NCBI GenBank assembly: GCA_017542055.1
Contig: JAFXXW010000003.1
Span: 1-45,449, forward strand
DNA length: 45,449 nucleotides
Direction of reading: 5' to 3'
Origin: Kiritimatiellia bacterium
GTDB taxonomy: Bacteria > Verrucomicrobiota > Kiritimatiellia > RFP12 > UBA1067
The position numbers were made by a program, and so were the translations under genes. The notes beneath the pieces are model-generated. The model did not search any database and was not told the DNA's origin. It worked only from the letters and a program-made list of their open reading frames with translations. Positions 1-45,449 of the stretch are shown here, piece by piece; position 1 is the first letter of the stretch, and each line of letters begins with the position of its first letter.

Positions 1-2
1 CC

Positions 3-134
3 GACATCACGTTGCCGGCGTCGGAGCGTCCGATCGGCGGGCTGGGAATCTTGATGGTGCGCAAAATGTCCAATCCGGTCACCTACTCGCGCGAGCAGGG
101 CCGCAACGTCATGAGCGCCACCATCCGGTTCTGA
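3..134 (+). CDS. C-terminal fragment of an RsbW/SpoIIAB-like anti-sigma kinase (partial)
   Basis: Only the last 43 codons are in the window; the start lies to the left. The frame ends at TGA 132-134. The visible segment has RPIGGLGI followed by VRKMS and a GRN near the end. This matches the glycine-rich G2 box and C-terminal strand of HATPase_c_2 proteins, where the closing motif is usually RPxGGLGIxLV. Members of that family are serine kinases that hold a sigma factor or phosphorylate an anti-sigma antagonist in partner-switching pathways. The partner genes would lie outside the window, so the exact role is unknown. Family assignment is fairly firm although the fragment is short. Confidence 0.7.
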   Translation, partial: DITLPASERPIGGLGILMVRKMSNPVTYSREQGRNVMSATIRF

Positions 135-211
135 CCCCCGCCCGGTAAATAGCAAAGTGAATCGTCCATGGGGGCAGACCCTATGGACGAGAGGGGGTTT
201 GCACTTTCCGC

Positions 212-241
212 TTGACGGGCGGGGTGGGAATTTGGTATAAT
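212..241 (+). promoter_or_regulatory. Sigma-70 type promoter upstream of an orphan frame
   Basis: A TTGACG -35 box (212-217), 18-nt spacer and perfect TATAAT -10 box (236-241), preceded by TTTGG. The next real gene is 280 bases away and has its own promoter, so this one transcribes only the short region to about 435. Confidence 0.6.
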
Positions 242-363
242 ATTGGCCAAAGAAATCCAAAATTCGATGCAAGTGCAAATTCTGCCAGCAGTTCCCGCCC
301 GAGTACCGGCTCAACTACGACAATACCAGCTGCTACACCGCCTTCCAGACGACGATTAACTGA
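241..363 (+). pseudogene. Short cysteine-rich open frame without a start codon, possible gene remnant
   Basis: Reading codons from 244 to the TGA at 361-363 gives a protein-like stretch with CKCKFC near the start and a later Cys, rich in Tyr, Asn and Thr, and with GC-rich third positions like the neighbouring genes. There is no ATG, GTG or TTG in frame, and a stop (TAA, 238-240) precedes it inside the -10 box. It may be the 3' end of a gene whose 5' part was replaced. I do not recognise the product. Another frame gives a 30-codon ORF from ATG 267 that looks less protein-like. Confidence 0.25.
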
Positions 364-394
364 TAGCGTAGGCACCATACTTAGATACAATATG

Positions 395-436
395 TTGTGG
401 TTGGGGAGGGAGAGGACCACAAGATAAAGATTTTTC
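395..436 (+). terminator. Weak terminator-like hairpin before nrdD
   Basis: TTGTGGT (395-401) pairs with ACCACAA (416-422) across a 14-nt purine-rich loop. A few bases later there is a T-run (431-435). The stem is short and the T-run displaced, so termination would be partial at best. It could separate the orphan transcript from nrdD. Confidence 0.3.
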
Positions 437-476
437 ATTTTACCTATTGACAAACGACCACAATATAGTGTATAAT
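431..476 (+). promoter_or_regulatory. nrdD promoter
   Basis: TTGACA (447-452), 18-nt spacer, TATAAT (471-476) with TG immediately before the -10 box. The bases upstream of -35 (TTTTTCATTTTACCTA) are nearly identical to those upstream of the tRNA-Ala promoter and of the prophage promoter near 20138. This suggests a shared UP-like element. The ribosome binding site AAGGAG lies at 509-514, six bases before the nrdD ATG. Confidence 0.85.
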
Positions 477-520
477 ATGTGGTAGCAATTTAGAAATCCT
501 ACAACCTCAAGGAGAAAACA

Positions 521-2773
521 ATGTCAGAAACCGCAACCAAGGCGATGAAGATCATCAAGCGCTCCGGCGAAGAAAAGCCGTTCGACGTGACGAAGATCGA
601 GAACGCCATCCGCAAGGCCTCGCAGGCCGTGGACTACAAGAACGCGCTGAGCGAAGGTCGCATCAAACTCATCGCGGAGGAGGTGGCCGGAGTGTGCGCC
701 GCCCGCGATCGCGCGATGACGGTGGAAGAGATCCAGGACGTGGTGGAAACCAAGATCATGGAGATGGGCGCGCACGAGATCGCGAAGAAGTACATCACCT
801 ATCGCTACAAGCAGAGCCTGCTCCGCCAGGCCAACACCACCGACAAGCAGATTCTTTCTTTGATCGAGTGCAACAACGAAGACGTGAAGCAGGAGAACTC
901 GAACAAGAACCCCACGATCAATTCGGTGCAGCGCGACTACATGGCGGGCGAAGTGTCGAAGGACGTGGCGTCGCGTCTACTCCTCCCGGCGGACGTGGTG
1001 GCCGCGCACAAGGACGGCATCATCCACTTCCACGACATGGACTACTACGCCCAGCACATGCACAACTGCGACCTCGTGAACCTGGAGGACATGCTGCAGA
1101 ACGGCACCGTCATTTCCGGCACGATGATCGAAAAGCCCAAGAGCTTCTCCACCGCCTGCAACATCGCGACGCAGATCATCGCGCAGGTGGCGTCCAACCA
1201 ATATGGCGGCCAGTCCATTTCGCTCACGCATCTGGCGCCGTTCGTGGACATCTCGCGCAAGGCCATCGCCAACGAGCTCAAGGAGGAAAACGCGCTCGCG
1301 GGCGTCCAGATAGACCAGGCGGCCTTCGACAAGATCGTCGAGAAGCGCGTGCGCAAGGAAGTGCAGAAGGGCGTGCAGACCATCCAGTACCAGGTGGTGA
1401 CGCTCATGACCACCAACGGCCAGGCGCCGTTCGTGACCGTGTTCATGTATCTGGGCGAGGCCCGGAGCGAACAGGAGCGCGCCGACTTGGCGCTCGTCAT
1501 CGAGGAGGTGCTGAACGAGCGCATCCGGGGCGTCAAGAACGAGCAGGGCGTGTACATCACCCCGGCCTTCCCCAAGCTCATCTACGTCCTCGAAGAAATG
1601 AACGTGCGCGAGGGCACGCCCTACTGGTACCTCACCGAGCTCGCCGCCAAGTGCACCGCCAAGCGCATGGTGCCGGACTACATCAGCGAGAAGAAGATGA
1701 AGGAGTACAAGCTTTCCAAGGGCGAAGAGGTGGGCAACGGCGACTGCTACACCTGCATGGGCTGCCGCTCGTTCCTCACGCCGGACCGCTCAGGCAACGG
1801 CTACGACAACGTGTCCAACGCGGGCAACTACCAGCCGGGCAAACCCAAGTATTACGGGCGCTTCAACCAAGGCGTGGTGACGATCAACCTCGTGGACGTG
1901 GCGCTTTCCGCGCATGGCGACATGGCCAAGTTCTGGGAGATTTTCGGCGAGCGGTGCGAGCTGTGCCACAAGGCGCTCCGGTGCCGTCACGACCGGCTCA
2001 AAGGCACCACTTCCGACGCCGCGCCCATTCTGTGGCAGTACGGCGCGCTGGCGCGGCTCAAGAAGGGCGAGAAGATCGACAAGCTCCTCTATGGCGGCTA
2101 TTCCACCATCTCGCTCGGCTACGCGGGACTTTGGGAGTGCGTGTTCGCCATGACCGGCAAGAAGCTGACCGAGCCGGAGGGCGAGGCGTTCGGCCTCGAG
2201 GTGATGAAGAAGCTCAACGAGTACACCGCAAAGTGGAAAGCGGCCGAAGACATCGACTACTCGCTCTACGGCACGCCGCTCGAGTCCACCACCTACAAGT
2301 TCGCCAAGTGCCTGCAGGCGCGTTTCGGGACGGTGAAGGGCGTGACGGACAAGAACTACATCACCAATTCCTACCACATCCACGTGACCGAGCCCATCGA
2401 CGCCTTCAAGAAGCTGGAGATCGAAAGCCGCTTCCAGAAGCTCTCGCCCGGCGGCGCCATCAGCTACGTGGAAGTGCCGAACATGCAGAACAACCTGCCG
2501 GCGGTGCTGGCGCTGATGCAGTTCATCTACGACAATATCATGTACGCCGAACTCAACACCAAGAGCGACTACTGCCAGGAGTGCGGGTTCGACGGCGAGA
2601 TCGAAATCGTCAAGGACGAATCCGGCAAGCTCATCTGGCGCTGCCCCAAGTGCGGCAACACGGACGAGTCCAAGCTGAACGTGGCGCGGCGCACCTGCGG
2701 ATACATCGGCAGCCAGTTCTGGAACCAGGGCCGGACGCAGGAAATCAAGGAACGCGTGCTGCACGTGTCGTGA
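521..2773 (+). CDS. nrdD: Anaerobic (class III) ribonucleoside-triphosphate reductase
   Basis: Cytoplasmic 750-residue enzyme reducing ribonucleoside triphosphates to deoxynucleotides without oxygen, using a glycyl radical. Residues about 8-100 form an ATP-cone regulatory domain (start KIIKRSGEEKPFDVTKIE). The catalytic barrel follows, with CYTCMGCRS in the middle. A C-terminal zinc site has CQECG and CPKCG pairs. The glycyl-radical loop RRTCGYIG lies near residues 723-730, placing the radical at about Gly727. Length is normal for the family. The start has a good AAGGAG site and a strong promoter. Its stop overlaps the activase gene by four bases. An oxygen-labile enzyme, it supports an anaerobic host. 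Confidence 0.97.
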   Translation: MSETATKAMKIIKRSGEEKPFDVTKIENAIRKASQAVDYKNALSEGRIKLIAEEVAGVCAARDRAMTVEEIQDVVETKIMEMGAHEIAKKYITYRYKQSLLRQANTTDKQILSLIECNNEDVKQENSNKNPTINSVQRDYMAGEVSKDVASRLLLPADVVAAHKDGIIHFHDMDYYAQHMHNCDLVNLEDMLQNGTVISGTMIEKPKSFSTACNIATQIIAQVASNQYGGQSISLTHLAPFVDISRKAIANELKEENALAGVQIDQAAFDKIVEKRVRKEVQKGVQTIQYQVVTLMTTNGQAPFVTVFMYLGEARSEQERADLALVIEEVLNERIRGVKNEQGVYITPAFPKLIYVLEEMNVREGTPYWYLTELAAKCTAKRMVPDYISEKKMKEYKLSKGEEVGNGDCYTCMGCRSFLTPDRSGNGYDNVSNAGNYQPGKPKYYGRFNQGVVTINLVDVALSAHGDMAKFWEIFGERCELCHKALRCRHDRLKGTTSDAAPILWQYGALARLKKGEKIDKLLYGGYSTISLGYAGLWECVFAMTGKKLTEPEGEAFGLEVMKKLNEYTAKWKAAEDIDYSLYGTPLESTTYKFAKCLQARFGTVKGVTDKNYITNSYHIHVTEPIDAFKKLEIESRFQKLSPGGAISYVEVPNMQNNLPAVLALMQFIYDNIMYAELNTKSDYCQECGFDGEIEIVKDESGKLIWRCPKCGNTDESKLNVARRTCGYIGSQFWNQGRTQEIKERVLHVS

Positions 2774-3264
2774 ACTACGCCTCGCTGCGTACTTGCGATA
2801 TCGCCAACGGAGACGGAGTGCGGGTTTCGCTCTTCGTCTCCGGCTGTACGCACCATTGTCCCGGGTGCTTCAATCTGGAGGCGCAGAGTTTCACGTACGG
2901 GGCTCCCTTCACTCCGGCGGTGGAGGACGAGATTCTGGACGCCTGCGACAAGTCGTTCATCGCGGGACTGACCGTGCTGGGCGGCGAGCCGATGGAGCCC
3001 GCGAACCAACGCGGACTTTTGACGCTTTTAAGGCGCTTCAGGGCGCGCTTCGGGGACACTAAGACGATCTGGATCTATACCGGCTGCGTCATCGAAGAAC
3101 TGCGTGCGCCGTCCACGTCGCGTTGGCGCACGGAAGTGACGGACGAAATCCTCTCCGTGATCGACGTGCTGGTGGACGGGCCCTTTGTAATGGCGCTGAG
3201 AGACCCCTCGCTCAAGTTTCGCGGCTCGTCCAATCAGCGCATTCTGCAGTTGCGCGGCGCATGA
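2770..3264 (+). CDS. nrdG: Anaerobic ribonucleotide reductase-activating radical SAM protein
   Basis: The 164-residue activase uses a [4Fe-4S] cluster and S-adenosylmethionine to place the glycyl radical on NrdD. The radical SAM motif is CTHHCPGC (CX3CX2C, about Cys26, Cys30, Cys33). The GGEPM motif follows about 40 residues later. Length is typical. I chose GTG at 2770, which overlaps the nrdD TGA as GTGA and implies coupled translation. The open frame continues upstream inside nrdD, but that extension is an arginine-rich shadow with no homology. Confidence 0.95.
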   Translation: MNYASLRTCDIANGDGVRVSLFVSGCTHHCPGCFNLEAQSFTYGAPFTPAVEDEILDACDKSFIAGLTVLGGEPMEPANQRGLLTLLRRFRARFGDTKTIWIYTGCVIEELRAPSTSRWRTEVTDEILSVIDVLVDGPFVMALRDPSLKFRGSSNQRILQLRGA

Positions 3265-5297
3265 GCGGGACTTGGGTTTTCGCCTTGGCGCTCGCGAGCG
3301 TCTTTTTGCGGACGCGCACCATCGAGTCCGGCGAGGCGGCGACTCCGCCTCTCGAATCGGGCGCGTGGATAGTCGCGAGCGAGGGCCCGATAAAGGGCGA
3401 ATGGCGCGAACGGCTGGAACGCGCCGGCGCCCGGATTCACGGCTACCTCCCCGACAACGCCTATCTGGTGACGGCGGACGAGGAGGCGTTGAGGTCGATC
3501 GAGGCTTCGGTGCCGCATACGATCTTGACGCCTTATCTCCCCGCCGACAAGCGCGTATCGGCCGGAAAAGCGCCCGACCGGGAATTTTTGGTCGTCGTAT
3601 TCGACGCGGAGCGGCGAATCGAGGTAGCGGAGCGCATCCGGGGGATCGAAGGCTGCAAGGTGCTGTTCGATACGGGGGAGATAGTCCGCGCGAGACTAAC
3701 CCCCGATGCGCTCGACGAGGTGGCCGGGTGGAAGGAAGTCGCTTTTATCGACCTTTCCGTCGTCAACGAAAGCCGGCCCATGTGCGACCGCGCCAGGTTG
3801 CCGGAGGCGATGGACTTAGAGAGCGTCTGGCCGTCCGGCGTGGGCGAGCCGGGACTCACCGGCAGGGGACAGGTGGTGGCGGTGGCCGATTCGGGACTCG
3901 ATGGCGGCGATCTCGAAACGCTCCACGAAGACATGCGAGGACGCGTCTCCCGCGTGTATGCGATTGGTCGGGAAGGGGACTGGAGCGACTTTATCGGGCA
4001 CGGCACGCATATTTGCGGGAGCGTGATGGGCAACGGGGCAAAGTCGGGCGGAAAAGTGCGCGGACCCGCCTACGAGGCCACGCTCATCATGCAGTCGCTC
4101 TGCGACGAGCGCGGGGGAACGGCGCGGCCGACGAGTCTCTGGGATTTGCTGTGGCAGGCGTACCGGGAGGAGAACGGGCTCCCCGGTGCGAGAATCCATT
4201 GCGACAGTTGGGGGTCGGGCAGAGACGACGACGCGGCAGGGGCGGAGCTTTTGGGGGTGTACGTGGAAGATTGCCGGGAGATCGACCGCTTTACCTTCGA
4301 GCATCCGGACTTGCTCGTCGTATTCGCTTCCGGCAACGACGCGGTTGATCTGGACGGCGACGGGGTGGTGGACCCCGATTCGCTCAATTCGCAGGCGACG
4401 GCCAAGAACGTTTTGACGGTAGGCGGCGCGGAAAGCGCGCGTCCGGCGGGGGTGACGTACGGCAAGGTGGTGGCGAGTCGCTATCCGGCCGAACCGGTTT
4501 TCGGGGACGATATCGGGAAACCCTGCGACGGCGAGCACTTGGGGATGGCAGCTTTTTCGGGTCGCGGGCCGTGCGACGACGGTCGCATCAAGCCGGACGT
4601 GATCGCGCCGGCGACGATGATTTGCGGACCCAAATCGAGCGTGATGCGTCGTCCCCTCAAAGGCGCCTACCACTACAAGAACGGCACCAGCATGGCGGCG
4701 CCGTTGGTGGCTGGCGGGGCGGCGCTGGTGCGGGAATGGCTGGAGGCGCAAGGGACGAGTCCCGATGCGGCCACGCTCAAGGCGCTTTTGGCGGCCGGAG
4801 CGCGCAGTCTCGCGCCGGGACAGTACGGCACGGGCGAATGGCGCGAAATCCCCGCGACGGTCCCGAACGCGGTAGAAGGCTGGGGCATGGTGGACCTAGG
4901 GCGCAGCGTGGGGCGGAAGGGTCGCCAGCTCCGGGTGGAGGACGCGCAAGTCTTGGCCGAGGGCGAAACGGCCACCTTCCAACTGAACCTTGAGGCGGGC
5001 GAAAATTTCTTTGCCGTCTTGGCCTATAACGACGCGCCAGCCCTTTTGGCGGCCGGTCGGCAGCTCGTCAACGATCTCGATATGTGCGTAATTTCGCCGT
5101 CGGGGAAGCAAATTTGGTCGAATGCCTTGAATGGGCCCGACCGGCTCAACAATCTGGAAGGGGTGCGGCAGGTGGCGGAAGAGTCGGGCGCGTATCGTAT
5201 CGAAGTGCGGGCCTGGAGCATCCCGATGCCGATGGCCGAAACCTTGACCCAAGGTCGCCCCAACGCCATTCGCTATTCGCTCGTTTACGGTTCTTGA
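3261..5297 (+). CDS. Exported subtilisin-family (S8, Kp43-like) serine protease
   Basis: A 678-residue protease. The start ATG at 3261 overlaps the nrdG stop as ATGA. The N-terminus has a short hydrophobic segment (WVFALALASVF) that could be a signal peptide. The catalytic triad is visible as Asp210 (AVADSGLD), His247 (GHGTH) and Ser477 (NGTSMAAP), with the oxyanion Asn in ASGND. The first 200 residues resemble an inhibitor-like prodomain. The last 130 or so residues look like the beta-sandwich after the catalytic domain in Kp43-type proteases (LVNDLDM then ISPSGK). Coupling of a protease to nrdDG is odd and no functional link is evident. Family is secure; substrate unknown. Confidence 0.9.
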   Translation: MSGTWVFALALASVFLRTRTIESGEAATPPLESGAWIVASEGPIKGEWRERLERAGARIHGYLPDNAYLVTADEEALRSIEASVPHTILTPYLPADKRVSAGKAPDREFLVVVFDAERRIEVAERIRGIEGCKVLFDTGEIVRARLTPDALDEVAGWKEVAFIDLSVVNESRPMCDRARLPEAMDLESVWPSGVGEPGLTGRGQVVAVADSGLDGGDLETLHEDMRGRVSRVYAIGREGDWSDFIGHGTHICGSVMGNGAKSGGKVRGPAYEATLIMQSLCDERGGTARPTSLWDLLWQAYREENGLPGARIHCDSWGSGRDDDAAGAELLGVYVEDCREIDRFTFEHPDLLVVFASGNDAVDLDGDGVVDPDSLNSQATAKNVLTVGGAESARPAGVTYGKVVASRYPAEPVFGDDIGKPCDGEHLGMAAFSGRGPCDDGRIKPDVIAPATMICGPKSSVMRRPLKGAYHYKNGTSMAAPLVAGGAALVREWLEAQGTSPDAATLKALLAAGARSLAPGQYGTGEWREIPATVPNAVEGWGMVDLGRSVGRKGRQLRVEDAQVLAEGETATFQLNLEAGENFFAVLAYNDAPALLAAGRQLVNDLDMCVISPSGKQIWSNALNGPDRLNNLEGVRQVAEESGAYRIEVRAWSIPMPMAETLTQGRPNAIRYSLVYGS

Positions 5298-5331
5298 GCG
5301 GAATAAATTGGCGAATTTTCCTTTTCCCCCC

Positions 5332-5360
5332 TTGAAATTTCGCCGGAAATATGATATAAT
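5332..5360 (+). promoter_or_regulatory. adhE promoter
   Basis: TTGAAA (5332-5337), 17-nt spacer, TATAAT (5355-5360) inside AATATGATATAATA, the same extended -10 sequence seen at the tRNA-Ala and prophage promoters. Candidate ribosome binding sites are GAGGAG (5382-5387) and AAAGGA (5390-5395) before the ATG at 5399. Confidence 0.85.
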
Positions 5361-5398
5361 ATATACTCAAACTGGAGAAAAGAGGAGCAAAAGGAATC

Positions 5399-8035
5399 AT
5401 GAGCGAAGAAACATTGGCCGGTCAGCCGATGGATGACGGCATGAAAGAGTTCGAGGCGTTGCTCGCGCAAGTGCGGGCGGCGCAGCGCAAGTTCGCCACG
5501 TACACGCAGGAGCAGGTGGATGCCATTTTCAAGGCGGCGGCCATTGCGGCCGACCGGGCGCGCATTCCGCTGGCCAAGCTGGCGGTGGAGGAAACCGGCA
5601 TGGGCGTGGTGGAGGACAAGATCATCAAGAACCACTACGCGGCCGAGTACATCTACAACGCGTTCAAAAACACGCAGACTTGCGGGGTGATCGAGTCGGA
5701 CGCGAGCGCGGGTTATCAGCGCGTGGCGGAGCCGATCGGGCTCATCGGGGCGGTAATTCCCACCACCAACCCCACGTCGACGGCCATTTTCAAGACGCTC
5801 CTCGCGCTCAAGACCCGCAACGGCATCGTCATCAGTCCCCATCCGCGCGCCAAGTCGTCCACGATCGCGGCGGCCAAGGTGGTGCTGGAGGCGGCGGTCG
5901 CGGCCGGCGCGCCGGAGGGCATCATCGGGTGGATCGACCAGCCGAGCTTGCCCAAGACCAACCTCCTCATGAAGGAGTCCGACATCATTCTCGCGACGGG
6001 CGGTCCCGGCATGGTGAAGGCGGCGTATTCGAGCGGCAAGCCCGCTTTGGGCGTGGGCGCCGGCAACACTCCGGCCATCATCGACGATTCGGCCGATCTG
6101 CCCTTGGCGGTGGCGAGCATCATCCATTCCAAGACGTTCGACAACGGCATGATTTGCGCGTCGGAGCAGTCCACCATCGTGCTGGACGGCGTGTACGATC
6201 GCGTCAAGCATCTCTTTGCCGAGTCTGGTTGCCACTTCCTGAGCGAGGACGAGCTCGAAAAGACGCGCAAGACGATTCTCGTGAACGGCGCTTTGAACGC
6301 CCGCATCGTGGGCCAGAAGCCGGTCACCATCGCCAAGCTCGCGGGCTTCGACGTGCCGGAAGACACCAAGATTCTGATCGGCGAGGTGGAGAGCGTGGAG
6401 CTGGCCGAGGAATTCGCGCACGAAAAGCTCTCCCCGGTTCTCGCGATGTATCGCGCCAAGGATTTCGAGGACGCGCTCCGCAAGGCCGAACGGCTGGTGG
6501 CGGACGGGGGCTTCGGCCATACGTCCAGCCTCTACGCGGACGAACTCAACGAGGGCGAGAAGATCGCCGAGTTCCGCGCCCGGATGAAGACCTGCCGCAT
6601 TCTCGTCAACACGCCTTCCAGCCAGGGCGGCATCGGCGACCTCTACAATTTCCGGCTGGCGCCTTCGCTGACGCTCGGGTGCGGCACCTGGGGCGGCAAT
6701 TCCGTGTCCGAAAACGTGGGGGTTAAGCACCTGATCAATATCAAGACTGTGGCCATAAGGAGAGAGAACATGTTGTGGTTCCGCGCGCCGGAGAAGGTCT
6801 ACCAGAAGAAGGGGTGCTTGCCGGTGGCGCTCCGCGAGTTGAGCGAAGAGCTGGGCAAGAAGAAGGCGTTCATCGTCACCGACAGCTTCCTGTACGCCAA
6901 CGGCTACACCCGGCCCATCGAGAAGAGCCTCGAGGAGCAGGGCATCATGTTCACCACCTTCTCCAACGTGGCGCCCGATCCCACGCTCGCCTGCGCCAAG
7001 GAAGGCGCCAAGCTGATGGCCGGCTTCAAGCCCGACGTCATCATCGCGATCGGCGGCGGCTCGGCGATGGACGCGGCGAAGATCATGTGGGTGCTTTACG
7101 AACATCCCGACTGCGACTTCCAGGACATGGCCATGCGTTTCATGGACATCCGCAAGCGCGTCTACAAGTTCCCCCACATGGGCGACAAGGCCTACTTCGT
7201 CTGCATTCCGACGAGCGCGGGTACGGGGTCCGAAGTGACGCCGTTCGCCGTCATCACCGACGAGCAGACGGGAGTCAAGTATCCGCTGGCGGACTACGAG
7301 CTCATGCCCGACATGGCCATCGTGGACGCCGACGTGCAGATGATGGCGCCGCCCGGACTGACTTCGGCTTCGGGCATTGATGCCGTTTCGCATGCTTTGG
7401 AGGCGTACGCTTCGATGATGGCCACGGATTACACCGACGGTCTCGCGATCCGCGCCCTGCAGACGATTTTCGAGTATCTGCCGCAGTGCTACGAGGCGGC
7501 GGTGGCCAAGAAGGCGGCCCCCAAGGCGCGCGAGAAGATGGCCAACGCGGCCACGATGGCCGGCATGGCCTTCGCCAACGCGTTCCTGGGCGTGATGCAC
7601 TCGATGGCGCACAAGCTGGGCGCTTTCCATCACATTCCGCACGGCATCGCCAACGCGCTCATGATGGAGCAGGTGCTCCGGTTCAACGCGGTCAAGGTTC
7701 CGCGCAAGATGGGCACTTTCCCGCAGTACGACCATCCGCACACGCTCGAGCGCTATTGCGAGATCGCGGCGGCGCTGGGCATCGACGGCAAGGACCAGAA
7801 CGACCAGTTCGAGAATCTCATTCTGGCCATCCGCGAACTGCAGGCCAAGATCGGCATCAAGCCCACCATCCGCGACTACGTTCCGGACGAGGCGGACTTC
7901 CTGGCGCGGCTCGACGCGATGGTGGAACAGGCCTTCGACGACCAGTGCACCGGCGCCAATCCGCGCTATCCGCTGATGAGGGAAATCAAGGAAATGTATC
8001 TCAACGCCTACTACGGCAAGCGCGTGGGCGTCTAA
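5399..8035 (+). CDS. adhE: Bifunctional acetaldehyde-CoA/alcohol dehydrogenase
   Basis: An 878-residue fermentative enzyme converting acetyl-CoA to acetaldehyde and then ethanol with two NADH. The N-terminal half is a CoA-acylating aldehyde dehydrogenase: GVGAGNTPA, and the catalytic Cys in NGMICASEQS. The C-terminal half, after residue about 455, is an iron-dependent alcohol dehydrogenase with the GGGSAMDAAK nucleotide loop and metal-site histidines in GVMHSMAHKLGAFHH. Length matches the family (about 870-890). It has its own promoter. Together with the downstream hydrogenase it gives two routes for disposing of reductant. Confidence 0.97.
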   Translation: MSEETLAGQPMDDGMKEFEALLAQVRAAQRKFATYTQEQVDAIFKAAAIAADRARIPLAKLAVEETGMGVVEDKIIKNHYAAEYIYNAFKNTQTCGVIESDASAGYQRVAEPIGLIGAVIPTTNPTSTAIFKTLLALKTRNGIVISPHPRAKSSTIAAAKVVLEAAVAAGAPEGIIGWIDQPSLPKTNLLMKESDIILATGGPGMVKAAYSSGKPALGVGAGNTPAIIDDSADLPLAVASIIHSKTFDNGMICASEQSTIVLDGVYDRVKHLFAESGCHFLSEDELEKTRKTILVNGALNARIVGQKPVTIAKLAGFDVPEDTKILIGEVESVELAEEFAHEKLSPVLAMYRAKDFEDALRKAERLVADGGFGHTSSLYADELNEGEKIAEFRARMKTCRILVNTPSSQGGIGDLYNFRLAPSLTLGCGTWGGNSVSENVGVKHLINIKTVAIRRENMLWFRAPEKVYQKKGCLPVALRELSEELGKKKAFIVTDSFLYANGYTRPIEKSLEEQGIMFTTFSNVAPDPTLACAKEGAKLMAGFKPDVIIAIGGGSAMDAAKIMWVLYEHPDCDFQDMAMRFMDIRKRVYKFPHMGDKAYFVCIPTSAGTGSEVTPFAVITDEQTGVKYPLADYELMPDMAIVDADVQMMAPPGLTSASGIDAVSHALEAYASMMATDYTDGLAIRALQTIFEYLPQCYEAAVAKKAAPKAREKMANAATMAGMAFANAFLGVMHSMAHKLGAFHHIPHGIANALMMEQVLRFNAVKVPRKMGTFPQYDHPHTLERYCEIAAALGIDGKDQNDQFENLILAIRELQAKIGIKPTIRDYVPDEADFLARLDAMVEQAFDDQCTGANPRYPLMREIKEMYLNAYYGKRVGV

Positions 8036-8051
8036 CCGGGAGGGAATCGCA

Positions 8052-8882
8052 ATGGCAACCAAGACCAAGCAGCAACCTGCGAAGCAACCGGCGGCCAAGC
8101 CCGCCAAAAAGCCGGCCCGCAAGTCGGCCAAGCGGTCCAACGTGCTCATGGAGCGCACGGACAAGGTGATCACCAAGGACGGCAACACGGTCCTCAAGGT
8201 GTTCGGCCCCAGCTACCTCGTGAGCGACATCCTGAACGAGGCCATGAACGAAGTTCGCGCGCTCGAAGCGGGACTGCCGGTGGCCAAGGTGATCGAGGTC
8301 ATGAAGCTGCGCGGCCATTGGTGCATCCGGCGCGAGTTCATCGAGGGCGTGACGTTGGCGGACGTGATGGCGGCCGACAAGAAGAATCTCGTCAAATATC
8401 TGAAGGAATTCGTCAAGATCCAGTGCGAGATCTTCACCAAAACCTCGCCCCGGATGGGCAACCTCGCGGACAAGCTGGATCGCCAGATTTCCGCCTCCAC
8501 GTTGGAGCGCGAAATCCGCTACGACCTCCACATGAAGCTCCAGAGCTTCCCGCGCGGCACCGCGCTCTGCCACGGCGACTTCAACCCCACCAACGTCATC
8601 ATCAAGGCGGACGGCACCTGGACGGTCATCGACTGGGCGCACGTGCGCATCGGCGATCCGGCGGCGGACATCGCCCGGACGTATCTCCTCTTCTGGCTGG
8701 ACGGCCACGTGGTGGCGGCCGGCAAGTACATGCAGCTGGCGTGCGAGGCCACCAAGATCGCGCTCCCGGACGTGCAGAAGTATCTGCCCATCGTGGCGGC
8801 GGCCGAAACCGCCAAGCCCCAGTCCAATCCCAAGAACATGGACCTCCTGATGCATTGGGCGTCGGTGGTGGACTGCTCGTAA
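8052..8882 (+). CDS. Aminoglycoside/choline kinase-like phosphotransferase with a lysine/alanine-rich N-terminal tail
   Basis: 276 residues. Residues about 1-30 form a tail of repeated KPA/KKPA/KSAK units like those of bacterial histone-H1-like proteins. The rest is a compact APH-type kinase: a catalytic HGDFNPTNV loop and a metal-binding IDWAHVRIGDPAADIA motif. The usual glycine-rich loop is poorly conserved. Family members phosphorylate small alcohols, sugars or antibiotics; the substrate here cannot be told. It sits 16 bases after adhE with a GGGAGG site and four bases before the hydrogenase, so it is probably co-transcribed with both. A basic tail on a small-molecule kinase is unusual. 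Confidence 0.75.
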   Translation: MATKTKQQPAKQPAAKPAKKPARKSAKRSNVLMERTDKVITKDGNTVLKVFGPSYLVSDILNEAMNEVRALEAGLPVAKVIEVMKLRGHWCIRREFIEGVTLADVMAADKKNLVKYLKEFVKIQCEIFTKTSPRMGNLADKLDRQISASTLEREIRYDLHMKLQSFPRGTALCHGDFNPTNVIIKADGTWTVIDWAHVRIGDPAADIARTYLLFWLDGHVVAAGKYMQLACEATKIALPDVQKYLPIVAAAETAKPQSNPKNMDLLMHWASVVDCS

Positions 8883-8886
8883 AAAG

Positions 8887-10293
8887 ATGAACGCCGCCAT
8901 CCATATCCGGCGCGAGCTGATGGCCCGGATCGTCCGGGCGTTCGATGCGGGAGTCTTGGATTCCGCGCTCGATCGCATGGCCATCGAGATAAGACCAAAG
9001 GATGGCGCGTATTCGCGGTGCTGCGTCTACCACGACCGCGCGGTGCTCAAGTACCGGCTGATGGCGCTGTTGGGCGTGAGCGTGGAGGACGAGACGGACG
9101 AGTCCAAGCAGCTCAAGGAGTATTACCGCGAACTGCTGGCCCAAATGGATTCGGCCAAGACGCCCCAGGAGCTTACCCCGGTCCATCCGCTGTCGATTTG
9201 CGGTCCGGCCTGTTCGGGCTGCCCCAGCGCCAAGGTGGTGTCCACCCCCAATTGCCGGGGGTGCTTCGCGCGGCCGTGCGTCTACGCCTGCCCCAAGAAC
9301 GCCATCGAAATCGTGGACGGGCACAGCCGGATCGACGAAAAGAAGTGCATCAAGTGCGGCAAGTGCATCGCGGCCTGTCCCTACAACGCCATCATCAAGA
9401 CGACCGTTCCCTGCGAGGAGGCGTGTCCGGTGGGAGCCATCCGCAAGAACGATCTGGGCGTGGCGGAAATCGATTTCGACCGGTGCATCAGTTGCGGCAA
9501 ATGCGCCATCGCCTGTCCGTTCGGGGCGGTGATGGAGCGCAGCCAGCTCGTGGAGGTGCTGGAGACGATCAAGCGCGGCGACAAGGTGGTGGCGATGCTG
9601 GCGCCGTCCACTTGCGACCAGTTGCCCGGCAGCGTGGAGCAGTCGCTCCAGGCTTGCGTGGACGCGGGTTTTTCGGACGCGATGGAGGTGGCGCTGGGGG
9701 CGGAAATGACGACCGCGCACGAAACGGCGGAATTCATCGAGCGCATGGAAAAGGACCCCAAGACACTCATGACCACCTCGTGCTGCCCCGCGTTCGTGAA
9801 TCTGGTGGCCAAGCACGTGCCCGAGCTGATCGACAAGGTGTCGCTGACGCCTTCGCCGATGGTCTTCGCCAACGAAATCGTGAAGGGCAAGGATCCGGCC
9901 GCCAAAACCGTATTCGTAGGCCCGTGCGTGGCCAAGCGCAGCGAGGCGCGGCGCAAGAACGTGGATTTCGTCCTGTCGGTGGAGGAGCTCGCGGCGCTGT
10001 TCGAGGCGCGCGGCATCAAGGTGGAGGAGTGCCGGGCCATGGTCACCGAGCGTCCGGCCAACCCCACCGCGCGCAACTACTCCAAGAGTTGCGGCGTGAC
10101 CGAGGCGGTGTTGACCGAGGCCACGGCCAAGATTCCCGGCTTCAAGCTGGAGTCCAAGCAGGTCAGCGGCATCGACAAGCGCACGTGCGCCTTGCTGAAG
10201 CTCCACGCCGCCGGCAAGCTGCCCGGCAATTTCATCGAAGTGATGGCCTGTCCCGGCGGATGCGTGAACGGGCCGTGCGGAATCAAAAAGTGA
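8887..10293 (+). CDS. Monomeric [FeFe]-hydrogenase, group B-like
   Basis: A 468-residue cytoplasmic hydrogenase making or taking up H2, probably with ferredoxin. The order is a short N-terminal region, a Cys-rich segment (CGPACSGCPS, CRGC), two ferredoxin-like [4Fe-4S] sites (CIKCGKCIAAC, CISCGKCAIAC), then the H-cluster domain. H-cluster motifs are TSCCPAF (L1), GPCVAKR (L2) and EVMACPGGCVNGPC (L3). GPC instead of MPC in L2 and NGPC at the end of L3 resemble the poorly characterised group B enzymes rather than group A. No HydEFG maturases are in the window. Start ATG 8887 follows the kinase stop closely with only a weak ribosome binding site. Confidence 0.93.
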   Translation: MNAAIHIRRELMARIVRAFDAGVLDSALDRMAIEIRPKDGAYSRCCVYHDRAVLKYRLMALLGVSVEDETDESKQLKEYYRELLAQMDSAKTPQELTPVHPLSICGPACSGCPSAKVVSTPNCRGCFARPCVYACPKNAIEIVDGHSRIDEKKCIKCGKCIAACPYNAIIKTTVPCEEACPVGAIRKNDLGVAEIDFDRCISCGKCAIACPFGAVMERSQLVEVLETIKRGDKVVAMLAPSTCDQLPGSVEQSLQACVDAGFSDAMEVALGAEMTTAHETAEFIERMEKDPKTLMTTSCCPAFVNLVAKHVPELIDKVSLTPSPMVFANEIVKGKDPAAKTVFVGPCVAKRSEARRKNVDFVLSVEELAALFEARGIKVEECRAMVTERPANPTARNYSKSCGVTEAVLTEATAKIPGFKLESKQVSGIDKRTCALLKLHAAGKLPGNFIEVMACPGGCVNGPCGIKK

Positions 10294-10320
10294 TTTGTCA
10301 ACCAAAGTAAGGAAAATCGA

Positions 10321-10566
10321 ATGGCAAAAGAAGAAGATCAGGCAATCGAGGTGACCGGGGTGGTCACCAAGGTGCTGCCGGCCACCATGTACAAGGTGCG
10401 GCTGGAGAACGGGCATGAAGTATTGGCGCACATCTCGGGCAAGATGCGCAAGTTCTTCATCAAAATCGCGATCGGCGACAAGGTGACGGTGGAGATTTCG
10501 CCGTACGACCTCGGCAAGGGGCGCATCACCTATCGCCACAAGGAAACGCCGCCTCCCCAGGCGTAA
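10321..10566 (+). CDS. infA: Translation initiation factor IF-1
   Basis: An 81-residue S1/OB-fold protein that binds the ribosomal A site during initiation. The family core is clear: [27 protein letters not shown] shortened here to its landmarks ([17 protein letters not shown]), followed by [18 protein letters not shown]. It carries about eight extra N-terminal residues (acidic) and a PPPQA tail compared with the usual 72. Separated from the hydrogenase by 27 bases with AAGGAAA before the start. Confidence 0.96.
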
Positions 10567-10613
10567 CGCTACCATTTCACACCATATAAACCACAAAAGA
10601 AGGAAACAACAAC

Positions 10614-11381
10614 ATGTCAGGTCACAGTCACTGGGCGACGATCAAGCGCGCGAAGGGCGCGGCGGACGCCAAGAAGGGCAAAATCTTCTCGAAACTCGGC
10701 AAGGAAATCACCATCGTGGTGAAGGCGAAGGGCGGCAACCCCGACACCAACCCCACGCTGCGCACGCTCATCGCCAAGGCCAAGGCCGCGCAGATGCCCA
10801 ACGACAACATCGATCGCGCCATCAAGAAGGGCACGGGCGAACTGGAGTCGGCCGCGCTCGTCGATGCCGTGTATGAAGGCATCAAGGGCGGCATCGCCAT
10901 CGTCTGCACCGTGCTTACGGACAACAAGAACCGCGCCGCCGCCGAAGTGGGCAATGTCTTCAAGAAGAACGGCACGGAACTCGCCAAGCAGGGTTCGGCC
11001 GCGCGTCTGTTCGATCGTCTGGGCCAGATCATGATTCCCGCCGCGGACGGACTCGACGAGGACAAGGTGATGGAAGTGGCGCTCGAAGCCGGCGCGGAAG
11101 ACGTGGTCTCCGAAGACGGCGGCTTCACCGTCAAGTGCCAGCCGTCCGAATTCAACGCCGTGCTCGAGGCCATCAAGGGCGCCGGCATCGCGGTGGACGA
11201 GGAAAACTCGGCCGAACGCGCGCTCGTGCCCAACATGACGGCGCCGGTGAGCGACGTGGCGGTGGCCAAGGCCATCAACAAGTTCGTGGACATGCTGGAA
11301 GACCTGGAAGACGTCCAGGACGTCTACACCAACATGGAAACCACGGACGAGGTGGACGCCGCGCTCGAAGCCGAAGGCTAA
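10614..11381 (+). CDS. yebC: YebC/PmpR-family regulator or translation factor
   Basis: A 255-residue protein with the classic start SGHSHWATIKRAKGAADAKK and the PNDNIDRAIKKGTGE motif. Family members were described as DNA-binding regulators and more recently as ribosome-associated factors easing translation of proline stretches. Length is typical (about 240-250). It follows infA by 47 bases with AGAAGGAAA, consistent with a translation-related cluster. Confidence 0.95.
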   Translation: MSGHSHWATIKRAKGAADAKKGKIFSKLGKEITIVVKAKGGNPDTNPTLRTLIAKAKAAQMPNDNIDRAIKKGTGELESAALVDAVYEGIKGGIAIVCTVLTDNKNRAAAEVGNVFKKNGTELAKQGSAARLFDRLGQIMIPAADGLDEDKVMEVALEAGAEDVVSEDGGFTVKCQPSEFNAVLEAIKGAGIAVDEENSAERALVPNMTAPVSDVAVAKAINKFVDMLEDLEDVQDVYTNMETTDEVDAALEAEG

Positions 11382-11430
11382 GCCAAGCAAGCACAACTTA
11401 AACCGAAAACAAACAAAGGAGGAGTCCATT

Positions 11431-11805
11431 ATGAAATTGGAGCATTTTGCGATTGACGTCCCTGACGCCGAGGCGTTCAAGGCGTGGTGGTGCAAGAATC
11501 TCGGCATGCGAGTGTCGTCCAACCCCGGTTTCATCATGGACGACTCCGGCACGGTGGGTCTGGAGATCTATCGCACGGGCGAAACCCCGGCGGCTCCAGA
11601 CTACCCGGCCATGAATTCCATGACGCTTCACGTGGCCTTCGCGTCCGACGACGTCCAGGCCGACGTGGATCGTCTGGTGGCGGCCGGCGCCAAACTCGAG
11701 CAGCTCAAGCTCGACAACCCCGCCTTCCAGATGGCCATCGTGCGCGATCCGTGGGGCGTGGCCATCCAGTTCTGCCGCCGCCAGAACTCAATTTTCATCA
11801 AGTAA
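11431..11805 (+). CDS. VOC-family (glyoxalase/dioxygenase fold) protein
   Basis: 124 residues forming one vicinal-oxygen-chelate module pair: start LEHFAIDVPDAEAFKAWW, middle LHVAFASDDVQADVDRL, end VRDPWGVAIQF. The family includes metal-dependent glyoxalases, lyases and resistance proteins. The metal ligand His5 is present, but other ligands are uncertain, so no reaction is assigned. AAGGAGGAG precedes the start. It lies five bases before the sulfatase gene and is probably in its operon. Confidence 0.85.
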   Translation: MKLEHFAIDVPDAEAFKAWWCKNLGMRVSSNPGFIMDDSGTVGLEIYRTGETPAAPDYPAMNSMTLHVAFASDDVQADVDRLVAAGAKLEQLKLDNPAFQMAIVRDPWGVAIQFCRRQNSIFIK

Positions 11806-11810
11806 GCGCC

Positions 11811-13391
11811 ATGCAGACATCGCGGCGCGACTTTATCGCGGGGCTGGGAGCCTTGGCGGCGGTCTCCGGTTTGGCCGGAACCGCCTGGGGACAGGCGCTA
11901 GGCGGCAAAAAGCGCAACGTCCTCTTCATCATGACGGACGACCACGCCGCCCATGCCATCGGCGCGTACGGGAGCAGGATCAACCGCACCCCGCACATGG
12001 ACGACCTGGCCCGGGGCGGCATGCTGTTTTCCAACTGCATCTGCACCAATCCCATCTGCACGCCTTCGCGCGGCGGGATTTTGACCGGGCAGTACAGTCA
12101 CAAGAACGGCGTGCCCGTGTTCAACAACATCTCGCCCGACAAGAAGACGGTGGGCGGCTACATGCGCGAGGCGGGCTACTACACCGCCTTCATCGGCAAG
12201 TGGCATCTGGGCGGACCGGACACCATGCGCGACAGCGACTGGGACAAGTGGATGATCTACGGCGGCCAGGGTCAGTATTTCGATCCCTGGTTCTACGAGA
12301 AGGTGGACGGCAAGGTGCAACAGACGCGCTATCCGGGCGAGTACGCCACCGAAAACATCACCAAGAAGACGTGCGAGGTGATCGACGCTTCGCTCGAAAC
12401 CGGCAAGCCATTTTTCGTGATGATGCACCACAAGGCGCCGCACCGCAACTGGCTGCCGGCCAAGAAGTACGAAGCCCAGTTCCGCAAGCTCACCTTGAAG
12501 GATATTCCGCTCCCCGACACCGTGTTCGACACGTGGGAGGGTCGCGCCACCCCCATCAAGACCACGGCGATGACGCTGCTGAAGCACATGCGGCTCAAGG
12601 AAGACCTGAAGCTGGCCGAATATTTCTCGCAGGGCAACACCTTCGAGTTCGAGGGCCGGCGCTACGAGGGCGCCAAGAACGCCGAGGGACGGTTTATCGA
12701 CGCCTGGCCCGAGGGGATGGACGATCGCGCCAAAACGGCCTTGAGCTATCTGCGCTACATGCAGGACTATCTGGCGGTGGTGCAGTCGGTGGACGATTCG
12801 GTGGGCGACATGATCGCCTATCTGAAGCGCAAGGGGCTTTACGAGAACACGGTGGTGTTCTACACCGCCGACCAGGGCTTCTTCCTGGGCGATCACGGTC
12901 TCTACGACAAGCGTTTCATCATGGAGGAAACGCTGAAAATGCCGTTTATCGCGCATTGCCCCAGTCTGATCCGGCCGGGGAGCGTCAATGGCGAGCTCAT
13001 CAGCAACATCGACTTCGCCGAAACCTTCCTGGACATCGCCGGCGCGGAAAAGCCCGCCGACATGCAGGGCAAGAGTTTCCTGCCGCTTTTGGAAGGCAGC
13101 CGGCTGGAGCATCGCGACGCCTGCTATGCGCGCTACTACGTGGAAGGGGGCGAACACGCCACCGCCGCGTGGTACGGGCTTAGGACCAAGACCGACAAGC
13201 TCTGCTACTACTACAAGCGGAACGAGTGGGAGTACTTCGATATCGTCAAGGATCCCGAAGAGCTCCACAACGCCTATTCCGATCCCGCCTGCCAGGAGCG
13301 CATCGCGTTCCTCAAGCGGCGGCTCGAGGAGTTGCGCCGGGAATTGGGCGACGAAGACCAGTTCCAGAACGCGCACGAATACTGGCTATAA
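11811..13391 (+). CDS. Tat-exported family S1 sulfatase (Cys-type)
   Basis: A 526-residue sulfate-ester hydrolase. The N-terminus has a twin-arginine signal (TSRRDFIAGLG followed by a hydrophobic run). Metal ligands appear in IMTDDH. The active-site motif CTPSRGG has Cys83 as the residue converted to formylglycine. A second metal site is near YTADQGFFLGDHG. The Cys-type motif needs an anaerobic maturase (anSME), and one is encoded three bases downstream. The substrate is likely a sulfated glycan, but the subfamily cannot be fixed by eye. The start ATG is preceded by AAGTAAGCGCC with no strong ribosome binding site, suggesting coupling to the VOC gene. Confidence 0.93.
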   Translation: MQTSRRDFIAGLGALAAVSGLAGTAWGQALGGKKRNVLFIMTDDHAAHAIGAYGSRINRTPHMDDLARGGMLFSNCICTNPICTPSRGGILTGQYSHKNGVPVFNNISPDKKTVGGYMREAGYYTAFIGKWHLGGPDTMRDSDWDKWMIYGGQGQYFDPWFYEKVDGKVQQTRYPGEYATENITKKTCEVIDASLETGKPFFVMMHHKAPHRNWLPAKKYEAQFRKLTLKDIPLPDTVFDTWEGRATPIKTTAMTLLKHMRLKEDLKLAEYFSQGNTFEFEGRRYEGAKNAEGRFIDAWPEGMDDRAKTALSYLRYMQDYLAVVQSVDDSVGDMIAYLKRKGLYENTVVFYTADQGFFLGDHGLYDKRFIMEETLKMPFIAHCPSLIRPGSVNGELISNIDFAETFLDIAGAEKPADMQGKSFLPLLEGSRLEHRDACYARYYVEGGEHATAAWYGLRTKTDKLCYYYKRNEWEYFDIVKDPEELHNAYSDPACQERIAFLKRRLEELRRELGDEDQFQNAHEYWL

Positions 13392-13394
13392 GCG

Positions 13395-14411
13395 ATGGAC
13401 TTTTCGCTGTTGGTCAAACCCGCAGGCGCTGACTGCAATCTGTCCTGCGGGTATTGTTTCTATCGCGAAAAGTCCGCGCTTTACCGTAACGCCCCCCGGC
13501 TCCGGATGGAGGACAAGGTGCTCCGGCGCCTCCTCGACGTCTACCGGGACGGCAACATCGCCTTTCAGGGCGGCGAGCCAACCTTGATGGGGCTAGACTT
13601 CTTCCGGCGCGCCCAGAAGTGGTCGCATCGGGTCAATTTTTCCCTTCAGACCAACGGCACGTTGATCGATCGCGACTGGGCGGAGTTTCTGGCGCAAAAC
13701 CATTGGCTGGTGGGCCTTTCGGTGGACGGGCCCGAGGCCGTGCATAACCGTTTCCGCCAGGGCTATACAAAAGTCAAGCTCGGTTATGATACGCTCGTTG
13801 CGGCCGGGGCCATGGTCAACACGCTTACTTTGGTGTCGGCGGCCAATATCGATCGGCCGCAAGAGATTTATCGCTTTTTGCGCGATGAATGGGGTAGCCT
13901 CAACCAGCAGTATATCGAGTGCACCACCCCGGCCGCCTTTGCCATCGACGGCGAAAAGTGGGGGGATTTTCTGATCGGGCTGTTCGATGCCTGGCTGGGC
14001 GACGGCGATGCGCACCGGGTGAGCATCCGGCTGTTCGACACGCTCGTGGCGCGCATGGTCTACGGTCGGGCCGAGGTTTGCCAATTCGCAGGCGACTGCC
14101 GCAATTACCTCGTGGTGGAGTGGAACGGCGACATCTATCCTTGCGATTTCCACGTCACCAAAGACTTGCGCCTCGGCAATATCCTTTCCGACGATCTCGA
14201 AGCGATGTTCGCGAGCCCACGTTTCCGCGAGTTCGGTCGCCGCAAGCGCGATTGGCATCCGGCTTGCAATGAATGCGAGTTTCTGCCTTTCTGCCAGGGC
14301 GACTGTCCCAAGAATCGCGACCCTCTGACCCGGCGCAGCCGGCTCTGCGCCGGGTATAAGCGATTCTTCACCCATGCGCTGCCCATTCTCGATACGCTCA
14401 TTCCCCGCTGA
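13395..14411 (+). CDS. Anaerobic sulfatase-maturating radical SAM enzyme (anSME)
   Basis: A 338-residue cytoplasmic enzyme that oxidises the sulfatase active-site Cys or Ser to formylglycine before export. The radical SAM motif is CNLSCGYC (Cys14, Cys18, Cys21). GGEPTL follows. The C-terminal SPASM/twitch cysteines are visible: AGDC, GDIYPCDF, then CNECEFLPFCQGDCPKNR and a final Cys. It is somewhat shorter than many family members (about 370-400), but the key motifs are present. It lies three bases after the sulfatase, its obvious client. Confidence 0.93.
   Translation: MDFSLLVKPAGADCNLSCGYCFYREKSALYRNAPRLRMEDKVLRRLLDVYRDGNIAFQGGEPTLMGLDFFRRAQKWSHRVNFSLQTNGTLIDRDWAEFLAQNHWLVGLSVDGPEAVHNRFRQGYTKVKLGYDTLVAAGAMVNTLTLVSAANIDRPQEIYRFLRDEWGSLNQQYIECTTPAAFAIDGEKWGDFLIGLFDAWLGDGDAHRVSIRLFDTLVARMVYGRAEVCQFAGDCRNYLVVEWNGDIYPCDFHVTKDLRLGNILSDDLEAMFASPRFREFGRRKRDWHPACNECEFLPFCQGDCPKNRDPLTRRSRLCAGYKRFFTHALPILDTLIPR
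14328..14355. repeat. Perfect 11-bp inverted repeat inside the anSME gene
   Basis: ACCCGGCGCAG (14328-14338) and CTGCGCCGGGT (14345-14355) are exact reverse complements separated by six bases. It lies in the last 30 codons of the gene and has no T-run, so it is not an intrinsic terminator. It could form a very stable mRNA hairpin protecting the 3' end. Confidence 0.6.
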
Positions 14412-14432
14412 CTTTCGGCAAGGAGAAAATGC

Positions 14433-14461
14433 TTGCAATTTGCGGGAAAATATGGTATAAT
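14433..14461 (+). promoter_or_regulatory. Promoter for the exported-protein/murC-like/folE cluster
   Basis: TTGCAA (14433-14438), 17-nt spacer, TATAAT (14456-14461) within AATATGGTATAATA. A strong AAGGAGG ribosome binding site follows at 14481-14487, seven bases before the ATG at 14495. Confidence 0.8.
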
Positions 14462-14494
14462 ATAGGGGAACAATAAAGAAAAGGAGGGCAAACA

Positions 14495-14935
14495 ATGAAG
14501 CGAATGATGACACTGGCGATGGCGATGGCGATGGGTGTTACGGCGCTGGCGGCGCCTCCGGCTCCCAGACATCCGGCTCCGGGTCCGCGCCGGGAGCGTT
14601 TGGCTCCGGCACCTTATCCCCGGCACCGGCACAGCGTGTGGGGCAAGGGCGGCGAACATTTTTGGCCGGGATTCATCGGCGGAGCGGTGGCAGGAGCGGT
14701 GGTGGGAGCGACGATCGTGCGCGCGCCGCCGCCTCCCCGGCCCGCAACGGTTATCTACACCCAGCCCGCGCCGGTGGTGGTGCAGCCCGCGCCGGTGGTG
14801 GTGGAAGGCGCGGTAACGACCGTTCAGACCATATGGGTGGAAGGTCGCTACGTAGACCAGGTGCAGCCGGACGGCACGATCGTGCGCGTGTGGGTGCCGG
14901 GCCACTACGAACAGCGCACGGTTGTGGTGCAGTGA
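14495..14935 (+). CDS. Small exported Pro/Val-rich protein of unknown function
   Basis: 146 residues. The N-terminus is a clear signal peptide (MKRMMTLAMAMAMGVTALAA). A Pro/His/Arg-rich stretch follows. A glycine-rich hydrophobic segment (FIGGAVAGAVVGATIV) resembles the glycine-zipper regions of outer-envelope proteins. Then comes a PAPVVV repeat, and a C-terminal part with VWVPGHYE, like the short WxxGxY-type repeats of exported proteins. It is probably periplasmic or envelope-associated. The stop overlaps the next gene as GTGA. Its signal peptide is encoded by a short GGCGAT repeat. Confidence 0.8.
   Translation: MKRMMTLAMAMAMGVTALAAPPAPRHPAPGPRRERLAPAPYPRHRHSVWGKGGEHFWPGFIGGAVAGAVVGATIVRAPPPPRPATVIYTQPAPVVVQPAPVVVEGAVTTVQTIWVEGRYVDQVQPDGTIVRVWVPGHYEQRTVVVQ
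14762..14803. repeat. Two exact tandem copies of a 21-bp unit
   Basis: The unit starts CAGCCCGCGCC and ends GGTGGTGGTG, present at 14762-14782 and 14783-14803. It encodes QPAPVVV twice in the exported protein. Copy number could vary by slippage without breaking the frame. Confidence 0.8.
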
Positions 14936-16116
14936 AGCGGCATCTGATAGGTATCGGCGGGGTAGGAATGTCGGCGCTCGCTACCGCGATGCTTCGTCTG
15001 GGCGACGAGGTGACGGGGGCCGATCGCAACCTCAATACGCCCAACATCCGTTTTTTGACGGGGTTGGGCGTAAAGTGCTTTCCGGACGACGGCAGCGGCA
15101 TCGACGCCAAGACCGACGAGGTGGTGGTGTCGACCGCCATCGAGCAGACCAATCCGGGCATCGCCAAGGCGCAGGACATGGGCATCGAGATAACCCATCG
15201 CGCCCGGGCGCTGGCCGAGGTGCTGAGCGGATATCGGCTGGTGGCGGTGGTGGGTACTTGCGGCAAGAGCACGGTAACGGCGATGCTGGGGCATATTCTG
15301 GCGGAATGCGGTCTGGACCCGATGTGCGTCAACGGGGCCAATACGATCGGCTGGGAAGGGGCGGTCAGGTACGGCGAGGGCGAATACGCGGTGGCGGAAG
15401 TGGACGAGAGCGACAAGTCGCTGGTGGCGTTCCATCCCTACGCGGCGGTGGTGACCAATTCGAGCACGGACCATTACTCCAAGGAGGAGATGGACGAGGT
15501 GTTCGACGCGTTCGTCAAGGACGTGAAGGGCCCGGTGGTGGACGGACGGAAAGATCAGGGCGAGATGGCGGTGAACGCGCCGGGCCGGCACAACCGGAAC
15601 AATGCGTATCTGGCGTACAAGATGGCGGTGGCGCTGGGGTGCGACGAGGCAAAGGCTCGCGCGGCGCTGGCGACTTTCCGGGGCGTGGAGCGCAGGCTGC
15701 AGCGGTACGGCGAAAAAGTCTACGACGATTACGCGCACAACCCGGAAAAGCTGAAGGCGATGTGGACGACGGTGAAGGAGTCGCATCCGGGCGGGATTTG
15801 CGTAGTGTGGCGGCCGCACGGGTACGGGCCCTTGCGGAAGATGCTGGAGGGGCTCGCGGCCATGTTCAACGAAACGATGGGGCCGGACGACCGGTTGCTT
15901 TTGTTGCCCGTGTACGACGCGGGGGGCACGGCCAGGCGCGATGTGAACGCGGGGGATCTCGCGGCGAAAGTGCCGGGCGCCATCACGGTGCGGGATTTGG
16001 ACGAGGCGTTCGAATGGATCAAGGCGCACGAATTTGCGGCGTACGTCACTTGCGGCGCGCGCGATCCGGAACTGCCGGAACTGGCAAGGAGAATAGCGGA
16101 TGAAAAAGCGGGTTGA
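14932..16116 (+). CDS. MurC-like Mur ligase (UDP-N-acetylmuramate:amino-acid ligase family)
   Basis: 394 residues from GTG 14932, which overlaps the previous stop. The fold order is Mur ligase: a Rossmann start ([15 protein letters not shown]), an ATP loop ([11 protein letters not shown]), a central domain with DESDKS, and a C-terminal domain with [12 protein letters not shown]. Closest in layout to MurC, which adds L-Ala to UDP-MurNAc. However, it is about 60-80 residues shorter than usual MurC, and the P-loop is GTCGKS rather than the normal GTHGKTT. It could be a divergent MurC or a related ligase for another substrate. The neighbouring genes (exported protein, folE) do not resolve this. 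Confidence 0.8.
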
Positions 16117-16684
16117 GAGCAAAAAGGAACCGGACCAGAAAAAGATCGCCGCGCACGTGAAGGCGATCATCGCGGAATTGGGCGAAGACCCGGAACGCGA
16201 GGGTCTCCGGAAGACGCCGGAGCGCGTGGCGAAGTCGCTGTCGTTTCTGACGCGGGGATACCGGCAGGACCTGAAGAAGGTGGTGAACGGCGCCTACTTC
16301 ACGAGCGGGACGAACCACATGGTGGTGCTGAGGGACATCGAGCTCTATTCGATGTGCGAACACCACATGCTGCCTTTTTGCGGCAAGTGCGCCATCGGCT
16401 ACATCTCCAAGGGCAAGGTGCTGGGGGTGAGCAAGTTGGCGCGGATAGTGGACATGTTCGCGCGGCGGCTGCAGATCCAGGAGCGGATGACGGAAGAAAT
16501 CGCCAACGCGGTGATGGCCGAGTCGGGCGCGGAAGGCGTGGGCGTGGTGATTCGCGCCAAGCACCTGTGCATGATGATGCGCGGGGTGGAAAAGCAGAAC
16601 TCGGAAATGACCACTTCGGCGGTGCTGGGGTCGTTCCGGGAGGATGCCAAGGTGCGCGAAGAATTCATGGCGCTGATCAAGTGA
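16100..16684 (+). CDS. folE: GTP cyclohydrolase I
   Basis: A 194-residue enzyme converting GTP to dihydroneopterin triphosphate, the first step to folate and a step toward queuosine. Family landmarks are [12 protein letters not shown], the zinc and active-site segment [37 protein letters not shown] and [11 protein letters not shown] with the second zinc Cys. Length is normal. The ATG at 16100 lies 17 bases inside the end of the Mur ligase gene, implying coupled translation. Confidence 0.97.
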
Positions 16685-16700
16685 AAAAGGGAGCCCGGGT

Positions 16701-17516
16701 ATGATGTTGACGAGCGTTTTGCTGGCGGTGCAGCTGACGGTGCCGCTGGAAGTTGGCGAGGGCAACGGACTGCAGCTCGTGAAGGGCAGTCTGGAGGGCG
16801 TGCCGTGCACGATGATTTTCGACACGGGCGCCACGCATACGTCGTTCGATCTGGACTTCGTGACCAACGCGTTCCCCAAGGCGGAACTGATCGAAATCGG
16901 CCTCGCGGGGACGAGCAACGTGAACGTGATGCCGCGGCTCATGAAGACAGAGTCGCTCAAGGTGGGGGAGATGGACTACCAAGGTTTTCCGGTGATGGTG
17001 ATCCCGTTTCCGGGGCTCTCCAGCCGGGTGGGGCGGAAGGTGGACGGCATTTTGGGAATGGACATCATCCGCCGGATGCCGATGATCCTTTCGGTGAAGG
17101 AATCGAATCTCATCCTCAATCCGGACAAGGTGGAGGGGTTCGGTCCCCGGTTGAAATTCGACTATAGCGACTTCGACGGAACGCCCAAGGTGTTCTACAA
17201 GGGCAAGGACGGCGTGCCAAGGAGCATGCTGATCGACAGCGGCTCGTCGTTCACCATCCTCACCCGGCCGGAAGACTGGGACGCGACGGGCGAGGCGATC
17301 GATCTGGAGGCGATGAGCGTGAACGGTCGCGAGGAGCTCAAGATGCGCTTCGGGGAGCCGGGCGAGCTGGAACTGGTGCCGGCGGAAGCGGGCGCGGAGG
17401 TGAAAGTGTCGGTGCGGCCGATGATCAATCCGGACCGTCCGTGCGCCTATCTGGGGGCGGACACGCTGAGGAAATACGACCTGTACCTCAAGTTTCCGGA
17501 GGTGCGGCTGAGGTAA
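16701..17516 (+). CDS. Two-lobed retropepsin-like aspartyl protease
   Basis: 271 residues with two aspartic-protease signatures in one chain: FDTGATHTSF near residue 40 and IDSGSSFTIL near residue 178. Each is followed later by the matching hydrophobic-Gly motif (DGILGMDII and AYLGADTL). Bacterial relatives usually carry one such motif per chain and dimerise. Here the two halves would make a pepsin-like pseudodimer. A short hydrophobic N-terminus (LTSVLLAVQL) could be an export signal, but it is weak. Sixteen bases separate it from folE, with AAAAAGGGAG in between. The substrate is unknown. I see no frameshift. Confidence 0.8.
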   Translation: MMLTSVLLAVQLTVPLEVGEGNGLQLVKGSLEGVPCTMIFDTGATHTSFDLDFVTNAFPKAELIEIGLAGTSNVNVMPRLMKTESLKVGEMDYQGFPVMVIPFPGLSSRVGRKVDGILGMDIIRRMPMILSVKESNLILNPDKVEGFGPRLKFDYSDFDGTPKVFYKGKDGVPRSMLIDSGSSFTILTRPEDWDATGEAIDLEAMSVNGREELKMRFGEPGELELVPAEAGAEVKVSVRPMINPDRPCAYLGADTLRKYDLYLKFPEVRLR

Positions 17517-17519
17517 AAC

Positions 17520-17565
17520 TTTTGCATTTTACCTATTGACTTTTGGGCCCGGAATATGATATAAT
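17520..17565 (+). promoter_or_regulatory. tRNA-Ala promoter
   Basis: TTGACT (17536-17541), 18-nt spacer, TATAAT (17560-17565) inside GGAATATGATATAATA. The upstream sequence TTTTGCATTTTACCTA (from 17520) is almost the same as at the nrdD promoter. The tRNA starts 21 bases after the -10 box. Confidence 0.9.
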
Positions 17566-17586
17566 ACAAAGCAGTTTACGTGAAAT

Positions 17587-17662
17587 GGGGAAGTAGCTCA
17601 GTTGGTAGAGCATCACGTTCGCAACGTGGGGGTCGGGAGTTCGAATCTCCTCTTCTCCACCA
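17587..17662 (+). tRNA. tRNA-Ala (anticodon CGC)
   Basis: A 76-nt cloverleaf. Acceptor GGGGAAG pairs with CTTCTCC, including the G3-U70 wobble that identifies alanine tRNAs. The D-arm is GCTC...GAGC. The anticodon stem is TCACG/CGTGG with loop TTCGCAA, giving anticodon CGC (codon GCG). The T-arm contains GTTCGAAT. The discriminator is A and CCA is encoded (17660-17662). The prophage begins immediately downstream. Confidence 0.96.
17630..17662. other. Probable attL: tRNA-Ala 3' end
   Basis: A tyrosine-integrase gene begins 157 bases downstream of an intact tRNA. This is the classic arrangement for phages integrating into the T-arm/acceptor half of tRNA genes. The core length cannot be fixed because attR lies beyond the window. 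Confidence 0.6.
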
Positions 17663-17743
17663 TTTCGGTGAAAACAGGGATTGTGTGCAAATACAAGGGT
17701 TTCCGCGTGTTCTTGTCCTCGCGGTCGCCCGCTCGGTGAGGGG

Positions 17744-17774
17744 GTTGTAAGATGCAATTACAACATTTTACAAC
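17744..17774. repeat. Three TTACAAC boxes upstream of the integrase
   Basis: GTTGTAA at 17744-17750 is the inverse of TTACAAC at 17758-17764, and a direct copy follows at 17768-17774, ten bases after the second. They lie between attL and the integrase start. Such boxes could be integrase arm-type or excisionase sites, or an operator for int. No clear -10/-35 pair for int was found nearby. Confidence 0.4.
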
Positions 17775-17818
17775 AGTCGCGCCGGGTTGCCAGAAATGGC
17801 GGAAAGTGTGCGCACAAA

Positions 17819-19030
17819 ATGAAACTCAAACAAACGGGGTCGGTCTTCCTCAATCACGGCCTTTGGTATTACTCCGTACAACTGCCAGGCGAAAAACGCC
17901 GGAAGCAAGTACCCCTCCGCGCCCCCGGCGCGAAACATACGCTGCGGGCGGATCGTCCGCGCAAGATGGCGGAAGAGGCCGCCGCGCGGTATTGGCAGGA
18001 ACACACGCGGCAAGCCGCACGGCATGAGCCGACAGGCGCAACCGTCGCCGATCTCTGCGCGGCGTGGGACGCCCATTGCCGCGAATACTACAAAAGCGAA
18101 GCGTCGGCGGAAAACGCCGCCCTCGACGTTCGTGCGTTCCGCGAATTGTTCGGCGGCGCGGCGGTCGCTGAATTGACGCACACGGATATGCTGAAATTCC
18201 GCGACGCCCTCATTCGCTCCGGGATAAGCCGCCGCACGGTCAACGGGCGGCTCTGGCGCGTGAAGTTCATGCTCGGCTGGGCGTTGGACGAGGCTCTTAT
18301 CCCTGCCGCAGTAAAAGCGGAATTGACGCAAGTCAAGTGCGTGAAGCGCGGAAGGTCTGCCGCGCCGGAACGTCCGCCCGTCCGCCCGGTGGACGACGCG
18401 ACGATTGCCGCAACCGTGGCGAAGATGATGCCCAACACGGCGGACATGGTGCGCGTCCATAGATACACGGGGATGCGCCCTTGCGAATTGTGCGGCTTGC
18501 GCTGGTCGTTGATCGACACAAGCCGGACGCCTTGGGTGTACCACGTCCCGCCGGAAGTCAACAAAAACGAATGGCGCGGCGAATTGGGGCAACCTCGCGT
18601 GGTGTGCATTGGGCCGAAAGCGAGGGCAATCCTCGAACGTCACCGGGGCGACGACGTGCCGTTCTCGCCTGTCCGGGCAATGTCTGAATACATGGAAGCG
18701 CGGCGCGCCGCCCGCGTGACGCCGTTCTACGGCAAAAAGAAAAACGCACCCGCTCCGCACGTCCCCCGCGTTCTGGGGGAATGTTGGAACACAAACGCGT
18801 ACACTAAAACGATCCGGGCCGCCTGTGTCCGCGCCGGGATCGTGCCGTGGGGCTCCAACCGCCTGCGCCATACCTTCGGCACGGAAGTCCGCCGGGCGTT
18901 CGGTTTGGAAGCGGCGCGGGCCGTCCTCGGCCATACCAACGGCGGATGTGTTACCGACAGGTATACCTACGATGCGATGGAAGATGAGATGGTGCGCAGG
19001 GCATCATCAGCGGTGGAGGCATTGGGGTGA
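17819..19030 (+). CDS. int: Phage tyrosine integrase
   Basis: 403 residues from ATG 17819; the frame is open back to 17681, but that extension runs through attL-proximal sequence and looks non-coding. An N-terminal arm-binding region is followed by a core-binding SAM-like domain (about 65-150) and the catalytic domain. Catalytic residues: first Arg in TGMRPCELCGLRW, then LRHTFG (His-x-x-Arg region with RLRH), LGH, and the nucleophile Tyr in DRYTY near the C-terminus. It catalyses integration at the tRNA-Ala. It is the only plus-strand phage gene in the window. GGAAAG precedes the start at a rather long distance. Confidence 0.93.
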   Translation: MKLKQTGSVFLNHGLWYYSVQLPGEKRRKQVPLRAPGAKHTLRADRPRKMAEEAAARYWQEHTRQAARHEPTGATVADLCAAWDAHCREYYKSEASAENAALDVRAFRELFGGAAVAELTHTDMLKFRDALIRSGISRRTVNGRLWRVKFMLGWALDEALIPAAVKAELTQVKCVKRGRSAAPERPPVRPVDDATIAATVAKMMPNTADMVRVHRYTGMRPCELCGLRWSLIDTSRTPWVYHVPPEVNKNEWRGELGQPRVVCIGPKARAILERHRGDDVPFSPVRAMSEYMEARRAARVTPFYGKKKNAPAPHVPRVLGECWNTNAYTKTIRAACVRAGIVPWGSNRLRHTFGTEVRRAFGLEAARAVLGHTNGGCVTDRYTYDAMEDEMVRRASSAVEALG

Positions 19031-19070
19031 TACGGCGTACGGCTCGATGGCGGGGCGAAATCGATCTTAT

Positions 19071-19102
19071 AAAAAGCCCCGGAAGGCTTGAGCCAACCGG
19101 GG
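19071..19102 (-). terminator. Intrinsic terminator for leftward transcription
   Basis: On the minus strand CCCCGG (19102-19097) pairs with CCGGGG (19082-19077), with an inner GGCT/AGCC stem, followed by C and a run of five T (19075-19071). It would end both the small RNA starting near 19149 and any read-through from the long leftward phage operon. It sits 40 bases past the integrase stop, between convergent units. Confidence 0.8.
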
Positions 19103-19119
19103 AGCATCTTATCACAGAT

Positions 19120-19148
19120 GTTTCAATTCACGCCCTTTGCGGAGCGAC
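19120..19148 (-). repeat. Single type I-C-like CRISPR repeat
   Basis: The minus-strand sequence begins GTCGCTCCG, continues CAAAGGGCG and ends TGAATTGAAAC. The GTCGC start and the TGRATTGAAAC end match the known form of type I-C repeats. A CGCTC/GGGCG stem (one G-U pair) with a six-base loop leaves exactly 11 bases 3' of the stem, the length of the I-C crRNA 5' tag. It is 29 bases, about three shorter than usual, all lost from the stem-loop. I found no second copy in the window, so this is not an array. Confidence 0.6.
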
Positions 19149-19155
19149 AGTGAGT

Positions 19156-19185
19156 ATTATATCATAAATCGCCCTCGTCTGTCAA
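19156..19185 (-). promoter_or_regulatory. Promoter for the solitary-repeat RNA
   Basis: Minus strand TTGACA (19185-19180), 18-nt spacer, TATAAT (19161-19156) within TATGATATAATA. The elements match consensus and the extended -10 sequence matches the host promoters. The -35 box and spacer overlap the last codons and TGA of the 105-residue gene, so the promoter is embedded in that gene's 3' end. Confidence 0.85.
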
Positions 19186-19479
19186 GGGGGTTTTTTCGGC
19201 CACTTGCGGCCGGGCTAATACCCGGCCATCCTCGCCGCAGAATTTAGGCCAGACGGCCGAGAGGGTGGCGATGGCGGCGCGCTTGCGATCGATCGCGGCC
19301 TCGCGGAATTTGTCAGCCGCCTGGCGCAGCAGCTCGAGCGCCTGCGACGCCTTGGCCCAGTCGGCCACATCCACCTCGTAATTTAGGCAGTTTAGGGCAT
19401 CCAGAGCCTCGCGCGCTCCAGGAATGGAGCGCGAGGCTATCTTGTTGAGGATTTGCCGGTTTTGTGCCATTAATGTCAC
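19162..19479 (-). CDS. Unknown phage accessory protein (105 residues)
   Basis: Start GTG at 19479 overlaps the upstream stop as GTGA; an in-frame ATG at 19470 is an alternative. The sequence is soluble, helical-looking (KASQALELLRQAADKFREAA) with two Cys, and I recognise no family. It is the last gene of the leftward cluster. Its 3' end contains the promoter for the solitary-repeat RNA. Together with the 185-residue gene upstream it forms a two-gene unit with its own promoter, as is usual for lysogeny-expressed accessory genes. Confidence 0.7.
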   Translation of the reverse strand: MTLMAQNRQILNKIASRSIPGAREALDALNCLNYEVDVADWAKASQALELLRQAADKFREAAIDRKRAAIATLSAVWPKFCGEDGRVLARPQVAEKTPLTDEGDL

Positions 19480-20033
19480 CCCTCAATCGCCTCTTTGCGG
19501 CGGTCGGCCAACCAATCAGCCAAATCGGCATCAACGCGCCGCACCGCCTCCAAATCTATCCTGCCACACCGATCCTCTATAATATCCCACTGATCGCGGT
19601 TGCGGTCGCGGTTATCCTCGTCGCCCACTACCCAATAGGATGCGTTGTCTCGCGCGATGAGATCGCAATGCCCGAGCGTGATGTGGCGCCCAACGTACAC
19701 GCATACCCCCTCATCGCCCTCGCCGCCATCGGCAATATCTGCGATAATCTGGTAGTCGCCACCATCGGTCGCGACCTGCTCGCCAATCCCACAGGCGAGG
19801 GCGAGGTCGCGACGACTCCGCCGCAAATCATCGCCAGTCCAAATATCAGGGCAGTCTCCCGTGAGGAGATACTCATCGCATCCGAGGGATATCACTTGGC
19901 AATAATCATCCTCGCCGATGATCCTCCACGCCGCCTGCTCGTTGGCGGTGTAGCATTTATCCACGTCACGCCCAGCGATGGCGAGATCGTACTTGATGCT
20001 CTCCAACTCTTCGGCTGTCGGTATCTTGTTCAT
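19476..20033 (-). CDS. Unknown, strongly acidic phage accessory protein (185 residues)
   Basis: By count it has 43 Asp/Glu against 21 Lys/Arg (net about -22) and eight Cys, with repeated GD/GDE turns (GEDDYCQV, TGDCPDIWTGDD, GDEDNRDRNRDQ). No signal peptide or membrane segment. No family recognised. Such charge is seen in DNA-mimic proteins and some phage anti-defence proteins, but this is only a hint. It is expressed from a strong host-like promoter 76 bases upstream, with AAAGGAA before the ATG. Confidence 0.75.
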   Translation of the reverse strand: MNKIPTAEELESIKYDLAIAGRDVDKCYTANEQAAWRIIGEDDYCQVISLGCDEYLLTGDCPDIWTGDDLRRSRRDLALACGIGEQVATDGGDYQIIADIADGGEGDEGVCVYVGRHITLGHCDLIARDNASYWVVGDEDNRDRNRDQWDIIEDRCGRIDLEAVRRVDADLADWLADRRKEAIEG

Positions 20034-20108
20034 GGCTTTGTTCCTTTCTTCCCGCGCTTGGCGGGGGTTGTTTGTTGGTCACACCCACTTTGGGTGTTTC
20101 TGGCTCAT

Positions 20109-20138
20109 ATTATATCATATTTTGCCCTCAAAAGTCAA
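20109..20138 (-). promoter_or_regulatory. Promoter for the two accessory genes
   Basis: Minus strand TTGACT (20138-20133), 18-nt spacer, TATAAT (20114-20109) inside AAATATGATATAATA. The upstream TTTTTCATTTTCCCTA block is shared with the nrdD and tRNA promoters. The predicted leader carries two hairpins: ACACCC/GGGTGT in 20081-20097, right at the transcript start, and CCCGC/GCGGG in 20051-20065 before the ribosome binding site. These may stabilise the message. Confidence 0.9.
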
Positions 20139-20176
20139 TAGGGAAAATGAAAAACTTTAGAGGTTTTTGGGGGCGC

Positions 20177-20896
20177 TTATTTTTTCGCGCCCTCGATGAT
20201 TTTTTCGGCCACGTTGCCCACGGCGGTGCCGGTGGCGGAGACGATTTCCTTGGTCTCGCCGGAAATGTCGCTCTTGAGGTTGCCGAGCCTCAATTCGAGC
20301 TCGCCCACCTTGGCCAGCATGGATTCCATATCGGTGGTGAGCCCGAACATGGAGTAGTCCACCTTCCAGCCTTTGTCCGCGAGCAGCGGGCGGCCATCTT
20401 CACCCATAACGATCTTGCCGTTGTGCATCATCGGCTCTTTCCATACGCGGTCGACGGTGACGGAGCGGCAACCGTCGAGTAGCAGCGAAATCGCGGCCAG
20501 CAGCACCAGCGCGTCGAGGTGGTTCATGGTGCCATGGTTCCGCCAGGCGATCCATCCAAAGATGCGGAGCGCGCGGTACTCAATCCGCGCCTTGTACTTG
20601 GCGATCCCGACCGCGATTTGCATATCGCGGTAGATCTTGTCGGCCGTGGCACGGTCCACCTTGTGCGTGGCGTAGAGATAGTCGTGCGCGAGCGCCGCAA
20701 TGCAGCGCGGGCTCTGGAATGGGCCGCCCGTCACGCGCCAGAAGAAGCGCGGGATCGAGGCCCCGTCATACGCAAACCCGGCCGGAACGGTGAAATCGCC
20801 GTAAGGCGTGCGCACCAGCCACGGCTCTATGAGCTCGTAGTAGTTTTTCTCCAGTACCGGCTCCAGCTTCGGCCGCGCGAATACATAAGCGCCCAT
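20177..20896 (-). CDS. DUF1353 protein fused to a membrane-anchored C-terminal domain
   Basis: 239 residues from ATG 20896 (GGGAGGAAA before it; the longer frame is a shadow). Residues about 15-95 match the phage DUF1353 pattern: TPYGDFTVPAGFAYDGASIPRFFW and later ALAHDYLY (first motif here YGDFTVPAGF, then ASIPRFFW). A hydrophobic segment ending in a lipobox-like LLLDGC follows near residue 150. The final 80 residues are hydrophilic and amphipathic, containing a coil-like stretch. DUF1353 genes lie near lysis or tail-end genes in many phages, and their function is unknown. The added membrane part is uncommon. Confidence 0.75.
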   Translation of the reverse strand: MGAYVFARPKLEPVLEKNYYELIEPWLVRTPYGDFTVPAGFAYDGASIPRFFWRVTGGPFQSPRCIAALAHDYLYATHKVDRATADKIYRDMQIAVGIAKYKARIEYRALRIFGWIAWRNHGTMNHLDALVLLAAISLLLDGCRSVTVDRVWKEPMMHNGKIVMGEDGRPLLADKGWKVDYSMFGLTTDMESMLAKVGELELRLGNLKSDISGETKEIVSATGTAVGNVAEKIIEGAKK

Positions 20897-20897
20897 T

Positions 20898-21158
20898 TCA
20901 GTTTCCTCCCAAAAGTGCGATGACGATTTTGTGCCACGGCGCAAGCGCGGCCCCGCAAGTGCCGCCACCAAGCAGGAACACAATGACGATGACTTGGATG
21001 TGCTTGACGCGCTCTGAGGTTTTCCGCTGGCAATCCATGAGCGCCAACAAGATGTGGCTCTGGGCGAGGCTCACGGCAGCATATCGCGCGGTCGCGTCCT
21101 CGATCTTGTACGCGTCGTCCAGTTCGAGCTGGAGCGAGGCTTGCTGTTCTTTTGTCAT
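20898..21158 (-). CDS. Small membrane protein, holin-like candidate
   Basis: 86 residues from ATG 21158, which overlaps the upstream TGA (ATGA). The first half is a charged helix (TKEQQASLQLELDDAYKIED). The second half has one long or two short hydrophobic segments (HIQVIVIVFLLGGG, then WHKIVIALLGG). Size, topology and position beside tail-end genes suit a holin, but no endolysin is adjacent, so this is tentative. Confidence 0.55.
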   Translation of the reverse strand: MTKEQQASLQLELDDAYKIEDATARYAAVSLAQSHILLALMDCQRKTSERVKHIQVIVIVFLLGGGTCGAALAPWHKIVIALLGGN

Positions 21159-22243
21159 TGTATCTGCTCCCAATAATCGTTCGAGACTCCGGGGAAGGTT
21201 GCACCCCGCCGGTGCAGTTCCTTGAAATCCAAATCCGCAATGCGCCTGATCTGCGCGTCCGTGAGCCAGCTATCCACCAACTTTTGCCCATACCCCGCAA
21301 CGCCCAGCCATGCCTTAGCCCCATTGTATTCCGCTGCGAAACTGCCCGGCACCATTCGTGTCACCCGGACCCGCGAGTCTTTGGCGAAGCGGTTTGCGTC
21401 CACGCTCTCCGTTATCGCCGTCTGCCACATCTCGTTGGTCACGGACAAAAATCCCATTTGCGTCGTCAGCGTGCCGTTCTCGATTTTGCCGCGAATCGCA
21501 AACATCACATACGGCTTTCCGGGGTTAAAGTACTCCATGTAAGCCGTAAAATCGCCATACGGATCGTTGGGGATGGTGCCGCAATCGTAAAACCTTATCC
21601 ATGGCAGCGTCGCCCACCCCAGCTTCACCGTCGCGGCGGGATCGCTCGCCGCCACGCTCACCGACCGGCTTCCCGTCGTCAACTCCACGTTGAGCCGCTG
21701 CCTGCCTGCCGCCGCCTCGATTTCGAACTCCTCCGCCCCGATCATGAGCGTCAAATCGCTATCCGTCTCGATATTTATGCACAGTACCGTCGGCGCCTCG
21801 TCGGGATATTCCCCCCAATGATCCCAAGAGATATTGGCCGGCAGCGCGTTGGCGTACGAAAATTGTCCGCTCGCATTGAGCGTGAGCGGCGTATCGTAGT
21901 CCCACGGCTGCTCCTCTTCGAGCGCCGGACCTCCTTCCGCCGTCGCGCGCGCCGGTTCCACCGACACGTGGCCGCTGGCAAATATTGCATAATTTGATCT
22001 AGTATCGGTTTCGGCAAAATGCGCATAGTCGTCAGTAGTTATACTCCTCCACATCTTGAGCAGCGTAAACTCGGTGCATTCCGGCAAGAACGCATTGGCC
22101 GGGCACCACATGTCAAGGATATCGGTGCCTACCTCTTCCGTCATGCGCGAGGGATCGAGCCGCGTGCTGGTCAGCGTCTCCCAGCCCGCCAACACCGCGC
22201 TTGCCGCCAGGCACGCGGCCCAAAGTACCATCCAGCGCTTCAT
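21155..22243 (-). CDS. Phage protein with signal peptide, fibre-region, unknown function
   Basis: 362 residues from ATG 22243, chosen because it overlaps the upstream stop (ATGA) and follows GGAGG; the longer frame is a shadow. The N-terminus is a typical signal peptide (MKRWMVLWAACLAASAVLAG). The rest is beta-rich with Trp/Asp/Asn-rich loops, such as WDHWGEYPDEAP and IPNDPYGDFTAYMEYFNPG. No family recognised. Position just downstream of the fibre suggests a receptor-binding or cell-surface role. Confidence 0.7.
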   Translation of the reverse strand: MKRWMVLWAACLAASAVLAGWETLTSTRLDPSRMTEEVGTDILDMWCPANAFLPECTEFTLLKMWRSITTDDYAHFAETDTRSNYAIFASGHVSVEPARATAEGGPALEEEQPWDYDTPLTLNASGQFSYANALPANISWDHWGEYPDEAPTVLCINIETDSDLTLMIGAEEFEIEAAAGRQRLNVELTTGSRSVSVAASDPAATVKLGWATLPWIRFYDCGTIPNDPYGDFTAYMEYFNPGKPYVMFAIRGKIENGTLTTQMGFLSVTNEMWQTAITESVDANRFAKDSRVRVTRMVPGSFAAEYNGAKAWLGVAGYGQKLVDSWLTDAQIRRIADLDFKELHRRGATFPGVSNDYWEQIQ

Positions 22244-22758
22244 AGCTCGCATGCCTCCAGAAGCGCCGTCTTCTGCTTCTCGGTGATCCCCAACGCCTCG
22301 CACGCACGCTGACAGTAGTGGGCGAAGCGCTCGTCGTCGGCCGATAGCTCCTGCGCGAGACCGAACGCCGTCCACGCATTCATGCCGTCGAGCTCTTCCG
22401 ATTTTAGCCAATCCTCGAACGCGTCCCACTTTCCGATCGAGGAGAGGGCCCCGTAAACCTTGAGCTTGGAGTACTTCACCGTCCGCTTGCGGGGCGGCCT
22501 AATATACCCCTGGCGCGTCGCCATGCCGGTCGAGGCGTCGAAGACGTAGTTCGTGACCACGAAGTTGTCCGGCTTCCCGCCGAGCTCGTACCAGCCGCAC
22601 CGGGCGCGCGTGGGGCCGTCCTGCGCGGGGAGCGCGATCACGATCTCGCCCGTCTGAAGATCCACGCCCTGCATCGGGCAGGACCGCTCGCCGCTCGCGG
22701 GCTTGAGACCGTCCGCCGAAAAGATATACAATACCGCCAAAATAAGCATGAGTTCCAT
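22240..22758 (-). CDS. Phage protein with N-terminal membrane anchor, fibre-region, unknown function
   Basis: 172 residues from ATG 22758 with AAGGAGGAG before it. The first 14 residues are hydrophobic (MELMLILAVLYIF). A domain with VDLQTGEIVIALP and ARCGWYELGG, then an acidic helical C-terminus, follow. No family recognised. It is in the fibre cluster and overlaps the next gene by four bases. Confidence 0.7.
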   Translation of the reverse strand: MELMLILAVLYIFSADGLKPASGERSCPMQGVDLQTGEIVIALPAQDGPTRARCGWYELGGKPDNFVVTNYVFDASTGMATRQGYIRPPRKRTVKYSKLKVYGALSSIGKWDAFEDWLKSEELDGMNAWTAFGLAQELSADDERFAHYCQRACEALGITEKQKTALLEACEL

Positions 22759-22778
22759 GTTAAGACTCCTCCTTTGGT

Positions 22779-24242
22779 TTACTCCACCACGATGATGTTG
22801 CAGTAGTATGCGCTGCCGATCCGCCATACGGTGCACTGCCAGGTACTGCCCGCGGCAGGCCACACGCCGTAGCCGATGAGGTGCCACGCACTCGACGGAG
22901 TGTAGGCGCCCGCGCAGGTGACGCGCCACATCTCCACCTTGCCGTCAGCGAGGTCGCCGGTCCCGAAAGTCCCGCCGTCCGCCACACTCACCGCCTCTAC
23001 TCCGCCCCCCGCCGCACTCGCAACTGCATCGTCCACGTACTTCTTGGTGGCGACTTGCGAAGTGGTGTTTGTTCCGATGTCAGGCGCGGTCGGCGTGCCC
23101 GTGAACGCAGGCGACGCGAGCGGGGCGAGACCTGCGACAGATGGAATGTCGGAGAGAAGTGCGAGAGTGCCGGTTTTACCGGTTGGAAGGAATATATTAT
23201 AACCCATCACTGTCATCACTGGCGTTAGCATCGCATCCCAAAACTCAAATATTAATTGCCTGTTCCAAAAAGACAGGTTTCCGTTTAGGTTTTGGTTGCC
23301 CGTGTTGCCGAGCGCCCCCACATCGCTGGCGGTGAGGGTGACGGCGCCGGTCTTGTTGTTGACGCTCGTGACGGGGGCGGACTGCAGCGCGGTGTCCGCT
23401 TTATTCAGCGACGCCTGCACGCCTGCGGCGAGGTCGGTCTTTGGAATGCCGCCGCTCGGTTTCTCGTACTTTGCAGCAAGGGCGGTCGCAAGTTCCGAAC
23501 GGCGCACTATCCCGCTCTCGCTCGTCGTGTCCCACAAGTAATCGGTCGTGATGCCATTACGCCGCGCCGCGACGCCGGAATACATGTAGGTGGTATGGTT
23601 GGCGGCGCTGGTGGAGCCGTAGCGCATTCTAACCCCGCCTTGCAGCGAGTTGTCGATGAGATACTCGGTGTATACGCCGGGCGACGTCATGGTGGTTGAC
23701 GTGCGCGATAGCGCATCCGTGATCCCATACCCCGCGAGCGTGGTCGGGAGCCCGGTCAACGCACTCCACGCCCAGGTAGTCGGCGTGCCGGTGATCTCCG
23801 AATACGCATAGGTAGGCTTATTATCGGCCTTGGCCCATGCCGGAACGCTTGGGTCTGATTCGGTGTAGCTCTGCATCGCGGTGGCGCCAAGGGCTGCACC
23901 GGCGCGGATGTCCGAGAGATCGGCGATCGCATCTTGCTTGCCGGTTTTAAGCGCGGCGATGTCGTCCGCGTTGGTGCTTACTTGCTCCTTGACGGTATTG
24001 TAGTCGGCAGGCGTGGCCGCTGCGATGGCCACATCCGTTTCCGTCTTGGTGTAATAGTTGGTGAGCGACGCGTCGACGTAGTCCTCCGCATCGGCCAGCA
24101 CGTCGGCCGCGGCTTGCGCAACCTTGTTCGTCACCCAAGGCTCGGTGGCCGTGCGCACCGTGGCGGCGCGACTAATATGCGGAGTCAAGACTCCAATCGC
24201 CGCCACGGGCGGCACGGCCAAAAACTTCAAGACGCGATTCAT
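22779..24242 (-). CDS. Tail fibre protein with an N-terminal signal peptide
   Basis: 487 residues. The N-terminus looks like a signal peptide (MNRVLKFLAVPPVAAIGVL then SRAA). The body has fibre-type repeats: NNYYTKTETD-like sequence, KTGKQDAIADLSDIRAG, VNNKTGAVTLTASDVGAL and ASPAFTGTPTAPD. The final domain (GVEAVSVADGGTFGTGD to the end) may bind the receptor. KTGAVTLTASDVGAL and ASPAFTGTPTAP are common in siphovirus and T4-like fibres. It overlaps the gene upstream by ATGA. A signal peptide on a fibre is unusual. Confidence 0.85.
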   Translation of the reverse strand: MNRVLKFLAVPPVAAIGVLTPHISRAATVRTATEPWVTNKVAQAAADVLADAEDYVDASLTNYYTKTETDVAIAAATPADYNTVKEQVSTNADDIAALKTGKQDAIADLSDIRAGAALGATAMQSYTESDPSVPAWAKADNKPTYAYSEITGTPTTWAWSALTGLPTTLAGYGITDALSRTSTTMTSPGVYTEYLIDNSLQGGVRMRYGSTSAANHTTYMYSGVAARRNGITTDYLWDTTSESGIVRRSELATALAAKYEKPSGGIPKTDLAAGVQASLNKADTALQSAPVTSVNNKTGAVTLTASDVGALGNTGNQNLNGNLSFWNRQLIFEFWDAMLTPVMTVMGYNIFLPTGKTGTLALLSDIPSVAGLAPLASPAFTGTPTAPDIGTNTTSQVATKKYVDDAVASAAGGGVEAVSVADGGTFGTGDLADGKVEMWRVTCAGAYTPSSAWHLIGYGVWPAAGSTWQCTVWRIGSAYYCNIIVVE

Positions 24243-24733
24243 CTATCCACTCCTTCTTGTTCGACCGCGACGGAGATATTACCGAGCTCGTCAGCCTCCG
24301 CCACGAGCTTGTGGTATTTTCCCGTCACCGGATTGTAGACATAAGCGTCGCGCGGCAGGACTTCCGGCGTGACGGACGAGCCGTTGGCGGGGCAATCGCG
24401 CACAACGAGCGAGCCAGTACCGAGCCAGCGGGGATTGTCGGACGTATCGGCGCCGACGATGTGGTACTCGAGTGATTCGGACGCGTCCGGGAAATAGAAG
24501 GGGGAGAGATAGCAACGCCACGAGCCGTCGTCTTGACGATGGGCGGCGGCGACGAAGTCGCTCCGGGGGGCGTTGTTTTCCGGCGTCCGGCCGATCAATA
24601 CGGCGAGCGCTTCGAGGTCGTCCGGGAGGTCGCCCTCAACAACGAACACGGCGGAGGAAAGTTTGCCGCAATAGCAAACGGCCAGCGGACGATTCAGCCG
24701 GTCGGGTCTAACGATAATATGATTGGTTTTCAT
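24239..24733 (-). CDS. Tail-associated protein, fibre-proximal, unknown function
   Basis: 164 residues. A compact beta-rich first half (IIVRPDRLNRPLAV, VFVVEGDLPDDLEAL) is followed by a second domain ending in KYHKLVAEADELGNI. It lies immediately before the fibre gene and overlaps it (ATGA), so it may be a baseplate or fibre-attachment component. Its ribosome binding site (GAGAAAGG) lies within an inverted-repeat leader at 24736-24785. Confidence 0.65.
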   Translation of the reverse strand: MKTNHIIVRPDRLNRPLAVCYCGKLSSAVFVVEGDLPDDLEALAVLIGRTPENNAPRSDFVAAAHRQDDGSWRCYLSPFYFPDASESLEYHIVGADTSDNPRWLGTGSLVVRDCPANGSSVTPEVLPRDAYVYNPVTGKYHKLVAEADELGNISVAVEQEGVDR

Positions 24734-24735
24734 TT

Positions 24736-24785
24736 CGCGCGCTTTCGCCTTTCTCTGCTATTGGCGGCAAGGTCAAAAGCGCGCG
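24736..24785 (-). promoter_or_regulatory. Inverted-repeat leader enclosing the ribosome binding site
   Basis: CGCGCGCTTT (24736-24745 on plus) and AAAGCGCGCG (24776-24785) are perfect reverse complements with a 30-base loop. The loop holds a copy of the recurrent leader element (24747-24777) including AGAGAAAGG. The 3' arm ends only a few bases before the ATG at 24733, so pairing could limit initiation. Confidence 0.5.
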
Positions 24786-24790
24786 AGGGA

Positions 24791-25027
24791 TTACGGCGGA
24801 TCAAGCGGAATGGAGTAGGTTCGGTACAGATTGACGCCAATCGGGACGCCGGCGCGAACGCAAAAACTCCACATCATAACCTTCAGGCGTTGTTGATTGA
24901 TTTGGATGACGGGGCCGTTTTCGTCCTCCGCGATTTCCAAACCGTCGCCAATTTTCACATTGGCCATTCTCAATATCTTACGCAGATCATCGGCGGTGAT
25001 TTGGGTGATATACTTCTTGTTGTTCAT
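24791..25027 (-). CDS. Small phage tail-region protein, unknown
   Basis: 78 residues from ATG 25027, which overlaps the upstream TGA (ATGA). N-terminal helix-like segment (ITQITADDLRKILRMANV) followed by DGLEIAEDENGPVIQINQQRL and a hydrophobic strand. No family recognised. Typical of small proteins between the tape measure and fibre genes. Confidence 0.65.
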   Translation of the reverse strand: MNNKKYITQITADDLRKILRMANVKIGDGLEIAEDENGPVIQINQQRLKVMMWSFCVRAGVPIGVNLYRTYSIPLDPP

Positions 25028-25359
25028 GTCGCCCAATTTCCGTTGTTCACTTTGGAAGTGTAGGTGGTGGTTTCGATTTCGAGCCGATACAAGTTAGACC
25101 CGTTGATTTGAGAATAATGCGGGCGGACGATGGTTCCGTTTCGCAACGGCACGGGATAGGTGTAGCCGCCGCCGGAACAGTCACCAGAAGTATTATCGAC
25201 CGACGGCTCGACCGCCTTGGCAGTAGCGAGCGAGACGCCATTCTTGACGACCGTCTGGACGATTTCTTTCCGAAACGCGATCAAGAGCGGATGCACGACA
25301 GACGGTTGGACGCTGCCACCGCCGGACGAAACCGCACCATTGCCAGTGTAATACCCCAT
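25024..25359 (-). CDS. Small phage tail-region protein, unknown
   Basis: 111 residues; ATG at 25359 shares one base with the upstream TGA. Gly/Ser-rich N-terminus, then VHPLLIAFRKEIVQTVV, and a Tyr/Thr-rich C-terminal half (PHYSQINGSNLYRLEIETTT). AAAGGAGATGG precedes the start. No family recognised. Confidence 0.65.
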   Translation of the reverse strand: MGYYTGNGAVSSGGGSVQPSVVHPLLIAFRKEIVQTVVKNGVSLATAKAVEPSVDNTSGDCSGGGYTYPVPLRNGTIVRPHYSQINGSNLYRLEIETTTYTSKVNNGNWAT

Positions 25360-26060
25360 CAGACCATCTCCTTTCTTCCGTCTATTGAGTAGCGGACGAA
25401 ATCGCGATCCCTGTAAACTTTAGGTATGCCAATCAATGCGAAGCCGCCGTTCGCTCCACTTGCCGACGCCATTCTCGGTGCACTTTCGCCGTTCGGCGCA
25501 ACCGTCTCGGCAGAGAGTTCGTACCGCCCGTTCACAATGTCGGAAGCGCACGGCATGAGGTTTTCTTCACACACGACGGGGTCGCACGTTCCCCGCAATG
25601 TGACGCGCTGCAAGTAGCCGCCGCCGCTGATCGCGTTCAGTAGGTTCTGCGCCTTGGAGCGGGCGACGACGGCGACGGACACGTTGAATTTGTTGGCGTT
25701 GACCGTGAAGTTGTTGACGGCGTTCGCGCCCTCGTTCGCAACCGCCGAAACCGTGACGGTCGGAAACTTGCCGATCTCGGTGACGATCTCGACCGTCGTT
25801 ATCATGTACCCGCTCCGGGTCATGGTGCTGCCGGACTTCTGGGCGGCGAACGCCTTGCCCAACTTGACGGAGACCGTCGTGTTGGCCTTGACGACGTAGG
25901 TCACCGACGGGTTGCGCCATACTCCGCTGATCTGGTTAACGCCGTTTTCGTACTTGCCGTTGTGCGCGGCTGTCGCCCGGTGGTATTCGTCGCCAGATGA
26001 GGACGCAATCGGCACAAGCGCATTGGTCGCTAAATTGAAATAATCGAATATGTCTATCAC
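25359..26060 (-). CDS. Tail protein paralogous to the tube-like protein, unknown role
   Basis: 233 residues from GTG 26060, one base after the tape measure stop. The central part (PTVTVSAVANEGA, VVARSKAQNLLNAI, then DPVVCEENLMPCASDIVNGRYE) lines up with the product of 28651-29340 (PTVTISGVEVEATA, LTPRSKAQDVCGAF, DPHVQTVKGVPVASD..GRIE). So the two genes appear to be diverged duplicates. A distal-tail or minor tail role fits its place after the tape measure. Confidence 0.65.
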   Translation of the reverse strand: MIDIFDYFNLATNALVPIASSSGDEYHRATAAHNGKYENGVNQISGVWRNPSVTYVVKANTTVSVKLGKAFAAQKSGSTMTRSGYMITTVEIVTEIGKFPTVTVSAVANEGANAVNNFTVNANKFNVSVAVVARSKAQNLLNAISGGGYLQRVTLRGTCDPVVCEENLMPCASDIVNGRYELSAETVAPNGESAPRMASASGANGGFALIGIPKVYRDRDFVRYSIDGRKEMV

Positions 26061-26061
26061 G

Positions 26062-27810
26062 TCATTTCACCTGTAAAAGTTCGTCAAGTTTGGCCGCAAG
26101 GTCTGCGGTATTTTTCTCGATTTCGGCGAGGTGCTTTTCCGCCGCTTCCTTTTCCTCGCGGGCAAGGGCAACGCGCCGGACGGCCTCGTCGTCCACGGAT
26201 AGGTTTTCGGCTTTCCGCCAGTCCCGGCGGTGAGATCGCAAACGCTCAAAGTCTTTCTCAAACTGCTTACGCGCTGCCGCGTCCGCTTTTTCTTCCTCCA
26301 ATTGTGCGGCCATGCTGCCCTTGTCTCTGTACCAGCCCCATGCCTGTTGAAGTTTTGACTCGGCGGCGGAGACGGCGGCGTGTGTCTTTGAACCGTTGGC
26401 GTTTTCGGCGGCAAGAAGTTTCTGGTGATCACGGATTCGCGCCGCGAGTTCGGCTTGCCGTTCGCGCTCCCGGCGGACGGCTTCCTGCGCGTCAAGCCGT
26501 GCGCGTTCTGCAGCGGCTTTTTCGGCGGCTTTCTTTTCTTCCTCGGCGCGTTTTTCGGCGGCGGCTTTGTCGGCTTTCTCGCGGCTCTTGGCGTATGCCT
26601 CTTGAATGGACATTGCCTTTTCTTCGCGTTCCTTCTCCTTTTTCTCGGCTTCCTCGCGGATGGCTTTCCTCATGGCCTCGGCACGGACAAACGCCTCGCG
26701 TTCTGACTTTTCGCGCTTTCTGTCGGAAACTTCCTGTGCCTTGTCGTTCCATTCGCGCTTGGCGGCGGCGGTTGCGTCCCCAAACGATCCACCCCCTGCA
26801 AGTGTTCCAACATAGCCGCCGACCGCTGAACCGACTTGTTCTCCTTTCTCCTGCACCCATTTGTAGGCGTCGACAAGTTTTCCGCCCCATTCAGCCGCAA
26901 CCCTTACGGCGGCCACAACCTTTTCACAAGCCGCCGCAATCTTATCGGCCCAAACGTCAATCGTGCCGTCCTTGTTCAACTGCTGCAACTTCTCAATCAT
27001 CTTCGATAAGCCGCCCTTTGCGGTTGACATGAACGCCTCGCCAAACTTCGCAACCGCCGCCGTCCAATTGTCCTTTAACGTTGAAACAAGTCCTGCCCCG
27101 GTCTGGCTTGCGTCTTTCATCGCGTTGTTGAACCGTCCGCCCTCGCTCGTCGCGGACTTCATCGCAGCTTGCACAAGGTCGAACGAAATGCTTCCGTCTT
27201 CCATCTGCTTTTTCAGTTCGTCCATCGTCGCCCCGGTCTTGGCTGCGATTTCCTGCAACGGGTTGAAGCCTGCGACTATCATTTGTTTCAGCGTGACGCC
27301 TGAAAGTTTGCCCTCGCTCTGAACCTTGCCGAAAGCAAGCGCAAGGGATTGGAATTTCTCGGCGTTGCCGAGCGAAATGTCGCCCAGCATTTTCAGGGAC
27401 GGCATGACGGTCTTCACGTCCGCGCCAAACGCGAGAAGGATCTTTGACGCTTGCGACAAGTCGCCGAAGGTCAGCGGTGTCTGCGCGGCGAACGCCTTTA
27501 GTTCAGCGACGTGCTGCTTGGCCGCGTCAATCGTGCCGAGCATGGTCTTGAAGTTGGTCAGCGCGTACTCTGCGTCGAACGCCTTTTGAAGCGCGGAACG
27601 GATAAGCCCGCCGACTGTGCGGATCGCCGACAAGCCTAAATCCCACGCCGCCTTTATGTCAGCCCAATGTGTGCGGTTGGACTTGGCCGCGTCGCCCATA
27701 GACTTGGAAACGGACTTCGCCATTGATTCGACCTGTTCTTTGGTCGCCTCAATTCCGGCGGCGTTTAAGGCCGAAGTAATGCTGATCCGTATCTGCTTGT
27801 TTGTAGCCAT
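26062..27810 (-). CDS. Tail tape measure protein
   Basis: 582 residues. The N-terminal 250 residues match the phage tape-measure domain with FKTMLGTIDAAKQHVAELKAFAAQTPL, represented here by MLGTIDAAKQH and FGDLSQASKILLAFG, and MIVAGFNPLQEIAAKTG. A long Lys/Glu/Ala coiled coil (about residues 350-480) follows. The length sets tail length, here a rather short tail. Leader 27820-27850 carries a recurrent element with GAGGAAAGG. The upstream side has a terminator. Confidence 0.9.
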   Translation of the reverse strand: MATNKQIRISITSALNAAGIEATKEQVESMAKSVSKSMGDAAKSNRTHWADIKAAWDLGLSAIRTVGGLIRSALQKAFDAEYALTNFKTMLGTIDAAKQHVAELKAFAAQTPLTFGDLSQASKILLAFGADVKTVMPSLKMLGDISLGNAEKFQSLALAFGKVQSEGKLSGVTLKQMIVAGFNPLQEIAAKTGATMDELKKQMEDGSISFDLVQAAMKSATSEGGRFNNAMKDASQTGAGLVSTLKDNWTAAVAKFGEAFMSTAKGGLSKMIEKLQQLNKDGTIDVWADKIAAACEKVVAAVRVAAEWGGKLVDAYKWVQEKGEQVGSAVGGYVGTLAGGGSFGDATAAAKREWNDKAQEVSDRKREKSEREAFVRAEAMRKAIREEAEKKEKEREEKAMSIQEAYAKSREKADKAAAEKRAEEEKKAAEKAAAERARLDAQEAVRRERERQAELAARIRDHQKLLAAENANGSKTHAAVSAAESKLQQAWGWYRDKGSMAAQLEEEKADAAARKQFEKDFERLRSHRRDWRKAENLSVDDEAVRRVALAREEKEAAEKHLAEIEKNTADLAAKLDELLQVK

Positions 27811-27819
27811 TAGAGTTCG

Positions 27820-27850
27820 CCTTTCCTCACCATTAGCGCGGCGGTCAAAA
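27820..27850 (-). repeat. Recurrent leader element, copy b (tape measure gene)
   Basis: Minus strand TTTTGACCGCC, GCGCTAATGG, TGAGGAAAGG. One of four similar leaders, each just upstream of a phage start codon and ending with the ribosome binding site. Confidence 0.65.
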
Positions 27851-27851
27851 C

Positions 27852-27882
27852 AAAAAGCCGCCCCTCGCTTCGTTGGGGCGGC
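27852..27882 (-). terminator. Intrinsic terminator upstream of the tape measure gene
   Basis: On the minus strand GCCGCCCC (27882-27875) and GGGGCGGC (27864-27857) form an 8-bp stem with a 10-nt loop, followed by TTTTT (27856-27852). It would lower transcription into the tape measure and later genes relative to head and tube genes. Confidence 0.75.
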
Positions 27883-27910
27883 AACAGGAAATCAGCAATC
27901 CACATGGAGT

Positions 27911-28654
27911 CTATGATTCTGGCGGTGAGGGTGCGGCGGCCTCTTTCTCTGCTTTTTCTGCACGGAGGCGTTTGGTGATCGCGTTCAAGGTCGCCAGATA
28001 GTCGGCGTGGGCCTTTGCGCTCGTCTTCGACATTTCCATACCCGCCTGAACGTGTGCCGCGTAGATCATGCCGCGCAAGCGTGAAGGGGTCTGGATCATA
28101 AGGTCGTCGAACGTCAGCCCGGTTGCTGCTGCTGCCTCGGCAAGTCGCTCCTCAAGTGCGGCGAAGTTGCGCCGCACTCTTTCATCTGTCGTTTCGTGCT
28201 TTTCGCGTTCCTTGGCTATGTCTGTCTTCTCTGGCTCGACTTTCTCAACGCCGACGGACACGAAATACACGGCATTGACAACCTCGCTTTTCGTTGCCGT
28301 GCAACCGCCGATAAAGTGGCCGAGGGCGCATTGGATTTCTTCGGGATCGCGTAAGCCGTCAAGGTAGCCACGCTCCCTGCCGTGGGCGCAAGCGAATGCG
28401 AAAAGCCAGTCCTCGGTCGCTTCGTCGTCGGCGTACCGCTTGGCGTAGGCGTACCAGAAAAGCGCGGCCATTGTAGGCTCCCAAAACACATGGCCGCCCG
28501 CAACGGCGAAACGCGGCGCATTGTACGCCGTCGTTTCTGGGCCGTCGGAGATTTTGAGCGCGAGGGCGTGTAAGCGTATCACGTCCTCGTCGCTCGGTGT
28601 CAAGCCCTCGGCGCGTAGATCGTCGAGGTCTTCTTTCGCAAGTTGCGAAATCAT
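27911..28654 (-). CDS. Tail assembly chaperone-position protein, unknown family
   Basis: 247 residues from ATG 28654 (ATGA overlap with the tube gene; the longer frame is an arginine-rich shadow). The N-terminal 130 residues have a helical domain (ISQLAKEDLDDLRAEGL, TMAALFWYAYAKRYADDEATEDWLF). The C-terminal part is a Glu/Ala/Lys helix, ending in Pro/Ser. It lies between tail tube and tape measure, the usual place of tail assembly chaperones. I see no clear slippery site, so no frameshift product is proposed. Confidence 0.6.
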   Translation of the reverse strand: MISQLAKEDLDDLRAEGLTPSDEDVIRLHALALKISDGPETTAYNAPRFAVAGGHVFWEPTMAALFWYAYAKRYADDEATEDWLFAFACAHGRERGYLDGLRDPEEIQCALGHFIGGCTATKSEVVNAVYFVSVGVEKVEPEKTDIAKEREKHETTDERVRRNFAALEERLAEAAAATGLTFDDLMIQTPSRLRGMIYAAHVQAGMEMSKTSAKAHADYLATLNAITKRLRAEKAEKEAAAPSPPES

Positions 28655-29340
28655 GCCGCCTCTGTCCCGGTCAGATACTTGGTGGCCGTGGCTGCACGGG
28701 TGATGTAGTTGGCGTCGGGGTCGGTTTCCGCCGGGCTTGCCGTGACGGTAAAGCCGCCCGCCTGTGCCGCCGTGATCGCGCCGTTGCCCGTGGGGTCGGT
28801 GAGGGTCGCCTGTACCTCGATCCGTCCGTGGCTTGCGTCGCTTGCAACGGGGACGCCCTTCACGGTCTGGACGTGAGGATCGACGGCGGCGGTCGTGTTG
28901 ATCTGCGTGAAGTTCGCGGAAGCGGTGAACGCGCCGCACACGTCTTGCGCCTTGCTTCTGGGCGTGAGGGTTCCAGCGAGCGCGTATGTGCGCTTTGCGG
29001 TCGCGGTGGCCTCGACTTCCACGCCGCTGATCGTGACGGTCGGCGGGTTGCTCGCCTGTGTGCTGATCTGTACTTGGGTCAGCATGAGTTTCTTCGCCGC
29101 CGCGCCCGTGCCGATTGTGTGGATCGAGCCGAGCACAATGTCGGACAAGTCCACCTCGCCCGTCACGGCGTACTCCGTGGATGGCGCAAGCACTTCGCCG
29201 TAAACGTCGTGGGCGACGGTGTCGCCGTATTCGTTCGGGGCTTCCGCCACGCTGCTTGTCTTGCCGTCGCTCGACGACTTGGGCGTGAGGCCGTCAATGC
29301 TTCCCCAATAGTTGACGGGCGCGCTGAATCCGTTGTTCAT
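28651..29340 (-). CDS. Major tail tube-like protein
   Basis: 229 residues. The order between the head-tail joining genes and the chaperone/tape measure genes, and the compact beta-rich sequence (SDIVLGSIHTIGTGAAAKK, PTVTISGVEVEATATAKR) suit a tail tube subunit. The C-terminus (GNGAITAAQAGGFTVTAS) looks like a surface domain. AAGAAAGGAG precedes the ATG. It is paralogous to the product of 25359-26060. No named family is certain. Confidence 0.65.
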   Translation of the reverse strand: MNNGFSAPVNYWGSIDGLTPKSSSDGKTSSVAEAPNEYGDTVAHDVYGEVLAPSTEYAVTGEVDLSDIVLGSIHTIGTGAAAKKLMLTQVQISTQASNPPTVTISGVEVEATATAKRTYALAGTLTPRSKAQDVCGAFTASANFTQINTTAAVDPHVQTVKGVPVASDASHGRIEVQATLTDPTGNGAITAAQAGGFTVTASPAETDPDANYITRAATATKYLTGTEAA

Positions 29341-29363
29341 TTTTGGTGCTCCTTTCTTGTCTG

Positions 29364-29837
29364 TCAGTTAGCGCGGCCCGTAATGGTTGCCGCGAAAGAT
29401 GTAGTCCAGTAGCCGCCGTTCTCGTCTGTCTGGAAGTCCGGCGTTTCTCCCTCGACGATCTGGAAACCGTCAACGGCGAAAACGTGCGCCACGCCCTCTG
29501 CCAGTTCGTCGGCTTCGTCGCCCAACGCTTCGCAGTTGTCGCCACGCGCCAGATTGTCGAACGCGGCCCACAGCGCGTTGTAGTTTTCCAGAAACAAGTT
29601 GCCGCCCTTGTCGTCGTCAAGCGAAACGGTCAGGATGGCGCGGGCAGAAAATGCGTAATGCGGCAGGGGTTCTTCAAGCTGCTCCGAAATGTGGACATTC
29701 AAGGCGATCCCGCTCGACGGGGTTTCCTGTTTCTCGCCGTCCAATGCTTCGAGCAAAAGCGAATGGACGGGCAAGGTCGAGCCCGCGCTTTCGATCTGCG
29801 CCTTTAGTTTGCGAGTAATGAGTTCCGCCGGGGTCAT
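29364..29837 (-). CDS. Tail terminator/minor tail protein candidate
   Basis: 157 residues from ATG 29837, overlapping the upstream TGA (ATGA). N-terminal LITRKLKAQIESAG, middle HISEQLEEPLPHYAFSARAILTV and an ending TTSFAATITGRAN. Size, fold type and position directly before the tube gene are those of tail terminator proteins. Confidence 0.6.
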   Translation of the reverse strand: MTPAELITRKLKAQIESAGSTLPVHSLLLEALDGEKQETPSSGIALNVHISEQLEEPLPHYAFSARAILTVSLDDDKGGNLFLENYNALWAAFDNLARGDNCEALGDEADELAEGVAHVFAVDGFQIVEGETPDFQTDENGGYWTTSFAATITGRAN

Positions 29838-30514
29838 GTAAGCTCCTTCCGTGCTTTGGCGATGCCCTTGTCGATCTGTCCGTCGATGTAGCGCGTCGCC
29901 GCCGCCATTGCTTCGGACAGCGCGGCCTCCGGCAACGCCTCGCGGATGTAGTCGAGTTTGTTCACGATCAACACTTCGATGCGGGGGTTCACGCCTGTGA
30001 CGACTTCGCGGAGGAATCCCTCGGCCATGCGGTCGTCGATCTTCGTCTTTGGGTTGCCGCCCGTCTGCTCTGCTCGTTTGAAGAGGGATTTCATAAACCA
30101 GCCCCACGAATGTTTGGCAAGTCCCCAGCGCGTGTATTGCGCGAAACGCCGCCGCGCCTCGCTGCGCGTGTCCGCCGGCTTGATGTACGTCTTCTCGTCC
30201 TGTCCGCCGCGTCTGCGGATCGCCCAGCGGTGTTGCGACTTCTGGTTCTTGCCCTTGGGCGTGATATAATGCGGGCCGGGGCCGGCGTACTTCGTCACGT
30301 CCTTCAGCGGTGCCTGCCGCTTGGCCTTGGCTGTCCGGGCGCGGAGTCCCTTTATGAGCGCAATCGTGCCGCGTCTGATGGCGACGGCCTGGCTGTTTCC
30401 CAATTCGTTGCGGTAGCGGTCGCAAGCGCGGGTGAAGTCGCGGATGGCTTCTTCCGGCACGGTTGCCGATATGTCAAGGATCGCCGCCACGAAAGTCAGC
30501 CCCTTGTCCGGCAT
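29834..30514 (-). CDS. Head-tail joining/virion morphogenesis protein candidate
   Basis: 226 residues from ATG 30514, inside the last 19 bases of the upstream gene. Basic and helical: LKDVTKYAGPGPHYITPKGK, RRFAQYTRWGLAKHSWGWF, and a C-terminal AALSEAMAAATRYIDGQIDKG. Position and the basic, helix-rich character recall minor head proteins (gp10/gpZ-like). The family is not certain. Confidence 0.6.
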   Translation of the reverse strand: MPDKGLTFVAAILDISATVPEEAIRDFTRACDRYRNELGNSQAVAIRRGTIALIKGLRARTAKAKRQAPLKDVTKYAGPGPHYITPKGKNQKSQHRWAIRRRGGQDEKTYIKPADTRSEARRRFAQYTRWGLAKHSWGWFMKSLFKRAEQTGGNPKTKIDDRMAEGFLREVVTGVNPRIEVLIVNKLDYIREALPEAALSEAMAAATRYIDGQIDKGIAKARKELT

Positions 30515-31116
30515 TTCAGGATGTACCAACCGTCGTGCCGTGTGACGGTGGAAACTTTCAGGGTGAAGGGGTGGCCGCCGGGCGCGACCTCGATGGTGTC
30601 GGATGGATCGGGCGCGGTGACTTCCGGCCAGTCGTCGCGGCGAATGGCGACGGTGTAGGCGGTCGCGTAGGTCGGCGCAAGCGCGTCTGTCGGCAAGTCC
30701 GCCGTGCCGCTTTCCAGAATGAGGATGTCGAGCGGGTGTTTGATTTGGCGGACGCGTCCGGCCTCTCGTCGCGTTCCCGCGTACGCCGCCGGGCATTTCT
30801 CAAACGCGGCGGAAAGCCCAACGGTGAGAAGGGTGTTTATCGGCCCTGTTGCGCAAGACGTGACGACGCGGATGGTCGTTCCGAGTTCCACCGCTGCGCC
30901 GATTTGCAACGCCGGGAAGTCGGCGACATTGGCAAGGACGCGGCAGTTTTCGGAAACGTCCGCGTCCGTCACTTCGTCGCCGCCTCTTTGAGACCGGCCG
31001 ATGCGGGTCACCGTTGCGGACTGTTCGCCGTGGCGCAGGACTTCGGAACAGCCCGAAAGAGAGCCACCCCGAAGTTTCGCCATTGCAGCGGACACGTATT
31101 CGCACGGCTTGCGCAT
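30496..31116 (-). CDS. Head-tail connector region protein, unknown
   Basis: 206 residues from ATG 31116 with AGGAAA before it. N-terminal EYVSAAMAKLRGGS; middle PALQIGAAVELGTTIRVV; C-terminal GGHPFTLKVSTVTRHDGWYILK. Lies between the decoration protein and the head-tail joining gene, as head completion proteins do. No family recognised. Confidence 0.6.
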   Translation of the reverse strand: MRKPCEYVSAAMAKLRGGSLSGCSEVLRHGEQSATVTRIGRSQRGGDEVTDADVSENCRVLANVADFPALQIGAAVELGTTIRVVTSCATGPINTLLTVGLSAAFEKCPAAYAGTRREAGRVRQIKHPLDILILESGTADLPTDALAPTYATAYTVAIRRDDWPEVTAPDPSDTIEVAPGGHPFTLKVSTVTRHDGWYILKCRTRG

Positions 31117-31138
31117 CGGCCCGTTTCCTGTTTTGTCG

Positions 31139-31486
31139 TTAGACGCAAACAACCTCGAACGACAGGTCGGACGATCCGACGGCGGCGCGGGTGTACCCGA
31201 GGAGCGTGTTGCTCGTCGAGGTCTTCGTGGCAAGGCCGTCCGAGTCCACGTAAATCGCGACGCCCGCGTTCGTGGAGCCGATGGCCTCGTTGGTCGTCAC
31301 CTCGACGACCTCGCCGCGATGGAGCACCTTGAGTGCGCCAGTCTTGCCGTTGGCGATAGGCGAAAGGGCGATGCAAAGAAGCCCGTCCACCTTGATGATC
31401 TTTCCGGCGGGAATGTCGGCCCCGGCGGTGTAGTCGAGCGTGTCGCCCGTCTTGCGGAATTTGGCCGCAGTAGAAGAGATAGCCAT
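31139..31486 (-). CDS. DUF2190-type head decoration/cement protein
   Basis: 115 residues from ATG 31486 (AAAAGGAAAAAG upstream; longer frame is a shadow). Matches DUF2190: TLDYTAGADIPAGKIIKVDG, PIANGKTGALKVLHRGEVVEV and a final VGSSDLSFEVV. Such proteins bind the outside of capsids and stabilise them. It immediately follows the capsid gene, as expected. Confidence 0.8.
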   Translation of the reverse strand: MAISSTAAKFRKTGDTLDYTAGADIPAGKIIKVDGLLCIALSPIANGKTGALKVLHRGEVVEVTTNEAIGSTNAGVAIYVDSDGLATKTSTSNTLLGYTRAAVGSSDLSFEVVCV

Positions 31487-31574
31487 TTTCTTTTTCCTTT
31501 TCTGTTGGATGTTCTGGATGTTGCGGGCGCGGCGGAGTGAAGGACGAACAACCCTCCGCCGCACTCGCGTGGAA

Positions 31575-33464
31575 TTACGCGCCCGTGCTGTAAAGCGCGG
31601 CCTTCAACTCGCCAGCGGACGCGCCGAAGTCGTAGTAGCAGCGCATCTCGATTCCGAGTTGGTGGAAGTTGGCCTCCGCCGTCTCGACCGTGGGGGTCTG
31701 GACGCCGTTGAGGAACGCGACGTCCACAAGCGGGAACGCCGTGTTAAACAGGCGGTAGGCCGTGCCGGAGAGATACGGCGAAGTGATCGGCTTCAACACG
31801 CCGCGCAGCACGTTTGCCTTGCCCTTTTCGGACGCCGCGCCCGTGACCAGTTCCGACTGGTAGATGTTGAGCGCGGTGATGTAGTTGCCGGGGGCGCAAA
31901 GTATGCGGTCGGGCATGGGGCCGAGCGGATCGCCGTCCTTGTCCTTGATCGCCATTGCCAGCGAGTATGCGGCGGCAAGGTTCGCAAGGCTCAACGCGCC
32001 GGACGTGTTCGCGCCATAGTCGCTCCCCGTCGTGGAGAGTGCGCCGAAAACGTCCTTGTTGATCGTGCGGCCCGCCATCGTGCCGAAACGCTGCGGGACT
32101 TCGGCAAGGACGCCGAGGTCGTCGTTGATGAGGTCTTCGCGGGTGATACCCACGATGGAGCCCTTCGTCGCGGCCTGAATCGTGCGGGCGTCGTCCGAAA
32201 GATCGACGTGCTGGAGTTCGCCGTGCTTGTCGAGCGACTTCAATAGACCGCTCATGACAAGGCGGACGCCCTTGACGGCCTTGAAGTCGGTGACGGCGAC
32301 AGGGCGCGAAATCTCGCGCCAACCCTCGCCAACTGCGCCGAATCCGGCCAGCACAAACTTCTTGGCGACGTTGGAGAGAACGTTCGGAATGTCGGCGGTC
32401 GAAAACGCGGCCTTCAGGGCCTTGCTCATCTCGGCGTCGTTGCCCGGTCGGTAGATGATACCGAAAGCGGCGAACACGTCAGACAGGCGGGTCACCTTGA
32501 GGTCGTGCGCGGCGTCAAGATCGACGCCCTTGAACGCCGCCTCGATTGCGCTGTCGCTCATGGCCGCGCCCATGCACGCGGCGGCGGTGACGGTCTTCAC
32601 GTCCTTCGACGCGGACGCCTTGAGGTCGATGATCGAGGGTGCGCCGGGGCGCGACGCCGCGACCCTCGCCTTTTCGGCGGCGGCCTTTTCGGCTTTCAGG
32701 CAGGCGAGCTCTGCCTTTTCGGCAGTCCAGCCCTCCCTTACGGCCTGGGCCATGATGTCGTCATGTCCCTTGCATGCTTCGATAAGGGAAGCAGCGCGCT
32801 CGCGCTCTGCGGTCTGCGCCGCCTCCACGGTTGCGGTGTCAGGCTGTGCGGCCTGCATCGGCTTGTTTTTGTCTTCGGGCATTACGCCCTCCTTTCCTTG
32901 GTGTGCGGCGGCTATCGCCGTTTGTGTCGACCCATCGGCCCCCAATGGGACGATGGAAACTTCGTTCAAGGTTCCGGCGCGGACGATGTAGCACTCGCCC
33001 CGCACCTCTACCCCGTTCAGGTTGTAGGATTCCTTCTCGCCGACATACAGCACGTCGGACGGCGAGACGCCGACGGACGCCTGAAACTTGAAGCCGGCCT
33101 TCGCGAGTTCATGCACCTTCTTGGCGTCTTCCGAAACAGGCATGAAGTCCGCGTCGATGGTCAGCGTCTTGCCGTCGTGCGAAATCTTGGTCGCCTGTCC
33201 GCAAATTGCGTCGATGTTGTGCGTTTCGTGCAGGCACATTACCGGGATGGCGTTGTCGTCGCGCCATTTCAGCCCGGCAAGATCAATGCCAACGGGCAAG
33301 CCCCACCCAACTTCCATCAGCCCGCCATTATAGGCGGTGATGGTCATCTTCTTGTTGCCGTTTTCGTCCGGCCTGTCGCCCTTGCTTTGCGCGGCAACAA
33401 GCGCAACCACTCCAGTTGCAGCGAGCGGCTTTTTGATAAGTTCGGATATTTTGTCAGGTGGCAT
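31575..33464 (-). CDS. Prohead protease-major capsid protein fusion
   Basis: 629 residues. The first 180 or so residues are a Mu/HK97-type prohead protease domain, with a His in VMCLHETHN and the nucleophile Ser in FQASVGVSPSD. Then comes a Glu/Ala/Lys scaffold-like linker (about 195-280). The rest is a HK97-fold major capsid protein (NVLSNVAKKFVLAGF, PDRILCAPGNYITALN). Fusions of this kind are known in phages. An internal ATG at 32882 (Met195) with a strong AAGGAGG site would yield a protease-free scaffold-capsid product of 435 residues. Confidence 0.88.
   Translation of the reverse strand: MPPDKISELIKKPLAATGVVALVAAQSKGDRPDENGNKKMTITAYNGGLMEVGWGLPVGIDLAGLKWRDDNAIPVMCLHETHNIDAICGQATKISHDGKTLTIDADFMPVSEDAKKVHELAKAGFKFQASVGVSPSDVLYVGEKESYNLNGVEVRGECYIVRAGTLNEVSIVPLGADGSTQTAIAAAHQGKEGVMPEDKNKPMQAAQPDTATVEAAQTAERERAASLIEACKGHDDIMAQAVREGWTAEKAELACLKAEKAAAEKARVAASRPGAPSIIDLKASASKDVKTVTAAACMGAAMSDSAIEAAFKGVDLDAAHDLKVTRLSDVFAAFGIIYRPGNDAEMSKALKAAFSTADIPNVLSNVAKKFVLAGFGAVGEGWREISRPVAVTDFKAVKGVRLVMSGLLKSLDKHGELQHVDLSDDARTIQAATKGSIVGITREDLINDDLGVLAEVPQRFGTMAGRTINKDVFGALSTTGSDYGANTSGALSLANLAAAYSLAMAIKDKDGDPLGPMPDRILCAPGNYITALNIYQSELVTGAASEKGKANVLRGVLKPITSPYLSGTAYRLFNTAFPLVDVAFLNGVQTPTVETAEANFHQLGIEMRCYYDFGASAGELKAALYSTGA
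32880..32895 (-). promoter_or_regulatory. Internal ribosome binding site and start in the protease-capsid gene
   Basis: On the minus strand AAAGGAGG (32895-32888), five bases, then ATG (32882-32880) in frame as Met195. It is a better match to the ribosome binding consensus than the one at the gene's own start. It lies exactly between the protease and scaffold/capsid parts. Confidence 0.65.
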
Positions 33465-33472
33465 GGTCAGTT

Positions 33473-33501
33473 CCTTTCTAACATTGGCGCAACGGTCAAA
33501 A
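33473..33501 (-). repeat. Recurrent leader element, copy c (capsid gene)
   Basis: Minus strand TTTTGACCGTT, GCGCCAATG, TTAGAAAGG. Lies between the portal stop and the protease-capsid start and carries the ribosome binding site of the latter. Confidence 0.65.
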
Positions 33502-33503
33502 CG

Positions 33504-35039
33504 TCACGCCTTGTTGTTCTGTTTTTGTTGCGCGGCGTGTTCGACTTGGTCTTCGGTTGGAGCGGCTGGCGTGGCGCCGCCTTTTGCGAAAAACGGGCAT
33601 GGCGTGTCCTCCGGCAGTCCGTTCTCGCGGCACTTCTCGCGCCAACGGGTGAGGATGTGGACTTTCTCGTCCACGGCCTGATCAGTTTCGCGCTTCCAGT
33701 CCTTGCCGTCCTTGCCGTACAAGGTCTGGTAGTTCGTCGTGCCGTTGCCGAGGCGCGTGTTGTCCGCGCTGGCGTCCTTCATCGCGTCCGTGTTTCCGCG
33801 TTCCGCGAATAGCCACTCCGTGCGGCGCAGGGCGGCAAGCGTGGCGGGCTTCTGCGGCTTGAGGATGTTGTATTCCTCCAGCCACTTGGCGAAAATGCGG
33901 TCGAGTACCTTCGTGACAAGCGTCGAGCGGACGGTCTGGATTTTCTTGCCGTAGGTCGTGTGGTCGAGCCTGGCGCTGGCGAAGTTGTGCTGGGACGAGT
34001 CGCACATTGCGATATTTACGGGCATTGACAGACATCGCGCCATTTCGGCAATGAGCGAACGGACGAAATCGTTATAAAGCGAGGTCGGCTGCTGCGCTTG
34101 CAGCTGTGTAAGTTTCCAACCTTCCGGCAGGGACACGAACGCGCCGCGCTTTGCCATGAATACGGTGTTCGGCTTCACGTCCGCCGCGCACTTGCCGAGG
34201 CTTTCGTCGTCGTCCCCATAACACTCCGGCACTTGATCGGTGGAGAGTACGCCGGAAACCGACGCGGCGTTCGTCGCGGTCGTCGTGACGGCGGCGCGGT
34301 ATGCCTTTTGCTCTGCCGGAATATCCAGCATTGATACGAAATCGGAAACACCGCGCACTTGTTCCGGGCGTAGCACCTCGAAGTAGTGAATGACGTTGGC
34401 CGCCTTGATCCATTCGCCCGCTCGGCTCTTTATGTTCTTTATGGCCCGGTAGTCGCCGGGGTGGTATTTGAGGACGCGGTATTCCGTCGGGTGGCGGTAT
34501 GGGTCGAAGCGAATGCCGTCCGTCTCGTTTTCCCTTGTCACTTGCTCCGTCCACGATTCTACGCGGTCGCACTCCAGCGGTGCAAGGTTCAGGGTGACGG
34601 CGTTCACGTCGTCAACGATTGTCGGGTCGGTGAAGAACAGGGCGAACGCCTCGCCGTCCGTCGTCTTTGCGCGGACAAGGGTTTTCAATTTTTCCCAGAG
34701 GTCAACCTTTAGCGCCCATTCGTCAAAGGCGTTGGTTATCTCGTCGCGCAATTCTTCCGAGATCTTGCTGCGTGGGAACGAAACGGAAAGCCACGGCCCA
34801 ACAACGTCAGTCGAGTAGGTGTCTAACATTCCCCAGGCGTAGGGGCAATTATAGACAATGTAGCGGGCGCGGTCGCGCACGATCCGGCGGACGGAAGGGG
34901 ACAACGCGGCGGTCATTGCAAGAGAGTCCGCCTCGCGGAACAGGGCGGCGGTTTCCGGCGTGTGCCTCGCATTGTCGAAACGGGCGCAGACGGTTGCGCC
35001 GTCGAATGTGGCCCTGTGGTGTTTCAGATGTTTCGCCAT
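33504..35039 (-). CDS. Portal protein (lambda family)
   Basis: 511 residues. The N-terminal RDRARYIVYNCPYAWGMLDTY-type motif (RDRARYIVYNCPYAWG) followed by VVGPWLSVSF is typical of lambda-like portals. The middle contains LECDRVESW, a stem/wing region, and CLSMPVNIAM. The Pro/Gln-rich C-terminus is common. It forms the dodecameric ring at the capsid vertex through which DNA enters. GAAGGAG precedes the ATG. Confidence 0.9.
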   Translation of the reverse strand: MAKHLKHHRATFDGATVCARFDNARHTPETAALFREADSLAMTAALSPSVRRIVRDRARYIVYNCPYAWGMLDTYSTDVVGPWLSVSFPRSKISEELRDEITNAFDEWALKVDLWEKLKTLVRAKTTDGEAFALFFTDPTIVDDVNAVTLNLAPLECDRVESWTEQVTRENETDGIRFDPYRHPTEYRVLKYHPGDYRAIKNIKSRAGEWIKAANVIHYFEVLRPEQVRGVSDFVSMLDIPAEQKAYRAAVTTTATNAASVSGVLSTDQVPECYGDDDESLGKCAADVKPNTVFMAKRGAFVSLPEGWKLTQLQAQQPTSLYNDFVRSLIAEMARCLSMPVNIAMCDSSQHNFASARLDHTTYGKKIQTVRSTLVTKVLDRIFAKWLEEYNILKPQKPATLAALRRTEWLFAERGNTDAMKDASADNTRLGNGTTNYQTLYGKDGKDWKRETDQAVDEKVHILTRWREKCRENGLPEDTPCPFFAKGGATPAAPTEDQVEHAAQQKQNNKA

Positions 35040-35054
35040 TTCTTGCGCTCCTTC

Positions 35055-35294
35055 TTACGGGCCGGGCGGCACCATTTGGGCGATCCCGATCCCTGAAAGC
35101 GGGTGACGACGACAAGCGGCCCGGTTGCGCTTTCGCAGATACTTGTCGGCGGCTATGAGTTCGGAGAGTGGGCGGTTTGTCTGCGACAAGCCCTCGACAG
35201 AGAAGGAGGATGGATTCGCCGCCGCCTCCGCGAAATCGGAATCGGACACGCCAGGAGGCGTTGCCGCGCCTGTTGTGTTTATGTTGTCTGCCAT
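35055..35294 (-). CDS. Small portal-upstream protein, unknown
   Basis: 79 residues. ANPSSFSVEGLSQTNRPL and ELIAADKYLRKRNRA resemble small proteins often found before portal genes, possibly head-tail joining (gpW position). The N-terminus is Thr/Gly/Pro-rich. The ribosome binding site GAGGAAAGG is in the recurrent leader at 35303-35334. Confidence 0.7.
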   Translation of the reverse strand: MADNINTTGAATPPGVSDSDFAEAAANPSSFSVEGLSQTNRPLSELIAADKYLRKRNRAACRRHPLSGIGIAQMVPPGP

Positions 35295-35302
35295 AGTTCG
35301 AG

Positions 35303-35334
35303 CCTTTCCTCGCCATTGGCGCGGCGGTCAAAAA
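35303..35334 (-). repeat. Recurrent leader element, copy d
   Basis: Minus strand TTTTTGACCGCC, GCGCCAATGG, CGAGGAAAGG; also forms a CGCC/GGCG mini-hairpin. Precedes the 79-residue gene. Just upstream (35335-35416) there are GTAATTTGC repeats and a CCGCCG/CGGCGG inverted repeat, in a non-coding gap after the zinc-ribbon gene. Confidence 0.65.
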
Positions 35335-35416
35335 CGCGCGGCAAATAGTCTGCAAATTACTGGCAAATTACGGTCAAACGAGGCGCCCGCCGATGGCAAT
35401 CCGGCGGCGCGGGCTT

Positions 35417-35590
35417 TCAGGTGGCGGCGACTACCGTGCCGCAATTCCGGCAGATCCTTTCCAGTACCTTTCCCTTTGCGTCCTTGCGGTAAACGTCAAA
35501 ATGGCGACAACCGCAAGCGGCGCACGGCCTCACCTCTGCGGCCTTGCCTGTCTCGTCCTCGCCGTATATTTTGCGCTTGTTTTTAGCCAT
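35417..35590 (-). CDS. 57-residue zinc-ribbon protein
   Basis: ATG 35590 lies inside the end of the terminase gene (eight-base overlap) and is preceded by AAGGAAAG; stop TGA 35417-35419. The protein has PCAACGC near the middle and CRNCG near the C-terminus, a CxxC pair arrangement typical of zinc ribbons, with basic segments between. It may bind DNA or act in packaging or transcription. Confidence 0.7.
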   Translation of the reverse strand: MAKNKRKIYGEDETGKAAEVRPCAACGCRHFDVYRKDAKGKVLERICRNCGTVVAAT

Positions 35591-37883
35591 TGTAAACTTT
35601 CCTTCTGTTTTTGGTGCTGTGGGTTGTCTGGGGGGCGTTCACGCCTGTTATGTTGTCGGCTCCGGCAAGCGCGTAACACATGGCGACGCAATCGCCGTAG
35701 TCGTGCGGATTCTTGGTGATCCATTTGTAGGCATAGCAGTCGCGCCCATCCTTGCCGCGGATCTTCGTTTTCGACTTCAGCCGTTCGTTCGCAATCTGCG
35801 CGGCGAATTTGTAGTGATTGGCCTTGCCGTCGTAAATCGACAAACCGCCCGCGCCGCCCGTCTCGGTCGCCCATGCCTTTTGCGCCTTCTCCTTGTAATC
35901 ATCGGCGTTCCACGCCAGCCACTTTCGCCTCTGCGGATCTCGGCAAAGCACGGTCGCGTTCTTCTCGTCGCGGATTCTGGAGCGGACGTTCGGGTTCCAG
36001 TTCTGCCCGGCGCGGCCCAACATGGCAACAGCCGGGATGCCGATTTCGGACTCGGCCATCGCCGCGAATTTGGTGACGGTGGCGAATTGACGCCCGCCCG
36101 CGTCGATGCCCCACTTGTCGATCTTGATTCCAAGCGTGGCGATTTTTTCGCCGTGTGCTTTCAGGGCGGCGGTGAGCCGCTTGTCAAACTCCACGTCGTT
36201 CACGCGGTCGGGTATCTTGATCGGCGTGACGTGGTAGGCCGTGACAAACGAGGTCAGGTTTATGTCGAAGGTCTGGATCGCCGTCGTTATGGCGTAGCCC
36301 GGATTTATGTCGGTCGCGGCAACGGTCAGCACGGTGTCGGCAGGAATTGTCAACGCCGGAACGCCGCGCCGGATTCTCGACAGGATCAGGCGGGTCGAAA
36401 TCTCGAACGCGAAAGCGTCGCGGGGCGGCTTCATCTGGTATTCGCTCATAAACGTGTCAAGGCCGTCCCGGAATAGAATGTTCATCGCGTGTTGGATTCC
36501 CGAGAGTTCGGTGTCTGGGTCGAAGTTGTGCGGGTTCAAGACGGACGCGCCCTCGTCCATCGCCTTGCGGTTCTTCCTATAGAAACGGTTGGCCGCAATG
36601 TGTGGCTCTCTGTCTTCGGCCTTTTCGGTCTGATAAATGTCCCAATACTCCTCCCACAAGTCGCGGACGCCTTTGCGTTCCTCTGGCGTCGCGTCCGGGT
36701 TGTGGCACTTGGGCCAGGCCAGCACCATCTTGTACGTTTTAGTCTTCCAACCTGGATCGGCGGCAAACGTCTCGGAAAGGTCGTCGGCCTCAATCGGCGT
36801 CGAGGTCATGATTGCCGCGATCTTCTTGCGGTGTCCGGCAAGCCCCATGAAGGTCTTTTTGATTTTCTTCACAATCTTGCCGACCTGTCCTTCGCTCTGC
36901 GCCGCGTCGTCGTTTTGCAGGTCGTCAAAAATGATAAAGTCCGGACGGAGGATGCCTTTCGACTTTCCGCGCGCCCCGGCGTTGAAACCGACGGCTTCCA
37001 ATATCACGCCAGACGACGGAAATGCCCGGCCCGTTTCTGGGTTTATGACTGTCGGCAGCACTATCTTTCCGGCCGACTTGCGCGGCTTCGTCGCCTTGCC
37101 GTGGTACTTCTGTGTTTTCGACCGTTGGTATGCGCCCTCTAGTTTCAGGAATGGCAGGGCGATTTCCGGGAAATCCTGAATGAACGCCGGGCTTTGGGTC
37201 ATGCAGGCGAAAACGTCCTCGATGATGTTTTCGGCGTTTTCGTCATTCGCGGCGACGGCGACGACGTAGCGGCGGCGGCCCGTTGCGGTAGTCCAAAGCA
37301 CTCCGCCTTTTGTGTATGCCGTCTTGCCGTGGCCTCTGGCGACGCGGATGTGGTAGGGGATGGACGCATCGCCGATTGCCTGTTCCATATCCCGGATGAT
37401 CGGGCGCATTTCCAGCGGCGGCGGGATTTCAAGGAACGCGCCGTCGTTCGGGTCGTCCGACGTGCAGTATGTTTTCAGGAAAAAGAGGAAGTCGCGCTCG
37501 GCCCGCCGGCGGCGTTTCCAATTGACGGCGGAAAGCGCGGCGTCAAGGTCGGCGGCAATGTCGGCGTGTGACGACTTCGCCCGGCTCTTGGCTTGCCGTT
37601 CGGCGTAGGTCAATGCGCGGGGTCGGGCGTGTTCCGGCACGATCCTGTCGAAAAGTGCCGCCGCTCCTTTTAGACCAGGTGCTGATCGCTTCGCCGTCCG
37701 CCGCAAGTAGTCTGCAACGGTAGCGAGGTCGATCTGAAAGTCTGGGCGGGCTGGTGCGCCCGGTTGCTGCATGAGCCACCGCAGGGTGCGGGCGGTCGCG
37801 TGGGTCGATCCGCCGCGCCGCAAAACTGCCGCCGCTTCGTCTTCCGACAACAGGCGGACGGGTTTTGTCGCCCTTGCGGTCAT
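35583..37883 (-). CDS. Terminase large subunit
   Basis: 766 residues, with ATPase and nuclease domains. Walker A is ARGHGKT; Walker B is FIIFDDLQND. A nuclease domain with ATDINPGY and DKWGIDAGG-type acidic residues (here AATDINPG, KWGIDAGG) follows in the second half. The first 130 residues are an extra N-terminal extension with HTH-like character. It packages DNA through the portal. Its ATG overlaps the small subunit stop as ATGA. Confidence 0.92.
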   Translation of the reverse strand: MTARATKPVRLLSEDEAAAVLRRGGSTHATARTLRWLMQQPGAPARPDFQIDLATVADYLRRTAKRSAPGLKGAAALFDRIVPEHARPRALTYAERQAKSRAKSSHADIAADLDAALSAVNWKRRRRAERDFLFFLKTYCTSDDPNDGAFLEIPPPLEMRPIIRDMEQAIGDASIPYHIRVARGHGKTAYTKGGVLWTTATGRRRYVVAVAANDENAENIIEDVFACMTQSPAFIQDFPEIALPFLKLEGAYQRSKTQKYHGKATKPRKSAGKIVLPTVINPETGRAFPSSGVILEAVGFNAGARGKSKGILRPDFIIFDDLQNDDAAQSEGQVGKIVKKIKKTFMGLAGHRKKIAAIMTSTPIEADDLSETFAADPGWKTKTYKMVLAWPKCHNPDATPEERKGVRDLWEEYWDIYQTEKAEDREPHIAANRFYRKNRKAMDEGASVLNPHNFDPDTELSGIQHAMNILFRDGLDTFMSEYQMKPPRDAFAFEISTRLILSRIRRGVPALTIPADTVLTVAATDINPGYAITTAIQTFDINLTSFVTAYHVTPIKIPDRVNDVEFDKRLTAALKAHGEKIATLGIKIDKWGIDAGGRQFATVTKFAAMAESEIGIPAVAMLGRAGQNWNPNVRSRIRDEKNATVLCRDPQRRKWLAWNADDYKEKAQKAWATETGGAGGLSIYDGKANHYKFAAQIANERLKSKTKIRGKDGRDCYAYKWITKNPHDYGDCVAMCYALAGADNITGVNAPQTTHSTKNRRKVYNG

Positions 37884-38185
37884 ATCTCGTCAAATTCCTC
37901 CGTTGTTTCTGGATCTAGCTCCTTCAGTGGCGGCAAGTTCCGCTCGTTCTCGGCCACGAAATCTTGGTAAACCTTCACCATTTGCGGCGTTCCGGCCTTG
38001 GCCATCTTGATTACGGCCTGCCGAATCTCCAGTTTCGACCGCAACTGGCCGATTCTGTACCGCTTCTTGGCGTTTTCGTCTGCCCAATAGTCCGCCTCGC
38101 TGATTTCGGCGATTGCGCACGTCTCGGCGATCGGCATTTCCGCCGCGCCGCAATTCTCGATCGCTTCCAAGGCTTCAGTCGTCAT
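37880..38185 (-). CDS. Small terminase subunit candidate
   Basis: 101 residues from ATG 38185, chosen because GGAGG lies five bases upstream; an ATG at 38197 would put that ribosome site inside the gene. N-terminal helical region (TEALEAIENCGAAEMPIAET, ISEADYWADE) and RYRIGQLRSKLEIRQAV then GTPQMVKVYQDFVAE, a pattern seen in homeodomain-type small terminases. It overlaps the large subunit gene by four bases. Confidence 0.7.
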   Translation of the reverse strand: MTTEALEAIENCGAAEMPIAETCAIAEISEADYWADENAKKRYRIGQLRSKLEIRQAVIKMAKAGTPQMVKVYQDFVAENERNLPPLKELDPETTEEFDEI

Positions 38186-38349
38186 TTTCGCCTCCATGGG
38201 GTAAAGTTTGGGAAATCCTTGTAATTGAAGCGGCGAACGTCAAAAAAGTGCTTTCCGCGCACGGTATGGCAGCGCAGGGCCGTCTTTCCGCCTGTTGCGG
38301 GTGTCTGTTCGGCTTCTCTGGCCGTCTGGCTTGTGTCGAATAGTGCCAT
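38182..38349 (-). CDS. Small phage protein (55 residues), unknown
   Basis: ATG 38349 to TGA 38182, overlapping the small terminase start as ATGA. N-terminal polar stretch (FDTSQTAREAEQTPATGG), then KTALRCHTVRGKHFFDVRR and a basic, aromatic C-terminus (FNYKDFPNFTPWRRK). The overlap and protein-like composition support it; the ribosome binding site is weak. No family recognised. Confidence 0.45.
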   Translation of the reverse strand: MALFDTSQTAREAEQTPATGGKTALRCHTVRGKHFFDVRRFNYKDFPNFTPWRRK

Positions 38350-38647
38350 TTGCGTTCACAAATCGCCCGTTTGCGTTCCAATTTCGGCCAAAATCGTCCC
38401 CAAAATACCAAGAACGCACAAAAAAGCGTGACGCGAAAAACTCTCAACACCTCGGCCGAAGGGCGCAAGGCTGGCCCCACCCCGTCGGGAGTACCTACCC
38501 CCATGTGTGCCACAACGCCGCGTGGCGCGGCCACGTTCGCTTCTGGCGCGTCCGTGCGCTCTGGGGGTGTCTGCGTATGGGTAACTGCTCCTCGCGCTCA
38601 CAGGGGCGTTTTCGCGCGTCTGGCGCGTTGTGCCAGTTGTCAACATG
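38350..38647. other. 298-base non-coding region with inverted repeats upstream of the terminase genes
   Basis: No convincing gene. Contains a CGTGGC/GCCACG palindrome (38521-38535), TGGCGCG/TTGTGCCA-type dyads around 38622-38635, and two TTTGCGTTC copies (38349-38357 and 38369-38377). Position beside small terminase is where cos or pac sites usually lie. It could also hold a regulatory site; no -10/-35 pair was found. Confidence 0.4.
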
Positions 38648-39235
38648 TCAACCCTCCAATCGGTCGAAGAAGTCCATTTGACAATCTGGGCGCGGCGGCG
38701 CAACCCGTCCACCCTTGCCGTGTGTCAGTCCGCCGTTGGCGATGGCCTTGAATACCGGGCGAGACTTGAAGAGGGTCTTTATCCGCGCGAACGCCGTCTG
38801 CTTGGATAGGCCGTGGGCGGCGGCATATTCAATCATTGTGCCGCCGTTCAGCAAATGAGCGACGATCTCAAACTCCTTGCGGGTCAATGTCCGGAACGCA
38901 TCCGCAACCTTGACAAGGCGGGAGATGTGTTCGTACGGCAGGGCGGCAACATAAGCCAGCAGGGTAGTCAGCGCGTCGTTCGCCCGTGTCTCGGCGTCCG
39001 GCTCTTTCTGTGGTTCGTCAATCGTTCCGGGGTCGAACGTGTAGGACGTGGGGTGATTCGGCGCAACCTTGACAACGCGGTCAATCGTGCCGTCGTGGAT
39101 GGCGTCAAGTGATACGCTGCCGTCCCCGGCCAAATCTTCGCCGAGGCGGCATTTCGAGCATATTTCGCGCAACCGCGCCTGTTCTTCCGCAAGTCGCGCA
39201 ATCTCGCGGTTATGTTTGCATTTCGTGCAGGTCAT
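38648..39235 (-). CDS. HTH DNA-binding regulator with N-terminal zinc motif
   Basis: 195 residues. N-terminal CTKCKHN and CSKCRLG form a zinc-binding pair. The C-terminal part (LTRKEFEIVAHLLNGG, AAAHGLSKQTAFARIKTLFK) is a sigma region 4-like helix-turn-helix. A late-gene activator or alternative sigma-like regulator is likely because the terminase and structural genes follow. Exact family uncertain. Ribosome binding site is weak. Confidence 0.75.
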   Translation of the reverse strand: MTCTKCKHNREIARLAEEQARLREICSKCRLGEDLAGDGSVSLDAIHDGTIDRVVKVAPNHPTSYTFDPGTIDEPQKEPDAETRANDALTTLLAYVAALPYEHISRLVKVADAFRTLTRKEFEIVAHLLNGGTMIEYAAAHGLSKQTAFARIKTLFKSRPVFKAIANGGLTHGKGGRVAPPRPDCQMDFFDRLEG

Positions 39236-39255
39236 GTCATGGCAAGGTTGGCGGA

Positions 39256-39798
39256 TCAGTCAAAACCCCAGTCGGCGACGACGCGGGCGGACAAATCGGC
39301 CTTTGTGAAGTTCTTTTTAGTGCGAACGGCGACATAGTGACGGGCAAGGTCGGCAATCCACCGGGCCGCCATCTTTTCGTCATTCAGGAAAAACACGGGG
39401 ACGCCGTAGGTGGCGAACACGGATAGGGCAAAGCCCCAAAGTGCGCCATGGGCGTCCATTCCGCAATGGTGGTGGAAGTCCAACACTTCGGCGGCGGTTG
39501 CGGTCACGATTACGGCGGCGCAGTCGAAGTGCCTCATGCGCTCCAGTTCGCGGTTAAACCGCTTTTTCGGCTTCTCGCTGTGGGATTCGTACCCGCCCAT
39601 CATAGTTCCGGCGAAGTCCTCCAGCGTCTTCCGTTCGACGGTGAAGCAATTTTCCCACCCCTTGATTGAATAGTCCCCGGTGTGGAGCGTCCCCGATTCG
39701 ACGGCGACGGTTTCCGGCCAATCGGTCAGCGGGGTCTGCTCTCTAGTGTCCTCGATGATGGTCAGCGGCGGCTTTTTCTGTTTCGGTTTCCGTGGCAT
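39256..39798 (-). CDS. ERCC4-type nuclease
   Basis: 180 residues. Has the ERCC4/XPF catalytic layout: EDTREQTPL, then HTGDYSIKGW and ERKTLEDFAG (GDxnERKxxxD). Residues after this (CAAVIVTATAAEVL) complete the nuclease fold. Phage proteins of this type probably cleave branched DNA or degrade host DNA. It lies directly left of the iteron region. Confidence 0.88.
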   Translation of the reverse strand: MPRKPKQKKPPLTIIEDTREQTPLTDWPETVAVESGTLHTGDYSIKGWENCFTVERKTLEDFAGTMMGGYESHSEKPKKRFNRELERMRHFDCAAVIVTATAAEVLDFHHHCGMDAHGALWGFALSVFATYGVPVFFLNDEKMAARWIADLARHYVAVRTKKNFTKADLSARVVADWGFD

Positions 39799-39820
39799 GG
39801 TTCACCTCGTTTTCGGTCAA

Positions 39821-40002
39821 TGAGACAAGTTTGCGACAACTTGCGACAAAAGGGGGTAAAGGGGGTGGGGGGAATGAGACAAAATACTGCGCAGGGGAAA
39901 CACACCCCCTTTAGGGGGGTGTGTCCCCTGTCGCATTGTCTCATTTCCTCCCCCATTGGGCGGCGGTTTGTCGCAACGGGTGTCGCGTTCTTGATTGTCT
40001 CA
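39821..40002. other. Dyad-symmetric iteron region, candidate phage replication origin
   Basis: TGAGACAA (39821-39828), TGCGACAA (39832-39839 and 39842-39849, ten bases apart) and TGAGACAA (39875-39882) are direct. TGTCGCA (39929-39935), TTGTCTCA (39936-39943), TTGTCGCA (39968-39975), TGTCGC (39981-39986) and TTGTCTCA (39995-40002) are inverted. The centre is a hairpin, CACACCCCC/GGGGGTGTG (39901-39923) with flanking CAGGGG/CCCCTG. It fills an otherwise unusual 205-base gap next to a helicase-like gene. Confidence 0.55.
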
Positions 40003-40003
40003 A

Positions 40004-41530
40004 TCAAAACAACTCCTCCTGTTCGGGGTTGAGGTCGGTGTTTTCGGTGGTGGCGGTGGCGGCGTCTGTGGCGACGAAAAACGCGCCGCGCCCGTTCCCG
40101 ATTTCGCGCAATCCAAAACGGGCGGGGTCGGCGGTTATGAGATTGTAGGCGGCTTCGCGTGTGGAGCGACTAAAGCCGCCCGCCTGTTTTGAGTTCAAGC
40201 CCTTTGATACCCATTGCCGTTGCCCGTTCTTGGCGTTCGCCGGGCGCGTTTCCGCCGTCCATGCCGTTCGGATGAGTTCGGCGACGATTTGGGCGCAACG
40301 CTCGATGGGCGGCGGCTGGTTCGCCTTGGCGGTCTGGGTGGCGGCAGCTGCACCCTTTTTCAGTTCGGCGAATTGTGCCTCGTCCGGCTCTATCCAGTAG
40401 ATCATGCCGCGCTTCGTCTCGTCGTCGGCGTATTCCGGCAAGCGGTTCGCGTAGCAAACGACCTTTTTCGTCGTCGGCTTGCCGTCGGCGTCACGCCATC
40501 CCAACTTGTCGCCGTGCTTGGCGGCGATAAGGTCGAACACGCCGGACAACTTGCCGCCGTTCCACGGGGTCAGGACAAGGGCCGATCGGATGTAGTTCGT
40601 AAATTCGCCCGATCCGCTGCCGAGGTATGCCTTGAAAATGTCGCCTTGGTTCATGGCGTCGCGGTTCGGCTTGCCCGTGTGGTGAATGATGATGCAGCCG
40701 CATTTCGTGTCGTCGGCTTTAATGAGCGGGTCTATCCCGTGGCGGAGAAACGCGGTCATGGCGTTTCCGTCATTCAAGTCGCCGCCGAAAAAGGCGAAAA
40801 GCGGATTTATCACGATCAGGTCGAAGTGGTGGCGGGCCTGCTTCCGGCGCAAATGCTCGACAAACCGCGCCCCGGTAGATCCGTCCAACGCGCAAAAGAT
40901 CACGCGGCTTTCGGCTTCCTTTATCTGCTCCGGCGTCCAGTCCAGTTCGGCGGCCAGGCCAATCCGTATGCGGTCGCGGAAATTGGCGACGTCGTACTCG
41001 TCGTCCTCGCTTTGGAAAATGCCGATTTTCAGGGGCTTCAACGGGCGAACGCCGAGGCATTCTTGCCCGCCCGCCCAAACGGTCGCCGCCTGCATGGAAA
41101 ACGACGACTTCCCGACGCCGCTTGTCGAAACAATCGCCCCGCAAGCCCCGCGCCGGAGCCAACGGTTCTGGAACAGGCAGTCGGGGTCTTCGCTGTCGGG
41201 GCCGGGCGTCTCGAACGTGTCAAGGGTTCGGTCGGCTTCGGCAAGGCGTCGCCGATAATCGGCGACAATGGCGGCGAGATATTTTTCAATGTACGGCGTG
41301 GCAAGTTCGGCAAGCGGTCTGCCGCCCAAATGCCCGTCGAACACGGTCGGCCCGTGGTGGCATAATATGTCGTATTCCCGCCGCGTGTCGGGATCGCTGA
41401 ACATTTCCTCCGGCTTGAATTTCGCCGCCTTGATCGCCTTGTTCGCGGCCTTGGCCGTCTCTGGGGCAATCATGGATGCAAGCACAATCTGTTCGGCGTC
41501 GTGCGCGGTCATTGTCTTTTCTTCACTCAT
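40004..41530 (-). CDS. RecA-fold ATPase, DnaB/RepA-like replicative helicase
   Basis: 508 residues from ATG 41530. Walker A is STSGVGKSS and Walker B is LIVINPLFAFFGG; FQSEDDEYDVANFR and IIIHHTGKPNRD fit the AAA_25/RepA-type group used by phages and plasmids to unwind origins. The N-terminal 120 residues resemble a DnaB-like helical domain (AEQIVLASMIA). The C-terminal 120 residues contain a wHTH-like segment. A primase-like gene lies directly upstream. Confidence 0.85.
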   Translation of the reverse strand: MSEEKTMTAHDAEQIVLASMIAPETAKAANKAIKAAKFKPEEMFSDPDTRREYDILCHHGPTVFDGHLGGRPLAELATPYIEKYLAAIVADYRRRLAEADRTLDTFETPGPDSEDPDCLFQNRWLRRGACGAIVSTSGVGKSSFSMQAATVWAGGQECLGVRPLKPLKIGIFQSEDDEYDVANFRDRIRIGLAAELDWTPEQIKEAESRVIFCALDGSTGARFVEHLRRKQARHHFDLIVINPLFAFFGGDLNDGNAMTAFLRHGIDPLIKADDTKCGCIIIHHTGKPNRDAMNQGDIFKAYLGSGSGEFTNYIRSALVLTPWNGGKLSGVFDLIAAKHGDKLGWRDADGKPTTKKVVCYANRLPEYADDETKRGMIYWIEPDEAQFAELKKGAAAATQTAKANQPPPIERCAQIVAELIRTAWTAETRPANAKNGQRQWVSKGLNSKQAGGFSRSTREAAYNLITADPARFGLREIGNGRGAFFVATDAATATTENTDLNPEQEELF

Positions 41531-41547
41531 GGCATTTCTTCGGCCTT

Positions 41548-42684
41548 TCAAAATAGTTCAAGTTCGCGCCGCGCAAGGTCGGCGTCAAGGTAAAGCAAGG
41601 TCTGCCGCCGTCCCTTGTCGGCGCGGTATGCTCCGGCGAGGCGCGTGTGTATGGCGGGGTTCGTCAGCGGCGCAAGGTCTATCCGCTCCGCCGGATTGTC
41701 GGACGACGCGAACAGGCGGCAAAGCGCGTCCATTTCGCCGCGCCATTTCTCGACGTCCGCTTCCGTCCGTTCCTCGCGGATAGGCTCGACCGCCGTCTTC
41801 GTGTGCAGTCGCCTGTCGTGGCACTCATGGATCAACACGACGGCGTGGATCGACTTGCCGCCGCTGAATACAAGCGAAACGACGCGGCCCGGCTTCTTTC
41901 GGATAAGCGCGGCGAAAAGTGCGCACTGGTCTGGAAGGGACATGGCGTCAAACTCCAGAAGGGCGAACGGAAACGCCGCAACCGTGTCGGCGCAATCGAA
42001 CGACGGGAGGCCGTCTTTCGTCAGTCCCTCTTTCCCCGTCAGCGGATTCAGGGCGACGTGGGTCGGTATGTCGGCAAGCCCGGCGCGGATCGTGTCGGCA
42101 AGGGCGCAAGGCGTGACAATTCCGCCTCGCTTTCCCGTCGTGCCGATTGTCCCGGCCCATGTCTGCCAACGCCAATCCGCGCCGAGCGCGTTCAAGTGCG
42201 CCGCCGCCTGTTCCGCCGGCGCCGCAGGGATCGCGGTCGGGGACATTTCGCGGAGGCTCTTGGAAGTCGCGCCGCGTCCCTCGCTCACAAGCCGCGCAAC
42301 CGTGCCGCGCATTTCAGGCGGGACGGCCTTTCGCGCCGCTTCGCGCTTTTCGGCGGCGGTCGGCTCCTTCGGGGCTTTCCATATTCGATCATACGCGGTG
42401 GCGGGCGCGGAGGCGCGGTTCTTTTCGGCCCAATCCTTCACGCCGCCCAATTCGACGGTGCGGGCCGCGTGTTCGATGGCGCGGCGGACGGCGGACGGGT
42501 TCGGTCGCGTCGCTCCTGGGGCGTTCGCCATTATGTCGGCATAAAGTTCGTCGGGAGTCATTCCGGCCTGTCGCCCGTAAAGAGTCACGGTCACAAGCCC
42601 GGCGTCCCGCGTTCCCGGCATGAGATTCGCAAGGGCGGTCGCGTACTTGCCGCGCTGCCGCGTCTGGAAGGCTTCGTCGGTCAC
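41548..42684 (-). CDS. Primase-like replication protein
   Basis: 378 residues from GTG 42684, overlapping the upstream stop (GTGA). The C-terminal half has the AEP/primase pattern ALLEFDAMSL and VSLVFSGGKSIHAVV. The first half is helical with DNA-binding character. Probably makes primers for the neighbouring helicase. It is not a DnaG, as no zinc finger is seen. GGGAGAGG precedes the start. Confidence 0.75.
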   Translation of the reverse strand: MTDEAFQTRQRGKYATALANLMPGTRDAGLVTVTLYGRQAGMTPDELYADIMANAPGATRPNPSAVRRAIEHAARTVELGGVKDWAEKNRASAPATAYDRIWKAPKEPTAAEKREAARKAVPPEMRGTVARLVSEGRGATSKSLREMSPTAIPAAPAEQAAAHLNALGADWRWQTWAGTIGTTGKRGGIVTPCALADTIRAGLADIPTHVALNPLTGKEGLTKDGLPSFDCADTVAAFPFALLEFDAMSLPDQCALFAALIRKKPGRVVSLVFSGGKSIHAVVLIHECHDRRLHTKTAVEPIREERTEADVEKWRGEMDALCRLFASSDNPAERIDLAPLTNPAIHTRLAGAYRADKGRRQTLLYLDADLARRELELF

Positions 42685-42779
42685 TTCGCCTCTCCCTTCA
42701 TGTTCTCCAGCGCAAGCTCAAGCCCTGTGGATGCGCCGCCCGCGCCACAGAAGAGGTCAACGGTATTTAGTTCCCGCAT
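42681..42779 (-). pseudogene. 32-codon remnant of a C5 cytosine DNA methyltransferase (motif I only)
   Basis: From ATG 42779 to TGA 42681 the protein begins MRELNTVDLFCGAGGAS and continues TGLELALENMK. VDLFCGAGGxSxGL is motif I of Dcm-type methyltransferases. Only this SAM-binding loop is present; the catalytic PCQ and later motifs are missing. The frame is intact and tightly coupled: it overlaps the upstream gene by 13 bases and the downstream gene by GTGA. It is either a decayed gene kept for translational coupling or a microprotein. Confidence 0.7.
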
Positions 42780-43180
42780 TTCGCACCGCCTTTCTGAATT
42801 GCAGCAATGTCTTCCTGTCGCCAGTCCTCGCGGTTGAAAAAGTTAGTCAGCGTGTCACTCGCATAGCAAGCCTCGCCCGGAATCATCACATGTGCGTTCC
42901 AGTAGTCCAGAAATTTCTGACAGTCGGCTTCGGGCAGTCCGTAAAGCCGCCGCCGGAACTTCCTCCACATTCTCGCGCCGCAGTCTCGGATTTTCTGCCA
43001 ATACGCAATTTGTACTTCGTCCAGATGGTTCAGTCGTTCGTCTGCGTTCTTGAAGCGCACAAGCTCAGGAAACAGCGGAACTTCCTCGCGCTCCTTCTGG
43101 ATCGCTCTTTCGGCATTCTTCACACGGCGCACCGTTCGCGCAATCTTCGTCGGGCGGATGTTGAAACGCTTAAATCTCAT
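42767..43180 (-). CDS. Unknown phage protein (137 residues)
   Basis: ATG 43180 overlaps the upstream TGA (ATGA). Very basic N-terminus (RFKRFNIRPTKIARTVRRVKN), then an aromatic segment (IAYWQKIRDCGARMWRKFRRR) and a C-terminal NREDWRQEDIAAIQ. Probably nucleic-acid-binding. No family recognised. Confidence 0.65.
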   Translation of the reverse strand: MRFKRFNIRPTKIARTVRRVKNAERAIQKEREEVPLFPELVRFKNADERLNHLDEVQIAYWQKIRDCGARMWRKFRRRLYGLPEADCQKFLDYWNAHVMIPGEACYASDTLTNFFNREDWRQEDIAAIQKGGAKCGN

Positions 43181-43332
43181 GACTTGCCTCCCGTGAATGT
43201 CACGCAAGCGGTCAGCGTTGCCGCCGCAAGCCAATATATCATCATGCGCCAGTTCGCCCGCGCCGCGTATGGCAACGCCGCGCAAATGTCAAGCGCAATC
43301 AGCACGGTCGGGAAAATATACTCGGTTTTCAT
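43177..43332 (-). CDS. Small membrane protein (51 residues)
   Basis: ATG 43332 overlaps the RusA stop as ATGA, with GGAGAG just upstream. Two hydrophobic segments (IFPTVLIALDICAALPY; MMIYWLAAATLTACVTF) separated by ARANWR. It may sit in the host membrane. Function unknown; it lies among replication genes rather than lysis genes. Confidence 0.65.
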   Translation of the reverse strand: MKTEYIFPTVLIALDICAALPYAARANWRMMIYWLAAATLTACVTFTGGKS

Positions 43333-43769
43333 GCTCTCTCCATGTTGTAAAGTTCGGCCTCTGTCTTTAGCGCAATCGCCAGATAGGGCGACGGGCCCCA
43401 AAATTTCGCGGTCGATTTCGTGAAGACTTGGGAGTCGTCTTTCCAAAAGCGCAGGCGGGTCAGCACGTCGAGGAGTGCTTTTTCCAGATTGTCAAGGTCA
43501 GGGCGGACGGTGTGCGGGATTTCGCGGCCGGCGGCGGTCACGCGCTTCGGTTCGCTTTTCCTGTAAGGGAAACACCAACGTGCCTGAAAGTACACGGGCC
43601 CGCGCAACGGTTCGGCGGGCGCGTGTGGCGCAAGCATGGCGGCCAGAAAATCCTCGGCGTCGCGCACCTTCTGCTTGGTGAAAAAATGGGCGCGGCCATT
43701 ACGGACGAAAACTCCCTTTTGCTGGGCGGTCGCCGTCGGCGGCATGATGTCAAGTTTCACGCGGATCAT
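43329..43769 (-). CDS. rusA: RusA-family Holliday junction resolvase
   Basis: 146 residues. The catalytic region VRPDLDNLEKALLDVL followed by RFWKDDSQV is diagnostic of RusA. It cleaves four-way junctions during phage recombination or packaging. Overlaps both neighbours by ATGA. Confidence 0.92.
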   Translation of the reverse strand: MIRVKLDIMPPTATAQQKGVFVRNGRAHFFTKQKVRDAEDFLAAMLAPHAPAEPLRGPVYFQARWCFPYRKSEPKRVTAAGREIPHTVRPDLDNLEKALLDVLTRLRFWKDDSQVFTKSTAKFWGPSPYLAIALKTEAELYNMERA

Positions 43770-43978
43770 GCCTCGCCGCCTTTCTTCTCGGCCTTGTACA
43801 GGCTCCCAACGTCAAGCCAATTTTGGGCAAGTTGGAGCGGCCAACTACTAAACCACCCGCGATGATAGACTTTTTGAAAGCCGGGGGTGAATGGCGGACT
43901 GTGGATCACAAACGGCTGGCGCATGAGTTCGTCGAGGCTCTTTATGCGCTGCCCGCGTATGTATATTCTCGCGCTCAT
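43766..43978 (-). CDS. Unknown phage protein (70 residues)
   Basis: ATG 43978 overlaps the upstream stop. N-terminal RIYIRGQRIKSLDELMRQ, then aromatic-rich (HRGWFSSWPLQLAQNWLDVG). No family recognised. Placement in the overlapping chain supports it as real. Confidence 0.6.
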   Translation of the reverse strand: MSARIYIRGQRIKSLDELMRQPFVIHSPPFTPGFQKVYHRGWFSSWPLQLAQNWLDVGSLYKAEKKGGEA

Positions 43979-44166
43979 GCCGCACCGCCTTTCTTCAGCG
44001 CGTCGTTCAGCCTTTTCGAGATATACGGGCCGAGGTCGCGTTCAAGTTCGCCGATCTTCTCCGCGTCGAAACCTTCACGCGGTGAAAACGTGACGACGGC
44101 TTGGGCGTCAATGGCGACAACGCCGTGCGCGTCATTCGCGTAATTGAGGTCAATGTAAATATTCAT
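43975..44166 (-). CDS. Unknown phage protein (63 residues)
   Basis: ATG 44166 overlaps the upstream TGA. N-terminal beta strand (NIYIDLNYANDAHGVVAI) and a helical acidic C-terminal half (AEKIGELERDLGPYISKRL). No family recognised. Confidence 0.6.
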   Translation of the reverse strand: MNIYIDLNYANDAHGVVAIDAQAVVTFSPREGFDAEKIGELERDLGPYISKRLNDALKKGGAA

Positions 44167-44369
44167 TTCTTCTCCCCTTCGTGGATGATAATCCCGCCCT
44201 CAAAGCCGCGCCCGAAGCCCTCTTTGAGGATGTTGTAGATTTCGACGCCGCAATTCTGGACGCGGAGTTTGTCGCCGTCTGAAAAGTAGTACCCGGTGCG
44301 GACGCGGATCGTCCTCTTGCCGGGCCTGTCGGGGTCTTTCACCTCGTCGATGTTGATGTTTATTCGCAT
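44163..44369 (-). CDS. Unknown phage protein (68 residues)
   Basis: From ATG 44369 with AGAAAGGA before it; the longer frame is an arginine-rich shadow. Short strands (RININIDEV, KRTIRVRTGYYFSDGD) and EIYNILKEGFGRGFEGG. No family recognised. Confidence 0.6.
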   Translation of the reverse strand: MRININIDEVKDPDRPGKRTIRVRTGYYFSDGDKLRVQNCGVEIYNILKEGFGRGFEGGIIIHEGEKK

Positions 44370-44398
44370 TTGTCGTCCTTTCTGGTGTGCGGTTCGTG

Positions 44399-44566
44399 TT
44401 AGTCGTCGAAGTCGCCGTTGTCGCGGCGGGCGCGTAGGTATTCCATGCGGTGTTCGTCTATCCACTCGCTCGTTTCCTCGAAGTCGTCGAAGTCTGGCGG
44501 CTCTATTCCCAAATAGTCCGCAATCGCTTCGGCGTATTCCTTCATCTTTCGTGTGGCCATGCCCAT
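44399..44566 (-). CDS. Small acidic phage protein (55 residues)
   Basis: ATG 44566 (or 44560, two codons in) to TAA 44399. Begins GMATRKMKEYAEAIADYLG, continues with acidic PPDFDDFEETSEW, and ends RARRDNGDFDD. AAAGGAT precedes it. The gap between neighbours is filled by this frame and by nothing else convincing. Confidence 0.6.
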   Translation of the reverse strand: MGMATRKMKEYAEAIADYLGIEPPDFDDFEETSEWIDEHRMEYLRARRDNGDFDD

Positions 44567-44599
44567 TTTGTTTTATCCTTTCTGTTTGTGTTGTGTGGT

Positions 44600-45449
44600 T
44601 TACGCGGTCGGGTTCACGCCCTCCGCGAAGTCGAAAAGCGGCGTGTCGTTTTCAAGCCGCCGCCGGATCAGTCGGCAATAACTCTCCTCCTGTTCGATCA
44701 GGACGGCCCGCCGTCCCGTCACCTTGGCCGCGATCCCTGTCGCGCCCGATCCCGCGAAACAGTCCAGCACGGTGTCGCCGGGCCGCGTCGAGGTCTTTAT
44801 CAGGTCTGCCAGAAGGTCGACGGGCTTTTCGCACGGGTGGCCGCAACGCGCCGCAATCGGCACAACGTCGTAGCGCAACACGTCTGACTTCGTGCGCGGC
44901 TGCGCGAAATGCGGACGGCGCAACGCCTCCCATTGGTCGCGGAGTTCTTGCCACTCGCCTTTCAGCCCCTGGTACTCCGCCTTTAGGCTCGAATAGTCGC
45001 GGCGCAGCGCCGCGAAATCGCGTGCCTGGCACGCGGCGACGCCCGGCTTCAGGTGCGCGTTCAAAATCTCGCGGAGGTGTCCGTACATTTCCTCGGTCGG
45101 CAACACAAACTGGTGGCCGCTGAAATAGTGGCCGCATATCGGCCCCTTGCCCGTCCGCGCTTTCATCAGTCGGCAAACGTCGGCGACGGTCAGCGTCGTC
45201 TTGGCGAGTTCCGCCTTGAAGTATTCGACAAGCGGGCGCATCTTCGCGTCGTGTTCCTTTTCCTCGCGCAAATGCCACGCCCGTTCCGCGTCCTTCTCTT
45301 CCGTGCGGCCTGTCGCCATAACCTCGCCGAAGAGGATGCGCTCGGTTTCGGGAAAGTAGGTGCGCAGGGCTTCCGCGTGTTGTTTGTTCACCCGGCTCTG
45401 GTTCGGCAATCGCCCGTCCGCGCTCTTCACCCATACCAATTCCTGAAGC
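44600..45449 (-). CDS. DNA N4-cytosine/N6-adenine methyltransferase (beta class, partial)
   Basis: The 5' end is outside the window; the frame is open to the edge, and no ATG/GTG near the edge looks like a true start (a TTG at 45439 is probably internal). The visible N-terminal QELVWVKS sits just after where motif IV DPPY is expected. The C-terminal half has HPCEKPVDLLADLI and the SAM motif VLDCFAGSGATGIAA, so the order (catalytic before SAM-binding) is beta class. It probably protects phage DNA from host restriction. A long coiled helix occupies the middle. Confidence 0.88.
   Translation of the reverse strand, partial: LQELVWVKSADGRLPNQSRVNKQHAEALRTYFPETERILFGEVMATGRTEEKDAERAWHLREEKEHDAKMRPLVEYFKAELAKTTLTVADVCRLMKARTGKGPICGHYFSGHQFVLPTEEMYGHLREILNAHLKPGVAACQARDFAALRRDYSSLKAEYQGLKGEWQELRDQWEALRRPHFAQPRTKSDVLRYDVVPIAARCGHPCEKPVDLLADLIKTSTRPGDTVLDCFAGSGATGIAAKVTGRRAVLIEQEESYCRLIRRRLENDTPLFDFAEGVNPTA

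Follow-up and report, generated by a model that had tools for sequence, protein, structure and literature searches.

The window, by which we mean the whole 45,449-nt stretch of Kiritimatiellia DNA analyzed here, contains a prophage, and the contig end falls inside it. A small RNA gene that carries a solitary type I-C-like CRISPR repeat is placed between the 3′ end of the integrase gene and a 105-aa ORF, at the end of a minus-strand cluster of phage genes (tape measure, capsid-protease, portal, large terminase, primase-like, RusA, and methyltransferase). The features of the locus are the following.

17587 to 17662, plus strand: tRNA-Ala(CGC), the likely attachment site judging by its position
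17681 to 19030, plus strand: tyrosine integrase, convergent with the RNA gene
About 19102 to 19071, minus strand: intrinsic terminator, a GC hairpin and T run (from sequence and predicted fold)
19105 to 19120, minus strand: predicted 5-bp hairpin starting from the last handle base, where a guide would begin
19120 to 19130, minus strand: 11-nt 5′ handle (tag) UGAAUUGAAAC, identical to the matching part of the congeneric repeat
Between 19131 and 19130, minus strand: predicted Cas5 cut, by analogy with Cas5d (PMC5965380)
19131 to 19146, minus strand: predicted canonical-register stem of 5 bp, including one G-U pair, with a 6-nt loop
19120 to 19148, minus strand: solitary type I-C-like repeat GTCGCTCCGCAAAGGGCGTGAATTGAAAC, 29 nt, whose 3′ 16 nt equal those of congeneric I-C array repeats
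19156 to 19161, minus strand: -10 element TATAAT, directly preceded by TGA (extended -10-like)
19180 to 19185, minus strand: -35 element TTGACA, a perfect match
19162 to 19479, minus strand: 105-aa accessory ORF directly upstream of the RNA gene, with the -35 element inside its 3′ end
19476 to 20033, minus strand: 185-aa, very acidic protein (pI 4.25, charge -22)

A search for an attachment repeat for the prophage found none, and family searches assigned no family to the 105-aa ORF. The 185-aa protein has no homologue in 61 congeners. Its predicted structure is of low confidence (pLDDT 61) and gave no fold match, so we make no claim that it is an anti-CRISPR protein; it is a possible anti-defence gene. 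The host assembly comprises 1.35 Mb and is 88.7% complete, and within it Csd1/Cas8c, Cas5d, and Cas1 had no match.

An earlier note, made from the letters of this DNA, had described a strong minus-strand promoter, a predicted start one base before a 29-nt repeat with an 11-nt I-C tag, a short tail with an intrinsic terminator, about 80 nt of RNA in all, and a window with neither a second repeat nor a cas gene. This description is borne out. The promoter (19185-19156) combines perfect TTGACA and TATAAT elements across an 18-nt spacer that ends in TGA, and two such perfect pairs occur in the window as against none in 100 shuffles. The other perfect pair lies at 447-476 on the plus strand, outside the prophage. 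Because the promoter core TATGATATAATACTCACTGT also precedes a tRNA-Asn gene in the same genome, we take the promoter to be of the host's strong stable-RNA type. Only 7 nt separate TATAAT (19156) from the repeat unit (19148), so the predicted start (19148-19151) coincides with the first repeat base or falls immediately before it. The terminator region has a predicted RNA fold z of -2.8, and transcription from the start to this point would yield an RNA of about 79 nt. The window contains no cas gene and no second copy of the 3′ 16-mer even when three mismatches are allowed, and Rfam returned no family above threshold at the repeat unit.

Comparison of the unit with the arrays of related genomes, a check set in advance, revealed where its sequence belongs. 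Csd1/Cas8c is present in 4 congeners and in 10 further members of the family or order among the 116 relatives searched. The congeneric I-C arrays are built on a 33-nt repeat, GTCGCCCGTCGCACGACGGGCGTGAATTGAAAC, and close variants of it, and the prophage unit is identical to this repeat in its first 5 nt (GTCGC) and its last 16 nt. All mismatches fall within the upper stem and loop, as does a 4-nt deletion; with a congeneric repeat of 33 nt, the 29-nt unit is shorter by 4 nt and not by the roughly three bases first estimated. The unit carries the genus's own version of the tag, GTGAATT, which is found in only 4 of 48 other short viral units, the commoner version being GTGGATT. Across 61 congeners the 16-mer GGGCGTGAATTGAAAC occurs in arrays (one copy at a contig edge) and at the prophage site only, and its reversed control gave no matches. 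Chance resemblance is therefore not reasonable. The first refutation named in the earlier note, the lack of a related I-C array with a similar repeat, thus did not occur. That note had also named recurrence as an ordinary non-CRISPR element as a possible refutation, and in these congeners the 16-mer was not found in that role. Since the congeneric arrays share the 16-nt end and the 16-mer never appears there as an ordinary element, an RNA against type I-C systems is the best reading; the earlier proposal that it acts against an I-C system of the host or its relatives is partly supported, and no I-C system was detected in the carrier. When 90 spacers, taken from congeners and from a single order-level relative, were compared with the prophage, matches reached at most 15 nt, which is chance level, and none was convincing. 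Among 388 genomes of the phylum, the short-stem unit was found only at the prophage site (matches in one genome, G056, are parts of its 33-nt array repeat and were not counted).

The shortened stem bears directly on processing. In type I-C systems the Cas5d cut leaves an 11-nt 5′ handle and a 21-nt 3′ hairpin, with Cas5d proposed to bind the handle too, and the mature crRNA consists of 11+33+21 nt (PMC5965380). Five base pairs are open to the prophage unit in the canonical register and its tag is identical, but fold prediction favors another register: the minimum-energy fold is shifted by 2 nt (79% versus 20% for the canonical one) and would hide the cut site. This preference is absent from the predicted folds of the congeneric repeat and of a related phage unit (L163, below). 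The suggestion that the unit could be processing-defective is not upheld by stem length, because, according to a passage of PMC7064716 citing Nam et al. 2012, Cas5d needs no more than a 3-bp stem and a tetraloop to recognize and cleave its substrate; going by that passage, the shortened stem is compatible with processing, and a defect would be possible only through the competing fold.

RNA anti-CRISPRs (Racrs) are phage-encoded solitary repeats that inhibit CRISPR-Cas, and one of them, RacrIC1, acts on type I-C (PMC10651486). Their marks are a solitary unit in a mobile element, a close upstream promoter, and a repeat that fits the CRISPR subtype of the host or its close relatives. Here, the unit has phage genes around it and no second repeat within 100-300 bp, the perfect promoter at 19156-19185 lies immediately upstream, and the subtype agrees through the congeners, with no I-C system detected in the carrier assembly itself. 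RacrIC1 of a Bifidobacterium pseudocatenulatum prophage is likewise a phage-encoded solitary I-C repeat, but it is co-transcribed with acrIC5, lying downstream of it on a two-gene RNA (PMC10651486), whereas the window unit has its own promoter, would start its RNA with the repeat, and has a shortened stem. RacrIF1 from a Thiocystis violascens prophage is also an intergenic solitary repeat with a strong promoter of its own, made as a small RNA such as is predicted for the window unit. RacrIF1 differs in belonging to subtype I-F, with Cas6f, and in that about 70-76 nt upstream of the cut account for inhibition (PMC10651486). A RacrIF1 variant with only the 5′ handle product gave no inhibition. 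In the window unit no more than about 20 nt precede the cut, and the larger predicted product carries the 5′ handle, an arrangement that reverses that of RacrIF1, the best-studied Racr. Viral CRISPR mini-arrays are also phage-borne and of host repeat type, but their repeats enclose one or two spacers, most of which match related viruses (PMC11656645). The two repeats around a spacer that define a mini-array are not present in the window, which has one repeat and no spacer match.

Related units occur in other phages, although the exact 29-mer is absent from the viral contigs searched and the locus has no similarity in phage and plasmid records. A rumen phage contig only distantly related to the window prophage (IMGVR_UViG_2061766007_000029, loci L163/L236) carries a 27-nt unit, GTCGCCCGTAAGGGCGTGAATTGAAAC, that has its own promoter, with a TATAAT some 32 nt before the unit, and is followed by a terminator. 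Upstream of this unit, in the same orientation and with a few small frames between, lies a gene whose product shares 51% identity over 101 aa with the 185-aa neighbor in the window. The cassette sits between the terminase and portal genes, so the linkage of unit and accessory gene is kept in differently organized phages. The stem and the sequence 3′ of the unit differ from those of the window. The sole viral homologue found for the 185-aa protein thus sits near another solitary repeat unit. At a second locus, L187, a unit of 30 nt ends in the same 16 nt, follows a TTGACA, and precedes a terminator-like hairpin. The integrase relatives L233-L235 lack the unit and have other small genes in that place; the slot adjoining the integrase is variable. 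L233 (IMGVR_UViG_3300028048_000210), whose integrase is 76% identical, has a TTTGATATAATAC promoter-like site immediately 3′ of the integrase gene, and a GCGCGG...CCGCGCC hairpin and a terminator follow it. This element occupies the position of the window's unit, is not CRISPR-like, and seems to be a different small RNA gene using that accessory slot.

Short-stem solitary units turn out to be numerous in viruses. The pattern GTCGC-N4..11-GCGTGNATTGAAAC matched 66 viral contigs as against 2 for its reversed control. After removal of near-duplicates and of contigs with a second repeat nearby, 48 distinct solitary units of 23-30 nt were obtained. Pairing at the two inner stem positions is seen in 41/43 and 39/43 units (the window included), through CG, TA, AT, GC, and TG types; the stem pairs covary. 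Shuffles gave means of 30.0 and 27.7 and reached the observed values in 0 of 5000 cases, an excess that is not an exact probability because the shuffles ignore relatedness. Positions outside any ORF of at least 100 aa hold 27 of 49 units, compared with 18% of random positions. Another scan looked for I-C repeats a short way after a TATAAT. None of the 74 repeats associated with arrays was under 31 nt, whereas 7 of the 16 solitary repeats measured 26-30 nt (Fisher p = 1.5e-6), with the proviso that some of those called solitary close to a contig end may be the ends of arrays. Bacterial contigs from Paenibacillus (L148), Thermotogaceae (L104), Thermoguttaceae (L138), and Treponema (L076) contain solitary I-C-like units of 26-29 nt immediately after a TATAAT, with terminator-like hairpins downstream in the first two. 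Some viral contigs (L186 at 6434-6523 and L213/L214) carry at least two short I-C-like repeats with mutually different stems in a mini-array-like arrangement. A recognizable promoter directly precedes only a minority of short units, so the repeat-first layout is not established as general. The prophage unit and about 48 more from viruses suggest that the repeat hairpin is often shortened in phages, with its pairing and the handle kept.

We read the prophage unit as a candidate Racr against the type I-C systems of the host genus, a reading that we regard as probable. The short RNA (19149-19071) would be made constitutively, and in an I-C-bearing host Cas5c (Cas5d) would bind the shortened hairpin and cut after GGGCG. 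That cut is predicted to release a 19-nt hairpin from the upstream side and a 60-nt RNA, which begins with an authentic 5′ handle and continues through two hairpins to a U tail. Since the predicted start lies at the repeat, the 5′ handle would be found on the main product of processing. With almost nothing upstream of the cut, either the short hairpin would trap Cas5c or the product with the handle would nucleate a dead-end complex. We favor the dead-end complex with moderate confidence, since in type I-C a single protein, Cas5c, serves both hairpin and handle. The 60-nt product would capture Cas5c and probably also Cas8c and Cas7c, with its guide part blocked by hairpins and a terminator rather than a repeat at its end, and Cas proteins would be diverted from real crRNAs by this decoy. 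In the present lysogen, where no I-C genes were detected, the decoy would be idle; it would act in I-C-bearing relatives, that is, other strains or species of the genus.

CreA and CreR are crRNA-like RNAs that use host Cas proteins, are encoded in or near cas loci, and silence by partial pairing; the RNA of the window unit would be crRNA-like as well, with no cas gene in the window. A guide of this sort, in which the sequence 3′ of the handle directs host Cascade to a gene of the host or of a rival phage for silencing by partial pairing, or for cutting as viral mini-arrays do, would agree with the intact 5′ handle and with a predicted 60-nt product close in length to mature I-C crRNA (11+33+21 nt, PMC5965380). 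We nevertheless think it unlikely: the would-be guide begins with a hairpin and then runs into the terminator, it has no second match in the host genome and its other matches hit the promoter part only, and the related phage (L163/L236) has a different sequence after its unit.

That the unit is a functionless remnant of a decayed CRISPR array or mini-array would suit its solitary, shortened state in a lysogen without detected cas genes, but promoter, unit, and terminator are each intact and closely spaced, no partial second repeat was found in the window, a related phage has a similar layout with a different stem, and short-stem solitary units with covarying stems recur in many viruses, all of which makes decay distinctly improbable. 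We give very little credence to an ordinary phage regulatory RNA, acting for example on the integrase region, whose 3′ part would be CRISPR-like by chance or for other reasons. The phage with the 76%-identical integrase does have a different promoter-hairpin-terminator RNA gene in the same place; against this, the unit has 16 exact nt and a 5′ GTCGC in common with the genus's own repeat, and the 16-mer is absent from the non-array DNA of 61 congeners.

The reading as a Racr has evidence of its own to contend with. No I-C system was detected in the carrier, no spacer match is convincing, the shifted fold is favored, and the handle-only RacrIF1 variant is inactive while almost nothing lies upstream of the cut here. 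In the published survey about 90% of prophages and viruses carrying solitary repeat units (SRUs) infect hosts with CRISPR-Cas, and 83% of SRUs fit the host subtype (PMC10651486), so a carrier without detected I-C is a minority case or its assembly is incomplete.

Racrs were described in 2023 by a search demanding near-full repeat matches. The published SRUFinder cut-offs (90% identity, 90% coverage, and 41.1 bits) are search cut-offs and no functional definition, and the prophage unit falls below them, its best score against 72 array repeats being 32.2 bits at about 50% coverage. Such units were therefore probably missed by the published search, and with short units lying outside near-full repeat searches the Racr class is probably undercounted. 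Only tentatively do we suggest a widespread, largely overlooked "handle-first" class of short-stem Racrs against type I-C, in which the handle product would nucleate a dead-end Cas5c-Cas8c-Cas7c complex rather than a Cas7 filament on upstream RNA. The repeat-first layout predicts an outcome other than that of the sole Racr mechanism worked out so far, and it could show which part of an I-C repeat suffices to trap Cas5c.
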